64,000 nucleotides of DNA, taken from a virus. The notes under the pieces were generated by a model. The model worked only from the letters and a program-made list of their open reading frames with translations, did not search any database and was not told the origin of the DNA. The DNA lies in the IMG/VR virus record IMGVR_UViG_3300021962_000041, positions 50,869 to 114,868 of that record. One strand, written 5' to 3'. Below, one piece after another: positions 1-64,000 of this stretch (the first letter of the stretch is position 1; each line of letters opens with the position of its first letter). The position numbers and the translations under genes are program-made.

Positions 1-11
1 GTTAGTATGGC

Positions 12-50
12 ACGAACTGGGGGGCATCGCAACCCCCCTTGTACCAGTTC
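12..50 (-). promoter_or_regulatory. Stem-loop cassette with ACTGGTAC box
   Basis: A long imperfect hairpin combines GAACTGG/CCAGTTC outer arms with a G/C-run inner stem, directly after a minus-strand stop codon. It belongs to the recurrent intergenic ACTGGCACA plus hairpin element seen several more times in this window. It probably ends the upstream transcript and may mark an early promoter lying outside the window. Confidence 0.45.
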
Positions 51-276
51 AGAGATCGTCCATCATCTCATTGATCTCAATCCCATCAATCTTAGGATCA
101 TCCCAACGGCAACCATCTGGGGTCTCTTTGCTACCACAATCACGAAGCAATTGCACTAATTCTTGATAGTTACTGCAGGTCTTGGCAGCATCATACAAAC
201 CCTCATCATTTCCGATCCAGAGTGCAACATTCCACGTTTCCCAGTTTGCCCAACCGTTGTAAGTTGCAGTGCTCAT
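49..276 (-). CDS. Conserved cyanophage small protein (NGWANWETWNV type)
   Basis: This 75-residue protein begins MSTATYNGWANWETWNVAL, a tryptophan-rich N-terminus that I recall as a recurring DUF7249-like family in cyanophages and other phages. The start is well supported by an AAGGA Shine-Dalgarno sequence upstream of the ATG. The C-terminus is acidic (IDGIEINEMMDDL). There is no membrane segment and its function is unknown. It lies in the early small-gene cluster. Confidence 0.85.
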   Translation of the reverse strand: MSTATYNGWANWETWNVALWIGNDEGLYDAAKTCSNYQELVQLLRDCGSKETPDGCRWDDPKIDGIEINEMMDDL

Positions 277-330
277 CGGTGTCCTTCAGGTGAACGAATG
301 TAATGTAGAACGGATCAGGGAGAATGTCTA

Positions 331-362
331 GGGGGTGTGTGCCAGTTCTCAGATTGGCACAA
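331..362. repeat. Inverted repeat GTGCCA/TGGCAC
   Basis: A perfect inverted repeat GTGCCA-N10-TGGCAC (arms 341-346 and 357-362) follows a run of G/C just upstream of the 49-276 gene. It is one copy of the recurrent ACTGGCACA element of this window, and sits where a leader or promoter for that gene should be. Confidence 0.5.
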
Positions 363-540
363 GCGAATATTGATTAATCATAATGTCACGTACATTTTCA
401 CGATCGAAGCTATCGCCAGCAAAATCTGCACCCGAATTAATATACTGAATGGTGGCTTCGATGATCATAACATCCGTGGCACCCATGTCGTAGATACCAC
501 CAGGACCATAGAAAGATCTCACGTACTGAACGAAATTCAT
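349..540 (-). CDS. Hypothetical protein
   Basis: A 63-residue ORF with a phage-like composition (starts MNFVQYVRSFYGPGG). Its start overlaps the stop of the next upstream gene by one base, the usual arrangement in this operon. I recognise no domain. Its 3' end runs into the inverted repeat at 341-362. Confidence 0.6.
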   Translation of the reverse strand: MNFVQYVRSFYGPGGIYDMGATDVMIIEATIQYINSGADFAGDSFDRENVRDIMINQYSLVPI

Positions 541-674
541 TACACAAACTCCGCAAGGTAGTAATCAAGGGGCAGCTCAAGTTCTGCTGCTTTCTGTTCC
601 CATTCATCCCATTCTTCAGGGGACGCATCATTCAGGAAATCTTCCCGAGTATACTCAAATGCAGGACCACACAT
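540..674 (-). CDS. Small acidic protein with ELELPLDYYLAEFV tail
   Basis: A 44-residue ORF. The downstream ATG at 674 is preferred because the upstream gene ends at 677, so the two genes abut. Its C-terminal stretch KAAELELPLDYYLAEFV closely matches the end of the protein at 6570-6752 (KAAELEVTVDYYISEFV), so the two are probably paralogous. Function unknown. Confidence 0.65.
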   Translation of the reverse strand: MCGPAFEYTREDFLNDASPEEWDEWEQKAAELELPLDYYLAEFV

Positions 675-676
675 AA

Positions 677-871
677 TCAGATCACCGAAACGTTGACTTC
701 TTTGATGTTCAAACCACAGAGTTGGTTGTATACTCGCTTGCTGATAATGTCGCAAGCATTCTTGAGTTTTGAACGCTCATACCAAATTGTACACAAACCA
801 TCGTAGGTTTCGACACGAATTCGAATGTCTTTCACGAAGCAATTCCCGACGACGAATGTAGAATATCCCAT
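677..871 (-). CDS. Hypothetical protein
   Basis: A 64-residue ORF starting MGYSTFVVGNCFVKDIRI. It alternates hydrophobic and basic segments and ends three bases before the next gene. No domain is recognised. The Shine-Dalgarno sequence is weak. The upstream region 880-912 carries another ACTGTCACA/TGGCAC inverted element. Confidence 0.6.
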   Translation of the reverse strand: MGYSTFVVGNCFVKDIRIRVETYDGLCTIWYERSKLKNACDIISKRVYNQLCGLNIKEVNVSVI

Positions 872-879
872 CAGGTGGG

Positions 880-1044
880 CAATTGCAACTAGTCTTGTGA
901 CAGTTCAAAAAGTGGCACAAGATCGGTTGAATTCCGATGATCTTCGTGCTAATAGGGAATTATATCATTATCAATAAGATCTTGTTATTGAGAATCAATA
1001 AGGACTAGTAATTGAGAATAAGATCCAATGTTCGAACTGTCACA
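880..1044. repeat. Intergenic inverted repeats (TTATTGA family)
   Basis: This gap holds GTGACAGTT/AGTGGCAC near 898-916 and then a cluster of TTATTGAGAATC-type sequences. The best is a perfect 7-bp palindrome TTATTGA-gaa-TCAATAA at 985-1001, with further partial copies on both sides (970-978, 1010-1018). It looks like a multi-site regulatory region for the 677-871 gene. No ORF is visible. Confidence 0.45.
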
Positions 1045-1203
1045 TCAGAAGATATCGCTGTAATCTTTGATGCTAACATTGACATCCTCATCACCTTCTA
1101 GGTGTAGGAGTTCACGCCAATTAATACCTTCTAGTTCTAGATCTTCATAACACATAAGATCTAGTGTAACTCGTACCATGCGCTTTGCGTGTGTGGTAGG
1201 CAT
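1045..1203 (-). CDS. Conserved small cyanophage protein
   Basis: A 52-residue ORF with sequence features VRVTLDLMCYEDLELEG and a tail VNVSIKDYSDIF. It resembles small early proteins that I recall from other cyanophages. ATG at 1203 is the first in-frame start; internal ATGs at residues 9 and 17 are possible. Function unknown. Confidence 0.65.
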   Translation of the reverse strand: MPTTHAKRMVRVTLDLMCYEDLELEGINWRELLHLEGDEDVNVSIKDYSDIF

Positions 1204-1233
1204 AAGAATCTCGTGTATGTGTACTAGATTATA

Positions 1234-1383
1234 TCATGCATAATGACGATATGCAAGCGTTTCGTAATCTTGCCCATCTCGTGCATAATCCTCGTCGAGA
1301 TCTGCATCTTGTGCATAATACTCGTCGAGATCGTATGTGTAATCTGATGCGTATGTATAGTCGAGATCGTAGTCGTCGTACAT
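1234..1383 (-). CDS. Possible Asp/Tyr-rich small protein
   Basis: This frame encodes 49 residues made mostly of D, Y, A and L (MYDDYDLDYTYASDYTYDLD). It lies inside the palindromic CTCGTCGAG repeat array, so the low complexity may simply reflect the DNA repeat. It could be a real acidic protein, but the evidence is only an open frame with an ATG. Confidence 0.3.
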   Translation of the reverse strand: MYDDYDLDYTYASDYTYDLDEYYAQDADLDEDYARDGQDYETLAYRHYA

Positions 1384-1542
1384 AATGCTCGTCGAGATTT
1401 GTGTGATGCTTATGTATTGTAGCATAAAGCTCGACGAGATTGCAAGCCCTTATGATGCACACGTCTCGTCGAGATTCATGATAGTATATATACACTCTTG
1501 TCGAGATTTATGTGCTTCTCGTAACATAAGTCTCGTCGAGAT
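1291..1542. repeat. Array of eight CTCGTCGAGAT palindromic repeats
   Basis: Copies start at 1291, 1321, about 1356, 1388, 1430, 1465, 1497 and 1532, spaced 30-42 bases apart. Most read CTCGTCGAGAT; the fourth-last reads CTCGACGAGAT, one reads CTTGTCGAGAT and one is truncated to TAGTCGAGAT. A companion word GCATAA recurs in several spacers. The core CTCGTCGAG is near-palindromic. The spacers are neither equal nor protein-like, and most of the array is in a 400-base gap without a convincing gene. Confidence 0.75.
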
Positions 1543-1808
1543 TCTAGCACGAACTTATAAGAATGTCAAGGTCTGGGAATTTCTGGGCGTCCCCGGGGGT
1601 TGACAAACTGCGCGTCTTATGATACGCTGGCAAAGGTTGCAATAAGAACCAGTATTTTCTTACTATTCTCAATAAAACCTTTTATTTATTCTCATTTACA
1701 AAACGCTTATTGAGAATCACCAAATATTTAATCTCACAATAACAATCATAACTATCTAAAATAACATATAAGATATATACAATAATTAAAGTGTTATCTA
1801 AAATATAA
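1543..1808. other. Gene-free AT-rich leader before the endonuclease gene
   Basis: There is no credible ORF here. It contains an 11-bp perfect inverted repeat (1665-1675 ATTCTCAATAA and 1707-1717 TTATTGAGAAT) whose right arm is identical to 985-995. Base composition becomes strongly AT-rich after 1650, matching the endonuclease gene rather than the sequence to the left, so this may be the edge of the inserted element. Confidence 0.5.
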
Positions 1809-2618
1809 ATGTCCCAAGGAATCATCTACCTCATCATCAACAAACAAAACGGACACAAATACGTTGGACAAACCACCCAAGGAATGAATAAAAGGTGGCA
1901 ACAACATATACAAGAAGCATTGCGAATGAGTGATAAACCACTACATCGTGCTATGCGTAAGTATGGCAATCACAACTTTATGATTAAAGAAATAGATGAG
2001 TGTGATGAAAGTTTATTAGATGAAAAAGAACAATATTGGATAGAACAATATAATACCTTTGAAAGTGCAGAAGGTTATAATGCAACAAGTGGTGGAAGTC
2101 GTCCAATCTTTAGTAATGAAACAAAACAAAAATTAAGTGAAATAGCATCTAATAGAGAAAGAACAGAAGAAGAAGTTGCTAATATAAAAACTGCTTTAAC
2201 TGAAAAAGCAAAAGAAAGAAATTGGGGATTCTTAACTGATGAGAACAGAGGTAATGGTAAACACTCTGGCATCAAGATACAAGGACTGAATATCGAAACA
2301 GGTGAAATAAGAGAATGGGATAATGCCCGTGATGCTGCAGAAGAAGTTGCTGGTGATCGTAATAAGAACAGCAATATCTTATTAAGTGCTAAGAAAGGAT
2401 ATAAGTGTTATGGTTATAGATGGAAACTACTTGAACAAAAGAGTAAGAAAAAAGCAGTCAAAGCAGTTAATAAAATAACATGGCAGGAACATCATTTTGA
2501 AAGTATTGCCGATGCGATTAGAAAAGTTGGTGGTAATAGCAGGGGGACTGGACTAATTAAATCATTAAGAAGTAATGGACGTTATACTTGGAAAGGATTT
2601 ATGTGGTTTTATATTTAA
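1809..2618 (+). CDS. GIY-YIG homing endonuclease with NUMOD repeats
   Basis: A 269-residue DNA endonuclease that probably promotes its own spread by cutting related phage genomes. The GIY-YIG fold is visible at the N-terminus: IIYLI (residues 5-9), KYVG (17-20) and a following Arg29, with a Glu-rich helix EKEQYWIEQY. NETKQKLSEIA at about residues 102-112 is a NUMOD3-type helix. Two IENR1/NUMOD1-like DNA-binding repeats follow (about 155-210 and 217-269, each ending near YGYRWKL or WKGFMWFY). It is the only plus-strand gene in the first 52 kb, is AT-rich and is not inside an intron, which fits the SegA-like free-standing class. Confidence 0.85.
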   Translation: MSQGIIYLIINKQNGHKYVGQTTQGMNKRWQQHIQEALRMSDKPLHRAMRKYGNHNFMIKEIDECDESLLDEKEQYWIEQYNTFESAEGYNATSGGSRPIFSNETKQKLSEIASNRERTEEEVANIKTALTEKAKERNWGFLTDENRGNGKHSGIKIQGLNIETGEIREWDNARDAAEEVAGDRNKNSNILLSAKKGYKCYGYRWKLLEQKSKKKAVKAVNKITWQEHHFESIADAIRKVGGNSRGTGLIKSLRSNGRYTWKGFMWFYI

Positions 2619-2620
2619 AT

Positions 2621-2645
2621 TAAAAAACCTCCTAAAAAGGAGGTT
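2621..2645 (-). terminator. Rho-independent terminator
   Basis: The stem AACCTCC/GGAGGTT has a six-base loop and, on the minus strand, is followed by a run of Ts. It ends transcription of the 2653-3459 gene and sits between convergent genes. On the plus strand the T-run is missing, so termination of the endonuclease mRNA here is less certain. Confidence 0.8.
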
Positions 2646-2652
2646 CTGATGA

Positions 2653-3459
2653 TTATGATGTTTTCTTTGGTCTACCTCTCTTCTTTGGTTTTGGTTGCTC
2701 TTCTTCTACCTCTTCATGAACAGTTTCAAGAGTATTCAATGCAATCTCATCAATAATAGAATCAATCAATTGTGCTGTTTCTGTATCCTCTTCAGTCTGT
2801 GATGATTCTTCTTCCTCTAATGTATCTGGGTCAATACCTTGTGCAATTAGACGCTCTCTTTCCATCTTTCTCCACATTACTAATTCGGGAGAATCATCCT
2901 GTAGAGCAACATGATCAACAAAACCTACACTTTGCATTTCCTGTTCTGCAACCATTTGACGATGTGCTAATACCTCTTCCTCAGTATAATTGGGTTCTTC
3001 AGGTGTTGGATCAAACTCCCACATTGAACCATTCCAATACCAATACAATGTACGACTATCAGGTTCTGGCATTGTCCATTTATACTTTGTTCCTAATTCC
3101 TTTTGATGTGGGAATCGTGGGCGATCAATTTCTGGATCTGGATTCAGAACCTTTTCCTTAACTTGTTCAAATCCAGATTCTAACCAATCCTGTTCACTAA
3201 TTGTCCATTTCTCAATAGGACATGATTCTAATGAGAACCTTACCTTATAAGCAAGGAAACATCCACAATGTCTACAACGTCCTTGTTTACCATCAAAGTA
3301 AGGACATTCTCTACAAATATCTAAACGTTGATTTTGAATCTCTTGACTCACAAACAACTTTTCATGTCCATTGGCAAATGCTTCTTTAATCACTTCAAAT
3401 GTGAACTTTGCCAGATTCTTACCTTGTTCTCCTAATGAAGGATATTCCTGTTCAGCCAT
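2653..3459 (-). CDS. Zinc-binding protein with C-terminal AT-hook
   Basis: A 268-residue protein. The N-terminal half has a cysteine cluster, C49-x2-C52, C62-x2-C65-x-C67 and C80, in the context ICRECPYFD...RCRHCGCFL, which resembles small zinc-ribbon (DUF6171-like) domains. A YWYWNGSMWEF segment follows, then a long acidic stretch. The tail KPKKRGRPKK (about residues 258-267) is a classical AT-hook minor-groove binding motif. It lies directly upstream (in sequence) of the glycine-rich structural gene and both end at the same terminator, so it may be a virion or assembly protein that touches DNA. Function not established. Confidence 0.75.
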   Translation of the reverse strand: MAEQEYPSLGEQGKNLAKFTFEVIKEAFANGHEKLFVSQEIQNQRLDICRECPYFDGKQGRCRHCGCFLAYKVRFSLESCPIEKWTISEQDWLESGFEQVKEKVLNPDPEIDRPRFPHQKELGTKYKWTMPEPDSRTLYWYWNGSMWEFDPTPEEPNYTEEEVLAHRQMVAEQEMQSVGFVDHVALQDDSPELVMWRKMERERLIAQGIDPDTLEEEESSQTEEDTETAQLIDSIIDEIALNTLETVHEEVEEEQPKPKKRGRPKKTS

Positions 3460-3501
3460 GTTGTTTGAATAAAAAATGCACGTATACTAATTATAACACA
3501 A

Positions 3502-4626
3502 TTATTGATAAAGTCCTTTGATATTCGTCGTTGATCCACTGACGGTGTAGTTACCACCTGTGATTGCTCTTCCTGCAGTTCCACCATTAAATGCTCCAGT
3601 ACCATTAGAATTATTACCCCAGTCTGCACCATTGGATCCTCTTTCACCATCAAATCCATTTCCACCATAAGTTGGGCAACCACCTGGGGATCCTGAAGTT
3701 GGTCCTTCTGATTGTCCTAATGTTGCAGAATCAGTTCTTGTTAAAGTATAACCCTGACCATTTCCTCCTCCACCACCAGCACCACCAGGGGCACCAGGAA
3801 CTGAAAAGACTTGTGCATATTGGCATTGACGATAATACCAGTAATAAGTCGGTCCTTTGAAATACTGGGCACAAACACCATTATTAATACAACCATAGTC
3901 TGCAGTGGCACCTGCATTACATCCAGGACAATTGTTACAACTCTGTCCAGTGTTCTGATTATAATAGGTCGTACATTGTCCAGATGTTCCTGTTGATCCT
4001 GCGGCACCTCTGGATCCACCAGCACCACCAGACCAGATTCTGGCAGATCCTCCTACAACAATTTCAACTGGTCCACCAGATGGTGAATTCACATATAATG
4101 CAGGTCCGCCATTATTACCAGTTCCACCACCACTGCTCTTTAATGCACCAGTTCCTCCCTGACCATAGATAAATCCATTCACCAGAATTTGTAAATTATA
4201 GGCAGTCGCATTGAATGATGCGGCATAGGCACCCGTCGAAACATTACCACAAGTACCTTCAATGAAGATTCTTTTTTTAATGTTCTTTGCCAGATTGTTA
4301 TTCCAATATGTTGATGCCTCTAAATTAATACCATTCGCAGATGGTGTGGATACACTATTCGCATCCGTTCCACTTTGAATAATATCATAACGCTTAATCG
4401 AATAACGGAATTGTTGCGTCTTCCAGTTTGTCTGTGTTGATGTAATGGCTTCGTTTTCAGTGCAGTTCGGTACAACAGGATTCGTATTATTAGTTGAAAG
4501 TATTCTCAATAATTCTGATGCAGAAATCGGACCAGGATTAACTGGTTGTTGGAAATCAGTTCTTAATGATGAAAAACTAATTGGACCAGATGAATATAAT
4601 GGTGTTGTTGATATGGCAACTGACAT
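3502..4626 (-). CDS. Glycine-rich virion protein, adhesin-like
   Basis: A 374-residue protein. Residues 1-140 look like a normal folded N-terminal attachment domain. From about 145 the sequence is dominated by GGTG, SGGG, GGAGG and PGAPGGAGGGGG blocks, interrupted by a Cys/Tyr-rich insert (about 215-265, with CNNCPGC). Poly-glycine sandwich blocks with variable inserts are known from gp38-type distal tail-fibre adhesins of T4-like phages, so a receptor-binding tip role is plausible. That is inference from composition. The GxxGxxG pattern is not a strict collagen repeat. Confidence 0.65.
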   Translation of the reverse strand: MSVAISTTPLYSSGPISFSSLRTDFQQPVNPGPISASELLRILSTNNTNPVVPNCTENEAITSTQTNWKTQQFRYSIKRYDIIQSGTDANSVSTPSANGINLEASTYWNNNLAKNIKKRIFIEGTCGNVSTGAYAASFNATAYNLQILVNGFIYGQGGTGALKSSGGGTGNNGGPALYVNSPSGGPVEIVVGGSARIWSGGAGGSRGAAGSTGTSGQCTTYYNQNTGQSCNNCPGCNAGATADYGCINNGVCAQYFKGPTYYWYYRQCQYAQVFSVPGAPGGAGGGGGNGQGYTLTRTDSATLGQSEGPTSGSPGGCPTYGGNGFDGERGSNGADWGNNSNGTGAFNGGTAGRAITGGNYTVSGSTTNIKGLYQ

Positions 4627-4650
4627 CGAAATAGAAGAAGATTCTTTTTG

Positions 4651-4926
4651 TTATTTAGAGTCTGTCTTCTTCAATTCAGTATAAGGTACACGTCCAGTCT
4701 CATGATACATTACCATGTCATACTTGAACTTACATTCTAATGGTTTCTGATTACACATCTTCAATGTTTGATTGATGGTGCTTTCGGTATAGGCATTCGA
4801 TCCTAATGCGAATCCTACAATACCAACTAGAACCAGTGCAGGATAATACACCAGTTTGCTTTTCACTGAAACACTGGTACGATTTCCGAGTTCAGGTAAC
4901 CCAACTTCTGTACGTGTTGTTCCCAT
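4651..4926 (-). CDS. Single-pass membrane protein
   Basis: A 91-residue protein with a hydrophobic segment around residues 26-46 (LVYYPALVLVGIVGFALGS) and a soluble C-terminal part with two cysteines (CNQKPLECKF). It is a predicted inner-membrane protein with the bulk outside or in the periplasm. It lies downstream of the other small membrane genes. Function unknown. Confidence 0.75.
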   Translation of the reverse strand: MGTTRTEVGLPELGNRTSVSVKSKLVYYPALVLVGIVGFALGSNAYTESTINQTLKMCNQKPLECKFKYDMVMYHETGRVPYTELKKTDSK

Positions 4927-4938
4927 AATGATGCGTCC

Positions 4939-5172
4939 TCAATGTTGTAAAAGATTGCGGTTTGTTTTGTTTGTTTGTTTCGTTTGTTCTTGTAGTAGAT
5001 AACCTGGTACTTCATAATGATCATTCCAATGTCTTACGACCCCTGCGATAATAAAACAATTAGTAAGAAGATAAGAAAGGAATATAAAAGTCCGTACACC
5101 AGCAATGTGGTCTGCCTCTCTGTCATTTTTCGTTGCCTTCTCCCCAAGTGCTTTCGCCCATAATCTCCACAT
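4939..5172 (-). CDS. Small membrane protein
   Basis: The start at 5172 (MWRLWAKALGEKATKND) is favoured by a purine-rich AAGAAGAG upstream; an ATG six codons earlier (5190) is the alternative. One membrane segment is seen (FIFLSYLLTNCFIIAGVV). The tail is rich in T/K/N/Q because of a GTTT-type microsatellite at 4960-4985. It overlaps the upstream gene by about 50 bases in another frame. Confidence 0.65.
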   Translation of the reverse strand: MWRLWAKALGEKATKNDREADHIAGVRTFIFLSYLLTNCFIIAGVVRHWNDHYEVPGYLLQEQTKQTNKTNRNLLQH

Positions 5173-5416
5173 ATTTTTTCTCTTCTTCATGGACAGATTC
5201 TCTTGATTTTACATAGGTCAATTCATTCCATTGATTATGATAACACAGCACCATCAAACGATCATTGCGATGAATGGAACATGCCTCATAGTTTTCTTCA
5301 TTTTTTGGTTTGACTCCAATCTCAATTGTAATGTACTTCTTATCCTTGAAATACACCCATCCTTCAATATGAGGTTTCCACTTTACATAATGATTGACTT
5401 CGGGAGTATAACTCAT
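5123..5416 (-). CDS. Conserved cyanophage protein
   Basis: A 97-residue protein starting MSYTPEVNHYVKWKPHIEGW. I recall this family from other T4-like cyanophages. The sequence alternates aromatic and charged residues and looks like a small beta-rich fold. It overlaps the preceding gene by four bases (ATGA), indicating translational coupling. Function unknown. Confidence 0.8.
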   Translation of the reverse strand: MSYTPEVNHYVKWKPHIEGWVYFKDKKYITIEIGVKPKNEENYEACSIHRNDRLMVLCYHNQWNELTYVKSRESVHEEEKKYVEIMGESTWGEGNEK

Positions 5417-5700
5417 ACAAATGCAGACTCAAGTGGCGTTTGCTTTGGTATCATAGCAGAATATGGAGTTGTTTGTGCTATACTAACAGCGTTCCCGACC
5501 TTGCTGGAATTAATTGGGGCATAATAGGTTCGGGTCTTGGTGTTGTAGAACCCCCAAATAGAACGGACAGGATTGCCCCCATTATAATCAAAATGAGTGC
5601 AGTTCCAAATCCAAATAGAAATGACATTTCGTTTGAACTCTTCATACTCATAACGATAACCTTCGGGTGCTTGATGTGGGAATTCAATAGTCATCACCAT
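5413..5700 (-). CDS. Conserved cyanophage protein
   Basis: A 95-residue protein starting MVMTIEFPHQAPEGYRYEYE, of a family I recall from cyanophages. It has a WIWNCTHFDYN segment and a mid-part resembling a short beta sheet (FYNTKTRTYYAPI). It overlaps its downstream neighbour by four bases and its upstream neighbour by 17. Function unknown. Confidence 0.8.
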   Translation of the reverse strand: MVMTIEFPHQAPEGYRYEYEEFKRNVISIWIWNCTHFDYNGGNPVRSIWGFYNTKTRTYYAPINSSKVGNAVSIAQTTPYSAMIPKQTPLESAFV

Positions 5701-5986
5701 ATTCTAAACCAGATTCGGCATTCATCAATTCGACAGTTGTTTGATACCCTTTGGCAATGGTCAGTTCATGAGTCTTTCCGATGTCTTCCAGTGCTTCAAC
5801 ATCGAACTCTGGTGCAGTGATCCAACTAAAACCTTTGCCAAAAGTGTTATCGGGATTGACCACATACCAATGGCAAGCAGTATCAGGAACGAAAACAGAA
5901 CATTTCTTCCAGTCATTGTCCCATTGTGGTACTTGTACAAATGATAGTGCGGCAAATAGAAAACCGAAAAGACTCAGAAACATCAT
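5684..5986 (-). CDS. Secreted or membrane-anchored protein
   Basis: A 100-residue protein whose N-terminus MMFLSLFGFLFAALSFVQV is a likely signal peptide or anchor. The mature part contains VFVPDTACHWYVVNPD and an acidic C-terminus. It is probably exported to the host periplasm. It overlaps the next gene upstream by four bases. Function unknown. Confidence 0.75.
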   Translation of the reverse strand: MMFLSLFGFLFAALSFVQVPQWDNDWKKCSVFVPDTACHWYVVNPDNTFGKGFSWITAPEFDVEALEDIGKTHELTIAKGYQTTVELMNAESGLEYGDDY

Positions 5987-6141
5987 TCACAAAGATAAAC
6001 TTTTAGATACTCTGGATTGATACCACCAGCAAGCAATGTATTTAGAATTTCATCGCATTGTTCTTTGGTGACACCATCGGCAACTGCTTCCCAACCTCCA
6101 GTATAATTCTGAAGGATTTTGTAACGTGGTTCTTCTGTCAT
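5983..6141 (-). CDS. Small hypothetical protein
   Basis: A 52-residue protein (MTEEPRYKILQNYTGGWEAV...). The stop TGA overlaps the start ATG of the next gene (ATGA), and the start lies three bases after the stop of the upstream gene, which supports it as real. The ALLAGGINPEYL-like C-terminus suggests a compact helical domain. Function unknown. Confidence 0.7.
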   Translation of the reverse strand: MTEEPRYKILQNYTGGWEAVADGVTKEQCDEILNTLLAGGINPEYLKVYLCE

Positions 6142-6143
6142 GA

Positions 6144-6389
6144 TCAGGTCAGGAAGATGTCAATGACTCGGGACTCTTCATCCTCGGCAAGTGCAAACTT
6201 AGGTGCCTTGACAATGTTAGGCATCACGCGATCTTCATATTGTGGATCAAATGGATTGGTTTCACCTTCATCAAAATTAGTCAGAAGATCAAAACACTCC
6301 TGATCATTTTCGGCAATGACACTAATCATTCCACCATACTCGGAGGAAGGAAACGGAACCCAATAATCAACAAGATAAATGTACTTCAT
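6144..6389 (-). CDS. Hypothetical protein
   Basis: An 81-residue protein starting MKYIYLVDYWVPFPSSEYGG. The ATG at 6389 is chosen because an upstream alternative would overlap the neighbouring gene. It has an acidic C-terminus (LAEDEESRVIDIFLT). No domain recognised. Confidence 0.7.
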   Translation of the reverse strand: MKYIYLVDYWVPFPSSEYGGMISVIAENDQECFDLLTNFDEGETNPFDPQYEDRVMPNIVKAPKFALAEDEESRVIDIFLT

Positions 6390-6402
6390 TTGTTTTTCTA
6401 AA

Positions 6403-6573
6403 TTACTCCTCAATTTTAGATGAATGAGTCAGATTTGTCAACTGACGTTGTAGTTCAACTTTTACCGAAACCAGATGACCATACATAAACTTTTGATACT
6501 CATTATCCTCAATCAAAGAGATAATGTTATCAATCTGCATCAGTGCAAGAATGAGTTTTGTCTGTTCACTCAT
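6403..6573 (-). CDS. Small helical protein
   Basis: A 56-residue protein (MSEQTKLILALMQIDNIISL...), predicted fully helical with possible coiled-coil character. It begins with a four-base overlap onto the stop of the upstream gene (ATGA at 6570-6573). Function unknown. Confidence 0.7.
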   Translation of the reverse strand: MSEQTKLILALMQIDNIISLIEDNEYQKFMYGHLVSVKVELQRQLTNLTHSSKIEE

Positions 6574-6752
6574 ACAAACTCTGAAATGTAGTAATCAACA
6601 GTTACCTCAAGTTCTGCTGCCTTGGTCTCAAAATAACTTTGAGTGTACTTACGTGCAGCCTCACGTCGTACATAGTTTTGGACTTCAACATCAGCATGTT
6701 TCATAAAGTCCTCAAAAGCAGTCATAAACTGCTTGATGTCTTCATCGTTCAT
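6570..6752 (-). CDS. Small helical protein, paralogue of 540-674
   Basis: A 60-residue protein starting MNDEDIKQFMTAFEDFMKHA. The ATG at 6752 is favoured over upstream starts inside the neighbouring gene. The C-terminus KAAELEVTVDYYISEFV matches the protein at 540-674, implying duplication of a small early protein. Function unknown. Confidence 0.7.
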   Translation of the reverse strand: MNDEDIKQFMTAFEDFMKHADVEVQNYVRREAARKYTQSYFETKAAELEVTVDYYISEFV

Positions 6753-6879
6753 TTGCACATCCAATGGTTTGACAATAATAGGACTCAAACATACGATTGT
6801 CACGTTGAATTAACCAATAGTTATAACTCAACATGCCAATCGCAATCAATGCACCATAAAACACATACTTCCGTGTCAT
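6742..6879 (-). CDS. Small single-pass membrane protein
   Basis: A 45-residue protein MTRKYVFYGALIAIGMLSYN... with one membrane helix near the N-terminus and two cysteines near the C-terminus (YYCQTIGCANER). It overlaps the downstream gene by 11 bases and shares an ATGA-type junction with the upstream gene. Function unknown. Confidence 0.65.
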   Translation of the reverse strand: MTRKYVFYGALIAIGMLSYNYWLIQRDNRMFESYYCQTIGCANER

Positions 6880-7127
6880 CAGCAAGCACCTGCCATAGGA
6901 TTGACATTCTTGACTTCAGTGTTGAAACCAGTCACTTCCCAACCCATACCAATACGCTCATCCATTTCACGCTCAAACTCACGCTTGGTGATGCACTTGT
7001 AAGACATAGCATCAACACCACGGAACTTGAGCACCTTGAACATGTGACGGGTGCTATCTTTGACAGGATAGTAATCCACAGTCATGGAGGGTTTGCCGTC
7101 GATCTTGGAGAAGGTGGAGAGTTGCAT
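6879..7127 (-). CDS. Hypothetical early protein
   Basis: An 82-residue protein starting MQLSTFSKIDGKPSMTVDYY, alpha/beta in appearance (FKVLKFRGVDAMSYKCITK). An AAGGGAACACC leader precedes the ATG and a TATAAT box lies at 7153-7158, so it is probably the first gene of its transcript. Function unknown. Confidence 0.75.
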   Translation of the reverse strand: MQLSTFSKIDGKPSMTVDYYPVKDSTRHMFKVLKFRGVDAMSYKCITKREFEREMDERIGMGWEVTGFNTEVKNVNPMAGAC

Positions 7128-7152
7128 GGGGTGTTCCCTTGACTACCTTAGT

Positions 7153-7158
7153 ATTATA
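7153..7158 (-). promoter_or_regulatory. -10 box (TATAAT)
   Basis: A perfect TATAAT on the minus strand, followed by a leader ACTAAGGTAGTCAAGGGAAC that is almost identical to that downstream of the 8750-8755 box. The shared leader shows that the promoter cassette has been copied. The -35 sequence is poor. Confidence 0.55.
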
Positions 7159-7160
7159 GG

Positions 7161-7364
7161 TCAGAAGGACGGCACCACGTCGTTCCGTAGACCAGTTTGC
7201 GAACTGTCCATCTGCTCGAACATGGTGTAAAGTTTGTTATACAATGCTGGCACACTTCCATATTCCCGTGCAATTTGATTTTCCTCACGGAGATTCAGTA
7301 ACTGCAGTGCAGATAGAATTACACCAATTTCATGAACATTCAGTTGTACATTTGTTTCTGTCAT
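7161..7364 (-). CDS. Hypothetical helical protein
   Basis: A 67-residue protein starting MTETNVQLNVHEIGVILSAL. It is predicted helical with an LQLLNLREENQIA segment. The start at 7364 overlaps none of the upstream signal-peptide gene. It is the last gene before the promoter at 7153. Function unknown. Confidence 0.7.
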   Translation of the reverse strand: MTETNVQLNVHEIGVILSALQLLNLREENQIAREYGSVPALYNKLYTMFEQMDSSQTGLRNDVVPSF

Positions 7365-7369
7365 TGTTT

Positions 7370-7759
7370 TCAATCCCAACTAACATTTTGAACAAGAAAA
7401 CCAGGCATTACATAAGTCCATGCTCCAGTTTCATTACTACCACCAACTTTATACTCCCACTTGTACTCAAACTTATTGTGACTATCCCATGTCACATATC
7501 CTTTCTCCTTGTCAAATCGTCCTTTGATCGTCAAACCATGTTTGTTAGAGAAAATGTTACGAGTGCGAAGCGCACCACCAGTCTCACGGGTTTCTACAAC
7601 TTTACAGGTGTCGGGATACGTTTGAAGTCCTGCTTCAAGCAGACAAGGAGTTTCATATACAAATGGACGATACACCTTGGGTTTAACTGGTGCAGGTGCA
7701 GTTTGTGCAAATGCTGGTGATACCAATAGCAACGATGCGATTAGAAAAAACTTTTTCAT
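7370..7759 (-). CDS. Secreted protein with signal peptide
   Basis: A 129-residue protein with a classical signal peptide MKKFFLIASLLLVSPAFAQ (AFA|Q cleavage likely), followed by a Pro/Val linker and a Cys-containing domain (CLLEAGLQTYPDTCKV). It should be exported to the host periplasm. Neighbouring genes encode an RlpA-like protein and a membrane protein, so an envelope-directed role, for example in lysis or superinfection control, is possible but unproven. Confidence 0.75.
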   Translation of the reverse strand: MKKFFLIASLLLVSPAFAQTAPAPVKPKVYRPFVYETPCLLEAGLQTYPDTCKVVETRETGGALRTRNIFSNKHGLTIKGRFDKEKGYVTWDSHNKFEYKWEYKVGGSNETGAWTYVMPGFLVQNVSWD

Positions 7760-8070
7760 CCAACTACCCTCCAACATACGGTCGCGTTTCCTTGTTTTGT
7801 AGAGGCAATGTGAGTAAATGCAGAATAACTCAAGTCAAGATCAGCATGAGAATAAGGACCGCGATCATTGATTCTTACGATTACCTGTTTGAGATTGTCT
7901 TGGTTTGTAACTCTAATTTTAGTTCCCATAGGTAGGTAAGGGTGAGCAGCAGTCCAACGATAAGCATCAAATCGTTCTCCATTTGCGGTAGTTTGTCCAT
8001 GAAATCCATCACCAATTCCATAGAATGTGGCAACTCCGCAAGTAAGACCAGCAATCAGTGTTTCAATCAT
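7756..8070 (-). CDS. RlpA-like double-psi beta-barrel protein
   Basis: A 104-residue protein. The double-psi beta-barrel features of RlpA are present: ATFYG near the start, TANGERFD, AAHPYLPMGTKIRVTN, then VRINDRGPY with the conserved Asp of NDRGP. Bacterial RlpA is a septal lytic transglycosylase that cuts peptidoglycan lacking stem peptides. In a phage such a domain may act on the host wall. The hydrophobic N-terminus MIETLIAGLTCGVA may act as a short export signal. ATG at 8070 overlaps the upstream gene by four bases. Confidence 0.8.
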   Translation of the reverse strand: MIETLIAGLTCGVATFYGIGDGFHGQTTANGERFDAYRWTAAHPYLPMGTKIRVTNQDNLKQVIVRINDRGPYSHADLDLSYSAFTHIASTKQGNATVCWRVVG

Positions 8071-8261
8071 TGTTTGATCTTGAGTTCCCAAACATCACGA
8101 CTCAGAGATTGAATGGCAGAATTGATACTACCATCCAGAGAGTGAACTTTATACTCAAGTTCACCCAGTTGGCGATACAGGTTGAGACACATCAGAGTAT
8201 TGGCGGCAATACCAACAATGATGGACCAACCAACAACTTTCTCAAGATTTACATCACTCAT
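8067..8261 (-). CDS. Small membrane protein with coiled coil
   Basis: A 64-residue protein starting MSDVNLEKVVGWSIIVGIAA. One membrane helix (about 9-30) is followed by a helical stretch with heptad character (LGELEYKVHSLDGSINSAI). This layout resembles phage spanin or holin-type accessory proteins, but the sequence is not diagnostic. It is four-base coupled to the RlpA-like gene. Confidence 0.65.
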   Translation of the reverse strand: MSDVNLEKVVGWSIIVGIAANTLMCLNLYRQLGELEYKVHSLDGSINSAIQSLSRDVWELKIKQ

Positions 8262-8415
8262 TTTCATCAGGGGCAAAAGCAAGTTCAAGATAATTATAAC
8301 CGATTACCTTTCGTCCTTGATGCGAATCGGTATCGATCTTTACACCTTCGCTTTGAAGTTTATCAAGGCGACGTGCAGTTGATTCATTCAGTTTTGCAGT
8401 CCAATAGTAACTCAT
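8254..8415 (-). CDS. Small hypothetical protein
   Basis: A 53-residue protein (MSYYWTAKLNESTARRLDKL...) with a well-placed AGGAGGAATCTC Shine-Dalgarno region before the ATG. It overlaps the downstream gene by eight bases and the upstream gene through ATGA. Function unknown. Confidence 0.7.
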   Translation of the reverse strand: MSYYWTAKLNESTARRLDKLQSEGVKIDTDSHQGRKVIGYNYLELAFAPDENE

Positions 8416-8567
8416 GAGATTCCTCCTGTTTTGTTATATTCTATCATAGAACGCCGTGCAGCGTAAGCCTCAAATTCAGATGGGAATGATGCAATGGTCC
8501 GACCATTATCTGCCCAGTACAGATACCAACGTCTGGCAAACTGTTTGATAAGAATTGGTTTGTTCAT
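8412..8567 (-). CDS. Small hypothetical protein
   Basis: A 51-residue protein starting MNKPILIKQFARRWYLYWAD. It is basic and aromatic, with a FEAYAARRSMIEY helix. Both ends overlap neighbours by one to four bases, a strong operon signature. Function unknown. Confidence 0.7.
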   Translation of the reverse strand: MNKPILIKQFARRWYLYWADNGRTIASFPSEFEAYAARRSMIEYNKTGGIS

Positions 8568-8725
8568 CAGTCCTCAGGATAAAGTTTCCAACCATCGGGA
8601 TAAAGTCCCATCTCTTCACAACGCACCTCATAAGCAATACGCTGTAAGCAAAGCAGATCCATCGATTCAACTGCTTTCATGATAGAGCGGCGAATCTGCT
8701 TGTCTTGAATGGTGTCGGTGACCAT
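8567..8725 (-). CDS. Small hypothetical protein
   Basis: A 52-residue protein starting MVTDTIQDKQIRRSIMKAVE, first gene after the terminator and promoter at 8750-8785. ATG at 8725 follows a good AAGGGAACC site. The C-terminus reads MGLYPDGWKLYPED. Function unknown. Confidence 0.7.
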   Translation of the reverse strand: MVTDTIQDKQIRRSIMKAVESMDLLCLQRIAYEVRCEEMGLYPDGWKLYPED

Positions 8726-8749
8726 TGCGGTTCCCTTGACTACCTTTGT

Positions 8750-8777
8750 ATTATAGGGCAAAAGAAAGGGGTCTCAA
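8750..8777 (-). promoter_or_regulatory. Sigma-70-type promoter
   Basis: TTGAGA (8772-8777) and TATAAT (8750-8755) with a 16-base spacer read leftward into the operon beginning at 8725. The -35 box sits inside the terminator hairpin at 8767-8785, so terminator and promoter are a single compact cassette. Confidence 0.7.
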
Positions 8778-8785
8778 CGACCCCT
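8767..8785 (-). terminator. Terminator hairpin after the dam-like gene
   Basis: The perfect stem AGGGGTC/GACCCCT with a five-base loop is followed on the minus strand by TTTCTTTT. It lies just after the dam-like stop codon and an AAGTGGCACA box. Confidence 0.75.
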
Positions 8786-8796
8786 GTGCCACTTGT

Positions 8797-9699
8797 TCAA
8801 CTGTCCACCTTCACGATCAGGATCTCATGGGATTCTTTAGTATTGCCCCCACCAGACAGGATTCGATTGTCACCAATACGTGTCTCTCCTAATTGATAGG
8901 AATAGTGCCATTCTGGGAAATACTGATCAAAATCTTTGTAGTATTCACGGATCGTCTCACAATTGTTATAAGACAGGATAAAACTGCCTTTGTGATTGTG
9001 CAGCAGATCTCTCAGTGTTTCATGATCAAAACCAGTATGATGCACGTCAATGTTGCAGTTGGGATACATTCCCTTCAGCATTTTGTTATCAGAATCCTTA
9101 TCCAAATAGTATGGTGGATCCAGATACAGGAGATCACCAGAATGTTCTGGGATTACATCAACAAACGATGCCTTCTCTACGTGCAGATCCTTATTGGTAT
9201 ATGCTCTGATGTTGTGGACCATCTTATCCCATTTAGTCTGACTTTCATAGATCTTACTCATCCAACCCAGATACATCGGTCCATAGGACAGGTTATGGTT
9301 GAAGTAATAGTATGCTGCAGCAGTCAGATCATCCAGTTGGATTGAATCACGCTTATAATAATCAGTGTGCCAATCTTTCAGCATATCCTGAGTATACTGC
9401 CACTGCAACAGCAACTCTTTGATTTCAGCATATTTTTCCTTGGTAGGAGTCAACTCCTGAAGTTTATCTGCCAACTCATTAGGAGAAGACAGAAGAACAT
9501 TCCAGAAGTTGACCAGAGCATCAAAGATGTCGAACCCATAGACAGGAATGCCAAGTTCAGATGCCCATTTTGATTCTAAACTACCTCCACCAACAAATGG
9601 TGAGATGATACGCTGGGGATATGGAAGTCTAGGAATATATTGAGTGATAAGTTTGTATGCCTTTGACTTACCACCAGCATAACGGAGAGGTGTTTTCAT
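8797..9699 (-). CDS. dam: DNA adenine methyltransferase (D12 class, Dam-like)
   Basis: A 300-residue protein that should transfer a methyl group from S-adenosylmethionine to N6 of adenine in a short target. It begins with the D12-class signature LRYAGGKSKAY (residues 5-15). Motif I is SPFVGGGSLE (33-42) and the catalytic motif IV is DPPY (194-197, in LLYLDPPYYLD). The order and length match Dam and T4 Dam. The target cannot be read from sequence, though GATC is the usual one. It overlaps the upstream DGQH-motif gene by four bases and they share a promoter, so the two likely act together. Downstream lies a strong terminator. Confidence 0.9.
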   Translation of the reverse strand: MKTPLRYAGGKSKAYKLITQYIPRLPYPQRIISPFVGGGSLESKWASELGIPVYGFDIFDALVNFWNVLLSSPNELADKLQELTPTKEKYAEIKELLLQWQYTQDMLKDWHTDYYKRDSIQLDDLTAAAYYYFNHNLSYGPMYLGWMSKIYESQTKWDKMVHNIRAYTNKDLHVEKASFVDVIPEHSGDLLYLDPPYYLDKDSDNKMLKGMYPNCNIDVHHTGFDHETLRDLLHNHKGSFILSYNNCETIREYYKDFDQYFPEWHYSYQLGETRIGDNRILSGGGNTKESHEILIVKVDS

Positions 9700-10661
9700 A
9701 GACGGGGATCTGAGAACTTACTTGAAATCTTGACTGCATCAGCAATAGTTTCTTTGCCAATGCGATAAGCAGAGGCAAAGTTTTGTGCTTCACAATATTC
9801 TGCATATTTTTCTAGAATAAAGTATAGCACATAACGATTAGATTTCCTATCAGTAAATGGTTTCACCAAACCATCTTGTGAGATAACCATAGGAAGAACT
9901 TTAGTCACATAATCATAAAACTTTAGTTTTTTTCCATTTGTGAGAGTGTCAATAAATTCTTGAAGTAGAACCATTGAACGAAGTGTAGTACCATTTACGT
10001 GTTCGGCATTGGGAAATAATTTTTTCCAGAGTCTAAACCCCTTCAAAATTTTATCAAAATTGTCACTGCTATAATCAACAGTCATAAACCAAAATTGATA
10101 AAATCCTTTTAATTCCAGTGCATCGTCTTCAGTAGAACCAAAAGATCCATCCACAATAAGATTCAAAGATAAAAGAACTTCCTGAACCCAAATTGCTTCT
10201 GGTTCTTTCCAAATAACACCTGCACGAATTTCTTCCAGTTTTGAAAGTTTTTTCCTGAAAGTATTGAGTTCGGTAAAGACCTTTGCTTCTGCCTCTTCAC
10301 ATTGTTGAAGATCATAATTTTCAGGGTGCCTAATAATACAGCACATATATGGATCTTCAACTTCACTTTGAAGATACTTGATTCCTTTATGTTGTCCATC
10401 AATGATTCTTGAACCACGTTCCGATTCAGGCAGAGAATCTGGACGAATGGCAATCACCATCGGAAGAAGTAGTGACCAATTCATTTGTCCCTGCTTTTTT
10501 AACGAAGATGCAGAGATCAATCTTTGGTATTTTTCGTCTGGTATAAGTGACAGCACCTCAGTGCGTGTTAATTCTTTATATTCTAACTTGGCACCTATCG
10601 CACCAATTGGTACGTTCAAATAGGAGAATTTTTGGGCAAGTTGCCCTAAAGTGCTAGACAT
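9696..10661 (-). CDS. DGQH-motif (DGQHR/ParB-like) protein
   Basis: A 321-residue protein. Residues 86-95 read IIDGQHKGIK, matching the DGQHR motif found in DndB-type proteins and ParB/sulfiredoxin-like folds that are often coded with DNA modification or restriction genes. An alpha-helical C-terminal half follows (about 170-321). Four-base overlap with the dam-like gene shows co-translation. A strong AAGGAGG Shine-Dalgarno, a near-consensus promoter and a 9-bp palindromic leader precede it. A regulatory or DNA-binding partner of the methylase is the most likely role; the exact activity is not known. Confidence 0.7.
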   Translation of the reverse strand: MSSTLGQLAQKFSYLNVPIGAIGAKLEYKELTRTEVLSLIPDEKYQRLISASSLKKQGQMNWSLLLPMVIAIRPDSLPESERGSRIIDGQHKGIKYLQSEVEDPYMCCIIRHPENYDLQQCEEAEAKVFTELNTFRKKLSKLEEIRAGVIWKEPEAIWVQEVLLSLNLIVDGSFGSTEDDALELKGFYQFWFMTVDYSSDNFDKILKGFRLWKKLFPNAEHVNGTTLRSMVLLQEFIDTLTNGKKLKFYDYVTKVLPMVISQDGLVKPFTDRKSNRYVLYFILEKYAEYCEAQNFASAYRIGKETIADAVKISSKFSDPRL

Positions 10662-10692
10662 AATCGATGCCTCCTTGGCATAGTTTTGTGTT

Positions 10693-10716
10693 TGTATGCA
10701 CTACTTTGTGCATACA
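10693..10716. promoter_or_regulatory. Operator-like palindrome in the leader
   Basis: A perfect inverted repeat with 9-bp arms, TGTATGCAC-N6-GTGCATACA, begins about where transcription should start (4 bases from the -10 box). It could be a repressor site or form a 5' hairpin in the mRNA of the DGQH-motif gene. Confidence 0.6.
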
Positions 10717-10719
10717 GAT

Positions 10720-10749
10720 ATTATATATGAAATTTTTCCTATTTGTCAA
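10720..10749 (-). promoter_or_regulatory. Consensus sigma-70 promoter for the DGQH/dam operon
   Basis: TTGACA (10744-10749) and TATAAT (10720-10725) with an 18-base spacer. The -35 box overlaps the stop codon of the upstream 10746-11453 gene. Confidence 0.8.
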
Positions 10750-11453
10750 GCAGGAACAACATCATATGGCAGGTTTTCCTGCAGGAAGGGATACAATCCC
10801 TTAGAACGCACACCATGATTCATAGAACCACAGTGCTTGCCACCACGAACCTCAAGATAAAAGATCTCTTTGTCTTCTGCACGAACAACAACCTTAGCAC
10901 CCTTTGTCACATACACTTCGTAGTCTGAATTGACATACAGATTGATAACATCTTTCATATCATAGACCAAAGCATCAGAAGTGTTGCTCTTCAGTACAAC
11001 CAACTTGTTAGCATCATAGTTATCGGTAAAGACTTTCTCCAGAACCACACGGAAATTGTCTTTATTCCGCAACCATTCGGCAGCATTCAATGCACCAGCA
11101 TAAAATGCATCAAACAGGTTAGTATCAATCATGTTCTTGTTGTCACGCTTGAATGATTTGTGAGCGTGAGCAGCAAATTGATACTGATAAAGAGGATTAT
11201 TGGTGCCATAAACAAGCGCAGAACGCTCAAGTCTAGAGAGCAAAAGTTGAATATTATTCGCAGCGCCCTTGACAGAATAACGATTATCTTCACAGATAAC
11301 ATCAGGTTTCTGTGTGCCACGGACAACATATTCAATGCTGCCAAGACGTTCTGCAAAGACTTCTTCTTTTTTATGTCCACGCTTTTTCACATGGGATGCA
11401 ACCTCATGCGTGGGAGCGTGGCGGGAACCATCGTAACCTTGAATGATTGTCAT
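10746..11453 (-). CDS. Putative PD-(D/E)XK-like endonuclease
   Basis: A 235-residue protein. The segment EEVFAERLG (30-38) followed by KPDVICEDNRYSVKGA (49-64) resembles a restriction-endonuclease core: an acidic helix residue, PD at 50-51 and SVK at 60-62. In Cfr10I/NgoMIV-type enzymes the acidic residue of the D/E-X-K is likewise replaced by S or T. Next to a dam-like methylase and a DGQH-motif protein, a DNA-cutting role is plausible. The alternative is an unrelated early protein. It has its own TATAAT box at 11489-11494. Confidence 0.45.
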   Translation of the reverse strand: MTIIQGYDGSRHAPTHEVASHVKKRGHKKEEVFAERLGSIEYVVRGTQKPDVICEDNRYSVKGAANNIQLLLSRLERSALVYGTNNPLYQYQFAAHAHKSFKRDNKNMIDTNLFDAFYAGALNAAEWLRNKDNFRVVLEKVFTDNYDANKLVVLKSNTSDALVYDMKDVINLYVNSDYEVYVTKGAKVVVRAEDKEIFYLEVRGGKHCGSMNHGVRSKGLYPFLQENLPYDVVPA

Positions 11454-11488
11454 AGTAAGTACGGATTCGTAACTTTGTTTACCTTGTT

Positions 11489-11494
11489 ATTATA
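11489..11494 (-). promoter_or_regulatory. -10 box (TATAAT)
   Basis: A perfect TATAAT reading leftward towards the 10746-11453 gene. It overlaps the stop of the upstream metalloprotease gene. No good -35 is seen, so it may need an activator or be an extended -10 promoter. Confidence 0.5.
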
Positions 11495-11966
11495 CTGCCT
11501 GCATCAGACGATTGGGGAAGCAATGTGACACTTGTTGAACTGGCACATTCAATTCGTCAAACAAATACTCCAGATATAGTGTTTCTTCTTGCTCCCGTGC
11601 CTCTATTTCGTGTGCTTGATGCCAATAGTCCACATTTTCCATGCATTCTTTACCATAATACATTTTTCCGCTTCGCAACCGCAGTGAACCGACTACCCAC
11701 TGCCGTAGATGGGTCAGTTCATGTAAAAGAGTTTTTATATACAACTCCTCCTCCATATGGGTGTTCAGTTCAATCAGGAAGTGACGGGGGCGATAGGTTT
11801 CACCCACAACGTCACAATACCCATAGACACACTCACGATTCAGACCACGATGCACAATATCCACCGTGATCTTGTGGCGGGGAAAGAACTTATTCAGAAA
11901 CCAAGTGGTAACATCCTCGCAGACCCGCTTGCGATAACCATATCCAGAATGCGTGATGTAAGACAT
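11490..11966 (-). CDS. SprT-like zinc metalloprotease
   Basis: A 158-residue protein with the zinc-binding motif HELTH (82-86, in LLHELTHLRQW) and a downstream WHQAHEIEA segment that can supply the third ligand. This is the pattern of SprT/WLM-type zincins. The start at ATG 11966 is chosen; an in-frame TTG at 11987 is possible. A separate frame beginning at ATG 12028 encodes MTTKEKLLFVSSFIW and overlaps the start, so a longer, signal-peptide-bearing product would need a frameshift. Substrate unknown. Confidence 0.7.
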   Translation of the reverse strand: MSYITHSGYGYRKRVCEDVTTWFLNKFFPRHKITVDIVHRGLNRECVYGYCDVVGETYRPRHFLIELNTHMEEELYIKTLLHELTHLRQWVVGSLRLRSGKMYYGKECMENVDYWHQAHEIEAREQEETLYLEYLFDELNVPVQQVSHCFPNRLMQAV

Positions 11967-12030
11967 TGACCCCAGTGCAGAAACCAAATGAACGAAGAAA
12001 CAAACAGGAGTTTTTCTTTAGTAGTCATGA

Positions 12031-12486
12031 TCAGCGAGCGTACAAATAACCACCTGCCCAATCAGCATTCTCAAGCAACCATTCACGATCACAGATCAGG
12101 CGCAGATCGTAGCGAACACCCTTCGCAGGAGACTTCCAAGATGCAGACTTATACACTTGACCAGTCTTTTTATCTACAAAAGCATGGACAGAGCGGGAAC
12201 CATTAGCAACCATAATGATTTTGTGGTACTTACGACCTGTTTCAGGATAGAACTCATAACCACAATTGCCGTTCTTCAGGTCTTGAATGCAATCCTTGTG
12301 ATAGGCAATACCAGTTTCAGTGTTGCCTTCCAGGCGCTTCAGAGCACTTTCGTGCATCTTGATGCTGTAATCAATGAAGTTCTGGCGGAGTGCCTCACAA
12401 AGGGCATAGGTGTGCCCCAGAACTGCCTCTGCGATGTTCTTCCGTGCCTCTGCTTGGGCGGAATACTCAGCGAAGGTGGTCGTCAT
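12031..12486 (-). CDS. Conserved cyanophage protein
   Basis: A 151-residue protein starting MTTTFAEYSAQAEARKNIAE. An N-terminal helical part is followed by a compact C-terminal domain (KIIMVANGSRSVHAFVDKKT ... KGVRYDLRL). I recall this C-terminal domain from other phages, where it is uncharacterised. A TATAAT box at 12508-12513 precedes it. Function unknown. Confidence 0.75.
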   Translation of the reverse strand: MTTTFAEYSAQAEARKNIAEAVLGHTYALCEALRQNFIDYSIKMHESALKRLEGNTETGIAYHKDCIQDLKNGNCGYEFYPETGRKYHKIIMVANGSRSVHAFVDKKTGQVYKSASWKSPAKGVRYDLRLICDREWLLENADWAGGYLYAR

Positions 12487-12507
12487 TGCTTGGTTGCGTA
12501 TGTGCTT

Positions 12508-12513
12508 ATTATA
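12508..12513 (-). promoter_or_regulatory. -10 box (TATAAT)
   Basis: A perfect TATAAT upstream of the 12031-12486 gene. It lies next to a hairpin-forming GCGGCACCTAGGCACCGC stretch and the TGCCAG/CTGGCA inverted repeat at 12546-12565, again the stem-loop promoter cassette. Confidence 0.55.
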
Positions 12514-12539
12514 GCGGCACCTAGGCACCGCTGGGAGGG

Positions 12540-12665
12540 TCAGTATGCCAGTTCAGAATCTGGCACCCAGTAGTCGTCAGACTCCAGGTATCCCATCCAA
12601 TCTTTAGGATCGGAATCATACAGGGCAATTTCCCGCAGTTCATCAATCAGTTCAGACAGATCCAT
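12540..12665 (-). CDS. Small acidic protein
   Basis: A 41-residue protein MDLSELIDELREIALYDSDP... of helical, acidic character. Its last codons (GAACTGGCATAC) are part of the recurrent ACTGGCACA element, so the regulatory cassette begins inside the coding region. A TATAAT box lies at 12690-12695. Function unknown. Confidence 0.6.
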   Translation of the reverse strand: MDLSELIDELREIALYDSDPKDWMGYLESDDYWVPDSELAY

Positions 12666-12700
12666 GAGAAGTTCCTCAACTACTTGATTATTATAGCAGA

Positions 12701-13114
12701 TCAAACTGCTAATGCGCCAGAGGGGATTTCAACAACTTCAGGAAGTTTTTCCACAAATGTATTCATGTTGTAGCATACCCATTCACCATTGCGGAAGATA
12801 TAGTGATACTCTTCACCATTATCAGGGAGAAGATACTCACACAGGTCAGCATCAAGACGAGGAGGGCATTCATCACCACGCTGAGAATAGTATTGAGGAC
12901 CATAAACACCCTTCACATCAGTATCATCCCAACGTTCATCAGTCCAGCAGCAGGACATATCACCACCATCAATCAGTTCGGCAGCAAGAGAACGAGAGTT
13001 GTAATGCGTGGTCAGAATGCGACCCAACCACTCAGGGTAACCATCCCAGTGGTGATACACAGAAAGCACAGAACCATCTTTGAGTTCAATACCAATGCGA
13101 GAGCGGGTTGCCAT
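12701..13114 (-). CDS. Conserved protein (MATRSRIGIEL family)
   Basis: A 137-residue protein beginning MATRSRIGIELKDGSVLSVY, followed by HHWDGYPEWLG. I recall this as a widespread phage family whose function is unknown. It has a mixed alpha/beta appearance with an acidic centre. A TATAAT box at 13140-13145 and a hairpin precede it. Confidence 0.85.
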   Translation of the reverse strand: MATRSRIGIELKDGSVLSVYHHWDGYPEWLGRILTTHYNSRSLAAELIDGGDMSCCWTDERWDDTDVKGVYGPQYYSQRGDECPPRLDADLCEYLLPDNGEEYHYIFRNGEWVCYNMNTFVEKLPEVVEIPSGALAV

Positions 13115-13139
13115 TGGGGCGTCTGTCGATTACCCACAT

Positions 13140-13196
13140 ATTATAAGGGGTCCCCAGTGCCCTGAGAACCCCCTGTGTGCCAGTTTAGAAAATGTC
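13140..13196 (-). promoter_or_regulatory. Stem-loop early promoter cassette
   Basis: In minus-strand order: the cp12 stop codon, AAACTGGCACA (13181-13191), a long G/C hairpin (about 13147-13173) and TATAAT (13140-13145). The cassette ends the cp12 transcript and starts the next one. Confidence 0.65.
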
Positions 13197-13197
13197 C

Positions 13198-13410
13198 TCA
13201 ATCGTCGTAGATTTTACACTCTGCTGCATCAGGATGGGCGTCACAATACAACTCAAGTGGTGTGGGATCATGTAAATCTTCAGGATGATTTGCTTTATAT
13301 GTCTTAAGTGCTTCTAATTCTTCTTCTGTGTGTCTCCGTGCCTGTGGAGAAATTGTAGGGTCACTCAGAAGATCCTCATCCTTCTGAATGTGTTGGTCGA
13401 TGTTTTCCAT
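13198..13410 (-). CDS. cp12: CP12 Calvin-cycle regulator
   Basis: A 70-residue protein whose C-terminus LELYCDAHPDAAECKIYDD is the CP12 signature (YC-x8-EC-x2-YDD, Cys56 and Cys65). In cyanobacteria CP12 binds phosphoribulokinase and GAPDH and shuts down the Calvin cycle when the cysteines are oxidised. Phage copies are known to push host carbon flux towards the pentose phosphate pathway and nucleotide synthesis. The conserved Asn of the ANP motif is His here. The helical N-terminal part is typical of the phage form. A TATTTAT late-type box lies upstream at 13431-13437. Confidence 0.92.
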   Translation of the reverse strand: MENIDQHIQKDEDLLSDPTISPQARRHTEEELEALKTYKANHPEDLHDPTPLELYCDAHPDAAECKIYDD

Positions 13411-13440
13411 AGTTTTGTATCGGGTTGATATATTTATTTC

Positions 13441-13647
13441 TCACTCACTCAAAGAATTACCACGCCAGTTCTTCGGTGGGGGAGGATCACATTTTCCTTC
13501 AAGGGAGCGAACCATTAATTCAGTAAACTTTTCCATTTTTTCTGCAGAAACTGTTTGTGGAGACCAAGTAATTGCTTGCTTGAGGGCAATAAGTTCGTTC
13601 CATTCTTCCTGAGTAAGATTTTCAGTACCAGTTTTTGCAAGAGTCAT
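13441..13647 (-). CDS. Conserved small cyanophage protein
   Basis: A 68-residue protein (MTLAKTGTENLTQEEWNELIA...) with a helix-turn-helix-like predicted pattern and a proline-rich end (DPPPPKNWRGNSLSE). It lies beside cp12, as I recall for similar proteins in other cyanophages. Function unknown. Confidence 0.75.
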   Translation of the reverse strand: MTLAKTGTENLTQEEWNELIALKQAITWSPQTVSAEKMEKFTELMVRSLEGKCDPPPPKNWRGNSLSE

Positions 13648-13735
13648 AGTTCCTTTGCGATGTAACCCAATGTTAGCATTCCAATATAATACTATCTAGA
13701 AACTTAATGTTTTCTTTGGGATCACGTTACACTAC

Positions 13736-14362
13736 TTAATAATGTAACTCTGCGACATATCTTTTAAGGTAATCAATCTTGACATCAACAGATAAAATGA
13801 TTCTTTCTTTTGTTCCACCATGAACAACAGAATGCTTAAGAGGTCCACCATCTTTGAATGCAAGAATCTTACCATCTTCCCAAGTTTTTGTTTGATCTCC
13901 AACTGTAATTCTACAACCAGGATCACATGAAATTCCAAGATGCATTCTCATATAGTTATCAGTCCATCCAGTATGGGGATTAATAACAGAACCAGGAACT
14001 AATCGACTAATAAAAGAATTATGGAGTACATCTAGTTCTTCTTCATACTTTCTGAGTATTCCAGTTGTTACTGGACATTTTTTTCTAGAGTTTTCAATAA
14101 TAACTTTTAAGAATGCCATCTCTTGCTCACTAGCATAAGATGACATAAATTCACCTTCAAACTTTGTTAAGGGCGCTGCTTTCCAGTAATGTTCATACAA
14201 ATTTCTACCATCAATTTGATATCGTGGATAATCAAATAATGATAATGGTGCCTCACAAAAGTTAAGAATTTCTTCTTTAATTACTGGATAGTTCTCAATC
14301 AGTTCATTATATACTGGAACATCTTCAAAATAAGATTCCCAAAATGCTATTTTCTTGCTCAT
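13736..14362 (-). CDS. Aspartyl/asparaginyl beta-hydroxylase-like protein 1
   Basis: A 208-residue protein with the AspH-family core (PF05118 type): INPHTGW (His130 as first iron ligand), MRMHLGI, CRITVGD, TWEDGKILAFKDGG and KHSVVHGG (His177 as second ligand), then the 2-oxoglutarate-binding Arg in TKERIILSVDV. AspH enzymes use two His and no Asp to hold iron. They hydroxylate Asp/Asn in proteins, or free amino acids and peptidyl residues in natural-product pathways. It is the third gene of a tandem trio (four-base overlap) behind a FabF-like gene. Substrate unknown. Confidence 0.75.
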   Translation of the reverse strand: MSKKIAFWESYFEDVPVYNELIENYPVIKEEILNFCEAPLSLFDYPRYQIDGRNLYEHYWKAAPLTKFEGEFMSSYASEQEMAFLKVIIENSRKKCPVTTGILRKYEEELDVLHNSFISRLVPGSVINPHTGWTDNYMRMHLGISCDPGCRITVGDQTKTWEDGKILAFKDGGPLKHSVVHGGTKERIILSVDVKIDYLKRYVAELHY

Positions 14363-15027
14363 TTTAAATACTTCTCTAGGTAACTTAACTTAAGATCAAA
14401 GGACATAACATATCTATCTTTCTTTCCATTATGGACTACACTATGATAGTATGGACCGCCATCTTTAAATGCTAATATTTTACCATTTTTCCACGTTTTT
14501 GTCACGTTTCCTACAGTTATCTGGCATCCAGGATCTTCCACAAGACACAAATGCACTCTCATATAATCTTTAGAGTATCCTTGATGAGGTCTAATAATTG
14601 TACCAGGAGATACCATACTTAAGAACATATTGGCGAGTATTCCCTCTTTCTCTGGTTTTTTAATAATGTTATGAATTACAGGTGTAAGGATCCATCGATA
14701 TTGATCAATCAACATATCGAGATCCTTTCCACCCTGTAACTTCTTCACGATCATATTCACTTCGTGATGGTATGATTCGCTAAATCTAGAAAGAGCTAGA
14801 ACATCCCATGTATTATCATACATTTTCACCTTTTTACCACTCTCGGGGTCGGTAATCTTATACTTTGGATAAGGATTCATCCATTTATAAGAAGATCCAC
14901 CAACCTTTGGAAATAGTTTGGATTTGATAATGAGTTCCCACTTAATAAACCTCCAATACCGCATAAATGTGCGGCATATGGGTTCATCCATTAAATAATC
15001 TTCCCAAAACTCTGGTTCCTGTATCAT
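14359..15027 (-). CDS. Aspartyl/asparaginyl beta-hydroxylase-like protein 2
   Basis: A 222-residue paralogue of its neighbours. The core motifs are IIRPHQGYS (His148), MRVHLCL, CQITVGN, TWKNGKILAFKDGG and YYHSVVHNG (His195), with the Arg of DRYVMSFDL. Both iron-binding histidines are kept, so it should be active. It overlaps both neighbours by four bases and is AT-rich like copy 1. Confidence 0.75.
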   Translation of the reverse strand: MIQEPEFWEDYLMDEPICRTFMRYWRFIKWELIIKSKLFPKVGGSSYKWMNPYPKYKITDPESGKKVKMYDNTWDVLALSRFSESYHHEVNMIVKKLQGGKDLDMLIDQYRWILTPVIHNIIKKPEKEGILANMFLSMVSPGTIIRPHQGYSKDYMRVHLCLVEDPGCQITVGNVTKTWKNGKILAFKDGGPYYHSVVHNGKKDRYVMSFDLKLSYLEKYLK

Positions 15028-15698
15028 TCGATATCAATATATTCTTTCAGATAATCTACGCTCAAGTCAAACGAAAGATAGAGTCGATCTTGATCCTTAC
15101 TCTCGTTCTTCATGCTGATAAAGTATGGACCTTGATCTCTGAATGCCAGAATATCTCCATCACTCCAGGTTCGAGTCTCATCACCAACATTGATTGTGGC
15201 AGCATCATCATCCCAGGCAAGTCCTAGATGCACTCGTACATACTCTTTTGTCCAACCTTTGTGGCGATTAACCACACAACCAGGATAAAGTGTTCCCAGG
15301 AAAGCATTTGCCAATTTCTTATCTCGTTCTGCTCTCCAGATCAGATTATGAAGCACAGGTAGACCACGCTTACGCAGTTTCCTGATGGTATCATCAAGAC
15401 TCAGATCCAGTTTCTTCTCTTGTTCTGCCTTAAATTCAAGGAACTCTGGACTTACAGACTTCTCCTCATCAACATAACCAACAGGAAGAGTTGTCCAGTT
15501 GCCAGTATATAATGGATTCTGATCTCCAGTATCAGGATCAACAACCAAAGGATTGAAATAAGGAAGCGACCAATGTGATGCCATTGCAGCAAAATGAGTC
15601 AGTTCAATATAAAGTTTATCAAAGTTCTCAATCAACGAAGCACAAATAGGTTCTTTCCCTTGCTTCAGTTTAAAATCCCAAAATGCAGGTTCTGTCAT
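15024..15698 (-). CDS. Aspartyl/asparaginyl beta-hydroxylase-like protein 3, second His lost
   Basis: A 224-residue paralogue. It keeps VNRHKGWT (His146), VRVHLGL, ATINVGD and TWSDGDILAFRDQG. Where copies 1 and 2 have HSVVH it reads GPYFISMKNES, so the second iron ligand is Ile194. It is therefore either an inactive member, perhaps a partner of copies 1 and 2, or it binds iron differently. It is first in the trio and the only one directly behind the TATAAT box at 15720. Its base composition is less AT-rich than copies 1 and 2. Confidence 0.7.
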   Translation of the reverse strand: MTEPAFWDFKLKQGKEPICASLIENFDKLYIELTHFAAMASHWSLPYFNPLVVDPDTGDQNPLYTGNWTTLPVGYVDEEKSVSPEFLEFKAEQEKKLDLSLDDTIRKLRKRGLPVLHNLIWRAERDKKLANAFLGTLYPGCVVNRHKGWTKEYVRVHLGLAWDDDAATINVGDETRTWSDGDILAFRDQGPYFISMKNESKDQDRLYLSFDLSVDYLKEYIDIE

Positions 15699-15719
15699 AC
15701 TTAAATCTCCACTTGTAGT

Positions 15720-15725
15720 ATTATA
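15720..15725 (-). promoter_or_regulatory. -10 box (TATAAT) before the hydroxylase trio
   Basis: A perfect TATAAT immediately after the FabF-like stop codon, reading leftward. A leader ACTACAAGTGGAGATTTAAG with a GGAG site precedes the ATG at 15698. No clear -35 is seen. Confidence 0.5.
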
Positions 15726-16916
15726 TCACACTTCGATGACTTGACTGATACACTTACCACCAAAGGCAAATGAGTTGTTGAGAGTCCGAAGTGTTCTGTT
15801 TGGTAGTTCTAGATTCTCCTTGACAAGACATTCTTTTCTGTCAAGTGAACATTTATTTAGATTCTGGATGTGAGGGATGACTCTGTTCTTCATCGACTCA
15901 ATCGCATAGATTGTTTCAAGAATACTAGCAGCACCGATTGTATGTCCAATCTTACTCTTTGGTGCATAGATTGGAGTCTTGTCAAGAACATCTGTGATTG
16001 CCATGTATTCAATTGGATCACCGATAAATGTAGAGGTTGCATGGCCCGACACAGCATCAATAATCATGGGCATGGGACTATGCATGTCAGCGTTCTTCAG
16101 CGCCTTTGTAATCGCTATCTTGGCGCCTCTGGCGTCAGGTGCTGGAGCAGTCATGTCCAGGGCGTCAGATGCCATTCCAGAGGGGTACAGGGTGGCGTGG
16201 ATGGTGCTACCATACTCCTTTGCCTTCTGACTGGATTGTAGGATCAGGCATCCAGCACCATCACCCATCATGAAACCTTCACGCTTGTCATCAAATGGGC
16301 AGTTATAGTTTCCAAGGGCACCAAGTGCCTGAAAATATAACATCAGTTCCACGTTCACATTATAGTCAGACGATCCAACCACAACATATTCATATTCATC
16401 ACACAGGCGTTGAGCATACTCCATGGTAAACAGTGAGGTTGCACATGATGCCAACATGGAAACAGATGCTCCCATGAATCCATAATGTCCACACAGGTGA
16501 GATGGAATCATATCAGGCAGAATGTTTACCAGTTTCCGCAGATTAATTCTCTTCCGATCATACAAATCATTTACAATCTTGTTACCTGCCTCATAGGAAT
16601 TAGAAGCAGATGAGAAGATCACTGCAACTTCCTGCTGTGGTTTCAGACCAGACATTTTAAGTGCCTGCTCTACAACATGGAATGCAAGAAGTTGTGATCT
16701 TGTGTAGGTTCGCATCAATTTGGGATCAAGATCTGGCAGTTGTAGAGTTTCATAGTCTACCATCAGACCCCTGGTAATCTTTTCACCCCGTTCAATCATG
16801 GGATGAAAGTCCACAGAATAATCTACATCATCTAAAAACCTTGGAAAACAATCGCTAGGATTGTTACCCAAGGCGTCAATCATTCCATAACCAACAACAT
16901 GGACTGGATTAACCAT
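15726..16916 (-). CDS. Beta-ketoacyl-ACP synthase, FabF-like
   Basis: A 396-residue thiolase-fold condensing enzyme. The catalytic triad is complete: Cys158 in LASCATSLFTMEYA, His292 in SGHATSTFIGDP and His325 in SKIGHTIGAAS, with Lys320 also kept. CPFDDKREGFMMGDGAG (206-222) and NSFAFGG (381-387) are typical FabF motifs. The enzyme should join malonyl-ACP to an acyl-ACP in fatty-acid or polyketide-type chain extension. No acyl carrier protein is seen nearby, so it would use the host ACP. It is one base overlapped with the gene at 16916. This is an unusual cargo for a phage. Confidence 0.85.
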   Translation of the reverse strand: MVNPVHVVGYGMIDALGNNPSDCFPRFLDDVDYSVDFHPMIERGEKITRGLMVDYETLQLPDLDPKLMRTYTRSQLLAFHVVEQALKMSGLKPQQEVAVIFSSASNSYEAGNKIVNDLYDRKRINLRKLVNILPDMIPSHLCGHYGFMGASVSMLASCATSLFTMEYAQRLCDEYEYVVVGSSDYNVNVELMLYFQALGALGNYNCPFDDKREGFMMGDGAGCLILQSSQKAKEYGSTIHATLYPSGMASDALDMTAPAPDARGAKIAITKALKNADMHSPMPMIIDAVSGHATSTFIGDPIEYMAITDVLDKTPIYAPKSKIGHTIGAASILETIYAIESMKNRVIPHIQNLNKCSLDRKECLVKENLELPNRTLRTLNNSFAFGGKCISQVIEV

Positions 16917-17152
16917 TACTCGTCATCTCCACGATTAAAAAATGTACCAAAGAAACCAGAATCACCTGGTTTTCGGTTTTCGAGTTTGTCAAGCAAGGAA
17001 TCTGTAGTCTGTAGAGATTCAATACGACTGATTAGATCAGCGATCACACTACAAACCATCGGACGCTCTTGACGTGCAGCATATGCTAGCGCATTTCGCA
17101 GAGATTGCTCTGCTTCCTTTAACGATTCTTCAACAGATTGTGATAGTGCCAT
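16916..17152 (-). CDS. Conserved helical protein
   Basis: A 78-residue protein (MALSQSVEESLKEAEQSLRN...), helical over residues 1-55, with a C-terminal LENRKPGDSGFFGTFF segment I recall from cyanophages. Its stop overlaps the FabF-like start by one base. Function unknown. Confidence 0.75.
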   Translation of the reverse strand: MALSQSVEESLKEAEQSLRNALAYAARQERPMVCSVIADLISRIESLQTTDSLLDKLENRKPGDSGFFGTFFNRGDDE

Positions 17153-17349
17153 ACTTCAGGGTTCTCCAGGTCTTTACAACGGGGGTAGAAGATGCCGTCA
17201 CGATAACAGGCATGTTCTGGATTTGGTTTATCATATTTTACCACATTTGGGGGATAATCTCTAACATTACAGAGTTCTCCTTGTTTTAACATAAAGTTTT
17301 CAAAACACAGACCAGCAACAAATGGGGCAAGAAATTGAAGAGTATACAT
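17119..17349 (-). CDS. Small protein with N-terminal hydrophobic segment
   Basis: A 76-residue protein starting MYTLQFLAPFVAGLCFENF, a likely signal peptide or anchor, followed by a Cys-containing domain (ELCNVRD, HACYRDGIFYPRCKD). The start at 17349 overlaps the stop of the upstream gene; the 3' end overlaps the next gene by 34 bases. Function unknown. Confidence 0.65.
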   Translation of the reverse strand: MYTLQFLAPFVAGLCFENFMLKQGELCNVRDYPPNVVKYDKPNPEHACYRDGIFYPRCKDLENPEVWHYHNLLKNR

Positions 17350-18038
17350 CAACAATCATCCATTCCAAGTGGTTTGGTAACCTTACGAAGAAGGTAAGAT
17401 CCATCGCCACTATCTACCCATTCGATTGTATCACCTTCTTTCAGTTTTGCTGCTTCTAGGAGATCATCTGGGAAAGATACAAAATATTCTGTTTTGTCAG
17501 TATCAACGTCTTTTACTTCTTCAACAGGAAGAACCCATTTCTTTTTAGAAACCTCAGGTGTCCATTCATATCCACCTTCTTGGCGGATTCTTTCTACTTC
17601 GGCATCAAGTTCCGCCTTATTACACATTGCATTCAGTTCTTCTTCAGTATATTGAACACTACTCACAGTTGAACCTTTATACTCTTCTGGATAATAATTC
17701 TCTTCCCAGAAACTATTCCAGGCATTCTTACATTCTGGTGAAGAATCATCCTTGTCGCAGACAAATTTTTCACCAGTTGCAGTATAGTCAAACTTATCAT
17801 CATTCCGCAAGTCACCTACAGTTGCTTGCCAGGCAAGTTTGAACTTATCATCAAACTCTTGCAGATAATACTCAAGAAACTCATAAGCAGCAGACATCAA
17901 AAGTTCTGCTTTATCATATTCGTGTCCTTGAATTTTATCTACTGCATTATCAATAATCTCACGGGCAGAACAAATCTTGGATGTGACCATTTCAAGGTCA
18001 TTCATTGTTCGCCAAACTTTATCATAATTAACATTCAT
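17349..18038 (-). CDS. Protein with C-terminal AbrB-like domain
   Basis: A 229-residue protein. The last 45 residues, starting TEYFVSFPDDLLEAAKLKEG and followed by DTIEWVDSGDGSYLLRKV, form the swapped-hairpin AbrB/SpoVT pattern of antitoxin-like DNA-binding or dimerising domains. The N-terminal 70 residues are helical (DNAVDKIQGHEYDKAELLMS) and the middle is acidic. It may be a transcription factor, or the AbrB part may act only as a dimerisation unit. Confidence 0.65.
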   Translation of the reverse strand: MNVNYDKVWRTMNDLEMVTSKICSAREIIDNAVDKIQGHEYDKAELLMSAAYEFLEYYLQEFDDKFKLAWQATVGDLRNDDKFDYTATGEKFVCDKDDSSPECKNAWNSFWEENYYPEEYKGSTVSSVQYTEEELNAMCNKAELDAEVERIRQEGGYEWTPEVSKKKWVLPVEEVKDVDTDKTEYFVSFPDDLLEAAKLKEGDTIEWVDSGDGSYLLRKVTKPLGMDDC

Positions 18039-18189
18039 TGAGGTGGTCCTTGATTGCTTGTTCCACTATAACTGAGATCTCTTTGGAAGTCAACCCATTG
18101 AGCCACTTCCAGTTTGGATCTTCTGGATCCCAGTCCATGGTGAAAGACCCATCTTCATTCTGTGTTATCTTAAGACTATCAGCACTCAT
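18028..18189 (-). CDS. Small conserved protein
   Basis: A 53-residue protein MSADSLKITQNEDGSFTMDW... with DPEDPNWKWLNGLT in the middle, a pattern I recall from cyanophages. It overlaps neighbours at both ends (11 bases each). Function unknown. Confidence 0.7.
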   Translation of the reverse strand: MSADSLKITQNEDGSFTMDWDPEDPNWKWLNGLTSKEISVIVEQAIKDHLNEC

Positions 18190-18364
18190 CGCAGTCAGTA
18201 TCTTTATAGTGTTTACGAACCTTTTTAAGTTGTTTGAGTTCTTCCTTGATCATTTTATAGGCAGCATCACTATCAATCTTATCACCCATTTCAAGGGCAA
18301 TAATAATGTCTACACGGGTTCCAAAGTGTGCTAGTGCTTTCTCAAAACAATCTAAGTCATACAT
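18179..18364 (-). CDS. Small helical protein
   Basis: A 61-residue protein starting MYDLDCFEKALAHFGTRVDI. ATG 18364 is preferred over 18370 because GGAG lies eight bases upstream. It is helical with a basic end (KKVRKHYKDTDCDEC). Function unknown. Confidence 0.65.
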   Translation of the reverse strand: MYDLDCFEKALAHFGTRVDIIIALEMGDKIDSDAAYKMIKEELKQLKKVRKHYKDTDCDEC

Positions 18365-18587
18365 TATCATTACTCCACTTTTCTATGGTCAGAATATCTA
18401 TGCGGGCATCAACTGCATCAATAGAATTCATCAATTCATACAAACAATTAGATGTTTCCACATTTTCTGCTTCAAGTGCAATAATTCGTTCTTGAAGTTC
18501 AATCAACTTTGAATATATGTCAATTTCCTCAACGATTGGTTTTTGTGATGGTGCAACGAACCAATCAACAAATTGTTTAATCATCAT
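18357..18587 (-). CDS. Coiled-coil protein
   Basis: A 76-residue protein starting MMIKQFVDWFVAPSQKPIVE. Residues 25-65 show a heptad pattern (LIELQERIIALEAENVETSN). It overlaps the downstream gene by eight bases. Function unknown. Confidence 0.65.
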   Translation of the reverse strand: MMIKQFVDWFVAPSQKPIVEEIDIYSKLIELQERIIALEAENVETSNCLYELMNSIDAVDARIDILTIEKWSNDNV

Positions 18588-18748
18588 AATACACCTACAG
18601 ATTTTAGATAGTTACGATAACCCATGTATCGTCTTATACTTGGTTGATCCTTTACGCCCAATTGATGACAGATCTCACAATAACATAACCACTCATACCA
18701 AGGAGTAGTGGGATCTAAAACATGGTATGGATATTCAGAGTTTTCCAC
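18584..18748 (-). CDS. Small protein with GTG start
   Basis: A 54-residue protein, first residues (M)ENSEYPYHVLDPTTPWYEW. No ATG is available near the start; the GTG at 18748 is preceded by GGGGAAGTAG. It contains CYCEICHQLGVKDQPS, a possible small metal site. It overlaps the 3' end of the upstream gene by 14 bases. Function unknown. Confidence 0.6.
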   Translation of the reverse strand: MENSEYPYHVLDPTTPWYEWLCYCEICHQLGVKDQPSIRRYMGYRNYLKSVGVL

Positions 18749-18965
18749 CTACTTCCCCGTTATAAGTTTTGGTTTCAGAGAAACCTTCCTGCCGTCCTTT
18801 AAGATAAAAACGGGTGCCTGATATACATGACTCTTCAGTGAGAGCTGAGACCAATCCGTTACCTTCTTTGTCATAACTATCCCAGAGAAATTTTCCCTTT
18901 ACAACATAAAAACAATCGTCAATTAGTTTCTTATCTGGAATATCAAGTGGATTGCGTTTCGTCAT
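18735..18965 (-). CDS. Hypothetical protein
   Basis: A 76-residue protein starting MTKRNPLDIPDKKLIDDCFY, beta-rich, with FYLKGRQEGFSETKTYNGE near the end. The start overlaps the upstream gene by 23 bases. Function unknown. Confidence 0.65.
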   Translation of the reverse strand: MTKRNPLDIPDKKLIDDCFYVVKGKFLWDSYDKEGNGLVSALTEESCISGTRFYLKGRQEGFSETKTYNGEVGGKL

Positions 18966-19170
18966 TCTTTTTATTGAATCCAAAGGGTTGGTTTTCTGCT
19001 TCTTTTTCTACACGCAGTTTCTGCGCTAAAGTACAGACATTCTCGGCAACTTTAAGAATATCCTCTACTTTTGCATCATCAGGCATCCGACTTTTGATAC
19101 ATTCGTAGATAGGAAAGAAGATATCTGCTGCTTCAGTTACTTCTTCAATTGTCAGTGGCTTTGTATTCAT
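18943..19170 (-). CDS. Hypothetical helical protein
   Basis: A 75-residue protein (MNTKPLTIEEVTEAADIFFP...) that is mostly helical, ending PFGFNKKNDETQST. It overlaps both neighbours. Function unknown. Confidence 0.65.
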   Translation of the reverse strand: MNTKPLTIEEVTEAADIFFPIYECIKSRMPDDAKVEDILKVAENVCTLAQKLRVEKEAENQPFGFNKKNDETQST

Positions 19171-19321
19171 TTGGTTTCTTTAAATCAGGGTGGGGGGCAT
19201 AGAGAGGTCCAGGATAATTACCAGCAAATTTATGATACTCTTTGAGTGCCGCAATTACTTCTGGTGTTTCTTCCCAATTCCATTCATTACCATTCTTGTC
19301 AGTAAAAGTTCTTAGAGTCAT
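19145..19321 (-). CDS. Small hypothetical protein
   Basis: A 58-residue protein MTLRTFTDKNGNEWNWEETP... with a proline-rich end (YPGPLYAPHPDLKKP). ATG overlaps the stop of the RmlB-like gene (ATGA). Function unknown. Confidence 0.65.
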   Translation of the reverse strand: MTLRTFTDKNGNEWNWEETPEVIAALKEYHKFAGNYPGPLYAPHPDLKKPNEYKATDN

Positions 19322-20346
19322 AGGGTAATCCAGCGATTGTTTTCAAGAGTCCATTGAGTAACTTCTGCGATACGTTCTCTAACTGTTTTAGAAGGAACCC
19401 ATCCCAGTTGCTTCATTTTATCACCATCAAGGGCATAACGCAAGTCATGTCCAGGGCGAGAAGAATGGAAATCTACAAGATCATATTTCAGTTCTTTTCC
19501 TTGGGTTTCGGCAATGATTTGTGCAAGTTCCAAGTTATTGAGCTCTTCCGCTCCGACAATGTTAAACTTAGGACACTTAGCATTACCCCAAGTAGGTTCG
19601 AACTTACCCTCATAATTCAACAGAAATAGAACAGCAGATGCAACATCTTCGGCATGAATATAATGGCGAGAACCAGGAATCGTTCTGGTGGAATCACTAT
19701 GAATCGTCACATTTTCACCATCACGAATCCGTTTGATGCACATAGGAATGTACTTCTCGGGATGTTGACGTTCACCAAACACATTCATTGTGTGAGTAAT
19801 GTAAATGGGAAGACCATAAGTATTCTCATAAGCAACCGCAAGTTCTTCACCACCTGCCTTAGTTGCACTATAAGGATTGGTAGAATTATACCGATCATTC
19901 TCCTTATATTTGATTCCATTCGGAGCAGGACCAAAAACTTCATCAGTACCGAAGTAAATAAACCTTTCCAGATTATCCTTTTGAACTCTTGCAAACTCAA
20001 GGATATTACAGGTTGCAACAACATTATCCATGACAAATTCCATGGGATAAAGAATGCTACGATCTACATGAGACCCTGCAGCAAGATGAAGAATGTAATC
20101 TACATTACCAATTTCAGAACGAACCAAAGGGTTAAGTTCTGCCTTCAAATCATGGTGAACAATCTTTACACGTTTACGAACTTCAGGATCAAATGAAAGC
20201 ATCAAATCATGAAGACGATTTAGATTGCCACTGTAATCAAGACGATCAAGTGTAATCACTTCCCAATCAGTGGTCTTAAGAATTTGTCCAATTAGATGGT
20301 GTGCAATGAATCCTGCGCCGCCAGTAATAAGTGCTCTTTTAGTCAT
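19318..20346 (-). CDS. NAD-dependent sugar-nucleotide dehydratase (RmlB-like)
   Basis: A 342-residue extended short-chain dehydrogenase/reductase. The NAD site is GGAGFIA (9-15; the third Gly is Ala). The catalytic Tyr and Lys are in YSATK (159-163). TDEVFG (134-139) carries the Asp-Glu pair used by dTDP-glucose 4,6-dehydratase, so 4,6-dehydration of a dTDP- or CDP-hexose is the likely reaction. With the nearby cupin it could act on a cell-surface or virion sugar. It overlaps its downstream neighbour by four bases. Confidence 0.85.
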   Translation of the reverse strand: MTKRALITGGAGFIAHHLIGQILKTTDWEVITLDRLDYSGNLNRLHDLMLSFDPEVRKRVKIVHHDLKAELNPLVRSEIGNVDYILHLAAGSHVDRSILYPMEFVMDNVVATCNILEFARVQKDNLERFIYFGTDEVFGPAPNGIKYKENDRYNSTNPYSATKAGGEELAVAYENTYGLPIYITHTMNVFGERQHPEKYIPMCIKRIRDGENVTIHSDSTRTIPGSRHYIHAEDVASAVLFLLNYEGKFEPTWGNAKCPKFNIVGAEELNNLELAQIIAETQGKELKYDLVDFHSSRPGHDLRYALDGDKMKQLGWVPSKTVRERIAEVTQWTLENNRWITL

Positions 20347-20348
20347 AA

Positions 20349-20522
20349 TTATTCTTCAAATTTGTAACTGAGTTTAATATCTTTCTTTTTAAGTTTGTAA
20401 CGATCAATGTGCTTTTGACGGTGTGCTTCCGACTCAAAGAAACATTTGCGAGTTTCATTCCCTTCCTTATACACAAGTTTCCAAGGGAATCCGTCAAAGG
20501 GGAATTCTTCAGTGTGTTCCAT
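20349..20522 (-). CDS. Small basic protein
   Basis: A 57-residue protein (MEHTEEFPFDGFPWKLVYKE...) with a lysine-rich end. It starts one base into the stop of the upstream gene and ends two bases before the RmlB-like gene. The pattern resembles the C-terminal DNA-binding part of NUMOD-type or AP2-like repeats only vaguely. Function unknown. Confidence 0.65.
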   Translation of the reverse strand: MEHTEEFPFDGFPWKLVYKEGNETRKCFFESEAHRQKHIDRYKLKKKDIKLSYKFEE

Positions 20523-20683
20523 TAGGTTGGTTGTTCTCTCCGTTGAGTATACACGAGATCAAAGAGTTCGTCAAGCACCTCTCCACACTCATGATATTGT
20601 TGACTGTCGAGAATGCATTTCTCAACTTGATAGCGACGAACCGCAGTGTAAATGAGTCTATATTGTTCGGGTGTAAAGTTCAT
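20522..20683 (-). CDS. Conserved small cyanophage protein
   Basis: A 53-residue protein MNFTPEQYRLIYTAVRRYQV... predicted to be fully helical. I recall this family in many T4-like cyanophages, with unknown function. Start and stop overlap neighbouring genes by one base. Confidence 0.8.
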   Translation of the reverse strand: MNFTPEQYRLIYTAVRRYQVEKCILDSQQYHECGEVLDELFDLVYTQRREQPT

Positions 20684-21456
20684 TAGAAAAAAATCCTCCA
20701 AATACCATCACAAAGTAATCCATGTCCTTGCATTGTAATTCTCCTTTCATTTTCTTCAAGAGATATGAAAGGTGCAATCTGGTGAAGCAAAACTCCCTTA
20801 AAGAAAAAAGCTTCTCCAAGATTATATGATACCACACTATCTGGTGGTCTATGATTTAGATATTCTTGATAGTGACTTAAACCCCTGACATAATCAGATA
20901 GTTCTTTATTCGTATCATATTGTTTTAGTACGGATTCATCCCATATCGCTAATCCACTACCACATTTAGGAGATTCGAGAAGTAATGTCCAGGTTAATGA
21001 ATTATGAATTGTTACATCTTTAAATTTTGCCCATACCATCCTTGCTTTTTGATGTGCATATGGTCTATCCTCATGAATTTTAAATAAAGGTTTTTGACTC
21101 AATTTCATCGTGAGTTTATTATTTAATTGTCCAGGAGGATGACCAAGTACATGAAACCCAGGATGGCCAAGATCATCTATGATTTCACATGGTCCTATCT
21201 GTTCGGTAAGTTTTTCAATAACAAGATCATAAACCCATTCAAAATTCTTTTTCAAGATTGGATTCATTTTATTCATTTGAGCAGTATATCTTTCAGAATG
21301 AGTCATTCCTTCCTGATAACTGGTAGATCCTATGGTGTAAAAATCCCAGGGTTCTGGTTCTCTCCTGACCCAATATTCATAGAGATCATCAACAATACCT
21401 ACGGCAGTTTTACATTGTTCTTCACTGAGAACTTTTATAAATCCATGTCTTTTCAT
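20683..21456 (-). CDS. 2OG-Fe(II) oxygenase-like protein
   Basis: A 257-residue protein with a double-stranded beta-helix dioxygenase layout: FKIHEDRPYAH (His128-x-Asp130), TWTLLLESPKCGSGLAIWD, then GEAFFFKGVLLHQIAPF (His225) and an Arg at NERRITMQG (Arg239) to hold 2-oxoglutarate. Substrate unknown. It lies between the RmlB-like and cupin genes, so it could modify a sugar or a surface protein. A four-base overlap links it to the gene at 21453. Confidence 0.65.
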   Translation of the reverse strand: MKRHGFIKVLSEEQCKTAVGIVDDLYEYWVRREPEPWDFYTIGSTSYQEGMTHSERYTAQMNKMNPILKKNFEWVYDLVIEKLTEQIGPCEIIDDLGHPGFHVLGHPPGQLNNKLTMKLSQKPLFKIHEDRPYAHQKARMVWAKFKDVTIHNSLTWTLLLESPKCGSGLAIWDESVLKQYDTNKELSDYVRGLSHYQEYLNHRPPDSVVSYNLGEAFFFKGVLLHQIAPFISLEENERRITMQGHGLLCDGIWRIFF

Positions 21457-21848
21457 CGACCAGTAACATCTGCATAGTCTTGTAGTTTACCATATCGAAA
21501 ATGTAATCTCAAGCGGGGCCAATCTTCCCATTTACCTTTCCATTCAGCAGGATAGATCTCCACATATTTGGTGATCTCATGGGGTTTAAATCTACCATGC
21601 TCACCAGTAGGAATCCATTCAAAGTTTAAAAACTTACGCTTTACATCGTATCGTTCATCATCCTTTGAGATTTCCTCAAAGGTATGTGTACCGACATAGC
21701 TGGGATACCATAACTGACCCGCTGGATCTAACCAGTAGTCAGTCATTGTACCACCAATACCTTCTTCAATGTCTTTAGTTTGGCAGGTTACATTAGTAAA
21801 CTGCTCGCCCAAATCATACGATGAGTGAAAATAATCAAACATTCCCAT
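21453..21848 (-). CDS. Conserved cyanophage protein
   Basis: A 131-residue protein starting MGMFDYFHSSYDLGEQFTNV. ATG 21848 is preferred to a GTG one codon earlier. I recall this family in cyanophages; it has a beta-rich pattern and a tryptophan-rich end (AEWKGKWEDWPRLRL). Function unknown. Confidence 0.75.
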   Translation of the reverse strand: MGMFDYFHSSYDLGEQFTNVTCQTKDIEEGIGGTMTDYWLDPAGQLWYPSYVGTHTFEEISKDDERYDVKRKFLNFEWIPTGEHGRFKPHEITKYVEIYPAEWKGKWEDWPRLRLHFRYGKLQDYADVTGR

Positions 21849-22324
21849 CACATTTCTCCAAGTGTATGAATGACTGGTTTTTCGTGTGCTAGGATGCGAT
21901 ACAGGTCTTCATTCTGTGCTGCTGATACAGGAATAAACTCAGTCTTATCATTAAACTCATCATCACGAATCGCTTGGTTAATCACTATTGATCCTTCTTC
22001 TCCTGACCAGGATCTATGGTAAGTTCTTTGAGGAATCACAAGAGCTCCAGAAGAACGATTAAGATGCACAATATGATATGGATATCTCCATTCAGGATTG
22101 ACTAACTCAAATGTGCGAATACCCTGCAGAACACGATTGTGATCTACCTGGTGATAATGAATATAAAACTGCTTTGCTCCTACAATATCATCAGGAGGAC
22201 TAATAGCAGGACCTTCGTGAACCACGAGGTCTGATGCATTAGATCCCTCCACAGAAATATCATAAAAGATAACTGATTGAGTTTCACGGAATACTCTGTG
22301 CTTCTTAAAAGTTACTTCGCTCAT
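21848..22324 (-). CDS. Cupin-domain protein
   Basis: A 158-residue protein with a cupin (RmlC-like jelly-roll) pattern: FYIHYHQVDHNRVLQG (His56, His58, His62) and LVIPQRTYHRSWSG (His103), followed by an extended sheet. Cupins of this type include sugar-nucleotide epimerases and ketoisomerases as well as metal-dependent oxygenases. The RmlB-like gene 1.5 kb downstream supports a sugar role, but that is inference. Confidence 0.65.
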   Translation of the reverse strand: MSEVTFKKHRVFRETQSVIFYDISVEGSNASDLVVHEGPAISPPDDIVGAKQFYIHYHQVDHNRVLQGIRTFELVNPEWRYPYHIVHLNRSSGALVIPQRTYHRSWSGEEGSIVINQAIRDDEFNDKTEFIPVSAAQNEDLYRILAHEKPVIHTLGEM

Positions 22325-22518
22325 TAGTCGTAGACGTTTTGCTCCTGTTGCAATCTATCTAGGTAGTGATAGATGGTTTCTTGTGAGTACTTAAACTCTT
22401 TAAAACGATGAGGATTATTCTTTTGCATTTTATGCAACATATTGATCCAGTCGTAGCGTTTATCTACAACCCAACCATATCGTTGCTCATCATGCATAAT
22501 ATCGTAGATAGAAATCAT
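22324..22518 (-). CDS. Small hypothetical protein
   Basis: A 64-residue protein MISIYDIMHDEQRYGWVVDK..., helical and rich in aromatic and basic residues. It overlaps neighbours by one to four bases. Function unknown. Confidence 0.7.
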   Translation of the reverse strand: MISIYDIMHDEQRYGWVVDKRYDWINMLHKMQKNNPHRFKEFKYSQETIYHYLDRLQQEQNVYD

Positions 22519-22718
22519 TGGAATCCTTTTGTTTTCTTTTTCTTTTGTGGAATGTCAAGAACTTCAACGTGACTTAAAAACTGGTCTGGTGTTTGAAACC
22601 AATGTGCCTGAACATCCATATAGTCCTCTAAAACAATGGACTTACCATTGCTATACACCAACTTATAGTGATGCCTGTCGTAAGGTTTATCGCAGGTTTG
22701 TTTGAATGTTTCAGTCAT
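22515..22718 (-). CDS. Conserved small cyanophage protein
   Basis: A 67-residue protein starting MTETFKQTCDKPYDRHHYKL, with VLEDYMDVQAHWFQTP in the middle and a lysine-rich tail (PQKKKKTKGFQ). I recall this family in cyanophages. The internal ATG at 22718 is preferred over upstream starts because the next gene ends at 22711. Function unknown. Confidence 0.75.
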   Translation of the reverse strand: MTETFKQTCDKPYDRHHYKLVYSNGKSIVLEDYMDVQAHWFQTPDQFLSHVEVLDIPQKKKKTKGFQ

Positions 22719-22809
22719 TTTGGTCATCATCAAAAAAACTTTTTGCAGGTGGTTGAATCAAACAATCAAGAATACTACCAATGATTAAAAAGGCAATAAA
22801 GGTTATCAT
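22711..22809 (-). CDS. Very small membrane protein
   Basis: A 32-residue protein MITFIAFLIIGSILDCLIQP... with one membrane helix and an acidic tail. It overlaps neighbours on both sides, which supports it despite its size. Function unknown. Confidence 0.55.
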   Translation of the reverse strand: MITFIAFLIIGSILDCLIQPPAKSFFDDDQND

Positions 22810-22988
22810 TGTTCTTTCACAACACAAGACGAAGTGCATTTAAGATCACCAGAAGACCCAGACACCGTAGAAGTATGCTGGGGTGTTCTCTCTGGTGTTA
22901 GATTATAAGATACAATAGCAGAAAAGAAAAACGCAAGTGTGGGAATCACAACATATTGAAGATAAGTTTTACTACTCACAAGTCTCAT
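22806..22988 (-). CDS. Small membrane protein
   Basis: A 60-residue protein starting MRLVSSKTYLQYVVIPTLAF, with one membrane helix and a Ser/Thr-rich periplasmic tail ending DLKCTSSCVVKEQ. It overlaps the next gene by four bases. Function unknown. Confidence 0.65.
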   Translation of the reverse strand: MRLVSSKTYLQYVVIPTLAFFFSAIVSYNLTPERTPQHTSTVSGSSGDLKCTSSCVVKEQ

Positions 22989-23160
22989 CACTCCAATAGT
23001 ACCTCAGTTTATCACCATCCGCAGAAATATTCAAGTGATAGATTTTATCATCTTCGGTATAAACACCAATCCAAAGTGTGCGTTCATTCATACTTTCGAG
23101 GTGAAACATTTGAATGTCTTGGAGAACAATTTCGTCGGGGTTTTCAGTAAAGCGACTCAT
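22972..23160 (-). CDS. Small hypothetical protein
   Basis: A 62-residue protein (MSRFTENPDEIVLQDIQMFH...) with a beta-rich appearance. Four-base overlap with the upstream gene. Function unknown. Confidence 0.65.
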   Translation of the reverse strand: MSRFTENPDEIVLQDIQMFHLESMNERTLWIGVYTEDDKIYHLNISADGDKLRYYWSDETCE

Positions 23161-23468
23161 TTCAGAATCTCATCAACATCAACTTTATCACAACCAGGCA
23201 AACCTGCTTGACCAAGTAGTTCTAACACATAACCCTCAAAATCTGTGGCATCACTCTCATAGACATAATGCCCACCATTATTGTCACTCTCAGTGTAGTT
23301 GTTGAGATAATCAGCAAAGGTAACAAAGATTGCCATAGCACGGGCTTTATCATGTTGCGTGAGTGTTTTATGTGGATGTGCCACGATACACATAATCGTG
23401 TTGAATAGTTCAGCAGGAGTATAAGAAAATACTGCTGCTTCTTCGTTTAGTTTCAGTGGGTTACTCAT
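23157..23468 (-). CDS. Hypothetical helical protein
   Basis: A 103-residue protein starting MSNPLKLNEEAAVFSYTPAE. It is mostly helical and contains CIVAHPHKTLTQHDKARAMA. It is coupled to neighbours on both sides by four-base overlaps. Function unknown. Confidence 0.7.
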   Translation of the reverse strand: MSNPLKLNEEAAVFSYTPAELFNTIMCIVAHPHKTLTQHDKARAMAIFVTFADYLNNYTESDNNGGHYVYESDATDFEGYVLELLGQAGLPGCDKVDVDEILK

Positions 23469-23677
23469 TGTCCTAGTCGTAGTTTGCGTTCAGGTGAGAT
23501 AGTGAGATTAAAAGGATCATCATATGGAAAAATGTATTCTTGCATCCAACCATTTGAGAGTGATTCCCAAAAATCATCAGGGAAGTGCTCAATAGTGTCG
23601 TAACTGTCCAAAGCATACCAGAAGTTATGAAACCCGTCAAGGAAGAGTTCCCACTTTGTTGGTTCTTGGAATCTCAT
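23465..23677 (-). CDS. Small aromatic protein
   Basis: A 70-residue protein MRFQEPTKWELFLDGFHNFW... rich in Trp, Phe and Asp. Similar composition is seen in the 25226-25591 protein. Function unknown. Confidence 0.65.
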   Translation of the reverse strand: MRFQEPTKWELFLDGFHNFWYALDSYDTIEHFPDDFWESLSNGWMQEYIFPYDDPFNLTISPERKLRLGQ

Positions 23678-23841
23678 TTCACATCCTCAAAGAAAATTGT
23701 ATGATACTCACCTTCTACTTCTTCAAAGGTAAAGTTTTCGTGCCAGGCATAAGGTAGCATCTCTTTGACTGTTAGAATTTGGTTTGTCTCAAATTTATCT
23801 TTGTATGGACCAAAACCAGTGTATCTAACTTTGTATGTCAT
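23674..23841 (-). CDS. Small hypothetical protein
   Basis: A 55-residue protein starting MTYKVRYTGFGPYKDKFETN, with an alternating beta pattern. Four-base overlaps at both ends place it firmly in the operon. Function unknown. Confidence 0.65.
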   Translation of the reverse strand: MTYKVRYTGFGPYKDKFETNQILTVKEMLPYAWHENFTFEEVEGEYHTIFFEDVK

Positions 23842-24191
23842 TTCAATCTTTCTAATACACTACGAATGTGAGATATTGAAAGATAAAACTCACGAGTGTT
23901 TTGTCCCCCCATTACGATTGCGTTGAGTTCTTCAAGTGCTTCGTTGATGAGTTCTCTGCGTTCAATCACAGAAAGTTGTTGAAGTGCATCACCATTCTCA
24001 TCATAGAGTTTATCCAATGCTTCCAATGCTTTGTTCTCTGCTTCTCGTTGTGCAGCAACAGCAAGCATTTCTTCGTGAGTCATAAGTTCTCGGATTTTCT
24101 GTTTGCCGTATTCTGTGAGTTCTTGTTTCTTGGTGCGGAGTTGTTGGATTTCTTCTGGTGTGAGATCTACCCAGGGCATATCATCATTCAT
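23838..24191 (-). CDS. Helical protein
   Basis: A 117-residue protein starting MNDDMPWVDLTPEEIQQLRT. It is almost wholly helical and rich in Glu, Lys, Leu and Ala, with a likely coiled coil in residues 20-90. Function unknown. Confidence 0.65.
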   Translation of the reverse strand: MNDDMPWVDLTPEEIQQLRTKKQELTEYGKQKIRELMTHEEMLAVAAQREAENKALEALDKLYDENGDALQQLSVIERRELINEALEELNAIVMGGQNTREFYLSISHIRSVLERLK

Positions 24192-24193
24192 AA

Positions 24194-24394
24194 TCACTCC
24201 ATATATTCGTGTTGATGTGCTTGCCACCGTAGAAGAGTTGGAATAGAAGATGGTTGAATGCCCATATCTTCTAATACAATCTCAAACCAATCTGCTGTAG
24301 CATCAATTACTGCTTGTGCTTCTGCTTCCTCATTAGGTGGTGCTGTTTCAAGGGCACTTTCAACCATCTTGAGTAGTTTTGTTTTGTCAGTCAT
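24194..24394 (-). CDS. Small hypothetical protein
   Basis: A 66-residue protein (MTDKTKLLKMVESALETAPP...), helical and acidic. It ends two bases before the downstream gene and overlaps the upstream gene by four. Function unknown. Confidence 0.65.
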   Translation of the reverse strand: MTDKTKLLKMVESALETAPPNEEAEAQAVIDATADWFEIVLEDMGIQPSSIPTLLRWQAHQHEYME

Positions 24395-24567
24395 TCTTCA
24401 TCTTCCTCATAAGGGAACATTTCATCATACTCTTCATCAGTCAGAGTAAGATACTGAACATTAGCATTCTTGTGTTCTTCAGCATACACTAACTGGTAGT
24501 GTGCGAAAGAAGAAGGGTCTGAACTAGCAAATTCTAGCAGACCATCAACAAAACAAAGGTAGTTCAT
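24391..24567 (-). CDS. Small acidic protein
   Basis: A 58-residue protein starting MNYLCFVDGLLEFASSDPSS with a strongly acidic C-terminus (DEEYDEMFPYEEDEE). ATG 24567 overlaps the stop of the upstream gene. Function unknown. Confidence 0.65.
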   Translation of the reverse strand: MNYLCFVDGLLEFASSDPSSFAHYQLVYAEEHKNANVQYLTLTDEEYDEMFPYEEDEE

Positions 24568-24764
24568 AGCACTTCCCATTCAGTTTCCCAATGACAATCG
24601 TTGCTTACATTAACCCAAAAGAAGTATTTCTGGTTCTCTGATGCGAGAAACAGCATACCATCACCTTTGTCCTGCTCAACAATACAGACAGGATTTCCTC
24701 CCATCATATTAGCAAGTCTGTTTTTGGATTTGCTACTCTTCGGTTTGACGGTTACTCTTCGCAT
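24564..24764 (-). CDS. Conserved small cyanophage protein
   Basis: A 66-residue protein MRRVTVKPKSSKSKNRLANM..., with a basic N-terminus and beta-rich C-terminal half (NQKYFFWVNVSNDCHWETEW). I recall this family from cyanophages, with unknown function. Confidence 0.75.
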   Translation of the reverse strand: MRRVTVKPKSSKSKNRLANMMGGNPVCIVEQDKGDGMLFLASENQKYFFWVNVSNDCHWETEWEVL

Positions 24765-25156
24765 TGTTCTTTCTCATCAGTCAGGACAGTTCCCATCGGA
24801 CCTTTTTTAAGGCGTTCCCACTCTGCGTCTGCTTGTTGCATATCATCAAACTTCTTCCTCAGGTCTTCACCCAAAGTCAGTTCAAACTCATCAGCAACCT
24901 TACGCATATCCTCTTCTCTGCGGTCTTCACCAAATGCGAGAGCACAAGCACCTTTCATAATGTTGATGTCATCGTGTCCCATTGCACGGGCAACAGTTGC
25001 GAAAAAGCGAAACAATTGATAAGTGTTAAGGTCTTCGGCAGGAACCTGAAAAGTATAATGCTCTTCAGGGAGCATCATATCATCAAAACCACTGCTGTAA
25101 TGGGTGGAAGTCCACTCAGTATCAAACTGAACCTTGAGGGTTGCCTTGTAAGTCAT
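24752..25156 (-). CDS. Conserved cyanophage protein
   Basis: A 134-residue protein starting MTYKATLKVQFDTEWTSTHY: a beta-rich N-terminal half, then helices (FFATVARAMGHDDINIMKGA). A TATAAT box at 25179-25184 makes it the first gene of a long transcript. Function unknown. Confidence 0.75.
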   Translation of the reverse strand: MTYKATLKVQFDTEWTSTHYSSGFDDMMLPEEHYTFQVPAEDLNTYQLFRFFATVARAMGHDDINIMKGACALAFGEDRREEDMRKVADEFELTLGEDLRKKFDDMQQADAEWERLKKGPMGTVLTDEKEQCEE

Positions 25157-25178
25157 TGGTCCTGTTTTGAATATACTC

Positions 25179-25225
25179 ATTATAGGGGTAGTTTCACCAA
25201 TTTCAGGGGTAGGTGTGCCAGTTCG
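25179..25225 (-). promoter_or_regulatory. Stem-loop early promoter cassette
   Basis: In minus-strand order: the stop of the 25226 gene, a GACGAACTGGCACA box, a CTACCCC/GAAATTGG region and TATAAT (25179-25184). The hairpin is weaker than in other copies. Confidence 0.55.
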
Positions 25226-25591
25226 TCAAGTGTCCTCATCATCTTCATCATCTTCATCAAATAAATCTACATCAACACCATCTGTAAGATCTTTCAATCG
25301 TTCAAAGAAATCTTCACCTAATGGAATGAGTTTCTCTTCTCCACGATCAATCCTATCACACATTTCTATCAGATACTCAAGAAACTCTTTTGGATAAGTT
25401 TCATCTAGGTTGATACTCGTCCAGAACCATTGATAACACTCTTCATAAGGATCGTCATCTGATAGTAGACCATAATTCTCATAGTTTCCACTAATGAGGT
25501 CTCTCCACATCTTGAAGTTATTCCACATTTCCCTCCAACCAGTTTGGAAGCAGTGTCCAAAATAATACTCAAACCAGTTAAGTTTTTTCAT
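25226..25591 (-). CDS. Hypothetical acidic protein
   Basis: A 121-residue protein starting MKKLNWFEYYFGHCFQTGWR and ending in a poly-Asp/Glu tail (VDVDLFDEDDEDDEDT). Upstream ATGs at 25603 and 25615 are possible but overlap the neighbour more. Trp- and Tyr-rich. Function unknown. Confidence 0.65.
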   Translation of the reverse strand: MKKLNWFEYYFGHCFQTGWREMWNNFKMWRDLISGNYENYGLLSDDDPYEECYQWFWTSINLDETYPKEFLEYLIEMCDRIDRGEEKLIPLGEDFFERLKDLTDGVDVDLFDEDDEDDEDT

Positions 25592-25850
25592 TTGGTTGGA
25601 CATAGAATAACTCATCACGCCAGTTACGACCAGCAATATCAAAACTAAAACCTAATTTACCAATAGAGAATAAGAAAGAAAATAACCTACCATATCCCAT
25701 AGAGATTTGAAGATAAGGCCACTCAATCCATTTACCATACTCACCAAAATCAAAAGCAAGTTGAAGAAGTGAGTATTGTCTTCCAGTACAAAGAGTCATA
25801 TAATACTCTTTTCCATAATCGTCTCTTACACCAAATTGAATGAGTTTCAT
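25578..25850 (-). CDS. Hypothetical protein
   Basis: A 90-residue protein MKLIQFGVRDDYGKEYYMTL... with alternating glycine and aromatic residues and a hydrophobic stretch (GRLFSFLFSIGKLGFSF) that might be membrane-associated. Function unknown. Confidence 0.65.
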   Translation of the reverse strand: MKLIQFGVRDDYGKEYYMTLCTGRQYSLLQLAFDFGEYGKWIEWPYLQISMGYGRLFSFLFSIGKLGFSFDIAGRNWRDELFYVQPNEKT

Positions 25851-26041
25851 TCTTCTAGTTCCTCTGCTAGTTGTAGCATATCATTCTTATCCAAAACGAT
25901 TCTACCATCTTGAGCAGTATAATACTGAACATTTTCTGCAGTAATACGAAGAACCGCAGCGATCAGTTTTTCTTCTGTATCAGCACCAGCATTTCGTGCT
26001 TCCCAAATTCTATTCGTTAAGTCTTGTGATCTTTCAGTCAA
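25847..26041 (-). CDS. Small hypothetical protein
   Basis: A 64-residue protein (MTERSQDLTNRIWEARNAGA...), mostly helical, with DTEEKLIAAVLRITAENV. Four-base overlap with the next gene. Function unknown. Confidence 0.65.
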   Translation of the reverse strand: MTERSQDLTNRIWEARNAGADTEEKLIAAVLRITAENVQYYTAQDGRIVLDKNDMLQLAEELEE

Positions 26042-26052
26042 TGTAATTTCCT

Positions 26053-26238
26053 CTATTTTAAATAATGATGTTTTTCAGAATCAAAGATTGTCCATTTTGC
26101 TATTTTAAGACACATTAGCACAGTTTGGTGTTCTCGCTGATACAAGTCCCAATCTTCTTTAAGTTTTGCAGCGTATCTTCTACGATAGGCACAAGTCCAT
26201 ACATTCTTGTAGATTTGTGCCTTTTCAGTTAAAGTCAT
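26053..26238 (-). CDS. Small basic protein
   Basis: A 61-residue protein starting MTLTEKAQIYKNVWTCAYRR, helical and basic. It is coupled to the upstream oxygenase-like gene by a four-base overlap. Function unknown. Confidence 0.65.
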   Translation of the reverse strand: MTLTEKAQIYKNVWTCAYRRRYAAKLKEDWDLYQREHQTVLMCLKIAKWTIFDSEKHHYLK

Positions 26239-26945
26239 CCTAAACTTCTCAAAAAATCTTTGTCAATTTCCTGATCGAAACACAAGCAATATCTTGGTGT
26301 AGATAATTCATTCTCCACCTTATGACGAATTCTACCCCAGAAAAACATATGCTGATTATTTACAAATAATTTCTTCTCTGCTTTTTCTCTGTTGTTACCA
26401 AACATTAGATAACATTCTTTACCTTCTTCCTGACGAACATCAAGTCCCCAGAGACCACGAATAATTGCTAGATTATCACGTTCTGGATCTGGATCAAGAT
26501 GCCAACCAATACCTTTACCAGGACCAACCATACTAATACCAAATCTTCTCTTAATTCCAGCCTCTCTCATTGTTGATGTGAGAATAGGAAGCAATTCAGA
26601 ATTTTCTCTATGATATCCAATCTTTTCTTCTTTGACAAAAATTGGATCTCCAAAATTTTTACCAATAATTGTGGGTGCTATTTTAACAAATGCGTCCCAT
26701 TCATCATCAGTAATTAGTTTTGCACTAAAGGGATCTCTACACTCCATAAAGATGGGAGCAATTTGCCATCCTTGATACGCAATAGCAGTATGTCCAGAAT
26801 ATCCAGTATCATATCCCCAATTACACCAATAAATCTTGTCAAAATTATCAAGAAATTCTTTTTGAATCTCTTCAAATCTTTCTTCAACTAGTTTAAGTTT
26901 TGGATTTAACTCCTCAAGAGTAAAGAATCGATCTAGTTTGTTCAT
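26235..26945 (-). CDS. Aspartyl/asparaginyl hydroxylase-like protein 4
   Basis: A 236-residue protein with the oxygenase core GPGKGIGWHLDPDPER (His149, Asp151), LWGLDV, ECYLMFG and FFWGRIRHKVENE (His208), then an Arg at STPRYCLCF. It resembles the AspH fold but has an HxD as well. It is one of three oxygenase-like genes in a row (26235-28118). Substrate unknown. Local composition is AT-rich. Confidence 0.7.
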   Translation of the reverse strand: MNKLDRFFTLEELNPKLKLVEERFEEIQKEFLDNFDKIYWCNWGYDTGYSGHTAIAYQGWQIAPIFMECRDPFSAKLITDDEWDAFVKIAPTIIGKNFGDPIFVKEEKIGYHRENSELLPILTSTMREAGIKRRFGISMVGPGKGIGWHLDPDPERDNLAIIRGLWGLDVRQEEGKECYLMFGNNREKAEKKLFVNNQHMFFWGRIRHKVENELSTPRYCLCFDQEIDKDFLRSLG

Positions 26946-27604
26946 AGCATACTTCTAAAAAATACATTTGGTTTATTATTAATGTGGGCAAGGCTTTTAG
27001 ATGCAAAAACATCCATTGCTATCACTGTTCTTGGTTGAGACATCATATTCTCAACACGATGAGTAGTATTTGAGTCAAAAGTATAAAACTTATTATTCCC
27101 AAACACTTGGGTTTCTACATTACCAGACTCATCCTTCATTTGAAAGATTGAACATTTATCTTTTTCTACAGGAACATCAATACCCCACAAAACACGATAA
27201 GTATTCAATCCACCACCACCATAATCCTTATCACAATGCCAATCTAATGAAGATCCTGGATGTAATACATTGATTCCTGCAACTAATACTGCTTTAATGG
27301 AAGAAAGTGTTTGACATAATATAGGAAGATACATTGCATTGCATGGATGAAAAACTCCATGATAACTCAATGCCCCCATATGCCACCCAACATCAGTATT
27401 AGTTTGTTTGGCATCCAAATAACTATTGAATTGAATTGGATAACCTCTCTTATTTTTTGTAATATAATCTTTTTGTTGATCTGTAAAATCTCTAATTTCT
27501 AAATTTTCTCTATTTGCAATAAACTCAGCGTGAATTGCATCAAAATTATCGGACAATACCTGCAACTCTGGTAGAATCTCTGTATAGTCTAAGAAAAGAG
27601 ACAT
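26942..27604 (-). CDS. Aspartyl/asparaginyl hydroxylase-like protein 5
   Basis: A 220-residue paralogue of its downstream neighbour: GSSLDWHCDKDYGGGG (His123, Asp125), RVLWGIDVPV, CSIFQMKD, FDSNTTHRVENM (His182) and PRTVIAMDV (Arg192). It overlaps that neighbour by four bases. The putative iron ligands are present, so activity is expected. Confidence 0.7.
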   Translation of the reverse strand: MSLFLDYTEILPELQVLSDNFDAIHAEFIANRENLEIRDFTDQQKDYITKNKRGYPIQFNSYLDAKQTNTDVGWHMGALSYHGVFHPCNAMYLPILCQTLSSIKAVLVAGINVLHPGSSLDWHCDKDYGGGGLNTYRVLWGIDVPVEKDKCSIFQMKDESGNVETQVFGNNKFYTFDSNTTHRVENMMSQPRTVIAMDVFASKSLAHINNKPNVFFRSML

Positions 27605-27605
27605 C

Positions 27606-28118
27606 TTACAACCAATTAAAGTTTATATTTGCTCTATATTTAGAATCAGAAGTTGTACTTGAATTATGCTCATCATGAGCATCAAATAAAATTAATCTAT
27701 TTGCAACACTATCAACTTTTGTACCATCAGACATTCGTGTAAATCCATCACAAGTATTCAGAGAAAATATTGCTGCTTTATGTGAAAAATCATAATCAGA
27801 ATGTTTGGTATGTTCTTTTATGGTTTCAGTATTGGGATACAGATTTGCTTTAATTCTTAACCAGGATCTCAATGAATTTTCTTTATCAAGTTTTGGAGCA
27901 AAAATTTGATTTAAAAACTGAAAATGTCTACTGTTAGGAACACTAGAAATATAAAAAACATGCACAAAATATGTTGACCATATTTCTGACTCTGCTTTTA
28001 CATGTGTAACACCATCACTAAAGAACCACTCAAACCCCTCTTCATTATCAAGTATCAAATTAGAAATCTGTTTAAACTCAGACTTATCTAAAAAATTATC
28101 AATTACTTTATAAGTCAT
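27606..28118 (-). CDS. 2OG-Fe(II) oxygenase (prolyl-hydroxylase-like)
   Basis: A 170-residue protein with the HxD...H arrangement of 2-oxoglutarate oxygenases: KEHTKHSDYD (His106, Asp108), FSLNTCDGFTRMSDGT, LILFDAHDEHNS (His148 or His151) and YRANINF (Arg162). I recall this family as common in cyanophages. Its substrate is unknown. It is four-base coupled to the upstream gene. Confidence 0.75.
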   Translation of the reverse strand: MTYKVIDNFLDKSEFKQISNLILDNEEGFEWFFSDGVTHVKAESEIWSTYFVHVFYISSVPNSRHFQFLNQIFAPKLDKENSLRSWLRIKANLYPNTETIKEHTKHSDYDFSHKAAIFSLNTCDGFTRMSDGTKVDSVANRLILFDAHDEHNSSTTSDSKYRANINFNWL

Positions 28119-28312
28119 ACAAATTTTAAACCATCAAGGACTTGTTGAAACTTTTCAGCACGGGTCTTATGTTCAATAACATTTTCTCCAAGCACATCCA
28201 CAATATCATCCAAGATTACATCTACTGGAGCATCAGTATCAAAGTATTGTTGGATTGCTTCGGCAAGATACCTCCGCCGTGTCCACTCTACACTATAAGG
28301 TTTGTAGTCCAT
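28115..28312 (-). CDS. Conserved small cyanophage protein
   Basis: A 65-residue protein starting MDYKPYSVEWTRRRYLAEAI, helical, with DVILDDIVDVLGENV. It is the first gene behind a consensus promoter, so it leads the oxygenase operon. I recall relatives in other cyanophages. Confidence 0.75.
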   Translation of the reverse strand: MDYKPYSVEWTRRRYLAEAIQQYFDTDAPVDVILDDIVDVLGENVIEHKTRAEKFQQVLDGLKFV

Positions 28313-28334
28313 AATCAAATAGTTATATGCTGCT

Positions 28335-28363
28335 ATTATAAGGTATCTAGTCTTGATTGTCAA
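28335..28363 (-). promoter_or_regulatory. Consensus sigma-70 promoter
   Basis: TTGACA (28358-28363), a 17-base spacer and TATAAT (28335-28340) read leftward towards 28312 and the oxygenase-like genes. The -35 overlaps the 3' end of the 28347-28502 gene. Confidence 0.8.
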
Positions 28364-28502
28364 TCTCTTTCAAATAATCAATCCACCACTGTGGGTCTTG
28401 CTGCATTTTCCAATTGGGAACTTCAAGACCACGCTCAAAATACCACTGCCAGATTGCTTCTTCAATTATTTCTTTAGTCTCAATAATCTTTGCCTTCCTC
28501 AT
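28347..28502 (-). CDS. Small hypothetical protein
   Basis: A 51-residue protein starting MRKAKIIETKEIIEEAIWQW. ATG 28502 is chosen to limit overlap with the upstream gene. It has the pattern WQWYFERGLEVPNWKM. The consensus promoter at 28335-28363 lies at its 3' end. Function unknown. Confidence 0.65.
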   Translation of the reverse strand: MRKAKIIETKEIIEEAIWQWYFERGLEVPNWKMQQDPQWWIDYLKEIDNQD

Positions 28503-28668
28503 CAGAGTCTCCATATGGGTCTTCCACATAAGGTCCGTGTGGTCGTTTGGCATCTTCTCTGACATAAGTTTGCTCTTCGTTGACAGCAGCAATCCACAAT
28601 GAGAGTTTCATCACTAACCATATTGTAACAAGAGGTAAAAAACAAGCAATAAGAATTAAAGCTTTCAT
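28480..28668 (-). CDS. Small membrane protein
   Basis: A 62-residue protein MKALILIACFLPLVTIWLVM... with one long membrane helix at the N-terminus and an acidic soluble tail (YVEDPYGDSDEEGKDY). It overlaps both neighbours. Function unknown. Confidence 0.7.
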   Translation of the reverse strand: MKALILIACFLPLVTIWLVMKLSLWIAAVNEEQTYVREDAKRPHGPYVEDPYGDSDEEGKDY

Positions 28669-28865
28669 TCTTCAATCTCCCAGCATTTTTGGAACTTATC
28701 TCTCAACTCATTGATTTTAACATTGTGTTGAAACTCCATAATGTGGTCTTTTATTTCCTTCTCCTCATCAGTGAACTCCATACGATATTTGAGTTTAGTA
28801 TCAACAAGACGCACCATTTCCATATAGAACTCGGTGCCTTTGTGAATAAACTCGTCGTATGTCAA
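28665..28865 (-). CDS. Small helical protein with TTG start
   Basis: A 66-residue protein, (M)TYDEFIHKGTEFYMEMVRL onwards. The TTG at 28865 is inferred because GGAGG lies six bases upstream and TTG overlaps the upstream stop as TTGA; another TTG at 28880 is possible. It is strongly helical and charged. Function unknown. Confidence 0.6.
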   Translation of the reverse strand: MTYDEFIHKGTEFYMEMVRLVDTKLKYRMEFTDEEKEIKDHIMEFQHNVKINELRDKFQKCWEIEE

Positions 28866-29185
28866 TCTCTGGTCCTCCAATCGGTTTCATCCTCATCACG
28901 TTTGAACCAATCGTGTAAATCATCTGGATTATCAAAACCACGACGACCAAATCGTTCATGACCCAAACCACCAATATCCAACTGATTCATAAAATCATCT
29001 AAGTCACCCTCAACCATATCAGGGTTTTCTGCTCTTCTTCTTGCTTGGCGGAGCATTGTGCCAGCAGAGCGGTTTGCCTTGGCAAGTTTTTCGGCCCAGA
29101 TCATATCTTCAAGACTCACTTCCTCGTGCAGAACAATCTTTTCGCAGATTGCTTCAAGACGAAGACGATACTGTGTAGAAAGCAT
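28862..29185 (-). CDS. Conserved helical protein
   Basis: A 107-residue protein starting MLSTQYRLRLEAICEKIVLH. ATG 29185 is supported by GGAGAACG just upstream and by a TATTTAT late-type box at 29206-29212. An earlier start is possible. The N-terminal 60 residues are helical; the C-terminus is acidic. Function unknown. Confidence 0.7.
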   Translation of the reverse strand: MLSTQYRLRLEAICEKIVLHEEVSLEDMIWAEKLAKANRSAGTMLRQARRRAENPDMVEGDLDDFMNQLDIGGLGHERFGRRGFDNPDDLHDWFKRDEDETDWRTRD

Positions 29186-29204
29186 ATCGTTCTCCAGATA
29201 TAAC

Positions 29205-29441
29205 TTATTTATTTTTAGATTGTAACTCATCCATCAACTCTTTGGCAAGTTGATTTGAGCGTCTCCACATTAAATATTTTGCCCAGGGGGTTCTCGGATT
29301 ATTCTTCAACCACCAGATTTGTCTTATGATCCTATTCTTGACAATATCAAAAACATAAACAAAAGCATCAGCAACATTTCTGTCGCTGATGATGATGTAT
29401 GCAATAATTGCAAATATAGTTAACCAAGCATAGTAAGTCAT
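29205..29441 (-). CDS. Membrane protein
   Basis: A 78-residue protein MTYYAWLTIFAIIAYIIISD... with one N-terminal membrane helix, a second amphipathic segment and a basic/tryptophan-rich part (IWWLKNNPRTPWAKYLMWRR). Function unknown. Confidence 0.7.
   Translation of the reverse strand: MTYYAWLTIFAIIAYIIISDRNVADAFVYVFDIVKNRIIRQIWWLKNNPRTPWAKYLMWRRSNQLAKELMDELQSKNK
29206..29212 (-). promoter_or_regulatory. Late-type ATAAATA box
   Basis: Minus-strand ATAAATA about 21 bases before the ATG at 29185, within AAAATAAATAAG. It matches the T4-type late promoter core. Confidence 0.4.
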
Positions 29442-29608
29442 CGTCTTAGAAGTTTCAGATACTCTAGGACGTGCTCACGAACTGCCATCAATTCATTGTA
29501 GCACTTTTGATTGTGGGCACATTGACGAAGTTCGTGATCTGGTTTATGTACACTTTCAATAAACAGATCCAGTCCTCGGTTCCATTTAACGTCTGGGGCT
29601 TCGTCCAT
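29438..29608 (-). CDS. Small hypothetical protein
   Basis: A 56-residue protein MDEAPDVKWNRGLDLFIESV..., helical, with CAHNQKCYNELMAVREHVLE. Four-base overlap with the membrane gene. Function unknown. Confidence 0.7.
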   Translation of the reverse strand: MDEAPDVKWNRGLDLFIESVHKPDHELRQCAHNQKCYNELMAVREHVLEYLKLLRR

Positions 29609-29631
29609 AATGTGTATCGTAGTTGTACTAT

Positions 29632-29883
29632 TTAACTGAAAAATTGTTCAACTGTTGAAGTCTTTTTCTTTGATGCTTTAACTTGTTTCAAAATGTAAGA
29701 TTTAGCAGTTGAATAATTGTTTGCTAGATGGACTTGCTGCCCATTATGAATAATAATGAACTTTTTACCATAAGGGACAGCAGCCCACATTCCATCCTTG
29801 GTTACATAACCTTCTGGATCTTTTGGTTTTGGATCAAGAACACCAGGACGAGGGATAAATGGTTTGAGAAAATTTTCACTCAT
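29632..29883 (-). CDS. Conserved small protein
   Basis: An 83-residue protein (MSENFLKPFIPRPGVLDPKP...), with a proline-rich N-terminus and a compact C-terminal part (FIIIHNGQQVHLANNYSTAK). It overlaps the next gene by four bases. Function unknown. Confidence 0.7.
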   Translation of the reverse strand: MSENFLKPFIPRPGVLDPKPKDPEGYVTKDGMWAAVPYGKKFIIIHNGQQVHLANNYSTAKSYILKQVKASKKKTSTVEQFFS

Positions 29884-30023
29884 CCGAATATAGCAGTTAC
29901 ACTGACAACTTTAGCAGTCGGATTTCGTGCCAGAGCAGTACGCTTAGCATCTTCATAATTTGCTGCTTCGACAATTTCATCGAAGGTACGACCAGCAACG
30001 TAGAGTTGGACTTTGCAGCGCAT
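29880..30023 (-). CDS. Conserved small cyanophage protein
   Basis: A 47-residue protein MRCKVQLYVAGRTFDEIVEA..., of a family I recall as common in cyanophages and shaped like a beta-alpha-beta unit. A TATAAT box at 30051-30056 and a GGAGGAATCCC Shine-Dalgarno precede it. Function unknown. Confidence 0.8.
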   Translation of the reverse strand: MRCKVQLYVAGRTFDEIVEAANYEDAKRTALARNPTAKVVSVTAIFG

Positions 30024-30050
30024 TGGGGGGATTCCTCCTTGTGTGTGAGT

Positions 30051-30056
30051 ATTATA
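30051..30056 (-). promoter_or_regulatory. -10 box (TATAAT)
   Basis: A perfect TATAAT before the 30023 start, just after the helicase stop codon. No good -35 is seen. Confidence 0.5.
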
Positions 30057-30065
30057 GCAGAAAAA

Positions 30066-31247
30066 TCAGCGCCTGACAACGCTGATGGCAGGTTGACCCT
30101 GCTGAAATACGGTATCTACAACCGCCTGAACGCTCTTGGCGGTGCTGATGCCCACCTTGTCATAGACAGGCACACAGACCAGTCCAAACGTCTTCTGGGC
30201 GCCTCCCAGGCGGATCACACGCCCAATGGACTGACTGATCCCAATGTAGTCCATGTTCCGCATGAACAGAACTGCCTCCAGACCAGACACATTGATGCCC
30301 TCGGACAGAATGCTGTGGTGCAGGACCACAAACTTCTTGGAAGAGTCTTTGCCCCAAGCATTCAGAGTGTCGAAAAATACCTCACGATTGACCTTCTGAC
30401 CATCAATCACAGCACCAGTCTTGGAAGTAATATACATCCAAGAATAACCACGCTCTTTGAGGTCAGAGCAAAAGTCAGATTGAGAAACAAGGTTGATGAT
30501 CTGTTTGGTAGAACGAGCACAGATCAGGATCTTATCCAGACCATTATCGTCAATGGTTTCCAACAGGTTAGCAGAGTCACGATCAGCAATCATCTGCTTG
30601 TCCTGAACCATCTCAAGTTGCTTCACGACAACTTTAGGGGGCAATATGTAGCCTTGATCCACCAGTTCAGGTGCAGGAACGTTGCAGATCACGTTGCCAT
30701 AAACCTCAGGCATATTCATGCCAGGTTTGGAAATCGTAGCAGAATGCTTAGGAGTAGCAGTGAAGAAATAGCAGCGGTCAGCAACAGAAGAGAAGTGCTC
30801 CGTAGCAGGGAAAAAGTTACGTTGAACTGAGTTGTGCGCTTCATCAAAATAAATGGTATCGACGTTAATATCTGCCTGTTGCAGACGCTGCAGAGAATTA
30901 TAAGTGGTGAAGATCAGCTTGTGACCTTGAGTTGCCTCAACCCAAGTGCGGATCACATTAGGACGAGTGCTGCTGAAGTGGTGCGTCTCACCGCTGTGGA
31001 CATGTATCACTTGAGCATTCGTGATAAACTCAAGGAACTCGCTAGACAATTGCTCCGCCAGGAGGATGCGGGGGCAGCACACTACAATGGTCTGAGGAAT
31101 ATCTTTCAGAAACTGACGGATGGCATCAAAGATCATCGTGGGGGTCTTGCCCGCACCAGTCGGCATGATCAGTTGACCCAGTTGATACCGCTCCATGGCA
31201 TCAAGACCACGTTGCTGGTGAGGTCGGAGTTCAAACACAGGTCTCAT
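30066..31247 (-). CDS. Superfamily II helicase (UvsW-like)
   Basis: A 393-residue helicase. Motif I is MPTGAGKT (28-35), motif II FDEAH (134-138), motif III TATP (163-166) and motif VI ISQSIGRVIRLG (about 343-354). It is ATP-dependent and should remodel branched DNA, as UvsW does in T4 recombination-dependent replication. It is shorter than T4 UvsW, so it may be a related phage SF2 helicase rather than a true orthologue. It is preceded by a stem-loop promoter cassette. Confidence 0.8.
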   Translation of the reverse strand: MRPVFELRPHQQRGLDAMERYQLGQLIMPTGAGKTPTMIFDAIRQFLKDIPQTIVVCCPRILLAEQLSSEFLEFITNAQVIHVHSGETHHFSSTRPNVIRTWVEATQGHKLIFTTYNSLQRLQQADINVDTIYFDEAHNSVQRNFFPATEHFSSVADRCYFFTATPKHSATISKPGMNMPEVYGNVICNVPAPELVDQGYILPPKVVVKQLEMVQDKQMIADRDSANLLETIDDNGLDKILICARSTKQIINLVSQSDFCSDLKERGYSWMYITSKTGAVIDGQKVNREVFFDTLNAWGKDSSKKFVVLHHSILSEGINVSGLEAVLFMRNMDYIGISQSIGRVIRLGGAQKTFGLVCVPVYDKVGISTAKSVQAVVDTVFQQGQPAISVVRR

Positions 31248-31260
31248 CGCGTATGAAACT

Positions 31261-31316
31261 ATTATAGCAGAAAGGGGTCCCCGAAGGAACCCCCTGTACC
31301 AGTTATGAAAGTGTCC
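31261..31316 (-). promoter_or_regulatory. Stem-loop early promoter cassette before the helicase gene
   Basis: In minus-strand order: the stop of the structural gene at 31317, GGACACTTT, ATAACTGGTACA, a G/C hairpin (31274-31293) and TATAAT (31261-31266). It separates a late structural gene from an early gene. Confidence 0.7.
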
Positions 31317-34310
31317 TTACGTGACTCCCGATCCTTGTACAACGAATGTATTTGTTCCTACACATAAAAGTCTAGCAACTGTTCTTTGAGCTAGAGTTCT
31401 ATTTCCTGTAGTTGCAGTACCACTAAGATACATTGTAACACCTGCACCCTGAGATAATGTTTGAGATAATGCAGTGTTATTATAAATTAACACTTCATCA
31501 CCAATAGAAAAGACTCCAGATGGAACTGTAGCAATTCCTGCAGAAGTTGAGAACGAAATATGCTTACCAGCATCACTAGCAACAAGAACATAACCACCTA
31601 AAGAAGATTGAGCATTTTGAGGATAACTCCTTACATTTCCAATAGAGTCACTAATTGTACCTGTAGATGTAATATTATCTTGAACATCTAAGGTACCACC
31701 AGCAGAATCAAGAACGAGATTTCCAGAAGCAGTATCAATTTCATTAACTGCTGTTGTACCGACTCGAATATTTTGATGATGTGATCCAGAGGCAAATGTA
31801 GAAACTCCAGTTGACTGATAAATTGCTCCACTAACTGTGAGTTTTGCATTTGTTAATGTTGTTGTCCCAACTCCAAGATTAAATTGGCTGTTACCAACCA
31901 ACCAATATTCACAAGCATTAGAAGCATTGACACCAATTGCCAATACTTTGTTACCTGCGAATGGTGGGGCAAAGAATCCATTAGCAACACTTGTGCTCAA
32001 TCCAGCTGGAGTTGTTCCTGGGCGCCCAGCAAATATGTCACCATTACTACCAGCAGTGTTTGTTCCTACACCAATGACAACATTATGAGAAACGTTTAAG
32101 TGACCTTGAGCAGAAGCTCTTCCTGCTTTATATCCAAGACAAAGATTATTGTCACCTGCAATATCAAATCCAGAGCGATCTCCAAGGAAAGTATTATATC
32201 TTGCAATTGATGTCAAACCAGAACCAACTCTGGTTCCAATCAAAACATTACTCGTTGCACCTAAACTTACATAGTTTCCAGTAATATATCCTTGCTGAGG
32301 AGATCCAGCAGTTCTATCATGAGTGCTGTTTGAATCATATTCAACACCAAGAACAACGTTTGGCCAAACAATGTATCCTGCAGGTTGCCATAAACTATCT
32401 TGATGAAAATATTCTGGTCTACGAGAACTTCTTTCCTGAATAAACGCTCCACTACCCAAATCAACATTATAAACAAGAGCTTCTCTTTCGACTCTATTTA
32501 ATTGAGGTGCATAGAAAACTGCTCTTCTCGTTGCGTTATAATTAGCACATCTTAAGTCAACAGCACCAAAAGGAGAATTAGTACCAACTCCAATAAATCC
32601 ATTTATTTTTGGATTAGCATTATTTCCAACGAGAATAACGTCTGAGTTTACAGCAACAATATCTCTTCCAAAAACTGATAAACCAGTCGCATCCACAAAA
32701 GTATTATCTGGTCCTGGAATACTATCCAGATTGGTTGTAGAACCTATTGAAACTCTATCTAGGAATAATGCTGTACTTCCATTTACAAAAGCAGCAGCTG
32801 CTGATGATGCTGTTGCGATTCCAACATTGGCAAAGTGAGCACTAATAGTCTTACCATCTAGTCCAAGACCAGCTGCTGGAAGAGTTGTTCCTATTCCCAA
32901 TATTGCGTCATTGGTTAGATATAACCTATTAAGAGAACTGATTCCTGTGGTAACATTAAGATTTGCAGGTATAGCAGGAGGATTTCCACCGCCACCGAGA
33001 GTAAATCTTGAGGATCCAGACCCAAAGGTTAATGTTCCAGCAGCAATAAAATTACCAGCAACCGTTAAATCGGAAGTAATAGTTCCTGTGCCAACAACAT
33101 GTAAATTATAACTTGGGTTTGTAAGTCCAACTCCCAGTCTTCTAGAATCTATTGATGAACCAGCAGTTAATGTTAAAGCGGCAGAATTATCTTGTCCATA
33201 AAGCCATTGGAAAGTCCCTGTACCAACGCCTGCCTGGCCAGCATGTAAAACTGAAATAATGGAGCCAGTTCCTCTATTAATAATTTCAAGGGTTCCTCTT
33301 GTCGCACCATATCTTAAATATCCAGTACTATTTCCAAGACCTACTGAATTTCCTAATGAAATTCTAGATTCTCCGCTTGGATTAACAACTTCAATAGTTG
33401 GATTAGCAGAAAGTCCGTTTTTAAAAATCTGAAGTTCTACAGTTGGGAGTGCAGTTCCTACACCGATTCTTCCAGACTCTACAGCAGCAACGGCGGTTCC
33501 ACCAACACCCACTCTAAATGTGGTTAAAATAGTGGCAACTCCAACAGTTGCAAATGGACTATTTAAAGCAGTTGCAGTTACAATTCCAACATTAATGCTT
33601 GGTTGTCCAGCTAATGAAAGTGCAGAATCTGCACTAATAGAATTACCAGTAATATCACCAAAGAAACTTCCATAAAAATTAGTTGCTGTAATACTTCCAG
33701 CAATACTAATAGGAGAAGGTAATTTGTCGTTAGGAATTGTTGGTAAAACTGATGTGCCAATAACACCATTCGTAATATTTTGTCCTGTAAGTGCTGTAAT
33801 TCCAGCTCCACTTCCAACAAAAGACGCAGCACTGACAATGCCAGATGCTCTCATGTCACCTACAGTATTAAATCCAACGCCAAGTTGTCCTACAAATGGA
33901 TTTCCACCAATTTGGAAAGTATTTCTTGGATCGATTGTTGCAATTCCAACGAATCCAGCAGCATAAATGCTGGTAAATCCTAAACCAACATCAACGTCAA
34001 CCCACTGAGATGTTGGTAGGTTAGATAATGTAGCACCATTTCCATAAAAAGAAGTAGCAGTAATTGATCCGCTACTTCCAACAACTCTAACTGTTGATCC
34101 GACTCTAAGAGTATTATTAACTGTTGCGATGCCACTTACAAAGGCATCAGTAGCAGTCATTAATCCAACTACTCTAGCATTTCCTCTTACATCTAAACGT
34201 TCGGTTGGAACTGTCGTACCAATTCCAACCAAAGTACCACGTACTACTAGATCTTTATCATCGACCTGAACACCATCACGAAAATTAAAGGACTTCCTGA
34301 TATTCGCCAT
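31317..34310 (-). CDS. Large fibre-type virion protein
   Basis: A 997-residue protein. After a short N-terminal head (MANIRKSFNFRDGVQVDDKD) it consists of many repeats with the theme VGIGTTxP...LxVxG...ATSFYG. This is the elongated beta-structure typical of trimeric tail fibres and whiskers. No S74 chaperone is seen at its C-terminus, which ends in LLCVGTNTFVVQGSGVT. It lies just downstream of the 1796-residue fibre and probably forms part of the same appendage. Receptor binding or virion surface decoration is inferred. Confidence 0.75.
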   Translation of the reverse strand: MANIRKSFNFRDGVQVDDKDLVVRGTLVGIGTTVPTERLDVRGNARVVGLMTATDAFVSGIATVNNTLRVGSTVRVVGSSGSITATSFYGNGATLSNLPTSQWVDVDVGLGFTSIYAAGFVGIATIDPRNTFQIGGNPFVGQLGVGFNTVGDMRASGIVSAASFVGSGAGITALTGQNITNGVIGTSVLPTIPNDKLPSPISIAGSITATNFYGSFFGDITGNSISADSALSLAGQPSINVGIVTATALNSPFATVGVATILTTFRVGVGGTAVAAVESGRIGVGTALPTVELQIFKNGLSANPTIEVVNPSGESRISLGNSVGLGNSTGYLRYGATRGTLEIINRGTGSIISVLHAGQAGVGTGTFQWLYGQDNSAALTLTAGSSIDSRRLGVGLTNPSYNLHVVGTGTITSDLTVAGNFIAAGTLTFGSGSSRFTLGGGGNPPAIPANLNVTTGISSLNRLYLTNDAILGIGTTLPAAGLGLDGKTISAHFANVGIATASSAAAAFVNGSTALFLDRVSIGSTTNLDSIPGPDNTFVDATGLSVFGRDIVAVNSDVILVGNNANPKINGFIGVGTNSPFGAVDLRCANYNATRRAVFYAPQLNRVEREALVYNVDLGSGAFIQERSSRRPEYFHQDSLWQPAGYIVWPNVVLGVEYDSNSTHDRTAGSPQQGYITGNYVSLGATSNVLIGTRVGSGLTSIARYNTFLGDRSGFDIAGDNNLCLGYKAGRASAQGHLNVSHNVVIGVGTNTAGSNGDIFAGRPGTTPAGLSTSVANGFFAPPFAGNKVLAIGVNASNACEYWLVGNSQFNLGVGTTTLTNAKLTVSGAIYQSTGVSTFASGSHHQNIRVGTTAVNEIDTASGNLVLDSAGGTLDVQDNITSTGTISDSIGNVRSYPQNAQSSLGGYVLVASDAGKHISFSTSAGIATVPSGVFSIGDEVLIYNNTALSQTLSQGAGVTMYLSGTATTGNRTLAQRTVARLLCVGTNTFVVQGSGVT

Positions 34311-34325
34311 CTTAAAATGTTTTTA

Positions 34326-34336
34326 GTTATTTATCA
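34326..34336 (-). promoter_or_regulatory. Late-type promoter box
   Basis: Minus-strand GATAAATAACT about 20 bases before the 34310 ATG, matching the T4-type late motif ATAAATA. Confidence 0.5.
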
Positions 34337-37300
34337 ATCTGATAATAAACCCCTTTCTCTGGCAATATTTTCTAGTCTTTCAACTTTATGGGTCAGTTCC
34401 TTAATTGATTCAATTAGAAGTGGAGTTATCTTGTGATAATCAACACCGAGATACCCATTATCTCTTTCTTTGACTGCCTCTGGAAGTACTTTTTGAACTT
34501 CTTGTGCAATCACACCAATATCAAGACCCTCTTTACCAGACTTTTCATTCCAAGTATAAGTATTACCACTCAGTGCATTAACTTTTTCAAGAGAATTAGA
34601 GATTGGAGTAATATTGTCCTTTAATCTTTCATCAGAAGTAAAGAATGCAGTGATATCCCCAGATACTGTTAAAGCACCGGTAATAGCAACTCCACCAGTT
34701 TGAGTTTCAAGTTTTTTAGCATCATCATAATAAAGTTCTACTGCTCCATTTGCTAGTGCTCTAACTCCACTTTCTGTACCATTTGGTCTTATAAAAACAT
34801 TTGTACCAGTTAAATATAAGTCACCAGTTCCACTTTCACTAACATAACTATTTGCCCCATCATGATAGATTTGTAAATCATTTGCGTCACCAAGATTGAT
34901 GATGCCATTATCTTTGAGATATAAGTCCGAACTAGATTCAATTCTTAAATCACCACCAATGTATAACTTCTTCTTAATTGCAACACCACCAGTAAAGATA
35001 ACAGATGCTGTATCAGTCGGTGTTACACCAGTTGCTTCCGTTACATTTGTATACAGAGATAGACCAGTTACCTTATGAACACCATTAGTCGTTGTATTAC
35101 TATTGAATTTCAGTTCCTTATTAAAGCTAACTGGACCATCAAATTGAGATAGAACTGTACCAGAAGAACCACCTTCAACAATAATTCTTTCCTTGGCAAC
35201 AATTTCATCAAAGACAACACTTAATCTAGATGAATCTTGTCCTGCAGTTGTTGGAATTGGAATATCAAAAGTCTTCTGAGTTCCAGATGAAGATGCATAT
35301 TTGGTATTTCCTACAAAGAAGTCACCATTACCATTCATTCCTGTGTAGGCAACATTACCACAAGACCTTTCTTGTGATTGTACCAAGAAGTCTTCTCTTT
35401 CACTTAGAGTTTTAACCTGAACCTGTGGTAAACCGGTTGAATAGTTACCAGGACCATAACCAAGATATTCAAATGTATGTCCAGAAGCACGAATAATTGA
35501 AGGTCTACGAGTTTCAATTGCAATTGGTTTAATCTTTCTAAGAATTTGACCTGTAGAATGATTTTCTCTAGGAGTTCCTAAAGCACCACGGATAACACTA
35601 ATTTCATCCAATCCAGAACCTGTTAAAGCACTGGATGTAATTCTCATGATCTCATTTCCAGATTGAATATAAGATCCCATTGGAAATCTAGTGACCGTAC
35701 CAATACCAGAACTCTTAGTTTGTACTTTAAGAATTGATTCTGTAGTTATACCAGCCTTAAGAATTAAATCATCACCAGCATAGAAAGATAATCCCCTTGC
35801 ACCAAGATTCTCAAAAGAACTATCAGAAGTTACGGCACCAGCAACTAGACCAAGATGGAAAACATAAGTTGGAGATACTGATGCATTTGTTACTGCATTA
35901 AATGTATTGACTCCAACCCTTTCTCTAACAATATAATCACCAATAACATTATTAGTGGATCCAACTAATCTAAATTCTTCTCCAGCAACCAATCCATGAG
36001 AGAATGCACATGTAAATGTTGTTATTCCACTTGCAGAATCGTATACATTTGAAGATACATTAACTGCTGGACCAACATTAATTGTATATTGACCAGAAAT
36101 AATCTTTGGATCTGATGATGTGATTGGGAAAGAAAGTTGATTCTTGGCAGGAACCGACGTAATTCTAAAGAATCCATCAGAGGTAGTGCCAATACCAGTC
36201 ACATGTAGAACATCACCAATATTTGTGTTAATACCAGCAGTTGTAATCGTTATTTTTGCGCCAGTTCCACCACCTAAAGCAGTGCTATCAAAATCTAGAG
36301 TTTCTCCATTTGTATATTGAGATCCACCATGAGTAATAGTTGCGGCAGTAACAACTCCAGAAGCAACTGTAACTCTTGCGAGAGCACCATCCCAGTTTAA
36401 AGTTGTTGTATTATAAAGTTTTACATTATGATAAGTGCCACTTTGGGTATATCCAGATCCTGGTATTAGTGTACTATAAGTTGCAATACCACCATATCCG
36501 TGGTTTCTATCAAGAGTAATCGTTGCAACACCAGCAGTTGCAGTTGTAAAGAATGTTGTTAATCCAACAATTTTTAATCCTACACCCAAATCTTTCAGAG
36601 TTTTGTCAATACTTTCTCTTGTAATACTCTTCGAGATATCATTTGTAACAACTTCACCTAAAGGACTTCTCTTGGCATAACTTTGAGTCGATTGTGGATT
36701 ATCATCAATATTATCCTTATCACTTTGTGGATATAAATCAGTAATATTTTGATTATACTTCAGATTGGTGAATTCAGTCTCGATAGCGTTTGATGAGTTA
36801 AGAACATATAGATGATAAATGCCATCCTGAATGTCTTGAATATATGGTTTAATAACTTCACTTCTATAAACATAGAGATTTGACTTTAGATCATTTCTTT
36901 CAAATCTAGGTAAAGCGGTTGTTCTAGAATTAATGTTGCTGTTAAAAGTTCCAACACCATGAACAACTCCCAGAACATCGGTAGTTGTATATCGGAACTG
37001 CATGTCATCAACGAGTTCTGTGACTGCAAAAGTTCCATTAAATCCAATATTATTTGTTGCTTGTGGGTTTGTAGTACTAGCAACGTTTTTGATATTTACA
37101 ATGTCACCTACATTTAAATTATGAGGTAAATCACAAACAACAGTGATAGTATTGGAAGCAACTGTACATGTTGTAATGAATCTTGGATTTCTATTATATC
37201 CATAATCATTTTGTCCAATAGTTGCCAAAGAGAAATCTGTATTTCTTCTTGCACCAGTGTTACTAGATTCTTGAATTACATAACCATCTGTTGGGTCTTT

Positions 37301-39724
37301 AGCATTAACGGATTCTTTAGGAATGACGAGACGAACTTTATAAAGTTTTTCATCAAGACTTCTATCATCATCAATTCTCTTGATATATGAAATATCGGTT
37401 CTTTCAGTTAAACCAGCAACTCCTTGTGTGTTAATCTCACTGAAAATTGAATTACCAGACGCTGAAACATGAACAAACCAATTCTTTTGAATTGGGTCAA
37501 ACTGAACTGGAGATCCAAGATCTCCACTATTCTTATCATTTACTCTACTTTCAATTCTAAGTTGCTTACCACCATAAATTGTCAGAGAAGTTCCATTGTC
37601 AGCGTTTGTTTTTGATGAAGCAATTTTGATCTTTTCATTATCAACTTTAATCGCATAATATAAAGTATTTTCTACAATGTTTTGTGGAAGATCTCCATTA
37701 TCACTGAAAATTCTAATTGATTCACCAGTTTGTAACTTATGTGGTTGTTGAGGTGTTCCAATGGTTAAAACACTATTAACAATATCTGATATGACTCGAT
37801 AAATTTTTCTATTTGTAGTTTGTCCAAAAGCAACTGTTGCTCCAACAGCTACCGTATTATCCATCATGCAAATCGTTGCATTTCTGATAACACCCTGACC
37901 AATATCTAGATAAAGTTGATCATTTGTTTTTGCACCAACTCTATATCCTTGAAGGATAATAGGTGGTTTTGCATCAATATCAGTATATCCATAAAGATAA
38001 AGATGACTAGAAAGACCAACATTTTTAGTTAGTGCTACATCTAAAGATGTCCAGTCAACATTGAATTGTGGATTTGTAATTGCTCTTGGTCTAATAACCG
38101 AAGTAATATAACCATGGTTATCTTTAGCAAATGCCTCTTTCTTAAATCCTTCTGCAGAAAGGGAAATTTGTCCAAAGTTGGAGTTAGAGTTGGTAATCGA
38201 TCCATCACCACCAGATAAAGAATCAAAGTGCTTGTTGAATCCGATTGCGAATACAGAAACGATCTGAACGAACGCATCGTTCGACATCTTAATGTGACTA
38301 GTTTCCCAACCTGGTCTGTAGATAGAATCTGAATCTAGGTGATAAACAGTTGCTGGATTGGTTGATGATGAACCAGATGAAAGTTCTGCACCTTTTACAG
38401 GAGTAATCGTCAAAGATTCATAAAGTCTAGAGGTAGAATTATATCTTGCAAATGCTCTATCGTCTTTTTGAAGTGAAATAGCAGTAAACTGGGCAACAAC
38501 CATCGAACGGAAACCAGCCGCCTTGCTTCCATCGGCGTGCATACCCTGCATACCCCAAACAGATCTCAACGATACGTTGAAAACATATGGAGATGCACCA
38601 GATACTGTATCAGTTTCAACTGTAACTGTTGATCCAGAAATAGTAGGAGTAGCAGGTAAGTTAACTCTTACAAATGGTAAGAGATAAGTAAAGGTTGTTG
38701 CATTAAGTACCGATTGTACTTTAGTAGAAATATTATAATCAACTGGGTCAACACCATCAATCTTAATTGGTGTTCCAGAAGTAAGATTATGAGGAACCGC
38801 TGTTGAAACAGTTACGATTGTACCAGGAGTAAATCCATCTCCTGAATATACTTCAGTAATATTGAGTGGATCTGATGCAAAGGCACCAACAATTTCATAT
38901 TCTGGACGTTGCTTTGCAAAACCTAGTGGTTCTGTTGGATATTTCTGATCAATATCTCTACCAGATGCAGCATTAAATGCATTTGATAGTTTGCTATAAT
39001 ACATGTCAAGATCAGTGAGAGCATAACCAGAAGGAATGGTTACACCATCAGCATACTCAAAACAAGTTAGTTTGTGGTGAGAGAATGTTGGTTTTGACTG
39101 ATTATTCGCAGAGAAATCAACAGGATCTGTATAAACAAGACCAGAATCATCACCATCAAACATGGAGAATTGCCAGAAATAGCAAGCACCAGTAATTCTG
39201 AACAGTGCAGAAGATTTTACAGCAGGGTCTGTAGGATTAGGAACATATTTTGCACGAATCTTGGTTTTTCTTAGGTCAAGTCCAACAATAGAGGTACCAC
39301 GAGGAACAATAACACCACCATAGATACTATTAAACTTATAAAGAATATTATCTCTTTGAGTAAGGTCAAAGTTGGATGATAAATTTAGGGTTAAAGTTTC
39401 TTGTGCCGATGTTTCTGCACCAGAAGTAGAAACAGCAGTTGCAGTTCCATTTACATCTTTGATTGCAAAACCAGGTCTGTTATCGAGAACATGCTCACCT
39501 GGGAAAAGTAGAATGGTGGTTTTTTCTACTAAATCATTATTTCCACCTCTCACATATGAGAATCTTGCGGATTCGAGAAGTGCTCTTTGAATTGTTTTAA
39601 ATGGTTTGCTCAGAGAATTACCTTGATTCTCTATAGCATCAGTAGCATCAATGTCGTTGGGGTTGACATATAGTATTCTACCTTCCGTATTCTTAACGAA
39701 ATTCTCTAACTTATTGAGAGGCAT
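34334..39724 (-). CDS. Tail-fibre protein with S74 intramolecular chaperone
   Basis: A 1796-residue protein. The N-terminal ~100 residues (VNPNDIDATDAIENQGNSLS, PFKTIQRALLES) look like a pectate-lyase-type beta-helix entry, followed by long beta-rich repeats. The C-terminal ~100 residues begin FFTSDERLKDNI, the S74 chaperone signature with the Ser-Lys dyad, then DIGVIAQEVQKVLPEAV. In related fibres this domain guides trimer folding and then cuts itself off at the Ser. A late-type box lies upstream at 39750-39763. It is the longest gene in the window. Confidence 0.88.
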   Translation of the reverse strand: MPLNKLENFVKNTEGRILYVNPNDIDATDAIENQGNSLSKPFKTIQRALLESARFSYVRGGNNDLVEKTTILLFPGEHVLDNRPGFAIKDVNGTATAVSTSGAETSAQETLTLNLSSNFDLTQRDNILYKFNSIYGGVIVPRGTSIVGLDLRKTKIRAKYVPNPTDPAVKSSALFRITGACYFWQFSMFDGDDSGLVYTDPVDFSANNQSKPTFSHHKLTCFEYADGVTIPSGYALTDLDMYYSKLSNAFNAASGRDIDQKYPTEPLGFAKQRPEYEIVGAFASDPLNITEVYSGDGFTPGTIVTVSTAVPHNLTSGTPIKIDGVDPVDYNISTKVQSVLNATTFTYLLPFVRVNLPATPTISGSTVTVETDTVSGASPYVFNVSLRSVWGMQGMHADGSKAAGFRSMVVAQFTAISLQKDDRAFARYNSTSRLYESLTITPVKGAELSSGSSSTNPATVYHLDSDSIYRPGWETSHIKMSNDAFVQIVSVFAIGFNKHFDSLSGGDGSITNSNSNFGQISLSAEGFKKEAFAKDNHGYITSVIRPRAITNPQFNVDWTSLDVALTKNVGLSSHLYLYGYTDIDAKPPIILQGYRVGAKTNDQLYLDIGQGVIRNATICMMDNTVAVGATVAFGQTTNRKIYRVISDIVNSVLTIGTPQQPHKLQTGESIRIFSDNGDLPQNIVENTLYYAIKVDNEKIKIASSKTNADNGTSLTIYGGKQLRIESRVNDKNSGDLGSPVQFDPIQKNWFVHVSASGNSIFSEINTQGVAGLTERTDISYIKRIDDDRSLDEKLYKVRLVIPKESVNAKDPTDGYVIQESSNTGARRNTDFSLATIGQNDYGYNRNPRFITTCTVASNTITVVCDLPHNLNVGDIVNIKNVASTTNPQATNNIGFNGTFAVTELVDDMQFRYTTTDVLGVVHGVGTFNSNINSRTTALPRFERNDLKSNLYVYRSEVIKPYIQDIQDGIYHLYVLNSSNAIETEFTNLKYNQNITDLYPQSDKDNIDDNPQSTQSYAKRSPLGEVVTNDISKSITRESIDKTLKDLGVGLKIVGLTTFFTTATAGVATITLDRNHGYGGIATYSTLIPGSGYTQSGTYHNVKLYNTTTLNWDGALARVTVASGVVTAATITHGGSQYTNGETLDFDSTALGGGTGAKITITTAGINTNIGDVLHVTGIGTTSDGFFRITSVPAKNQLSFPITSSDPKIISGQYTINVGPAVNVSSNVYDSASGITTFTCAFSHGLVAGEEFRLVGSTNNVIGDYIVRERVGVNTFNAVTNASVSPTYVFHLGLVAGAVTSDSSFENLGARGLSFYAGDDLILKAGITTESILKVQTKSSGIGTVTRFPMGSYIQSGNEIMRITSSALTGSGLDEISVIRGALGTPRENHSTGQILRKIKPIAIETRRPSIIRASGHTFEYLGYGPGNYSTGLPQVQVKTLSEREDFLVQSQERSCGNVAYTGMNGNGDFFVGNTKYASSSGTQKTFDIPIPTTAGQDSSRLSVVFDEIVAKERIIVEGGSSGTVLSQFDGPVSFNKELKFNSNTTTNGVHKVTGLSLYTNVTEATGVTPTDTASVIFTGGVAIKKKLYIGGDLRIESSSDLYLKDNGIINLGDANDLQIYHDGANSYVSESGTGDLYLTGTNVFIRPNGTESGVRALANGAVELYYDDAKKLETQTGGVAITGALTVSGDITAFFTSDERLKDNITPISNSLEKVNALSGNTYTWNEKSGKEGLDIGVIAQEVQKVLPEAVKERDNGYLGVDYHKITPLLIESIKELTHKVERLENIARERGLLSD

Positions 39725-39749
39725 CTGCTTATTTTCAAAATATTTCTAT

Positions 39750-39763
39750 GATTTATTTATCCC
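39750..39763 (-). promoter_or_regulatory. Late-type promoter box
   Basis: Minus-strand GGGATAAATAAATC, about 26 bases before the fibre ATG. The core ATAAATA is at 39754-39760. Confidence 0.55.
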
Positions 39764-40062
39764 ATTAAATCTTCCTCATCATACTCAAATTCAATATCAT
39801 CTGGCATATCTTCAGGGTTCTCTAACTCAACTGGAAAAAAACAAGGATGCACTTCTTCGTCAATTAAGTAAAAAGAGTTTCTATATAAGTCTTCTGGTTC
39901 GAAAGATCTATTCTGATCTGCTGCTCTACAAAGATCCTGATCGTATAAATGTCCATCTGGCATTTCATCAAACGTAAAAGGTATATGATTGATGAAATAC
40001 ATTTTCACAATCATACTACCATTATTGTACCAGCAGTATGCGTGATCGATACGATAAGACAT
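39757..40062 (-). CDS. Conserved cyanophage protein
   Basis: A 101-residue protein starting MSYRIDHAYCWYNNGSMIVK, beta-rich at first and with a very acidic tail (EDMPDDIEFEYDEEDLMG). ATG 40062 is preferred to 40077 because a GGGAA site lies at the right distance. Its 3' end overlaps the late box of the fibre gene. Function unknown. Confidence 0.7.
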   Translation of the reverse strand: MSYRIDHAYCWYNNGSMIVKMYFINHIPFTFDEMPDGHLYDQDLCRAADQNRSFEPEDLYRNSFYLIDEEVHPCFFPVELENPEDMPDDIEFEYDEEDLMG

Positions 40063-40094
40063 AGGAAAAATTCCCATATCTTATATTTATTTTA

Positions 40095-40167
40095 TACCCG
40101 TGGTCGGATTCGAACCGACACTGGAAGGATTTTAAGTCCTCTGTCTCTGCCGTTGGACTACACGGGC
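40095..40167 (-). tRNA. tRNA-Leu (anticodon TAA)
   Basis: A 73-nt cloverleaf: acceptor GCCCGTG/CACGGGT, anticodon loop CTTAAAA giving anticodon TAA, T-arm GTCGG-TTCGAAT-CCGAC and discriminator A. It reads UUA/UUG Leu codons, which are more frequent in AT-rich phage genes than in the host. The variable region is only about five bases, whereas Leu tRNAs normally carry a long variable arm. No CCA is encoded. Confidence 0.85.
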
Positions 40168-40172
40168 TTAGG

Positions 40173-40245
40173 TGCTCCTTGCGTGGATCGAACACGCCTC
40201 AGGCGAATTATGAGTTCGCTGCATTCACCAGATTGCTAAAGGAGC
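40173..40245 (-). tRNA. tRNA-Met (anticodon CAT)
   Basis: A 73-nt cloverleaf: acceptor GCTCCTT/AAGGAGC, anticodon loop CTCATAA, T-arm GCGTG-TTCGATC-CACGC and discriminator A. The lack of three G:C pairs in the anticodon stem argues against an initiator tRNA. It could instead be a lysidine-modified Ile tRNA, which sequence alone cannot decide. Confidence 0.85.
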
Positions 40246-40247
40246 AA

Positions 40248-40320
40248 TAGGAGTGCTGGGAATTGAACCCAGACTACCCCGTTATAAGCAGGGCGCTCTG
40301 ACCGATTAAGCTACACTCCC
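40248..40320 (-). tRNA. tRNA-Ile (anticodon TAT)
   Basis: A 73-nt cloverleaf: acceptor GGGAGTG/CACTCCT with a G:U first pair, anticodon loop CTTATAA giving TAT, T-arm CTGGG-TTCAATT-CCCAG and discriminator A. It decodes AUA. Its 3' end lies two bases from the neighbouring tRNA, and the stop codon of the 40321 gene follows its 5' end at once. Confidence 0.85.
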
Positions 40321-40494
40321 TCAAGGGGCTTCGTTGTTTAACTCAGTGTGTATTCGTATCAGTTCGTCATCAGCGGGCATCATCATTGCTGCCTGCCCGT
40401 ATTTGTTGACAATGCCTAAACTTTCTCCATTCTCAACTCGTTCCATAAGTTCATCGAACCTCTCTTGAAACTCTTCCACTGTGAAAACTTCCAT
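40321..40494 (-). CDS. Phd/YefM antitoxin-like small protein
   Basis: A 57-residue protein MEVFTVEEFQERFDELMERV... with the pattern of a Phd/YefM antitoxin N-terminal domain (a short strand, two helices, ENGESLGIVNKYGQAAMMMP). No toxin gene is next to it; the downstream sequence is tRNA. In cyanophages such orphan antitoxin-like proteins are common, and a DNA-binding or anti-toxin role is inferred only. A TATTTAG box at 40504-40510 precedes it. Confidence 0.7.
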   Translation of the reverse strand: MEVFTVEEFQERFDELMERVENGESLGIVNKYGQAAMMMPADDELIRIHTELNNEAP

Positions 40495-40506
40495 TTTGAC
40501 TTTTAT

Positions 40507-40716
40507 TTAGTTGTTGTCCTGACCATAGATGGCAAGATCAGCATACTCAATCTGTTCAGGTTGAAGTTGACTAGTTACAACATCCAGGACGTTCATGAAC
40601 TCCTGAACGGTCTCACACTCAACCAGACGCTCACTTCCTTGATCACTGAGAAGAAGGAAAGAGCGGGTGCATACATCAATCACAATACCCTGTACGGTTT
40701 CTTGTGCGGTGCTCAT
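40507..40716 (-). CDS. Small hypothetical protein
   Basis: A 69-residue protein MSTAQETVQGIVIDVCTRSF... beta-rich at first, then helical (VQEFMNVLDVVTSQLQPEQI). It is directly behind a consensus promoter. Function unknown. Confidence 0.7.
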   Translation of the reverse strand: MSTAQETVQGIVIDVCTRSFLLLSDQGSERLVECETVQEFMNVLDVVTSQLQPEQIEYADLAIYGQDNN

Positions 40717-40741
40717 GTGGTGTTCCGTTGATTACCCTCAT

Positions 40742-40770
40742 ATTATAGGGTATCCTGGATCAGGTGTCAA
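40742..40770 (-). promoter_or_regulatory. Consensus sigma-70 promoter upstream of the tRNA cluster
   Basis: TTGACA (40765-40770), a 17-base spacer and TATAAT (40742-40747), leftward. It should drive 40716, the antitoxin-like gene and the three tRNAs as one early transcript. Confidence 0.82.
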
Positions 40771-40775
40771 GCGTT

Positions 40776-41753
40776 TTAAGAAAGACTATTGATTGCGGAG
40801 ATGACCGATGCCTTAGCAGTTGTCTGAGAAGCGATCTTTCTTTCATGGTTTATAAGGCCCCATGCCTGCAAATCTTTATTTGATTTTTCATCTTTAACGA
40901 TATTTAAATCAGATCGTAAAGCATCTCTTTGAGATCGTAAAGATGTAATCTCACTTTGTAATGCAGTAATTGAACTTGCAATAGCAACACATCTTGAAGC
41001 AGTAACACTTGTATTTGATGCATAAGGGGCAACTCCTGCACCAAAATAATAACGATATGGAATGGCAGCTGAAATAGTTCTAGGATTATGATTTGATTGT
41101 GTTGCCGAAATATCTAATCTTGCAATTCCAACAGATGTTCCACCATTATCATCTTTTGTATTAACTCGTCCATATCCAGAATATGCAGAAGTTAATTCCT
41201 GACTCACATCTGGATTGAATGGATTTACTGCATCATAATTTGGCGAAAGTCCTTCAATATTGGTGTAAATTGACAATAAATCTCGATCTTGTTTAAAAGT
41301 TGTTTGAGTTGAATAATCTTGATTGAAATTAGGGGTTGAAAGAGTTGTTCCACCAGACGTTGTTACACTAGCAGCAATGCCTGGCCAACAATTTCCGTTT
41401 GTTGCTTCTAAAGATAAGGTAACAATCTGCTGTTTAATAAAATTAATTCTAGCATTAAACGATAAGATCTTATCATCTACTGTTTTACAAAATTGACGAA
41501 ATGTTTCTGGTTTTGATTTTGCCTCAGCAAAAGCATCTTGCTCTGGATCTGTGCGAGAAATTGGTGGAGGTGCTTCATTTTGCTGAACAACCCATTCTCC
41601 ACTAGCAGATTCTTGTGTTGCTGTTGTGGCAGTAATAGTTGATGGTATTTCTACACTCGCAGTGTCCTTTTCTCGCTGAGACTTGGCATTAGAATATTGC
41701 GATTGTTCTTTTGTTAAAATATCAATAGTACTTTGTGCTGCACCATCTGGCAT
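40776..41753 (-). CDS. Putative virion structural protein
   Basis: A 325-residue protein in the baseplate/fibre block. Residues 85-110 and 260-325 are helical with coiled-coil character (SSITALQSEITSLRSQRDAL), framing a Thr/Ser/Asn-rich beta region. This layout fits a trimeric baseplate-attached or neck-fibre protein. A TATTTAG late-type box is at 41782-41788. I recognise no named family. Confidence 0.6.
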   Translation of the reverse strand: MPDGAAQSTIDILTKEQSQYSNAKSQREKDTASVEIPSTITATTATQESASGEWVVQQNEAPPPISRTDPEQDAFAEAKSKPETFRQFCKTVDDKILSFNARINFIKQQIVTLSLEATNGNCWPGIAASVTTSGGTTLSTPNFNQDYSTQTTFKQDRDLLSIYTNIEGLSPNYDAVNPFNPDVSQELTSAYSGYGRVNTKDDNGGTSVGIARLDISATQSNHNPRTISAAIPYRYYFGAGVAPYASNTSVTASRCVAIASSITALQSEITSLRSQRDALRSDLNIVKDEKSNKDLQAWGLINHERKIASQTTAKASVISAINSLS

Positions 41754-41780
41754 TTTTTACACCTACAAAATCAATTATTT

Positions 41781-42680
41781 TTATTTAGTTTGCTCTAGAT
41801 CAGCAATTCTTTTCTTTAAATCTTCAATCTGTTGCTGCTGCTCCTTCATACCCTCAATTAAAAGTGCCACGAGATTTTCATACTTAACACCTTTGATCAT
41901 CATTTTTTGAGTTTTTGTTGCTAGATCAGGATCATCAAAAACTGGAGCATTTGGTATGATTTCAAATTCTCTCACAACTTCTGGTACAACTTTTTCCACA
42001 TCTTGTGCAATAACACCAATTTCTCCATTTGGATTTTCTTGTGCTTTTTCTGGCCAAAGATCTTCTTTCCAATTAAAAGAAACTCCTTGCAACTGAAGAA
42101 TCTTATCTAGAGCATTTTCTAATGGTTCAATATCTTTTTTTAAATTAAAATCAGAAGATGGGCAAGGAGCACAAATAGGAGCACCATTATAAGTCCAAGT
42201 TCCAGTTAATGCTCCTGTTGCAGTATTAATAGTAATTCCGGATGCACCTCCACCAATTTCAACCAATCCACCATTAAGGTCTATTCTTGCTGCATTTACT
42301 GTATAGTTTGGAGTACAAGTATTATCTTCGGGAACTGCTTTTCCTCTAAATGCATTCAATCCCTGCATAACAGCAGAAAGAGAAATATCAGATGCTCCAA
42401 TAACAGTATGACTTCCAATTGTTATATTTGATCCAACTGTACAATGAGTTCCTGTGAATAATCCTAACCCTAGGAAATTAGTTGTTAAAGGTTTATCTAA
42501 GCAAGGTCCTGCAGCAAGAGCTGCTGTTCCATATAATGCAGTTGATCCACTTCCAAAATATCCAGCATAAATTGAAGCTGTACCAGGTACTAAACTGCGA
42601 AGAAACTTTGGAAGAACTACAGCAGTGTCAAATAATGGATGAGTGACACTAAAACTAAAAACGTCTAAATCGTCGAACAT
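41781..42680 (-). CDS. Short fibre-like protein with S74 chaperone domain
   Basis: A 299-residue protein. Residues 1-170 are beta-rich with Gly/Thr repeats. From about 176 it has a C-terminal S74-type chaperone (SDFN followed by LKKDIEPLENALDKI, then GEIGVIAQDVEKVVPEVV), which contains a longer-than-usual insert (EFEIIPNAPVFDDPDLATKT). The usual SDxRxK is SDFNLKK, so the Lys is kept. A coiled coil ends the protein. It lies among baseplate genes, so a short tail fibre is the likeliest role. Confidence 0.75.
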   Translation of the reverse strand: MFDDLDVFSFSVTHPLFDTAVVLPKFLRSLVPGTASIYAGYFGSGSTALYGTAALAAGPCLDKPLTTNFLGLGLFTGTHCTVGSNITIGSHTVIGASDISLSAVMQGLNAFRGKAVPEDNTCTPNYTVNAARIDLNGGLVEIGGGASGITINTATGALTGTWTYNGAPICAPCPSSDFNLKKDIEPLENALDKILQLQGVSFNWKEDLWPEKAQENPNGEIGVIAQDVEKVVPEVVREFEIIPNAPVFDDPDLATKTQKMMIKGVKYENLVALLIEGMKEQQQQIEDLKKRIADLEQTK

Positions 42681-42685
42681 AATTT

Positions 42686-43279
42686 TTACTTACAACTTTC
42701 TGTTACACCAGCAATAACATCGGCAAAAGGAATGCCAAGACTTTTTAATAGTGTAGATAATGGAGATCCACCTTTTTGAACTTCACCAACAATATTAATA
42801 AAATGATCGGTTACAATATTAACTTCAGCAGTTCCCTTGATACAAACTTTAGTTCCAGTTAAAGTTAATTGTTCTCCACTATGAACAACAACTGCTCCAT
42901 TTGAAGACAACATGAAGCATCCGTTGGTTTTCTTTTCACCTTGAGTTTCAATGTACATATTTTTACAAAGAAACTTGATATTTCCACCTTGAGCATTAAA
43001 AACTAGATCTCCAGTTTTAGCATTCAAAGAAAATGCAATATCTTCTTTAGATGGTTTATCTCTGTTTTTCTGTAAATTATGTCCACAAGTGATGTGATAT
43101 GGACCTTGAACGTGCTCCATTTTGGAGCCATCAGTCTTATATTTAAAGGTTGAATTAGATGCAACAGCTAAACGAAATTGCGTTCCATCATCAGCTTCTT
43201 TTGGTCCACCTGGTCCAAAAAACATAATCCCATGGGGATTATCAGTAACAATATATTCTGGGGGTCTATTTGATGCCAT
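42686..43279 (-). CDS. Baseplate-type structural protein
   Basis: A 197-residue protein. The middle has alternating strands (FSLNAKTGDLVFNAQGGNIK, ETQGEKKTNG, SSNGAVVVHSGEQLTLTGTK, VCIKGTAEVNIVTDHF) resembling the beta-prism spike of T4 gp5 C-terminal or VgrG-type needles. In this phage the gp5-type OB domain is a separate gene at 45697, so this may be the detached spike. That is inference. Confidence 0.6.
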   Translation of the reverse strand: MASNRPPEYIVTDNPHGIMFFGPGGPKEADDGTQFRLAVASNSTFKYKTDGSKMEHVQGPYHITCGHNLQKNRDKPSKEDIAFSLNAKTGDLVFNAQGGNIKFLCKNMYIETQGEKKTNGCFMLSSNGAVVVHSGEQLTLTGTKVCIKGTAEVNIVTDHFINIVGEVQKGGSPLSTLLKSLGIPFADVIAGVTESCK

Positions 43280-45666
43280 TACTTAAGAACACACTGAGTA
43301 ACTTTAATTAATTGTGCTTCATTAAAATCTGGTCTATTATTGTTTGTAAGGAGATAATCGTTCTTTTCTGTAAATGCAATAATAGGTCTTACTTCTAAAC
43401 CAGCGCCTGTTTTACTATTTATTGTGATTGTTGGAACCTCTGTAACTCCACAACCTGGAGTTTCAACAACCATTGCCACAATTTGCCCCACATCTGTCAT
43501 TTGTATTTTTACCTGCAAACCAGGTATATCTGGTGTTATTGATACACTATCATTTACAGTATATCCAATTCCAGTGCTCAATATTTCAATCTCTTCGAGA
43601 CAACCAACGTACTCTCTAACATCATTTTCTACTACTTCATCTTCTACTCTTTCTTGGAATTCATCTAGTCCAGTTGGAGCGTTTACATATCCCCTTCCAG
43701 TATTAACCATAATAACCTTGATAACCTCACCAACATTATTTGTAATCGTATATGCAGATGCAAAATTTCCCTGCCCACAATTATCATTGAAAGTCACAAA
43801 TGGTGGAGAAGTATATCCCTGACCACCATATCTTAAATTAACTCCCAATACTTCCCCTACATTATTAACGATTGCATCCCCAACTGCTCCAGATCCACCA
43901 CCACCAAAGAATTCAACCTGTGGTGGTCCACATCTCCATGCACCAGTATTACACCTCAATTGACTCTCATATCTTCCAGGTAAACTTTGATTCAAATTTG
44001 TAAAATCTTTACCAAAAACTGTTGCTCCAGTAAGAATATTGTTTTTATCTAAGAAACCACCAACCTTATCTAAAACCCATTTTTCAGCTTCAGCAGCATC
44101 TGGTATCGGTATCATTTTATCAAATGCTTCTTTCATTGAATTTGTAGATCCACTACCAATTTTGAAAGATTTAATTTCTGGACAATCTGGTTTAGCACAT
44201 AAGAATGCCTCAAATCCTAAGATATAATCAACTGCTTGGAAGACAGATCCTGCAATTTTAGCAACCCCACCCAACACATCATTGATTTTATTCAGAATTG
44301 GTTTTAATGTCTTATCAATTGCTGCAGATAAGTTGTTTAGTAAAGCATTTGTAAATTGCTCAACGGCACAAAATGCTGCATTAATAACATTACCAATAAG
44401 AGAGAATAGAAAATCAGTAACTAACTGAGTTAATCCATCAATGATTTTATCAAAAGCACAAAGTATTGAATCAATAATAACTTTGATAACAGTATTTTTT
44501 AGTGCCTTTGTCAGCGAAGTCATTATTTTATTAATGATCTTTTCAATCAATTTGCGGATCAAATTAAGAATATAATTTCTCATTCTTTGAATCAATAGTT
44601 TCAAAACAGCACTAATGATTACAGCAGTATTGCCAATAATAGCAGTTATATTTCTAATCTTATTAATCGTCCCCTTAACGTAAACATTATAAAACTTTTT
44701 AGCTTCCTTCAAAAAATTGAAGAACTTTAATAGTGCATTATTAATTCCTGCAAGAGTACTTTTACCACAAGGGTCTGCCATACTATTAACTTCTTCTTCA
44801 ATCTCTTCCTCCATTGCTCTCAGTTGACTATAATTAAATCCGTCCTTACATTTTTTATCAGGTGCAGACCAACCATTGTTTGCATCACTAACTGGACGGC
44901 ACTCTGCAACTCTCTTCTTAATCTCATCAAGAATTGCTTGTTTACGTTGACGTAAACTAAGATAATTGTCTATTTGTGATCCAAATTTATCTCGTAGTTC
45001 TTGTGTAATTCCTGTCCCACCATTTGCAGTCAATCTGTCATACAAAGTTTCTTTTCCAGCATCACCAGGAAGTGTTGGATCTATTAAAGTATTCTGTAGA
45101 GTGGCAACAGAATCATGCAAGAATCCATCGACTAAGGTTTTATCTTGTAATAACTCTGTTGTACTGCGATCTTTGAATAAATTAACATCGGCATCAATTG
45201 GAAGAGGTTCAGCAAAAGGAATTACTGGAAGTGTTTGTACATTACTAGATGGAAGAATAACTTTTTGAAGTTCTGGTCCATTTCCTTTTGCTGCTTGTTC
45301 AGATAATGCTGCTTTCGTATCTGGGTTTGATGTTTTTGATGTTGCTTGCGTTCCATCGGAATATGTAATTGTTACATCAAGACCATTACTATCAACGCTA
45401 AATTTAGTATTATTTACAGGATCAACATAATTAGCGTTTGGTGGAACAACATATGTACTTGTTGTAGGATTTTTTGCTGGTGTTTGTGTTGTTGAGGTTT
45501 TATATGTTGACTCGTCCTTGGAAATATTGTTCTTTAAATCATAGAGAAGAGCAGAATCGGTGACATTAATTAAAGTTCCATTTGATTGGACTTCTTTCCA
45601 TACACCATTTATACGCTTATAAGTGATGCCCTGTACTTTTCTAGTAACATTAGCTGGTGTAACCAT
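43279..45666 (-). CDS. Large baseplate structural protein
   Basis: A 795-residue protein starting MVTPANVTRKVQGITYKRIN. The middle has a long helical region rich in Ile, Leu and Lys (about 330-420), followed by Gly-rich beta repeats (GGGGSGAVGDAIVNNVGEVL). A TTG two codons upstream is possible. Its TAATG junction couples it to the gene at 42686. It lies between the gp5-type hub and the spike-like protein, so a baseplate role is inferred. No named family is recognised. Confidence 0.65.
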   Translation of the reverse strand: MVTPANVTRKVQGITYKRINGVWKEVQSNGTLINVTDSALLYDLKNNISKDESTYKTSTTQTPAKNPTTSTYVVPPNANYVDPVNNTKFSVDSNGLDVTITYSDGTQATSKTSNPDTKAALSEQAAKGNGPELQKVILPSSNVQTLPVIPFAEPLPIDADVNLFKDRSTTELLQDKTLVDGFLHDSVATLQNTLIDPTLPGDAGKETLYDRLTANGGTGITQELRDKFGSQIDNYLSLRQRKQAILDEIKKRVAECRPVSDANNGWSAPDKKCKDGFNYSQLRAMEEEIEEEVNSMADPCGKSTLAGINNALLKFFNFLKEAKKFYNVYVKGTINKIRNITAIIGNTAVIISAVLKLLIQRMRNYILNLIRKLIEKIINKIMTSLTKALKNTVIKVIIDSILCAFDKIIDGLTQLVTDFLFSLIGNVINAAFCAVEQFTNALLNNLSAAIDKTLKPILNKINDVLGGVAKIAGSVFQAVDYILGFEAFLCAKPDCPEIKSFKIGSGSTNSMKEAFDKMIPIPDAAEAEKWVLDKVGGFLDKNNILTGATVFGKDFTNLNQSLPGRYESQLRCNTGAWRCGPPQVEFFGGGGSGAVGDAIVNNVGEVLGVNLRYGGQGYTSPPFVTFNDNCGQGNFASAYTITNNVGEVIKVIMVNTGRGYVNAPTGLDEFQERVEDEVVENDVREYVGCLEEIEILSTGIGYTVNDSVSITPDIPGLQVKIQMTDVGQIVAMVVETPGCGVTEVPTITINSKTGAGLEVRPIIAFTEKNDYLLTNNNRPDFNEAQLIKVTQCVLK

Positions 45667-45690
45667 TATCAATCAACCTCTCGTATTTGA

Positions 45691-45697
45691 TATTTAT
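45691..45697 (-). promoter_or_regulatory. Late-type ATAAATA box
   Basis: Minus-strand CTAATAAATATC about 25 bases before the 45666 ATG. It overlaps the stop of the 45697 gene. Confidence 0.45.
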
Positions 45698-46380
45698 TAG
45701 ACAGTTCTATCATTGATACCGATTATTCCTGCTCTAATTGCATCAGACTCTGCATCCGATATTGTTTGAGATGTAATATAAGGTAGCTTACTACTTCTAA
45801 TTTCATTTAATTCTTTTAATGTAATTGATGTATCTCCCGGACCAGTATATGTTCCGCCTGGAAGAACAGTTTGTACTGCAGGTTCTACTTGTGCATTCTT
45901 TGCTTTATTAAAATCATCTTTTGATGGAACTGCAGGTTCGGTTGGTTTTTGCCCACCTAGAATTTTATGAGAAGGTGGATTAAATCCAAAATTATAAGAT
46001 ACTACATTTCTGAATTCAGTAGATCCTTTTTGTTTTACCTCATCCAAGTCAATAACTTCACCAGGATCTGATCTAGTAAGAATAGCAGTGATAACTGGAA
46101 CCTGATTATAAGCATCCATAAAATATCCTCTAACCCATTCACCACCTGCCAATCCAGTTGTTGAACGATTAAAACTTCCTTGTGTTGTTGGTCTCTCGAC
46201 CATTGCCCAAGGTAATTTATTATCTGGAAGTTTAGATCCTGATTTATCATGAATACCAACGATTCTTACTCGAACACGATCAAACCCATCTGGATTGTAT
46301 CGATCCTCAAGTTGATTAATTGCAACTTGACCAATCCACCATTGAAAATCATCCTTTCCAGTAAAACCTGTGTTTGACAT
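45697..46380 (-). CDS. gp5-like baseplate hub protein (OB-fold part)
   Basis: A 227-residue protein. Residues 9-110 (WWIGQVAINQLEDRYNPDGF, RVRVRIVGIHDKS, LPWAMVERPTTQG, GGEWVRGYFMDA, VITAILTRSDPG) form the OB-fold of T4 gp5, the central hub. There is no lysozyme domain; a lytic domain is instead found in the M23-like protein at 47634. The rest is a charged linker with a helical tail. Confidence 0.78.
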   Translation of the reverse strand: MSNTGFTGKDDFQWWIGQVAINQLEDRYNPDGFDRVRVRIVGIHDKSGSKLPDNKLPWAMVERPTTQGSFNRSTTGLAGGEWVRGYFMDAYNQVPVITAILTRSDPGEVIDLDEVKQKGSTEFRNVVSYNFGFNPPSHKILGGQKPTEPAVPSKDDFNKAKNAQVEPAVQTVLPGGTYTGPGDTSITLKELNEIRSSKLPYITSQTISDAESDAIRAGIIGINDRTV

Positions 46381-46387
46381 AATTCTA

Positions 46388-47626
46388 TTAACCTGGTGTA
46401 TCCTTGACTAAGGTTAAAGAAGTATATGATCTAGTCGTATCAAAATGATGACAAAGATTCAATATCAAATATTTACCACTTTCAATTTCATCATATTCAG
46501 TATCACCTTTAACATTGATGTTAATTAGTCCACCAACAAGTAAATTTGGATTGCAAGGAATCACAACATTCAACATCTTACTGAAAAGTATATTATATCT
46601 AGAGGTAGAATATGCTTGCCATTCCATTGCACTATTATTTACCTTAGTAGATTTAGATTCTAACATTCCAACATCTAAAATATGAAAATGAGTTCTTGTA
46701 AAATCAGTATCTTCCGAAACAAAATTAGATGCTGTTTTTACGGACTTTCCTAAGGTATTTGGTTTTTTAATTGGTTGATCACCAAGAATCATTTCTCCCT
46801 TATCAGTAATTTTAAAAATTAATTCAGTATATTCTAATAAACGAGGATCAAAGAAAATGTTTCTAGTGCAATAAACACCACTCTTTAAAGCATTCAATGT
46901 TGATTGATTTCTAATTGTTCTAAATGATAAAATTCTGTAATCATGATTTTCATCATTTTTTAGAATAGTATTATACTCATAAGATATTGGATAAGGATCT
47001 TGCTCTATCAATTTACTTATTGACCTAAAATGAATTCCTAATTGATTTTCAAAAAAGAAATAACCTGGAAGACCATCACTACCATAAGGAATTGACTTTT
47101 GGCATAATTCAATAATGATCTTGAATGCATCTTTACTTGATCCAAGAAAATTATAGGTGTTTAATGTTTGATCAATAAAAAGTTTATTTGGTAAAATACC
47201 AAGTTCTTTTGTCAGAATCTTTCTTACAGAGTCTGATATCTTTCCCGTATATTTTTCTGTTAAGGTTGTCTTCAAATTTTCTTCTGCAGTCTCAGACATT
47301 AAAGACATTGCAACCAGTTCACGATTTGGTTCCTTTTCGGCAACAGGAGCACCAATAACTCGTAAAGGTTTGTTATTAAAATCTAGAGTTCCTAGTTTAG
47401 ATTTAATTGAAAATGATACTTTCTCATTACCTTGTATTGGTAACTTAGACATCAATCGATTGGTATCAACTAGTGCAATATTAGCAGTAACGATTGGTGA
47501 AAAAAGACTTTCATAATAATCAAAAGAAACAGTAGATGTTTTTTGATCTATACCAGAAATTGGATAAGATGTTTGATTTTTTATAATTGATATATTTTCG
47601 TAAATTGATGGACTTACTGCTGACAT
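46388..47626 (-). CDS. gp27-like baseplate hub protein
   Basis: A 412-residue protein with the layout of T4 gp27: repeated beta-barrel modules (SIYENISIIKNQTSYPISG, YYESLFSPIVTANIAL) and a helical centre. It directly precedes the gp5-like gene as in T4 tail clusters, and in T4 gp27 binds gp5. The assignment rests on context and fold-like patterns, not on a diagnostic motif. Confidence 0.65.
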   Translation of the reverse strand: MSAVSPSIYENISIIKNQTSYPISGIDQKTSTVSFDYYESLFSPIVTANIALVDTNRLMSKLPIQGNEKVSFSIKSKLGTLDFNNKPLRVIGAPVAEKEPNRELVAMSLMSETAEENLKTTLTEKYTGKISDSVRKILTKELGILPNKLFIDQTLNTYNFLGSSKDAFKIIIELCQKSIPYGSDGLPGYFFFENQLGIHFRSISKLIEQDPYPISYEYNTILKNDENHDYRILSFRTIRNQSTLNALKSGVYCTRNIFFDPRLLEYTELIFKITDKGEMILGDQPIKKPNTLGKSVKTASNFVSEDTDFTRTHFHILDVGMLESKSTKVNNSAMEWQAYSTSRYNILFSKMLNVVIPCNPNLLVGGLININVKGDTEYDEIESGKYLILNLCHHFDTTRSYTSLTLVKDTPG

Positions 47627-47633
47627 TTTTTAA

Positions 47634-49298
47634 TTATGCGAGACTTGAAAATGCGCTATTAGAATAAGAAGATCCACCACCTCCTGATGATCTTCTTTCC
47701 ATCGCTACTGGAGTGGGAAGTGGAACACCAACTGGTTGTACAAAAGTCTGAGTTACTAAGTATGTAGTTTGATTTTGTAAAGAAGATTGCTCATTACCAC
47801 GCTCTAAGGTATTCAATAAATCACCAACACTTTTGGCAACTGGATCTACTTTAGATTTTGCTGCTTTGATTTTTTTCTTTACTTCTGCAGATGGACCACC
47901 ACTTAAGTGCCCAAGAAGATATTGTTGACCATTCTCATCCATAATAATTGTAACATTTCCATAACCAGCATTTTCACCAGCTGAATATTCAACAAATTTT
48001 AACCCTGGTCCTAAAGTAATTGGTGTTCCGCTGGGGGCTGGAAAATCAAATCCTCTATGTCCTCTGCCTGCACCAAGACCATCACCTTGAGACATCTTAG
48101 AAAGAGGAACTCCCCCAATGAAAACACCATTCAAAATACTTTTTGAAAGTGCTCTACCACCACGATCACCCCATCCATTACCCCATTCAATATGTAAGTG
48201 TGGTCCAGTGGATCTTCCCGTACTTCCAATTCTACCAATAATACTACCAGGATCTACTGAAACCGACGTTGATGGACTGAGCGGATCCTGTTGTCCAGAT
48301 CTTTGTGCTCCTGGATCCATGTTGTCAAGTGGTTTACCTTTATCTTTTTTATCTAATCCAAAAAATTGCAAGAATTTGGAGAAAGACTGATTGACCTGCT
48401 CAAAGGTATCATTGATACCTTCTTTATCTGATAGAAGTTGTGCGTTTATTTTTGTTCCGAAAGAAACAGTTTGAAAATTATCAAAAGAATCTACACTTTC
48501 AATTGCCTTTGATCCCATCGGAGTTGCAGTAACTCCTCTAAATCCACCAGAAATTGTTGCTTTATTTGTGCCAGTATTTTTTGCCTTAACAGTTCCACCT
48601 TTTGCAAGTCCTTGTCGTTTTTGAGATGGTGCTTGTTGTGGCGATGGTGTTGGTGTTGGAGAGGAAGAGGATGCTGATGGTGTTGGAGATGGGGATGGAG
48701 TTGTGGCAGGATACATTGATCCTGGAGCACCAGGAGTACCAAAACCTTTATTAGGAACTGGATCTTGAGTTGGATTTAAAAATTTGTTCCAAATATTATA
48801 AGCAGCTTCTGCAATTGCAATCGTCCTATCAATCTCTTTTGCAACATATCTTCTTTCATTATCAATAGCAGACATTACACCTTGAGGATATTCTGTAACT
48901 AACCATATCATTCCCATAATTCCTTCACCAATTATTTTCAACGTCGTCTTCGTAATCTTAATTAATAAAGCATTATCAGAGAAAAATCTCTTAAGTTTAT
49001 CAATTATCTGTGGAAGATTATTAATAAACAACCCAAGAAGAACTAGACCAAAAAATTCTTTAACTTTGTCGAAAAATCCTAGTGGACCTGCAAGAACTCT
49101 TGACTTAACACTTTCAATTGTTTTTCCAATCCCAGACTCTACTTTTTGTTCTTTTTCTTTTCGCTTTTCCTGATTTTCAAAAGTAGCAGTTAATCTATTT
49201 TCTTCAACTCTAAGTTTACGCAGTTCTTTATTATAACCAACCAATGAATTTCTAAGATTGGTTGCATTAATTTTTAATCTCGTTACTTGTGCTTCCAT
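47634..49298 (-). CDS. Tail protein with circularly permuted M23-type peptidase domain
   Basis: A 554-residue protein. An N-terminal coiled coil (1-60) and hydrophobic segment (about 80-95) are followed by a Ser/Pro/Thr-rich linker (198-226). From 350 to 470 all M23 peptidase motifs appear: GRIGSTGRSTGPHLHIEWG (HLH 367-369), GHRGFDFPAPSGTPI (His414 and Asp418) and YLLGHLSG (His464). In normal M23 enzymes the HxxxD segment comes first and HLH last, so the domain is permuted. It could cut host peptidoglycan cross-links during DNA entry. It is next to the hub genes and the tape-measure-like gene. Confidence 0.8.
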   Translation of the reverse strand: MEAQVTRLKINATNLRNSLVGYNKELRKLRVEENRLTATFENQEKRKEKEQKVESGIGKTIESVKSRVLAGPLGFFDKVKEFFGLVLLGLFINNLPQIIDKLKRFFSDNALLIKITKTTLKIIGEGIMGMIWLVTEYPQGVMSAIDNERRYVAKEIDRTIAIAEAAYNIWNKFLNPTQDPVPNKGFGTPGAPGSMYPATTPSPSPTPSASSSSPTPTPSPQQAPSQKRQGLAKGGTVKAKNTGTNKATISGGFRGVTATPMGSKAIESVDSFDNFQTVSFGTKINAQLLSDKEGINDTFEQVNQSFSKFLQFFGLDKKDKGKPLDNMDPGAQRSGQQDPLSPSTSVSVDPGSIIGRIGSTGRSTGPHLHIEWGNGWGDRGGRALSKSILNGVFIGGVPLSKMSQGDGLGAGRGHRGFDFPAPSGTPITLGPGLKFVEYSAGENAGYGNVTIIMDENGQQYLLGHLSGGPSAEVKKKIKAAKSKVDPVAKSVGDLLNTLERGNEQSSLQNQTTYLVTQTFVQPVGVPLPTPVAMERRSSGGGGSSYSNSAFSSLA

Positions 49299-49301
49299 AT
49301 C

Positions 49302-51140
49302 TTATACAAAAATCCCCAACATTTCTGGTACAATTTGCATATATGGATTTGCCATATTTACACTGGAGACACTTGGTTCTTCGGTTTCGACTCCACCTGC
49401 AGAACTATATTGTGGCACTCCAGACATTGGTAAAGTTTGTGATGGTAAGTTTATTGGTACTATTGATGATGTTGCACTTCTCTTAACTGGTTTTTTAATG
49501 TCAGAATGCAATACAAGTTCTGGAGAAACCATATTTGAACTCATTCTTCTCTCTGCATATCCACCATTTCCAATTTCTTTAGTTTTTTTAACCCTCTCTT
49601 CATTAACAAACTTATCTAATTGACCTTTAAATGTTGTTAGTTGAGATGCAAGAATTTGTAATGCACTCTTCATTGTTGAGTTTGATACTACCAGTCCCCC
49701 AACAGCATCAGAAAAAGTAGTCCACATTCTTCCAGCATTATTATTAATATCTTTCAAAAGTGGTCTGAACATCATTGCTGCTGATGCACGAATAACTTCT
49801 TCACCAGGAGCAAGCATCGCTGGAACACTATCAACACTTCCGGATCCAGTGCCACCAACAGTTCCACCTAATGATCTTTTAATTGGTGGTTTTTGGCTTT
49901 TTGCCTGTTTTACAATATCAATGATATTTTGAGCACTAGATGGTCTTGCAGATCCAGATCGTAATGCTGACAATTCTTCAGCAGAAATTGTTGTTTTATT
50001 TCCTTTTAAATTTGTAAATGTTCTAATACCAGAAGCTGCAGCGGGAGCTGGGACTGGTTTCGGTGCTCTCAATCCAAATTTTGCTAATCCAGAAGAAATT
50101 GTAGCAAGAATTCCACCTCCTATAGCACCAGTTGCAACTAATCCACCCAATAAAGGTAGAAGAACAAATGCTCCAAAATTTGTTACATCATCTGATGTTC
50201 GACCTTGATCCGTTGGTATTGGGTATATCTTTCCATCAGACCCACGATAAAAACGTTGTGGATCAAATTGACGAGTAGGTTGATCACCAGGTTTTGGTTG
50301 ATTGACTGGTGTTGGTCTAGGAATTAAACCAAATAGTGGAGAAAAAACTCTGGTTCTTTTTAAAGTTTCTGCAAGTTTTTCAGCAGCGGCACCGCCAATA
50401 TCTTTTATGCAATTTAAAACTGGACCACATCCCCCGCCAGCAGGTCCGCCTCCACTAGGTCCACCTCCCCCTCCTGGTTTTCCACCACCTGGTGGTTTTG
50501 GTGGTCTCTTAAATAAATCAACTATTCGTTTTAAAGCACTAACAATCTTTAAGAGTTTATATGCACCATAAAGAGCAAGTAACTCTTTCCAATGATTTGC
50601 AACAAATTTGAAGAATTTAGCAAGTTTTTGTTGATTTGCTGGATTTTCTAACCACTTGAACGCATTATTAACCAATAATCCAGTTACAATAATACTAAAG
50701 AAATCTAATATTTTTTGGAATATACTTTTTGCTGGAGTTGTTACAACATCAAAGGTTCTCATAATACCAGAACCAAATTGTCTTACAGACTCAATAGCTT
50801 TTTCTTTTGCTCCTGCCCTTTCTCTTGTTACTCTTATTTTGCTAGCTCGTAATGCCTGTCTCTTTTCAGTGATCCTATTTGCAAAATCAAGAGATAATTG
50901 TTTTTGAATTTCGATTAGAATTCTATTTGTTTCTTGTAAATTTACATCCAGACTCGTTGTTTCTGCCTTTAGACTAGATCCTACAGTACCACGTCTTTCG
51001 CCGCCAATAAAACTAAAAGTAGATCTTTTTAATCTTGGACTAGAAGCAATCTGAGCACCAGTCATTACCGAAGAAGATATGTTTCTTCTACTTAACTTTG
51101 GTAATGATGGTGCTCTGTAAATCTGGTTGTTAAATTCCAC
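49302..51140 (-). CDS. Tape-measure-like tail protein
   Basis: A 612-residue protein with a GTG start at 51140 (no ATG nearby). Features include long helical and coiled-coil stretches (65-125), a hydrophobic segment (140-165), a proline/glycine-rich hinge (210-240) and a tail-tape signature near 430-455 (GTVGGTGSGSVDSVPAMLAP, followed by GEEVIRASAAMMF). T4 gp29 is 590 residues, close to this length. It lies behind gp26 and the small partner ORF, the usual place of a tape measure. It overlaps that ORF by 11 bases. Confidence 0.7.
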   Translation of the reverse strand: MEFNNQIYRAPSLPKLSRRNISSSVMTGAQIASSPRLKRSTFSFIGGERRGTVGSSLKAETTSLDVNLQETNRILIEIQKQLSLDFANRITEKRQALRASKIRVTRERAGAKEKAIESVRQFGSGIMRTFDVVTTPAKSIFQKILDFFSIIVTGLLVNNAFKWLENPANQQKLAKFFKFVANHWKELLALYGAYKLLKIVSALKRIVDLFKRPPKPPGGGKPGGGGGPSGGGPAGGGCGPVLNCIKDIGGAAAEKLAETLKRTRVFSPLFGLIPRPTPVNQPKPGDQPTRQFDPQRFYRGSDGKIYPIPTDQGRTSDDVTNFGAFVLLPLLGGLVATGAIGGGILATISSGLAKFGLRAPKPVPAPAAASGIRTFTNLKGNKTTISAEELSALRSGSARPSSAQNIIDIVKQAKSQKPPIKRSLGGTVGGTGSGSVDSVPAMLAPGEEVIRASAAMMFRPLLKDINNNAGRMWTTFSDAVGGLVVSNSTMKSALQILASQLTTFKGQLDKFVNEERVKKTKEIGNGGYAERRMSSNMVSPELVLHSDIKKPVKRSATSSIVPINLPSQTLPMSGVPQYSSAGGVETEEPSVSSVNMANPYMQIVPEMLGIFV

Positions 51141-51309
51141 TAGATTGCTGTGCCTTTAAGTTTTCTTCTTCAATATAATCTTGAAGCAGACCAATATAAA
51201 CTTCACGCTCCCAAGGCATCATATTTTCAATCTCTGTCAATGAATATTTATGATGCTGCATGAGGGCAAAATTAATTTGGTAGTATGACTCAAGACTAGT
51301 ATGAGCCAT
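51130..51309 (-). CDS. Small partner ORF of gp26 (possible frameshift extension)
   Basis: A 59-residue protein starting MAHTSLESYYQINFALMQHH. It is helical, with MPWEREVYIGLLQDYIEEEN. The reading frame is open through the end of gp26 back to the slippery site at 51318-51324 in the -1 frame, so it can be made alone or as the C-terminal part of a gp26 fusion. In lambda-type phages the G and GT proteins arise in this way and act as chaperones for the tape measure, which here is the next gene. It may correspond to T4 gp51. Confidence 0.75.
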   Translation of the reverse strand: MAHTSLESYYQINFALMQHHKYSLTEIENMMPWEREVYIGLLQDYIEEENLKAQQSSGI

Positions 51310-51311
51310 AC

Positions 51312-52034
51312 TTAGATGAAAAAAGCAGCTAGACCCTCCAGGACAACTTCACTTTCAACTTTTGTGTTTGGATTCTTAACCTTAATTGTATGAGCAAGTT
51401 TAGGCATTGTCACAAAGAAGTTTTCAATTTCTTTAAACTGCTTTGTGTTCATTTGTTCCACAAACTCTTCAAGTTCTTCTTTGCTGCAATCCGATGCACT
51501 CCAAGATTCCTCTTGATCATAAACAGTATCAATACAAGAAATAATTAAGGAAAGTGATTTATCAACATCAGTATTCTCTTCAGATACCTCGAAATTATTT
51601 TCAACAAATTGCTCAAGTGATGGATACTTAAGTTTCATTGAAAGGTTATCATCAAGTTTAATAATGTTAGTGTGTGCAGGATCTTTCTGAACTTTAATAG
51701 TATCAATCGCAATTTCTTCCTTCACTTGTGTTGTACCATCATCAGGACAAGTTACATTAACCTCAACAGTTTCACCAACTGACTTGGCACGAACATTAAG
51801 GAAGAGATATTCAATATCAAATGTTGATAGTTCTGACACTTTTACAGTTTTAGTCAGAATACAATCTGATAAGATTTGAACAATTGCGCTTGAAATTTGT
51901 TTCGTATCTTCGGATTCTAGTGCAATTAAAAGAATTTTTTCTTCTCTAACTAGGAAAGGACGATATCTAATTTTTTTCCCAGTAGAAGGCAATTCCAACT
52001 CATATGTTGGAGTATTAATTTTTGGTAAAGGCAT
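51312..52034 (-). CDS. 26: Baseplate hub/tail assembly protein gp26
   Basis: A 240-residue protein MPLPKINTPTYELELPSTGK... of the T4 gp26 (T4_baseplate) family, involved in assembly of the baseplate hub. The C-terminal end is LEGLAAFFI, with the codons for AFF forming the slippery sequence. It is behind a TATTTAG late box (52062-52068) and followed by the partner ORF and the tape-measure-like gene. Confidence 0.8.
   Translation of the reverse strand: MPLPKINTPTYELELPSTGKKIRYRPFLVREEKILLIALESEDTKQISSAIVQILSDCILTKTVKVSELSTFDIEYLFLNVRAKSVGETVEVNVTCPDDGTTQVKEEIAIDTIKVQKDPAHTNIIKLDDNLSMKLKYPSLEQFVENNFEVSEENTDVDKSLSLIISCIDTVYDQEESWSASDCSKEELEEFVEQMNTKQFKEIENFFVTMPKLAHTIKVKNPNTKVESEVVLEGLAAFFI
51318..51324 (-). 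promoter_or_regulatory. Candidate -1 frameshift slippery site T_TTT_TTC
   Basis: The gp26 codons GCT TTT TTC ATC TAA contain the canonical heptamer T TTT TTC in frame. A -1 slip gives CAT CTA AGT ATG GCT CAT, entering the frame of the 51130-51309 ORF just before its ATG. No stop intervenes. Any downstream pseudoknot was not folded. Confidence 0.7.
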
Positions 52035-52078
52035 AATGACCTATAGAACTTCAGTTGTGATTATTTAGACCCAATTAT

Positions 52079-52855
52079 CTACCTAATAAATCCATCAGTA
52101 AGAACTTCATTTCTAGTTTTGGGGCGATTTCCTGATGTTGGCGCCTTTGGAACTTCTGGTTTTTGTGGTGGTGGAGTTGGTGCTTCTGGACTTTGACTTT
52201 GTTCTTGTTTTGGCACAATAAATCTACCAAGAACATATCGATCATAATTCATTGTCACAGTAACTTTCATCAATTCACTAGGTCCATAAGCAACTGGAAT
52301 ACTAGTGACAGATTTTGGAAATGCATTAACTAATTGATATTGTAATCTCGTGCTTCCAGGAACGTTATATCCTCTGTTAAATTTTGTAATGAATAATTGA
52401 CTGGTTTTATAGTTTTCGGGCCAATTGAATCTCCGATATGCATATGGAAGATCTGAAGATGCTGCTATTTCAGAATTTCCACCAACATAATTCATCCAAA
52501 ATTCAAAAAATTGAAGAACCTTATATTCTGTATCAATATAAAAAGTAAAATCAATATCAGTATATAATCTAGTATGGGCAAATTCTTGGGGAACTCCCAT
52601 ATAATTATCTTTCACTTCTGCGGTAGCATATGTTGAAGTTGGTAGAGTTGCATCAGAACAAAGTAGACCTAAAGTTTTTCCAAATTCAGATAAATTAATT
52701 TGAGGACCCCATGATGCAGTTTTTAATTTTGTATAAAAATCTGAATTGAATTGACCAATATGCACCTGATAATAATTAGTCATTGCAATTTTGCCAAAAT
52801 AAGTTTTGGCATTTGCCATAGTCACATTTTCCACTGGTTGCGGAGTATTAGGCAT
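52079..52855 (-). CDS. 54: Baseplate tube initiator, gp54-like
   Basis: A 258-residue protein with the pattern of tail-tube proteins (gp19/gp54): MTNYYQVHIGQF, SDATLPTSTYATAEVKDNY, MGVPQEFAHTRLYTDIDFTF, YIDTEYKVLQFFEFWMNYV. A proline-rich charged tail (PTPPPQKPEVPKAPTSGNRP) is added. In T4, gp54 caps the baseplate and starts the tube. The start codon lies in a large palindrome shared with the plus-strand gp4 gene. Confidence 0.7.
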   Translation of the reverse strand: MPNTPQPVENVTMANAKTYFGKIAMTNYYQVHIGQFNSDFYTKLKTASWGPQINLSEFGKTLGLLCSDATLPTSTYATAEVKDNYMGVPQEFAHTRLYTDIDFTFYIDTEYKVLQFFEFWMNYVGGNSEIAASSDLPYAYRRFNWPENYKTSQLFITKFNRGYNVPGSTRLQYQLVNAFPKSVTSIPVAYGPSELMKVTVTMNYDRYVLGRFIVPKQEQSQSPEAPTPPPQKPEVPKAPTSGNRPKTRNEVLTDGFIR

Positions 52856-52893
52856 CTAAATATTTTTACTTGATTTATTTAAATATTTAGATG
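52853..52893. promoter_or_regulatory. Divergent promoter region with 13-bp palindrome arms
   Basis: Perfect inverted arms CATCTAAATATTT (52853-52865) and AAATATTTAGATG (52881-52893) with a 15-base centre. The arms contain the two start codons (gp54-like on minus, gp4 on plus). The centre has TAAATA-type late boxes for both directions (for example AAATAAATC at 52872-52880 on minus). Confidence 0.7.
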
Positions 52894-53328
52894 TCGTATA
52901 AAGGAAAATATCAACCATCATATCCACAAAAATACAAAGGAGATCCAACAAATATCATTTACAGGTCATTATGGGAAAGAAAGTTTATGGTCTATTGTGA
53001 CCTCAATGAAAATATTCTAGAGTGGGGATCTGAAGAAATTGCACTTCCTTATCGTTCACCAATTGATAATCGAATTCATAGATATTTCCCAGATTTTTAT
53101 ATTAAAGTAAAAGAATCGACTGGACATATTAAAAAATATTTGATAGAAGTTAAACCCAAAAGACAAACCTTACCACCACCAAAACCAAAGAGACAGACAA
53201 AAGGATATATCTATGAAGCATATGAATATGCAAAAAATCAGGCAAAATGGAGAGCAGCAAAAGAATTTTGTGAAGACAGAAACTGGGATTTTAAAGTTCT
53301 AACCGAGGACGAACTAGGTATCAAGTAA
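52891..53328 (+). CDS. 4: Head completion protein gp4
   Basis: A 145-residue protein with the gp4 pattern: YRSLWERKFMVYCDLNENIL, EWGSEEIALPYRSPIDN, YFPDFYIKVKE and YLIEVKPKRQ. The E, PD and ExK residues form a TnsA-like nuclease core, as seen in the gp4/gp50 family. In T4, gp4 acts in head completion before tail joining. Divergent from the gp54-like gene and coupled to 53328 by TAATG. Confidence 0.88.
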   Translation: MSYKGKYQPSYPQKYKGDPTNIIYRSLWERKFMVYCDLNENILEWGSEEIALPYRSPIDNRIHRYFPDFYIKVKESTGHIKKYLIEVKPKRQTLPPPKPKRQTKGYIYEAYEYAKNQAKWRAAKEFCEDRNWDFKVLTEDELGIK

Positions 53329-53723
53329 TGCCAAGAAAAACTCTAAAACAAAGACAAAATCCAACAGATGATAAGAATAGTAGAGTTAGATCCGTAATTG
53401 ACAATCTTCAAGGAAATGAAGATCCTGATGATTTAATGCTAGAAATTATGAACGTTCTAACAGAAACTAATAAAGGACCAAGAGTTGGAAAATATTATAC
53501 TTTTGTTTATCTACCAAAAACACCAAATATTACATATGACCAAAATCCTCTTGTTGCGGTAACCGAAGTTTACGGTTGGGGATTTAAAGGTATTAATTTT
53601 CATTGGGGAGAATCTCGTCAATATACTTGGGACGAGATTGCTGGAGGTTTATATGAGATTTATGCGGAAGAAATTCCAGATCTTATAGAGGTTCCTTTTG
53701 GAAAAATCCGTCTAAATAGTTAA
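53328..53723 (+). CDS. Conserved protein between gp4 and gp48
   Basis: A 131-residue protein starting MPRKTLKQRQNPTDDKNSRV. The C-terminal part is a small beta domain (GKYYTFVYLPKTPNITYDQN, EVYGWGFKGINFHWGESRQ). Its place in the plus-strand block suggests a virion or assembly protein. I recall similar genes here in cyanophages but no function. Confidence 0.75.
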   Translation: MPRKTLKQRQNPTDDKNSRVRSVIDNLQGNEDPDDLMLEIMNVLTETNKGPRVGKYYTFVYLPKTPNITYDQNPLVAVTEVYGWGFKGINFHWGESRQYTWDEIAGGLYEIYAEEIPDLIEVPFGKIRLNS

Positions 53724-53735
53724 AAAATTAGCCAA

Positions 53736-54677
53736 ATGGCGCAGGTATTAAGGTATCCATACGACTTATATACTCAAGAGACAGATTATCTGCAGATAAC
53801 TTTGCGTAGAAGAATACAGGCAACTAAAAATTTAGAAGAATTTAATTCCAATTCTTTGATAAGACCTAATGGTGCATATAAAGGTAGTCCTGGGGCAGAT
53901 GTTTCTAATGTTGGAAAAAAAGTATCTAGTGGTTTTGTAAGTCAAGTTGGTGACATAATTCTTTTACCAATACCATCAAGTATTGCGGATAGCAATAGCG
54001 TAAATTTTTCAGAAGATAAGTTAGATGCAATAACAGCACAAGTTGCTGGTGCTGCTTATAATATTATGACAACTCAAACACCGGGACAAACTGATATTAC
54101 TGGTTTTTTAAATAAACTTGGTGAAAATACTTTAAAGGGATTAAAAGGTGTATTTGGAAATGCTGATGACCTTAGAGCAATATATCTAACAAAATTAGCG
54201 GCAGAGGCAGCTGGACTTGCTGGTATTGGAAATATTAGTCTAGATCAAATTTTAGCAAGATCTCAAGGAAAAATCTTGAATCCAAATATGGAGTTATTGT
54301 TTAATGGTCCAACAATTAGATCATTTAAATTTTCATTCAAATTTACCCCAAGAAGTAAAAAAGAAGGAGATCAAGTAAAATTGATTATTGGATCATTAAA
54401 AAGACACATGGCACCAACTCCTGCTGGAAATTTCCTTGGAACACCAGGACAATTTGATTTAACTTATAGAAGTGGACCAGATAATCATAAGTTTCTAAAC
54501 AAAATCAAAACTTGTGTGCTTCAGGATATGTCAGTGAATTACACTGGTGAAAATGTTTATGCAACATATGAAGATGGAACACCAGTTTCGATGATTATGG
54601 ACTTGACATTCAAAGAACTAGAACCTATCTATTCATCTGATTATAGCAATGATCCAAACGAAGGAGTAGGATACTAA
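53736..54677 (+). CDS. 48: Baseplate tail-tube cap gp48
   Basis: A 313-residue protein with the gp48 pattern (VLRYPYDLYTQETDYLQITL, AGIGNISLDQILARSQGK, LNPNMELLFNGPTIRSFKFS, RFTPRSKK-type segment, KSK after). T4 gp48 sits on the baseplate at the base of the tube with gp54. The gene is followed two bases later by gp53. Confidence 0.82.
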   Translation: MAQVLRYPYDLYTQETDYLQITLRRRIQATKNLEEFNSNSLIRPNGAYKGSPGADVSNVGKKVSSGFVSQVGDIILLPIPSSIADSNSVNFSEDKLDAITAQVAGAAYNIMTTQTPGQTDITGFLNKLGENTLKGLKGVFGNADDLRAIYLTKLAAEAAGLAGIGNISLDQILARSQGKILNPNMELLFNGPTIRSFKFSFKFTPRSKKEGDQVKLIIGSLKRHMAPTPAGNFLGTPGQFDLTYRSGPDNHKFLNKIKTCVLQDMSVNYTGENVYATYEDGTPVSMIMDLTFKELEPIYSSDYSNDPNEGVGY

Positions 54678-54679
54678 AA

Positions 54680-55330
54680 ATGGCAAACTATTTTTCTTAT
54701 CTACCAGATTTAGAGTATCAATCATTTTTAAGCAATAAAACTTCTGATAGAGATTATGTTTTAGTCAAAAATCTCTTTAGAAGAGTGAAACTTCGTGATG
54801 ATATATACAATTCTCTAACAGCATTTACAAAATATCAAGTTCCTGATGGATCTCGTCCAGATACAGTTGCAGAAGAACTTTATGGTGATGCTAATTATGA
54901 TTGGGTTGTCTTAATCACTGCAAATATTATACATCTAAGAGACGAATGGCCTCTTTCAAATTCACAACTTTATAATTATGCAGAAAACAAGTACGGAACA
55001 ACTTTGACTGATGTTAAATTTTACGAAACTAAAGAAGTACGAGATTCTTTAAATAGACTTATTTTACCTGCTGGTAAGATTGTATCTTCAAATTTTACTA
55101 TTCCAAATCCATCAAATCCAAATGCTAATTTGAATCCAGTAAATGCTGTTTCAAATTACGAATACGAGACTAGATTAAATGATGCAAAAAGAAACGTTTA
55201 TGTACTGAAACCAATTTATCTGCAGCAGTTCTTACTTGACATGAGAACAGTGATGGATTATCAAGAGTCTTCACAATACGTCAGTGAAAAACTTATTCGT
55301 ACTGAGAACACCAGAATCACTATGCCATAA
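54680..55330 (+). CDS. 53: Baseplate wedge gp53
   Basis: A 216-residue protein: FSYLPDLEYQSFLSNKTSDR near the start, PDTVAEELYGDANYDWVVLI (a LysM-like module) and HLRDEWPLSNSQLYNYAENK. T4 gp53 links the wedges of the baseplate. Its last 60 bases overlap the 3' end of the convergent gene at 55271. A perfect hairpin ATAAGAGTT/AACTCTTAT lies at its stop. Confidence 0.85.
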   Translation: MANYFSYLPDLEYQSFLSNKTSDRDYVLVKNLFRRVKLRDDIYNSLTAFTKYQVPDGSRPDTVAEELYGDANYDWVVLITANIIHLRDEWPLSNSQLYNYAENKYGTTLTDVKFYETKEVRDSLNRLILPAGKIVSSNFTIPNPSNPNANLNPVNAVSNYEYETRLNDAKRNVYVLKPIYLQQFLLDMRTVMDYQESSQYVSEKLIRTENTRITMP

Positions 55331-55909
55331 GAGTTCTAAACTCTTATCAAAGATCATCACATATCGGTGTTTGCGGGAGCGTTCTTTCCATTCTCCTGCA
55401 GCACCTTTAACTTTGCCTCTAGAGTGTTTAGTTCCGTCTGCATAGTAGAAATCTTTCTTTGGGTCTGAAAGTCCGCAATATTTAAAATTACAAGCGCGAT
55501 AGATTGTACCATGATGGAAATCACTATCAGCGTAAGAGATGATTGCCTTAACTTTTGTATCCTTCCGTAACTGTCTAATCGCTCTTGAAACAAACCAAGA
55601 AGTGATATTATATTCGGTTCCCTGGGTTTCAGGGTGGATGCAAAGTCGTGAAAGTTCAAATAGTCCTTCTTGCTCATTCCGTTCTAGTCCAAATGCTCCT
55701 TGTGCAATTTCAGGAACAGGGAGTCCTGTAAATACACAGACTCCCTGAATACCGCCAATATTCAACGGGCAAAAGTCATTACCCTTATAAAGACCGTAAT
55801 TGTATCCTGATCTAAATCCTTTTGAAAAGTCTTTAAGATAATGAAACCGCAGAAGTAACTCTGCGGCTTCGGATTTACTTACACGATCAATGTAGTAATC
55901 TCTTTTCAA
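55271..55909 (-). CDS. Mom-like acyltransferase (DNA modification)
   Basis: A 212-residue protein with a GNAT-like pattern: RFHYLKDFSKGFRSGYNYGL, GGIQGVCVFTGLPVP, FELSRLCIHPETQGTEYNIT, VKAIISYADSDFHHGTIYRA. This resembles phage Mu Mom, which converts adenine to N6-carbamoylmethyladenine. The start is a TTG at 55909 overlapping the gp32 stop (TTGA); no other start is in frame. It is convergent with gp53, with 60 bases of overlap. The Mom assignment is from recall and motif order. Confidence 0.65.
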   Translation of the reverse strand: MKRDYYIDRVSKSEAAELLLRFHYLKDFSKGFRSGYNYGLYKGNDFCPLNIGGIQGVCVFTGLPVPEIAQGAFGLERNEQEGLFELSRLCIHPETQGTEYNITSWFVSRAIRQLRKDTKVKAIISYADSDFHHGTIYRACNFKYCGLSDPKKDFYYADGTKHSRGKVKGAAGEWKERSRKHRYVMIFDKSLELLWHSDSGVLSTNKFFTDVL

Positions 55910-56829
55910 TCTTCTGCGAGTTTGGCGAAGTACGACAGAGCATCATCATCCTCATCTTCTTCCACTGCAGCACGGCGAGTGGGTTGCAGATTGTTGAGTT
56001 CGGTGCGAAGGTCTTCAGTCAGTTCACGAGTGGAACCACGGGTGTTATCCTCTTCATCAAACTCTTCAGGATCTTGATAACGAGGAGTGCCTTTGTTACC
56101 AAGCACGTAGTCAAGACGCTTCTTCAGTTCATCATAGGACTTGAACTGATCGGCAGCAACGAGTTCGGCAAGAGAATACTGCTTCTTCCACACTGCTTCC
56201 ATTGCATCGTCATCGTCCAGAAGAGCTTCAGGACGGGCAAACTCGGAGGAGTCATAGTTGCGATAACCAGCAACGTTCTTTGCCTTCAGTTTGAAGTTAG
56301 CACCTTGCCAGAAGTCAAACGGATCAATCGCTTCCTCATCTTCAAACTCAGGTTGCATCGCAGCAGTCAGTTTGTCAAAGATCTTCTTACCATACTTGAA
56401 CAGGAACACCTTACCTTCGTTCTGAGGATTCGCAGGATCCTTCACCACATAGATGTTGGACACATAGGTCAGTTTACGCTTCTGCTTACGTGCCAGTTCC
56501 TTACCAGCATCAGTGCCATTGTTCCAGAGTTCGGAGTTCAGTTCTGACACAGGATCCTTCTGACCCAGGGTGGTGAGGGAGTTCTCGATGTACCAACCAC
56601 CAGGACCTTGGAAGGCGTGACTGTAGAGTTTCACGAAGGGCAGGTCTTCGCCGTTGGGAGCGGGGAGGAAACGGATCACGGCATAACCATTGCCGCTCTT
56701 ATCTACATCCAATTTCCACAGGCGGTCATCACTAGAACCGCTACTAGTATTCATTTTTTCAACTTCTTTGACCAATTTGGCAGTAAGATTGCCCAGTTTG
56801 GATTGCTTTTTAAGGTCGGAAAACGACAT
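55906..56829 (-). CDS. 32: Single-stranded DNA-binding protein gp32
   Basis: A 307-residue protein. The N-terminus is a basic helical region, the core carries the ssDNA-binding fold (LWKLDVDKSGNGYAVIRFLP, FVKLYSHAFQGPGGWYIENS, KVFLFKYGKKIFDKL). The C-terminus is a long acidic tail for protein contacts (VEEDEDDDALSYFAKLAED). No zinc cysteines are seen, unlike T4. A consensus promoter and a duplicated leader element precede it. Confidence 0.93.
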   Translation of the reverse strand: MSFSDLKKQSKLGNLTAKLVKEVEKMNTSSGSSDDRLWKLDVDKSGNGYAVIRFLPAPNGEDLPFVKLYSHAFQGPGGWYIENSLTTLGQKDPVSELNSELWNNGTDAGKELARKQKRKLTYVSNIYVVKDPANPQNEGKVFLFKYGKKIFDKLTAAMQPEFEDEEAIDPFDFWQGANFKLKAKNVAGYRNYDSSEFARPEALLDDDDAMEAVWKKQYSLAELVAADQFKSYDELKKRLDYVLGNKGTPRYQDPEEFDEEDNTRGSTRELTEDLRTELNNLQPTRRAAVEEDEDDDALSYFAKLAED

Positions 56830-56831
56830 TT

Positions 56832-56875
56832 GGATTACCTCGGATAGTTTGGATTCGGGGGATTACTCGGATAGT
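56832..56875 (-). repeat. Duplicated leader element over the gp32 start
   Basis: Two near-identical copies, 56832-56848 (minus ACTATCCGAGGTAATCC) and 56860-56875 (minus ACTATCCGAGTAATCC), lie between the -10 box and the ATG. The downstream copy contains the GAGG ribosome-binding site. It may be the target of translational self-control, as known for T4 gp32. Confidence 0.65.
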
Positions 56876-56901
56876 ATAGCGAAGATTGAATCACCTGTCA
56901 A
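56873..56901 (-). promoter_or_regulatory. Consensus sigma-70 promoter for gp32
   Basis: TTGACA (56896-56901), a 17-base spacer and TATACT (56873-56878). The -35 overlaps the end of the DUF1825-like gene. Confidence 0.82.
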
Positions 56902-57223
56902 TGAATTGTTTGAGTGACTCAATGGTCTTGTTCATACTACTGAATAAAACTTGCATATCAGTTTCTGGTGGGAATCCCATCAGTGCCACTGATTTGCGTA
57001 GGTTCTCTTTCATTTCAACCGCTTCAGGGTCGTCTGAAAGGGACAACCTAGTATACATCACTCTCTGCTTTTCTAGCAAGAGCTCAAGTTTCTCAATGTG
57101 TTCCAGTTTGGTCTCACGGGGCATTATACCGAAAGTGAGAATACTTCCATAAATTTCTTCTTGTAACTTGTTGATTTCTCTCAGTTCGTCTTGAATAATA
57201 TCGGAATCGAAAAAGCTACTCAT
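56891..57223 (-). CDS. DUF1825-like protein
   Basis: A 110-residue helical protein starting MSSFFDSDIIQDELREINKL. It has the layout of the cyanobacterial DUF1825 family: FFDSDIIQDE, a helix at KLEHIEKLELLLEKQRVMYT, RLSLSDDPEA and GFPPETDMQ. Its host homologue is a small protein of unknown role. It sits between gp59 and gp32, replacing nothing obvious in T4. Its 3' end overlaps the gp32 -35 box. Confidence 0.75.
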   Translation of the reverse strand: MSSFFDSDIIQDELREINKLQEEIYGSILTFGIMPRETKLEHIEKLELLLEKQRVMYTRLSLSDDPEAVEMKENLRKSVALMGFPPETDMQVLFSSMNKTIESLKQFIDR

Positions 57224-57806
57224 CTATAATTTCCCGTAAAATCTTTTTAAATTGGAACACATCAATATTTAGAAATGGATTATATTTTTTAATTTTCAAA
57301 CTTACGGATTCCCACACCGGGTCCAAAAGTTTCTTATCAAACGTTTTCCCGAACAGGAATATTTTATCATAGATCACTAGGGTTTCTAGGCAAATTTTCC
57401 CGCCCAGGAACTTTTTAAGAACGGGTGGATGACCTCTGGAACAATTCAAGGCATCGTCTAATTTTGTCTCCGAGAACAATTCGCTGCTTTGTTCTTTGAA
57501 CAAGTAAGTTAAACTCTGCTGTCTCCGCATCCAATCTGCGTAAGTCCTTTCTCCAGAACTTATAATTTCTCCAATCCATAGGTTTTGTGGGTTGTCTGCA
57601 GATACAAAGTTTGATAGTAAAAAATCTACGATTTCTTGATCGGAATATTTTCTCGATGTTTTTTCAAACCAATACTTATCTTTTCTTTTATTAAAGGAAG
57701 TCATGGTTGCCCTTGACTTACCCCCATACTTAAAAAAGTCATATTTACTATTCGTAAAATGACTTTTCATCGAAAGATAAGTTTGATATGTCTCAAAAGG
57801 ACTCAT
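57216..57806 (-). CDS. 59: Helicase loader gp59
   Basis: A 196-residue protein starting MSPFETYQTYLSMKSHFTNS, then KYDFFKYGGKSRA. It is the T4 gp59 family (T4 length 217), which loads helicase gp41 on gp32-coated DNA. ATG 57806 is chosen; upstream codons lie in the gp33 gene. It overlaps the next gene by eight bases. Order gp33-gp59-gp32 is close to T4. Confidence 0.85.
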   Translation of the reverse strand: MSPFETYQTYLSMKSHFTNSKYDFFKYGGKSRATMTSFNKRKDKYWFEKTSRKYSDQEIVDFLLSNFVSADNPQNLWIGEIISSGERTYADWMRRQQSLTYLFKEQSSELFSETKLDDALNCSRGHPPVLKKFLGGKICLETLVIYDKIFLFGKTFDKKLLDPVWESVSLKIKKYNPFLNIDVFQFKKILREIIDE

Positions 57807-58063
57807 AATGGAAGTCGTGCTCTCGAAGTTTTTTTCATGAAGTTGAGACGGGTTGCATCCCATTTCAGACGCTCTTTCAAAGGTTTTGAAATGAGCTTTA
57901 CAACAGATTCTACCTCAAGACTATTAATTTCGCAATAGTGAACAATTGCATCAATATAATTGAAGTTTTCTTCAGCAACAATCTTCTCAATCTCAAGAGC
58001 AAACTTGGAAGGTGTTAGAAACTTATTTTCTATAGCCTGTTCTAGTTCTTTATTTGGTTCCAT
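57803..58063 (-). CDS. 33: Late transcription co-activator gp33
   Basis: An 86-residue protein starting MEPNKELEQAIENKFLTPSK, followed by FALEIEKIVAEENFNYIDAI. It matches T4 gp33, which bridges host RNA polymerase and the sliding clamp for late transcription. GGAGC lies before ATG 58063. It overlaps gp59 by four bases and the exonuclease gene by 14. It explains the TAAATA-type late boxes ahead of structural genes. Confidence 0.82.
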   Translation of the reverse strand: MEPNKELEQAIENKFLTPSKFALEIEKIVAEENFNYIDAIVHYCEINSLEVESVVKLISKPLKERLKWDATRLNFMKKTSRARLPL

Positions 58064-58730
58064 AGAGCTCCAGTTTATCTCTAACAAACGTTCTAATGTA
58101 TTTGCTGAGGAGTTTGATGTATTTTGATTTGTCTCGTTCTTCATAGACGACGCATTCTCCATTTTCACAAGCCATGATGATTACAAGTTTTTTGACTGAA
58201 ATACCAGTCAGTTCGTATAGCATACAACCATATGCCATACATTGAACAAAATAGTGTTCGATCCACTCTCGTGGTTTAGGTTTTTTAGAAGTCTTAAAGT
58301 CGATTATTGCTAACTCGCCGTCATATTCGGCAATGCAGTCAACTGTCCCAGCAATTCCCAGTTGTTTACTATAAAGGGACCCTTCAAGGGCGTAAATATT
58401 ATTTATACGATTAAATTCCGCCTTCGCAATCTTAAACAGAAAATCCGCCATAGGCGCAACAGGAGGGAGATCCTTATTATCCAGATAGTTTTCCACAAGA
58501 GAATGCATATCCGTGCCCCGAGAAGTAGCCGCTTTAGTAATCTTTTGCGCCTCCTCCTCACCAACCTTTTTGCGCCAGTTATCGAAGATTTCACGATTAA
58601 AATGACTAGTAACAGAAGTAATCGAAACTAAACGAAGAAGTTCTTCGTCATCTGGAACCTTGTAATAACGAACACCATCTATAGTTTCACGCTCCAACTT
58701 AGGGAGTTCAATATCAATATGATTAAACAT
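58050..58730 (-). CDS. PD-(D/E)XK exonuclease (MGME1/RecB-like)
   Basis: A 226-residue nuclease with the RecB-family motifs: RGTDMHSLVENYL (His76), GIAGTVDCIAEYDGE (Asp131) and LAIIDFKTSKKPK (Asp144, Lys146), followed by a Gln/Tyr helix (YFVQCMAYGCMLYE). It is related to mitochondrial genome maintenance exonuclease and Cas4-like proteins and should degrade single- or double-stranded ends, probably in recombination or host-DNA breakdown. Confidence 0.85.
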   Translation of the reverse strand: MFNHIDIELPKLERETIDGVRYYKVPDDEELLRLVSITSVTSHFNREIFDNWRKKVGEEEAQKITKAATSRGTDMHSLVENYLDNKDLPPVAPMADFLFKIAKAEFNRINNIYALEGSLYSKQLGIAGTVDCIAEYDGELAIIDFKTSKKPKPREWIEHYFVQCMAYGCMLYELTGISVKKLVIIMACENGECVVYEERDKSKYIKLLSKYIRTFVRDKLELYGTK

Positions 58731-59488
58731 TAAAAACCAGATTCCATTTTTGCAATGATGTATTCCTTAACAAGTCCAGAACGAACGATGTCTTCTACAC
58801 CAAATTCAATTATATCAAAAGAAGGCATTTTACGCAAGACCGACATAAAATCGACGATGCCATTACGCTCGTTTGTTTTCTGTAAATCAGACTGGGATGC
58901 ATCACCACAGAAACAAATTTTGGTATTTTCCCCTACACGAGTAATGATAGAATCAAGTTCGTGGAAGTTTAGGTTCTGAAACTCATCTACAATCACAATA
59001 GCATTATCAAGAGTCGTTCCACGAAGGAATGAAGTGCTCCAGAACTTAATGGTTTCTTGTGACTTGAGATTTCCATAGAGCATCTCAAAGTCAGCATCAG
59101 AGGGCATCTGGAACATATACTTCACCATATTCTTATAAGGAATCTGGTAAATATCTGCCTTGTCATCATGAGTTCCAGGCAGGAATCCAATCTCACGAGT
59201 GGCAACTAGTGAACGAACAAGATAAATTCTTTCATAAGGAGTAGATTCATCAAGAACATCTGCAAGAGCATTATAAAGTGTGATGAATGTTTTACCAGTT
59301 CCTGCACATCCATAGGCAACAAGATGTTTACCGTCAGCATAGGAATCAAAAAGTCGTTTTTGATTATCAGTAAGAGGATCAATCTCAACTAAGTATTCTG
59401 CACTTAAAGGTTTTCTCCTCTTCATTTGCTTTGCAGTCAGACCAACTCCGATTGGTTGATCAACATTTCCTCTTTTTCTTCTTGCCAT
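58730..59488 (-). CDS. phoH: PhoH-family ATPase
   Basis: A 252-residue P-loop ATPase: Walker A GCAGTGKT (60-67), AIVIVDEFQN (163-172) as Walker B, and DASQSDLQ downstream. PhoH proteins are phosphate-starvation-linked ATPases, probably with RNA helicase or nuclease partners. It is a marker gene of marine phages. It overlaps the exonuclease by one base. Confidence 0.93.
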   Translation of the reverse strand: MARRKRGNVDQPIGVGLTAKQMKRRKPLSAEYLVEIDPLTDNQKRLFDSYADGKHLVAYGCAGTGKTFITLYNALADVLDESTPYERIYLVRSLVATREIGFLPGTHDDKADIYQIPYKNMVKYMFQMPSDADFEMLYGNLKSQETIKFWSTSFLRGTTLDNAIVIVDEFQNLNFHELDSIITRVGENTKICFCGDASQSDLQKTNERNGIVDFMSVLRKMPSFDIIEFGVEDIVRSGLVKEYIIAKMESGF

Positions 59489-59736
59489 TAGAGTTTCTTT
59501 ACACGAGAGCCAGGTGCTTTTGATGCTTTATGGAGCACATCATTCCATCCAGGATTACGATTAACCAGTTTATCCCTCCACTCACCAACTTCTCCAGGAG
59601 AAGGGCAAGTTGAAGGATCAGACCAATCTCGAATCCAATCTGGATTATCATTTTTCCACTGGTCCCAGTCGTGGATGCTCATTTCCACTTCTTTCTGTTC
59701 ACCAGTTTTTGTATTCACTACAGGATATGTTGCCAT
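59488..59736 (-). CDS. Conserved small cyanophage protein
   Basis: An 82-residue protein starting MATYPVVNTKTGEQKEVEMS, followed by HDWDQWKNDNPDWIRDWSDP. I recall this as a highly conserved neighbour of phoH in cyanophages; function unknown. A late-type ATAAATA box is at 59758-59764. Confidence 0.85.
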   Translation of the reverse strand: MATYPVVNTKTGEQKEVEMSIHDWDQWKNDNPDWIRDWSDPSTCPSPGEVGEWRDKLVNRNPGWNDVLHKASKAPGSRVKKL

Positions 59737-59763
59737 TGTTATAAATTCAAGATATTTTATTTA

Positions 59764-60420
59764 TTAGTAAATCCAACCTTCAAACTTTGTCCACTCAAGT
59801 GCTTCTGCTACTGAAGGAAATTGTTCAATGAATACATTCTTACAAGCAAGTGCAATATCCATATGTTCTTTTTGAGTGCCATTGGCAGAGCGAAGATTGA
59901 TGTAATGTATCCATGACCTGCAAGAGCCGCTCATATAGATGCGTGTGGGCGTCGCCAAGGGCAATACAAACCTTGCACACTCCTTTGCTACTCCATGCGC
60001 TAGGAGTTCCTTGTAGAGTTGCATAGAGTGTGCAAAATGATCTTGAATCTTACTTTGAAGAGTCAGTTTCTCATACTCACCAATATCATCAATTGAGTTT
60101 TGACGATTCTTGGTATCTTGACGACGAAGTTCAGGAACAGGAATATAATCACTCAACAGAGAAGAGTCTGCATAACGCTGTGAAAATTCTTGATATGTGA
60201 AACTCCTGTGGCGCAAAATTTGAGCTGCGATACCACGATTTGTTTCAATTTCAAGAGTCATAAAAGACTGCTCAAAAACAGACCAATGATTATGCTTAAT
60301 GCAATAAGCAAGCAACTTGGCATAGTTTTCGTTGTCTTGATTCGCAGGGTTGCTAACTCTAGCAACATACGCCATTGTTTTTTCTGCATCGGGTGTTACA
60401 CTGATGAGTTTTACTGTCAT
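59764..60420 (-). CDS. thyX: Flavin-dependent thymidylate synthase ThyX
   Basis: A 218-residue protein with the ThyX signature RHRSFTYQEFSQR (70-82; RHRx7S pattern). It makes dTMP from dUMP using FAD and methylene-tetrahydrofolate, supplying thymidine for phage DNA. It overlaps the upstream gene by four bases. Confidence 0.94.
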   Translation of the reverse strand: MTVKLISVTPDAEKTMAYVARVSNPANQDNENYAKLLAYCIKHNHWSVFEQSFMTLEIETNRGIAAQILRHRSFTYQEFSQRYADSSLLSDYIPVPELRRQDTKNRQNSIDDIGEYEKLTLQSKIQDHFAHSMQLYKELLAHGVAKECARFVLPLATPTRIYMSGSCRSWIHYINLRSANGTQKEHMDIALACKNVFIEQFPSVAEALEWTKFEGWIY

Positions 60421-60602
60421 TTCTTTCCAAATCCTTTGAATGTGTGTGCTTCTAGTTTTGCAACTTCTGCTTCTGCTTCACGAAGACGCTTTTTCATATC
60501 ATGCATTTCTTCTTCGCTATACAAATGATTTTGTGCTACAAGTCTCTTCATTAATTTTAAGAGTTCTTTTGCTTTTTTAGTCTGCGTATCCATCATCATC
60601 AT
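60417..60602 (-). CDS. Small helical protein
   Basis: About 61 residues, starting in a run of four ATG codons (60602-60591) with MDTQTKKAKELLKLMKRLVA after it. Fully helical with a coiled-coil section (MKKRLREAEAEVAKLEAH). The exact ATG cannot be decided. It overlaps thyX by four bases. Function unknown. Confidence 0.65.
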   Translation of the reverse strand: MMMMDTQTKKAKELLKLMKRLVAQNHLYSEEEMHDMKKRLREAEAEVAKLEAHTFKGFGKK

Positions 60603-60738
60603 CAAAAATCTCGTCGTAATCTGAAACAACCTTAGGTTGTGGTTTGTATGCAGAAACATCAGAATAAACTTCTGCTTTTAAAGAATCTACCAAAAGTTCC
60701 AGATTACGGACAATTAGTTTTAGTTTGTCTCTGTCCAT
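60577..60738 (-). CDS. Small acidic protein
   Basis: A 53-residue protein MDRDKLKLIVRNLELLVDSL... with helical N-terminal half and an acidic tail (DYDEIFDDDDGYAD). The GAT repeat coding its tail also supplies the ATG run of the next gene. Function unknown. Confidence 0.65.
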   Translation of the reverse strand: MDRDKLKLIVRNLELLVDSLKAEVYSDVSAYKPQPKVVSDYDEIFDDDDGYAD

Positions 60739-60768
60739 AAGATAGTATTCTCTTTGAATATCATAACA

Positions 60769-60797
60769 TAAAAAAAGGAGGGGATCAACCCCTCCTT
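60769..60797 (-). terminator. Rho-independent terminator
   Basis: A perfect 9-bp stem AAGGAGGGG/CCCCTCCTT with a five-base loop, followed on minus by seven Ts. It ends the 60802-60975 transcript. Confidence 0.88.
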
Positions 60798-60801
60798 AGC
60801 A

Positions 60802-60975
60802 TTATTGACTTAATATATTTCTACAGATCTTTCTACAACTTTGTTGATTGTCATCACACTCAATTAAACAATTAAAATAGTCATTAACTAAATCATTTTG
60901 CTCGTTACATCGGTCCACAGTATCCTCAAATTGTTTCCATCCAGCCAGTTGATTGTAAGAAATTAAATTGTGCAT
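60802..60975 (-). CDS. Small cysteine-containing protein
   Basis: A 57-residue protein starting MHNLISYNQLAGWKQFEDTV, helical, with four cysteines in the C-terminal half (CNEQ, CLIECDDNQQSCRKICRN). ATG 60975 follows GGAGGTAAT. It is a monocistronic unit closed by a strong terminator. Function unknown. Confidence 0.65.
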   Translation of the reverse strand: MHNLISYNQLAGWKQFEDTVDRCNEQNDLVNDYFNCLIECDDNQQSCRKICRNILSQ

Positions 60976-61120
60976 AATTACCTCCACGCACAAAGAATGG
61001 CATAACAAAGGAGTTTTCGTTCATTTGTAACACCTCAAACATCCTAGCATTATATATGTATTTTGTGTGGATTTTCTAATATTAAGCAACAAAAATTTAT
61101 GCCTACGAGTTTATACTTAT

Positions 61121-61145
61121 TAAAAAAGGAGGGTTGCCCATCCTT
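61121..61145 (-). terminator. Rho-independent terminator
   Basis: AAGGATGGG/CCCTCCTT forms a slightly bulged stem on minus, followed by six Ts. It ends the operon of small genes from 61938 downward. Confidence 0.8.
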
Positions 61146-61151
61146 GATGAT

Positions 61152-61238
61152 TTACTTATAAAGCCACTGAATGTATGATGACAGCAGTATAGTCATCAAC
61201 GCAATCGCAGCAGTTGAAGATACAATAACTTGTGCCAT
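61152..61238 (-). CDS. Very small membrane protein
   Basis: A 28-residue protein MAQVIVSSTAAIALMTILLS... made almost only of one membrane helix. It starts in a TGATG overlap with the upstream gene, which supports it. It lacks the high-light-inducible motif. Function unknown. Confidence 0.55.
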   Translation of the reverse strand: MAQVIVSSTAAIALMTILLSSYIQWLYK

Positions 61239-61336
61239 CACTTTACTCCAACTAGTTGTGCTAGTTGTGCTTGATGACGACGCTCTTCTTTTTGCTTTTG
61301 TTCTTTAATAAGTTGAAGGAAGTTAAGTTTTTTCAT
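61238..61336 (-). CDS. Very small basic protein
   Basis: A 32-residue protein MKKLNFLQLIKEQKQKEERR..., a charged helix. The ATG at 61336 follows a GGAGG site and overlaps the stop of the upstream gene. Function unknown. Confidence 0.55.
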   Translation of the reverse strand: MKKLNFLQLIKEQKQKEERRHQAQLAQLVGVK

Positions 61337-61491
61337 TGTGCCACCTCCGCATTTCTGCAGGGGCGATATGCTACACCACGATATTTGTTTTGTGGATGAG
61401 CAGGAGCGTGTGTTTGGGTATACCAAGACACATACTCTTTCTTTGCATCTTCGGTGTCATATTGACACCCTCTGTAAACGACTTTAGACAT
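61333..61491 (-). CDS. DUF4278-like protein
   Basis: A 52-residue protein MSKVVYRGCQYDTEDAKKEY... with two YRG(x)xY motifs (YRGCQY at 6-11 and YRGVAY at 38-43), the hallmark of the small cyanobacterial DUF4278 family. AAGGAGAAAACC precedes the ATG. A riboswitch-like box ends 30 bases upstream. Function unknown. Confidence 0.7.
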   Translation of the reverse strand: MSKVVYRGCQYDTEDAKKEYVSWYTQTHAPAHPQNKYRGVAYRPCRNAEVAQ

Positions 61492-61520
61492 TAGGTTTTC
61501 TCCTTAATTTTGAGGCTAAA

Positions 61521-61548
61521 GAGCGTTCCTTCAGTCGGCTTTTGCGTC
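61521..61548 (-). promoter_or_regulatory. Glutamine-riboswitch-like box (3' half, copy 2)
   Basis: Minus-strand GACGCAAAAGCCGACTGAAG followed by GAACGCTC. The CCGACTGAAGGAACGC part is close to the 3' conserved segment of glnA/Downstream-peptide RNAs. It overlaps the last codons of the 61531-61683 ORF and lies in the leader of the DUF4278-like gene. Confidence 0.45.
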
Positions 61549-61683
61549 TATGGGACAAGTTTTTGGAGAGACCTGTTTAATCTCCCAAATTAGATCATTC
61601 TTTGCTTGTTTAGGAATATCAGTCTTTTGGACTCTTCCTACCATCAATTGTGCTTGTAGGCAAGTGAGAATGATTGCTTCCAT
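61531..61683 (-). CDS. Small protein (riboswitch-linked peptide)
   Basis: A 50-residue protein MEAIILTCLQAQLMVGRVQK... with an N-terminal hydrophobic helix and the end CPIDAKAD. The ATG is part of the conserved box CGTTCATCTATGG. I recall short ORFs of this type downstream of glnA-like RNA motifs in marine picocyanobacteria and their phages. Confidence 0.65.
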   Translation of the reverse strand: MEAIILTCLQAQLMVGRVQKTDIPKQAKNDLIWEIKQVSPKTCPIDAKAD

Positions 61684-61721
61684 AGATGAACGTTCCGTTC
61701 CGAGTCGGCTTACTTCCGTCC
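61681..61721 (-). promoter_or_regulatory. Glutamine-riboswitch-like box (copy 1)
   Basis: Minus-strand GGACGGAAGTAAGCCGACT, then CGGAACGGAACG, then TTCATCTATG. GGACGGAAGTAgG and GAAGGAACG are the central and 3' conserved segments of the glnA/Downstream-peptide RNA family (glutamine riboswitches). The 5' segment CGTTCATCC is not next to it but lies 220 bases upstream at 61936-61950, before the 61732-61938 ORF. Confidence 0.55.
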
Positions 61722-61731
61722 TATTTAATTT

Positions 61732-61938
61732 TTAGCACCTTGTAATCACATCCTTTCGGAGTTCTAATAGCAATTGGTCTTCTTTTCTCTGGTGAACAAC
61801 ATCGTCGTTTTTAACGATGTCCATTAGTTCCCACGCTGCGTTACAACTTATTGTGACTGGAAATTCAGTCTTATTAGGTTGTGGTGAAGCAACAGAAAGA
61901 AGTGGAACCCATGCTAAAAGCAAAAGTGCTTTAGTCAT
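61732..61938 (-). CDS. Small secreted protein
   Basis: A 68-residue protein with signal peptide MTKALLLLAWVPLLSVASPQ and a mature helical domain with two cysteines (SCNAAWELM, TRC). Its ATG follows the conserved box AACGTTCATCC and its stop lies 11 bases before the GGACGGAAGT box. It is therefore bracketed by riboswitch-like sequence. Confidence 0.7.
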   Translation of the reverse strand: MTKALLLLAWVPLLSVASPQPNKTEFPVTISCNAAWELMDIVKNDDVVHQRKEDQLLLELRKDVITRC

Positions 61939-61970
61939 AGGATGAACGTTAGGAGGGTATTATACTCCTA
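61936..61970 (-). promoter_or_regulatory. Promoter/operator and 5' riboswitch-like box
   Basis: TATAAT (61959-61964) lies in the loop of a perfect 6-bp inverted repeat TAGGAG/CTCCTA (61950-61955, 61965-61970). AACGTTCATCC (61940-61950) follows and leads straight into the ATG at 61938. The -35 is poor. Confidence 0.5.
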
Positions 61971-62010
61971 TTCATTGTATATAGGTGAAAAATATCTTGA
62001 AATAGTAACA

Positions 62011-62062
62011 ATAGATACAAAAATGTATCCATATTATACTAAAAAACGTGAAGATTTGTGAA
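62011..62062 (-). promoter_or_regulatory. Possible promoter with operator palindrome
   Basis: TTCACA (62057-62062), an 18-base spacer and TATAAT (62033-62038), followed by the perfect inverted repeat GATACA-N4-TGTATC (about 62011-62026) near the expected start of transcription. Further right, 62071-62100 holds a tandem AAATTTTGCC sequence. Confidence 0.5.
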
Positions 62063-62113
62063 AACCCTCACGCGAGAAAATTTTGCCGGAAAAATTTTGC
62101 CTTATATGGGGAA

Positions 62114-62482
62114 TTACTTTCGCTTTTTGGTTTTGGGTGCCTGATAACCCCAGAGTTTAGGATTGATACGACCATATCCAAAGTCAATGTTCTTTAGGTT
62201 TTCACGAAACTTATCCCAGTACATATCAAACAATTTGATACGACCACCTCGTGTCAGATCAAAACAAATCTTATCATCTACAATATACTTGATAATGTAA
62301 GCATCATTTGGTGCTTCTTTGGTACAGACATCAGCATACGAACCATTTTCAATTAGAATTTCACATCCATAGCGAGACTTGCAAGTTTCTTTTTCTGCTG
62401 GTGTCCAATAGTCCATATGCTTTTCCGTATTGTGGGTTTTTTCAACTACATCACGAACTTGACTCACGAACGACCTCCCCAT
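62114..62482 (-). CDS. Conserved cyanophage protein
   Basis: A 122-residue protein starting MGRSFVSQVRDVVEKTHNTE, with a short Cys pair (CKSRYGC) and a basic end (GYQAPKTKKRK). It overlaps the upstream gene by 19 bases. Function unknown. Confidence 0.7.
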   Translation of the reverse strand: MGRSFVSQVRDVVEKTHNTEKHMDYWTPAEKETCKSRYGCEILIENGSYADVCTKEAPNDAYIIKYIVDDKICFDLTRGGRIKLFDMYWDKFRENLKNIDFGYGRINPKLWGYQAPKTKKRK

Positions 62483-63063
62483 TGAATATCAGGATATGCT
62501 TCAGAAACTACTTCTTTCGTAATCTTATACTTATCAGAAAGATTCTTATCCTTTACAAGACAAATAATTTCTGCTTCAAGAGGATGAAGTCCTTCAAGAA
62601 TATTAATGAACATTGTTTCACGACGAATATTATTCAGACCATCATTACCACCTTTAATAAAGTGATAGAAATTTACATATTCTCTACGAATTGTGGTATG
62701 CCCTTGCTTGTCACTAGATCCCAAAGAGAAAGATCCCGTTTCATGCATTCTACGAATATCTTCGGTAATCTTTGTACTTAAAGATCCGCTGTAAGAAGTT
62801 TGTTCTGAATATCCAGAGTAAGGAACTGCACCAGTTGGGAGAACAGAGATAATAGATTCATCAAAGTTCCAAATTAAAATGGCTTTAAGTGAAGGATGCT
62901 CATATTTTTTAAGAACTTCTATCTTTTTGGTATTACTCTTCTGCCTAGATACCAAATCCAATACTTCAAAAGTAAATGGATTATTAGGAAGTTCTACAAT
63001 AGGTGTTTCTTTTACTACCTTTGGTTTAGTCGTCGCCGTCTTCTTCTGTGTCGTCGTAGTCAT
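62464..63063 (-). CDS. Conserved cyanophage protein (DUF6433-like)
   Basis: A 199-residue protein starting MTTTTQKKTATTKPKVVKET. The N-terminal 30 residues are a Thr/Lys-rich tail; the rest is an alpha/beta domain (NPFTFEVLDLVSRQKSNTKK, LLAILIWNFDESIISVLP-type segment, YVNFYHFIKGGNDGL). I recall this protein as nearly universal in T4-like cyanophages. Function unknown. Confidence 0.78.
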   Translation of the reverse strand: MTTTTQKKTATTKPKVVKETPIVELPNNPFTFEVLDLVSRQKSNTKKIEVLKKYEHPSLKAILIWNFDESIISVLPTGAVPYSGYSEQTSYSGSLSTKITEDIRRMHETGSFSLGSSDKQGHTTIRREYVNFYHFIKGGNDGLNNIRRETMFINILEGLHPLEAEIICLVKDKNLSDKYKITKEVVSEAYPDIQWGGRS

Positions 63064-63256
63064 GATAGTTCTCAAAATTAAATGCAATCACCTCATCTGG
63101 AATCAGGTTACCCTGGTTATCGAACATTTCGGGGTGAGGTCTAGGAATTTCCCGATAGTTCATCATATATTCTCGTGCTACCCAACCTGCCATTATCCCC
63201 ACTATAAGAAACAAAAAGGTTAGAAAGGAACCGAAAACTAAACTAACTGCTAACAT
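63026..63256 (-). CDS. Conserved membrane protein
   Basis: A 76-residue protein MLAVSLVFGSFLTFLFLIVG... with one membrane helix, then WVAREYMMNYREIPRPHPEM and an acidic tail. I recall the AREYMMNYRE motif from cyanophages. Overlaps the downstream gene by 38 bases. Function unknown. Confidence 0.78.
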   Translation of the reverse strand: MLAVSLVFGSFLTFLFLIVGIMAGWVAREYMMNYREIPRPHPEMFDNQGNLIPDEVIAFNFENYHDYDDTEEDGDD

Positions 63257-63494
63257 TTCTTTTACCTCGGGAAACTACTTTTTTCTTCCTTGACTTAAAG
63301 GAAAATTCAAAATAGATAGTGACTTCCCGATTTAGAAAGCAAACTATCTTCTCAAAGATAATGTGGAATGGTTGAGTTTGCTTTCTTTTCCCTCCATTAA
63401 GTATGAGTTCAATACCACGATTGAAGTGGTCTTCAGTTTTATTTAGGTCACGACTTGATGACTTGTTGTTCTTTGAGGAATTTGATTGTGTCAA
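63243..63494 (-). CDS. Possible small basic protein
   Basis: This frame is open from a TTG at 63494 and contains FNRGIELILNGGKRKQTQPF and a basic end (FKSRKKKVVSRGKRNVSS). It has no ATG or GTG start and the TTG lies within the glutaredoxin gene. Its end overlaps the next gene by 14 bases and a TATTTAG box is at 63440-63446. It may be real with an undefined start. Confidence 0.35.
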   Translation of the reverse strand: MTQSNSSKNNKSSSRDLNKTEDHFNRGIELILNGGKRKQTQPFHIIFEKIVCFLNREVTIYFEFSFKSRKKKVVSRGKRNVSS

Positions 63495-63690
63495 CGGATC
63501 CTCCTATTTTTTTATCATCACAAATGACTTGTGGAAAAGTAGAACCCTCACCAAACTCGGCATAGAATTCCTCTCTAGTAAAGTCTTGTCCTAAAGTATA
63601 CACTACAAACTTCTGTTCTGTCAACTCTAATACTTGTTTGACTTTACTGCAATACGGACAATCTTCTTTTGAATAGACTGTAAAGTTCAT
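63448..63690 (-). CDS. Glutaredoxin
   Basis: An 80-residue thiol-disulfide oxidoreductase with CPYC (11-14), the cis-proline segment STFPQVICD and the GGSVDT glutathione-site motif. It supplies electrons to ribonucleotide reductase in T4-type phages (nrdC). It lies behind a promoter and an attenuator-like terminator. Confidence 0.92.
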   Translation of the reverse strand: MNFTVYSKEDCPYCSKVKQVLELTEQKFVVYTLGQDFTREEFYAEFGEGSTFPQVICDDKKIGGSVDTIKFLKEQQVIKS

Positions 63691-63722
63691 AATTCTTTAA
63701 TAACTTATACTAATTTATAAGA

Positions 63723-63749
63723 GAAAAAAGGGGAGTATAAAACTCCCCC
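63723..63749 (-). terminator. Terminator at the end of the 63822 leader RNA
   Basis: The stem GGGGAGT/ACTCCCC with a five-base loop is followed on minus by six Ts. It lies about 75 bases downstream of the promoter-proximal region and 33 bases before the glutaredoxin ATG, so most transcripts should stop before the gene. Confidence 0.82.
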
Positions 63750-63822
63750 TGTTAACCACCAACTCACCTCTCCCACCACAGAGAGGGTCTTCATTCCCAA
63801 AGATACGAGGATGTTGAAGACC
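63724..63822 (-). ncRNA. Candidate small RNA or attenuated leader
   Basis: A transcript of about 98 nt runs from the consensus promoter at 63828-63856 to the terminator at 63723-63749. Besides the terminator it can form two stems: GGTCTTCA/TGAAGACC (8 bp) and CCTCTC/GAGAGG (6 bp). No ORF with a Shine-Dalgarno site is inside. It may be a stand-alone sRNA or an attenuator or riboswitch for glutaredoxin. Confidence 0.6.
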
Positions 63823-63827
63823 TTGAT

Positions 63828-63856
63828 ATTATAAGGGAAAATAGTAAAAATGTCAA
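63828..63856 (-). promoter_or_regulatory. Consensus sigma-70 promoter
   Basis: TTGACA (63851-63856), a 17-base spacer and TATAAT (63828-63833), directly after the stop region of the upstream structural gene. Confidence 0.85.
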
Positions 63857-63857
63857 A

Positions 63858-64000
63858 TCAACCTTGAGATTCGGTCCAGGTTACTCGTCCAGCAATTGAT
63901 CTCTGTTGCCCAGAAACATTTGTGGCGAACACAGTTAATGTGTCGGGTCCATCAGGATATATACCAGGACCACCAAGAATACTATTACCAAGTTCACGAC
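63858..64000 (-). CDS. 3' end of a structural gene (partial)
   Basis: Only the last 46 or so residues are in the window, ending TVFATNVSGQQRSIAGRVTW and TESQG. The beta-rich Gly/Ser/Thr composition resembles a virion surface or fibre protein. The start lies beyond the window. Confidence 0.55.
   Translation of the reverse strand, partial: RELGNSILGGPGIYPDGPDTLTVFATNVSGQQRSIAGRVTWTESQG

Follow-up and report, generated by a model that had tools for sequence, protein, structure and literature searches.

A conserved −1 frameshift signal at the end of gp26 in an uncultured T4-like phage, very probably yielding two tail assembly chaperones from one gene

Introduction

A conserved frameshift in the tail genes of double-stranded DNA phages, of the lambda gpG/gpGT type, was reportedly described by Xu, Hendrix and Duda in 2004. 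The abstract of the 2022 paper by Vladimirov et al. is likewise said to describe frameshifting as seemingly conserved in several T4-like groups, with T4 using genes 26 and 51. That study (Vladimirov, Gautam & Davidson 2022, Virology 566:9-15) is reported to have identified the tail assembly chaperones (TACs) of T4-like phages. In later papers that cite it, a pairing of one short gene with one long, fused gene is described for some T4-like phages (PMC10274946), and poly-T slippery sequences are known in TAC-N genes of T4-like phages (PMC12846349). A 2016 review had called the tail-gene shift widely conserved 'except T4' (PMC5009743). T4 gp26 and gp51 are listed as hub assembly chaperones; gp51 is required in assembly and absent from the final particle, and genetic data put gp26 in the hub despite the chaperone listing (PMC3004832). 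Sullivan et al. 2010 remarked that gp51 is missing in Aeh1 and, in cyanophages, is about 20% as long as usual (PMC3037559).

We analysed a 64,000-nucleotide stretch of an uncultured virus (IMG/VR record IMGVR_UViG_3300021962_000041, positions 50,869 to 114,868; hereafter the window), in which a −1 frameshift at the end of gp26 had been proposed. The initial annotation was unaware of any such description for T4-type gp26 and its partner; a citing paper credits the 2022 study with poly-T slip sites in these phages, and the core claim was by those accounts already known. What we add is a measure of how widely the signal is conserved, evidence for lost start codons, and a three-part signal. The Shine-Dalgarno-like element, the hairpins and the start-codon loss may or may not feature in Vladimirov et al. 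2022; the three-part signal and an exception in the Ackermannviridae may be new.

Results

The gene at 51312..52034 on the minus strand encodes a 240-aa protein that matches PF12322 (T4_baseplate) over its whole length in a profile search (E 8e-73; 245 bits against a cut-off of 24.5) and phrog_150 (baseplate hub) with E 7e-80. Related phage records label the homologue gp26, and we assign it as the short tail assembly chaperone, TAC-N. It is the sole PF12322 gene found in the 114,868-base virus record, which may be a fragment. Near its 3' end, in the gp26 phase, lies the slippery heptamer T_TTT_TTC (51318..51324, minus strand), within a junction that reads GAG GGT CTA GCT GCT TTT TTC ATC TAA GT ATG GCT CAT. 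The −1 reading after the heptamer continues CAT CTA AGT ATG GCT CAT, and its first stop is the TAA at 51132-51130; the open stretch begins 34 nt before the gp26 stop codon and reaches 182 nt past that codon's start. As at canonical −1 sites, an X_XXY_YYZ heptamer is in phase and the −1 ORF is open across it. The sequence bears out the initial reading that this heptamer would carry ribosomes stop-free into the next ORF. The placement of the heptamer two codons before the stop was right as to location, with the refinement that a single sense codon (ATC) separates the two, and the anticipated fusion of roughly 34 kDa agrees with the translated product of 301 aa.

The −1 extension (TAC-C; 'gp51' in cultured cyanophages) spans 51130..51318 on the minus strand and comprises 62 codons plus TAA. 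Its PHROG matches are phrog_634 ('baseplate hub assembly catalyst', E 5e-28) and the C-terminal part of phrog_150, the gp26 family itself (E 4e-6); the homology of both gp26 and the −1 tail is thus directly observed. The end of the extension is overlapped by a 612-aa tape-measure-like gene (49302..51140, minus strand), tentatively assigned through phrog_25241 (tail length tape measure; E 3e-9, with only 80 aa aligned). Its protein gave no tblastn match in annotated phages; in phiM12, a gene near the corresponding locus is annotated as tape-measure-like. An M23 peptidase domain (PF01551, E 3e-12) is encoded by the gene that follows (47634-49298, minus strand), which also matches tail tape-measure and endolysin PHROGs. 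This T4-like genome also has, at 55271-55909 (minus strand), a gene whose product belongs to the Mom family (PF25680, E 4e-26) of DNA-modification proteins familiar from phage Mu.

We assembled loci from IMG/VR relatives, S-SM2 and P-SSM2, and then from scans that added relatives of MED4-213, phiM12, T4, Kuttervirus and KVP40. All of the closest IMG/VR relatives, together with S-SM2 and P-SSM2, keep [NNT] TTT TTC and an open −1 ORF. Removal of duplicates left 226 non-redundant loci, with the T4, Kuttervirus and Vibrio D506 groups set aside. In 226/226, the heptamer T_TTT_TT[C/A/T] is in frame and the −1 ORF is uninterrupted there; this is a count of loci that share descent and not of independent events. 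The initial annotation had proposed comparing the heptamer and the −1 phase across relatives, and both are retained throughout this set. T_TTT_TTC accounts for 188 loci, T_TTT_TTA for 26 and T_TTT_TTT for 12; the last base is never G. The 26 TTA loci replace Phe with Leu and nonetheless retain a slippery heptamer, which in their case is that of HIV-1 as well (PMC5009743). Within the T_TTT_TTA group (viral contigs among loci L140-L173), a perfect 7-bp hairpin often follows. The distance from heptamer to stop varies from 0 to 24 nt while the heptamer stays constant. Control Phe-Phe pairs elsewhere in the same genes are encoded TTT TTC in 17/227 cases, and the base preceding the codon pair, always T at the slip site, is T at 45/227 of these control sites. 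The signal and its invariance are therefore observed directly, and the slippery codons are, by this comparison, fixed beyond amino-acid need.

Two further elements flank the heptamer. Upstream, a Shine-Dalgarno-like GGAGGG (51334..51339, minus strand) ends 9 nt before it and is a candidate 5' stimulator. Predicted pairing to the 16S rRNA 3' end over the 226 loci is strongest 15 nt before the heptamer start, with a mean of −6.9 kcal/mol against a regional average of −0.3. Glu codons at this site are GAG in 136/194 cases among the same loci, compared with 29% elsewhere. The spacing of stimulatory Shine-Dalgarno elements at −1 sites has been stated as 9-14 nt (PMC5009743).

Downstream, folding predicts an RNA hairpin just 3' of the gp26 stop (51285..51309, minus strand), a candidate 3' stimulator that holds the ATG of the gp51-like ORF. 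Its arms are 51309-51302 and 51292-51285, with a predicted −8.3 kcal/mol and a z of −2.2; a shorter alternative, GTATG-GCT-CATAC, was rejected because the longer stem is more stable. The window thus carries both types of candidate stimulator. Predicted folding over the 226 loci peaks just downstream, at +12, and in 146 representatives averages −5.6 kcal/mol, against −2.4 in shuffles that preserve the codons of the −1 protein (z −22, a value that overstates independence because the representatives are related). The strongest predicted folding is seen in MED4-213-like phages and the T_TTT_TTA clade. The stem of the latter clade is 88.5% paired, compared with at most 48% when slid, and its covariation comprises 11 cells with both sides changed, a level reached in 0/500 shuffles. 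Hairpin arms are clade-specific: GCCCTC/GAGGGC in one case, GGCTCTC/GAGAGCC with compensatory changes in another, and ATGGCTCA/TGAGTCAT in a third. Some loci fold to 0 kcal/mol downstream of the heptamer, so the hairpin is not universal.

GenBank records annotate the downstream ORF as a separate small gene, and in the window the ATG three bases 3' of the gp26 stop could start a separate 59-aa protein. By this account ribosomes would reinitiate past the gp26 stop at an ATG belonging to gp51, and the T run would be incidental or a protein-level FF motif. We judge this account very improbable. No ATG, GTG or TTG occurs in the first 10 codons of the −1 ORF in 79/226 loci (48/146 representatives), which makes fusion the natural route to the tail, and of the 84 representatives that do have an ATG, 65 show no Shine-Dalgarno-like element ahead of it. 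Translation of the tail from a start of its own therefore cannot be the rule. The window's own ATG is enclosed in the predicted hairpin. The fixation of the slip-site codons and the full fusion in T4 gp51, described below, likewise argue against a separate gene.

Slippage of RNA polymerase on the T run could also join the frames, through mRNAs of altered length, and a run of six T is indeed present. Such a run is generally regarded as short for polymerase slippage, and conservation here obeys the codon-phased X_XXY_YYZ rule, with the Shine-Dalgarno-like element conserved at the spacing of −1 ribosomal shifts. Some bacterial genes are known to undergo transcriptional slippage (PMC5009743); for this locus we hold it to be a still more remote explanation. 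Least credible of all is coincidence, a frequent heptamer turning up by chance because the genome is A+T-rich. The bare TTTTTTC appears 28 times in the window, about chance level (34.8 expected; 89 of 100 shuffles as high), and the significance of the heptamer for that reason rests on comparison across relatives; it is the in-phase conservation in every locus that refutes coincidence. From the comparative sequence data, ribosomal −1 frameshifting at this locus very probably lets a single gene supply two tail assembly chaperones; the slippage, its efficiency, the action of the stimulators and the chaperone role are what we infer.

Comparison with T4 places the −1 tail in a familiar protein. T4 gp26 and T4 gp51 both match PF12322, and T4 gp51 consists of a PF12322 protein plus a gp51-like tail, matching phrog_150 nearly end to end; the −1 tail of the window is homologous to its C-terminus (39% over 36 aa, E 3e-6). 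T4 gp51 is therefore a permanent fusion of the parts that other T4-like phages would split by frameshift, and T4 gp26 is the short form. Where a full-length gp51 exists among the Tevenvirinae and 44RR genomes examined, the heptamer is absent from gene 26 (T4 has TTC TTT); T4 and its closest relatives have two genes in place of one frameshift. The heptamer and −1-frame tail are present in Aeh1, PX29, Cronobacter S13 and VmeM-32; where Aeh1, S13 and VmeM-32 carry the tail, their records have a gap in the annotation. Both oddities of gp51, short in cyanophages and missing in Aeh1, are explained by the gp51-like tail being the −1 extension of gp26. Frameshift genes, gp26 and gp51 form three cleanly separated classes in an unrooted tree in which long branches meet, so we claim no ancestral state.

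The exception lies in the Ackermannviridae and related Vibrio phages, whose junctions contain no X_XXY_YYZ heptamer although the −1 tail ORF is kept (Kuttervirus, Miltonvirus, Campanilevirus and Vibrio phages; loci L262-L279, L294-L297, L300 and L088). Examples are GAA ATT TTC ATT TAA, CAG GTT TTC ATC TGA and CTT TTC AAG TAATG. Some of these loci have a TAATG overlap, at which reinitiation is possible; most Kuttervirus and Miltonvirus loci have no ATG there.

Discussion

We propose that the majority of ribosomes would terminate at the gp26 stop and release the 240-aa TAC-N. In a minority, the two tRNA-Phe that decode UUU UUC in the P and A sites would slip back one base on U_UUU_UUC, and the slipped ribosomes would continue in the −1 frame to produce the long form, TAC-NC, of 301 aa with its gp51-like domain. 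Pairing of GGAGGG with 16S rRNA and the hairpin just past the stop would be probable helpers of the slip. By analogy with lambda gpG/gpGT, TAC-N and TAC-NC together would coat the putative tape measure protein encoded by the downstream gene and bring in tail-tube subunits at the proper ratio. AlphaFold models gp26 with confidence (pLDDT 87.7); the best PDB match of the model is the HK97 tail assembly chaperone 2OB9, at an E of 0.76, below significance. The gp51 model had no significant match in the PDB and did not repeat the HK97 chaperone match; a profile search of solved-structure sequences with gp26 returned nothing relevant.

With the heptamer and the Shine-Dalgarno-like element nearly fixed, we give an even chance to the view that a dnaX-like three-part cassette is present in T4-like phages other than the T4 clade. 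In this view each clade's own hairpin could tune the chaperone ratio, and that of the window's clade would bury the ATG, leaving fusion as the sole way to make the tail. T4-like phages very probably have two solutions to one need, a single frameshifted gene or, as in T4, two genes. Many records of these phages could have their gene models corrected, and the cassette is an abundant and testable one in cyanobacterial and other marine phages.

Among known systems, the T4-like gp26/gp51 chaperones, as credited to Vladimirov et al. 2022 in citing papers, are the same proteins in the same short and long forms as those predicted for the window, which differs in coming from an uncultured relative. The comparative data strongly support the initial proposal that gp26 is joined to the next ORF by a −1 frameshift of the lambda G/GT kind, and the lambda arrangement of a short and a long form is matched, at the level of sequence, by the signal and open −1 ORF in all 226 loci. 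We found no sequence homology between lambda gpG/gpGT and the window locus, and the heptamers differ, T_TTT_TTC in the window and G_GGA_AAG in lambda. E. coli dnaX is another gene, with an A_AAA_AAG heptamer and a shift that yields the shorter product, but it has the same three-part order as the window: an upstream Shine-Dalgarno-like element, the heptamer and a downstream stem-loop.

Follow-up and report, generated by a model that had tools for sequence, protein, structure and literature searches.

Tandem glnA-type riboswitch aptamers with complete small genes nested in their P2 loops are widely conserved in cyanophages

On the minus strand of the window, by which we mean the whole 64,000-nucleotide stretch of viral DNA that was analysed, positions 61948-61524 hold two units in tandem that are built like type 1 glutamine (glnA, RF01739) aptamers. 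The order on this strand is CGTTCATCC-TATG-ORF1 (61938-61732)-ATAGGACGGAAGTAAGCCGACTCGGAACG, GAA, CGTTCATCTATGG-ORF2 (61683-61531)-CCATAGACGCAAAAGCCGACTGAAGGAACGC, and all the boxes quoted in the first-pass annotation were indeed found there in the order it gave. Unit 1 reads CGUUC-A-UCCUAU[G..ORF1..]AUAGGA-CGGAAGUA-AG-CCGA-CU-CG-GAACG and is followed, after the spacer GAA, by unit 2, which reads CGUUC-A-UCUAUGG[..ORF2..]CCAUAGA-CGCAAA-AG-CCGA-CU-GAAG-GAACG. In both, the parts come in the order P1, A, P2, core, P3, P1', as in the Rfam glutamine riboswitch consensus. Where hairpin P2 would have its loop, each unit carries an entire small ORF, of 68 aa (ORF1) or 50 aa (ORF2), and P2 closes around it with 6 bp in unit 1 (UCCUAU/AUAGGA) and 7 bp in unit 2 (UCUAUGG/CCAUAGA). 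The 5' part is thus split from the rest by a whole ORF, as had been noticed before, with each ORF filling a P2 loop between complementary flanks.

In unit 1, the P1 5' strand CGUUC (61944-61948) was placed by its sequence and by alignment to the RF01739 consensus P1, and its 3' partner GAACG (61696-61700) by sequence. The P2 5' strand UCCUAU (61937-61942), which includes the AU of the ORF1 start codon, pairs with 61724-61719, the 3' strand AUAGGA (61719-61724), an assignment based on sequence and on covariation in 29 relatives. The core CGGAAGUA, a short P3 (AG-CCGA-CU) and CG occupy 61701-61718, according to the RF01739 alignment of compact relatives. In unit 2, both P1 strands, CGUUC (61688-61692) and GAACG (61524-61528), were likewise read from the sequence, while the P2 5' strand UCUAUGG (61680-61686), here with the ORF2 start codon inside it, pairs with 61553-61547, the 3' strand CCAUAGA (61547-61553); sequence, covariation in 73 relatives and the minimum-energy fold all place this helix. 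The core CGCAAA with P3 (AG-CCGA-CU) and GAAG (61529-61546) was positioned by the RF01739 alignment of the compact relative L020, and ORF2 ends within it as ...DAKAD*. The first-pass annotation had also taken the 3' part of unit 1 to double as the 5' part of unit 2, which proved mistaken: GGAACG and CGTTCATC are separate elements with a 3-nt spacer between them. They are complementary to each other, and when the window RNA is folded to minimum energy, the junction GAACG-GAA-CGUUC (61688-61700) pairs into a local hairpin whose formation would be at the expense of both P1 helices.

Just upstream of unit 1 (61950-61970) lies a TATAAT (61964-61959) with a flanking inverted repeat, UAGGAG/CUCCUA. 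A TATAAT-like element is found at this place in the arrays of other viruses as well, with inverted-repeat arms that vary by virus (TGTGTTA, TAGAGG, TAGGGG, GGTATG), and stems of at least 6 bp surround it in 71% of arrays versus 10% of shuffles. It may be a promoter with a cruciform, or a 5' RNA hairpin. On the other side of the array, a predicted hairpin, CUCUUUA/UAAGGAG (61500-61523, minimum-energy fold), occupies the Shine-Dalgarno site of the gene that follows (the downstream gene, 61333-61491, minus strand), which encodes a 52-aa, DUF4278-like YRG...YRG small protein. Farther away in the window, three adjacent tRNA genes occupy 40095-40320 on the minus strand.

Rfam searches of the window, at gathering and at relaxed thresholds, gave no glutamine riboswitch match, because each P2 loop carries a gene. 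By the terms of the first-pass annotation, the proposal would fall if covariance-model matches and conservation of the boxes in relatives were both lacking; the former are missing from the window, while the latter turned out to be very strong. A search of phage records gave 23 matches, and the tandem array was present in 14 of the 14 cyanophage records opened; with pattern scans of viral contigs added, the collection grew to at least 193 virus sequences (the junction spacer is usually 3 nt, although the main scan pattern demanded this length). The comparison with related cyanophages that had been suggested therefore bore the proposal out. The lack of an Rfam match would also fit chance resemblances of the boxes around ordinary small genes, and this recurrence, together with the covariation described below, refutes that reading, whose probability is practically nil.

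The collection includes arrays with and without genes. Among the matches listed, the states of unit 1/unit 2 were compact/ORF in 98, ORF/ORF in 45, compact/compact in 26 and ORF/compact in 10, the rest being truncated arrays; these frequencies describe samples in which related sequences are not independent. A search with the protein of an ORF1 relative alone found 58 phage records, and all seven of the ORF1 homologues newly opened lie in P2 loops (Syn9 gp196, S-TIM5, S-CAM3, S-8S29, Sf-CH11, S-IOM18, P-RSM4). In the Syn9 group (L461-L467), both cores (CGCAAGTAAGTCGCGGAACG, CGCAAACGACTGAAGGAACG) look shorter by about 3 nt than those of the window group, with the ORF2 frame kept. A manA RNA (RF01745, 184 bits) was seen near the array in P-SSM4 and in a marine virus (L001 1019-1204 and L006 1912-2109). 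The P-SSM4 copy overlaps PSSM4_169.1, an annotated protein gene, and the overlap casts doubt on this gene or on its extent.

The compact relatives connect the array to a known family. With a gathering cut-off of 35 bits for RF01739, the compact unit 1 of DSL-LC02 (35.6 bits) and of P-SSM2 (35.1 bits) and the compact unit 2 of L020 (40.3 bits) score above it, whereas other compact relatives fall below (25.8-33.9 bits); one compact phage unit, L051, matched RF01704 (glutamine-II) with 33.2 bits against a cut-off of 33. In S-CREM1, whose record names a glnA riboswitch, the array is also tandem and both units are compact; the available text of the paper on this phage reports a single glnA match and describes no nested ORFs, which this element indeed lacks (PMC9964418). 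Conversely, a model (R1) built from ORF-excised unit 1 sequences only recovered 24 of 25 canonical aptamers at host or viral loci outside the training set. Tandem occurrence, as in the window, has been reported for glnA RNAs (PMC2864571).

Set against the type 1 riboswitch (RF01739), both units share P1 (CGUUC/GAACG, whose invariance among relatives is partly by construction, the P1 boxes having been used to collect loci), a P2 that opens UC../..GA directly after the A following P1, a core of the form CG[CG]AA.., the order of the parts and, through the YRG small protein, a position upstream of a nitrogen-related or DUF4278 gene. They differ in the complete genes in the P2 loops, the shortened P3 of 2 bp and the altered junction of unit 1: unit 1 has the consensus core CGGAAGUA but CG in place of GAAG, and unit 2 has GAAG but the core CGCAAA. 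With the type 2 riboswitch (Downstream-peptide, RF01704), the units have in common the 5' and 3' boxes and the type of downstream YRG small protein; the host form carries a CAGGCC..GGACCUG pairing around GGAACG, and this CAGG..CCUG pairing around the 3' box is absent from the window and present in the host-phylum loci L447, L452, L455 and L457. Because of these departures from the consensus, and because a number of compact relatives stay under the cut-off, the ligand or affinity of the units may have changed. Taken to its end, this would mean that they now recognise another ligand or have ceased to be metabolite sensors, with P1 and P2 only hiding start codons or coupling translation. The missing GAAG segment of unit 1, the reduced P3, compact-form scores near or under the Rfam cut-off and the in-frame shortening of the Syn9 group core all fit such drift, which we nevertheless regard as unlikely: the core positions free of any search-pattern constraint are conserved in 73 and 29 distinct ORF-bearing sequences, models from ORF-bearing sequences recover canonical aptamers, and the downstream gene is of the type controlled by glutamine riboswitches.

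P2 persists around the genes. Across the ORF, 91% of P2 cells are paired in unit 2 and 89% in unit 1. Cells changed on both sides of the helix number 113 versus 51 in shuffles for unit 2 and 13 versus 5.4 for unit 1, and in either unit none of 500 shuffles reached the observed count. When 3' strands were swapped between viruses, the mean helix fell from 5.84 bp to 4.08 +/- 0.17 bp in unit 2 (maximum of 5000 swaps, 4.80) and from 5.33 bp to 4.05 +/- 0.28 bp in unit 1 (maximum 5.19), and sliding the partner reduced whole-structure pairing from approximately 95% to 31-49%. Within the window loops, interior 8-mers pair by at least 5 bp with the P2 5' strand at only 0.4% of positions. The untranslated bases before the ATG predict the residue that precedes the terminal DAKAD (mutual information 1.60 versus 0.87 +/- 0.09). 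By these comparative measures, P2 pairing is maintained by compensatory changes across the ORF. Together with the compact relatives recognised as RF01739, these changes support the first of two alternatives offered in the first-pass annotation, a riboswitch with ORFs lodged in its loop. The P2 of unit 2 also forms around ORF2 when the window RNA is folded to minimum energy. In this fold, the ORF2 start codon is paired in P2 while the junction hairpin replaces both P1 helices, so that energies alone give no two-state switch.

Genes and plain hairpins trade places in this loop. L018 and L121 are 99.9% identical across 700 nt downstream, and unit 1 contains ORF1 in one and a plain hairpin in the other; overall, of 36 pairs that are at least 90% identical, 12 differ in ORF/hairpin state, and different ORF families occupy the same loop slot. 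Such exchange between near-identical viruses, and the use of one slot by different families, could also be expected if the boxes were exchange sites for gene cassettes and the helix a by-product of inverted cassette ends. A recombination site would, however, keep its sequence and not its pairing, whereas the P2 sequences differ among cassettes yet stay complementary; the boxes, moreover, match a known aptamer, and we consider this explanation highly improbable.

Both ORFs are genuine genes. Pairwise medians of dN/dS are 0.22-0.29 for ORF1 and 0.22-0.37 for ORF2, and the other frames are closed, so that on sequence grounds both are under purifying selection. ORF1 encodes a hydrophobic N terminus followed by a two-helix segment with Cys32 and Cys68 (AlphaFold helices 32-44 and 50-67, mean pLDDT 67.6), and ORF2 has Cys8 and Cys43 with predicted helices 8-20 and 25-37 (pLDDT 87.6). 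The two proteins are thus of one type, short, with a hydrophobic start and a two-helix segment between two cysteines, which may form a disulfide. A profile comparison of the two families aligned the cysteines (P 1.2e-4, probability 55%), suggesting common descent. Pfam holds no family for either protein, PHROGs gave families of unknown function only, and a fold search with ORF2 returned nothing significant. A host origin was considered and rejected, cyanobacterial genomes giving matches in 0 of 292 for ORF1 and a single weak one in 292 for ORF2.

The genes are fitted closely to the aptamers, with start codons in or beside the P2 5' strand and the ORF2 stop in the 3' part of the aptamer. Among the matches listed, all 58 ORF1 relatives start with ATG 4-7 nt past CGTTCA and all 148 ORF2 relatives with ATG 3-6 nt past it; the ORF2 stop falls at core position +13 in 141 of the 148, the core being read as ..D-A-K-A-D-stop, and ORF1 ends within its core as ..G-R-K-stop in 27 of the 58. 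Protein genes that sit in a peripheral loop of a structured RNA, which still folds around them, are familiar from group I and group II introns. The window units resemble these introns in this respect and differ in that they are not self-splicing, encode no endonuclease and belong to a metabolite-sensor type of RNA. By analogy, the ORFs could be passengers of an insertion-tolerant loop that are translated without control by glutamine, the aptamers acting on the downstream DUF4278-like gene only. In canonical relatives the length of the P2 loop is free to vary, being at most 40 nt in all of 121 viral glutamine aptamers and reaching 114 nt in 122 aptamers from GTDB genomes (ORF-bearing loops measure 137-225 nt); ORF and plain hairpin interchange with the downstream gene unchanged, and at least 26 arrays have no ORF at all. 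Against mere passengers speak the start codon, always 3-7 nt from CGTTCA and usually in P2, and the single fixed core site of the ORF2 stop, both as counted in the matches listed. Compact genome packing could also explain these fixed sites. We put the odds of the passenger explanation clearly short of even.

The downstream gene points towards nitrogen control. Its 52-aa product matches Pfam PF14105 with an E value of 5.6e-5 (23.9 bits, below the curated cut-off of 25.3) and phrog_5049 with 3.6e-11, and its YRG motifs are invariant in 18 relatives. Among the matches listed, the first gene after the array that has a Shine-Dalgarno site encodes a small YRG-motif protein in 176 of 184 cases, and in seven genomes of the host phylum glutamine-II aptamers immediately precede small YRG..YRG genes. 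Glutamine riboswitches of types 1 and 2 switch genes on upon glutamine binding, DUF4278 genes are their typical targets, and DUF4278 forms the N-terminal portion of IF17, an inactivating factor of glutamine synthetase (PMC6316151). An identity with PirA was rejected: PirA is reported to be absent from marine picocyanobacteria, and the PirA paper, in its available text, draws no link to DUF4278. The Shine-Dalgarno hairpin is strong in the 29 linkers of the CTC type, and the site is paired in the window; other linkers did no better than spacer shuffles, and a general Shine-Dalgarno-sequestering expression platform was therefore discarded. As a separate observation, several recurring unnamed small-protein families lie 3' of compact type 1 aptamers in viral contigs (L320-L439), e.g. 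MTMWTRYCR.., MTKYQ..NPFYP and ..ARKEVDINGGGTSGYIVKHGPNKDK...

We conclude that the array is real and widely conserved, and that it represents a variant form of a known riboswitch whose aptamers enclose genes. Our best explanation, with a probability of roughly 0.7, is that a T4-like cyanophage carries tandem type 1 glnA-type aptamers whose P2 apical loops are genes, and that the glutamine-bound state conceals the nested starts while favouring expression of the downstream gene. Here we infer both the reciprocal control and the binding of glutamine by this RNA, the latter because known family members bind it. Folding of P1 and P2 would hide the nested start codons, and ribosomes on a nested ORF would melt P2 and, for ORF2, also the core, so that an aptamer could not stay folded while its nested ORF is translated, nor the ORF be translated from the folded form. 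The nested proteins would then be favoured when glutamine is low, and when it is high the downstream DUF4278-like protein, of the kind that such riboswitches activate in cyanobacteria. Conservation of the array in at least 193 virus sequences suggests that small-protein synthesis and sensor folding are mutually exclusive. The full scheme, with the regulated genes inside the aptamer, glutamine shutting P1/P2 over their starts while promoting the downstream gene, and nested ribosomes keeping the sensor open, such that one ligand serves two sets of small proteins, is tentative, and we put its chances a little below even.

In the literature searched, we found no report of a glutamine riboswitch with nested ORFs. 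Riboswitches are usually described as untranslated leaders, whereas here coding genes lie within the domain that does the sensing, and bases that belong to the aptamer helix also act as start codon, stop codon and C-terminal codons. Such elements escape standard covariance-model scans, and riboswitches in common cyanophages (P-SSM4, P-HM2, Syn9, S-TIM5) have consequently been left unannotated. The phages combine the element with a protein homologous to the glutamine-controlled DUF4278 small proteins of the host, which points to phage control of host nitrogen assimilation.
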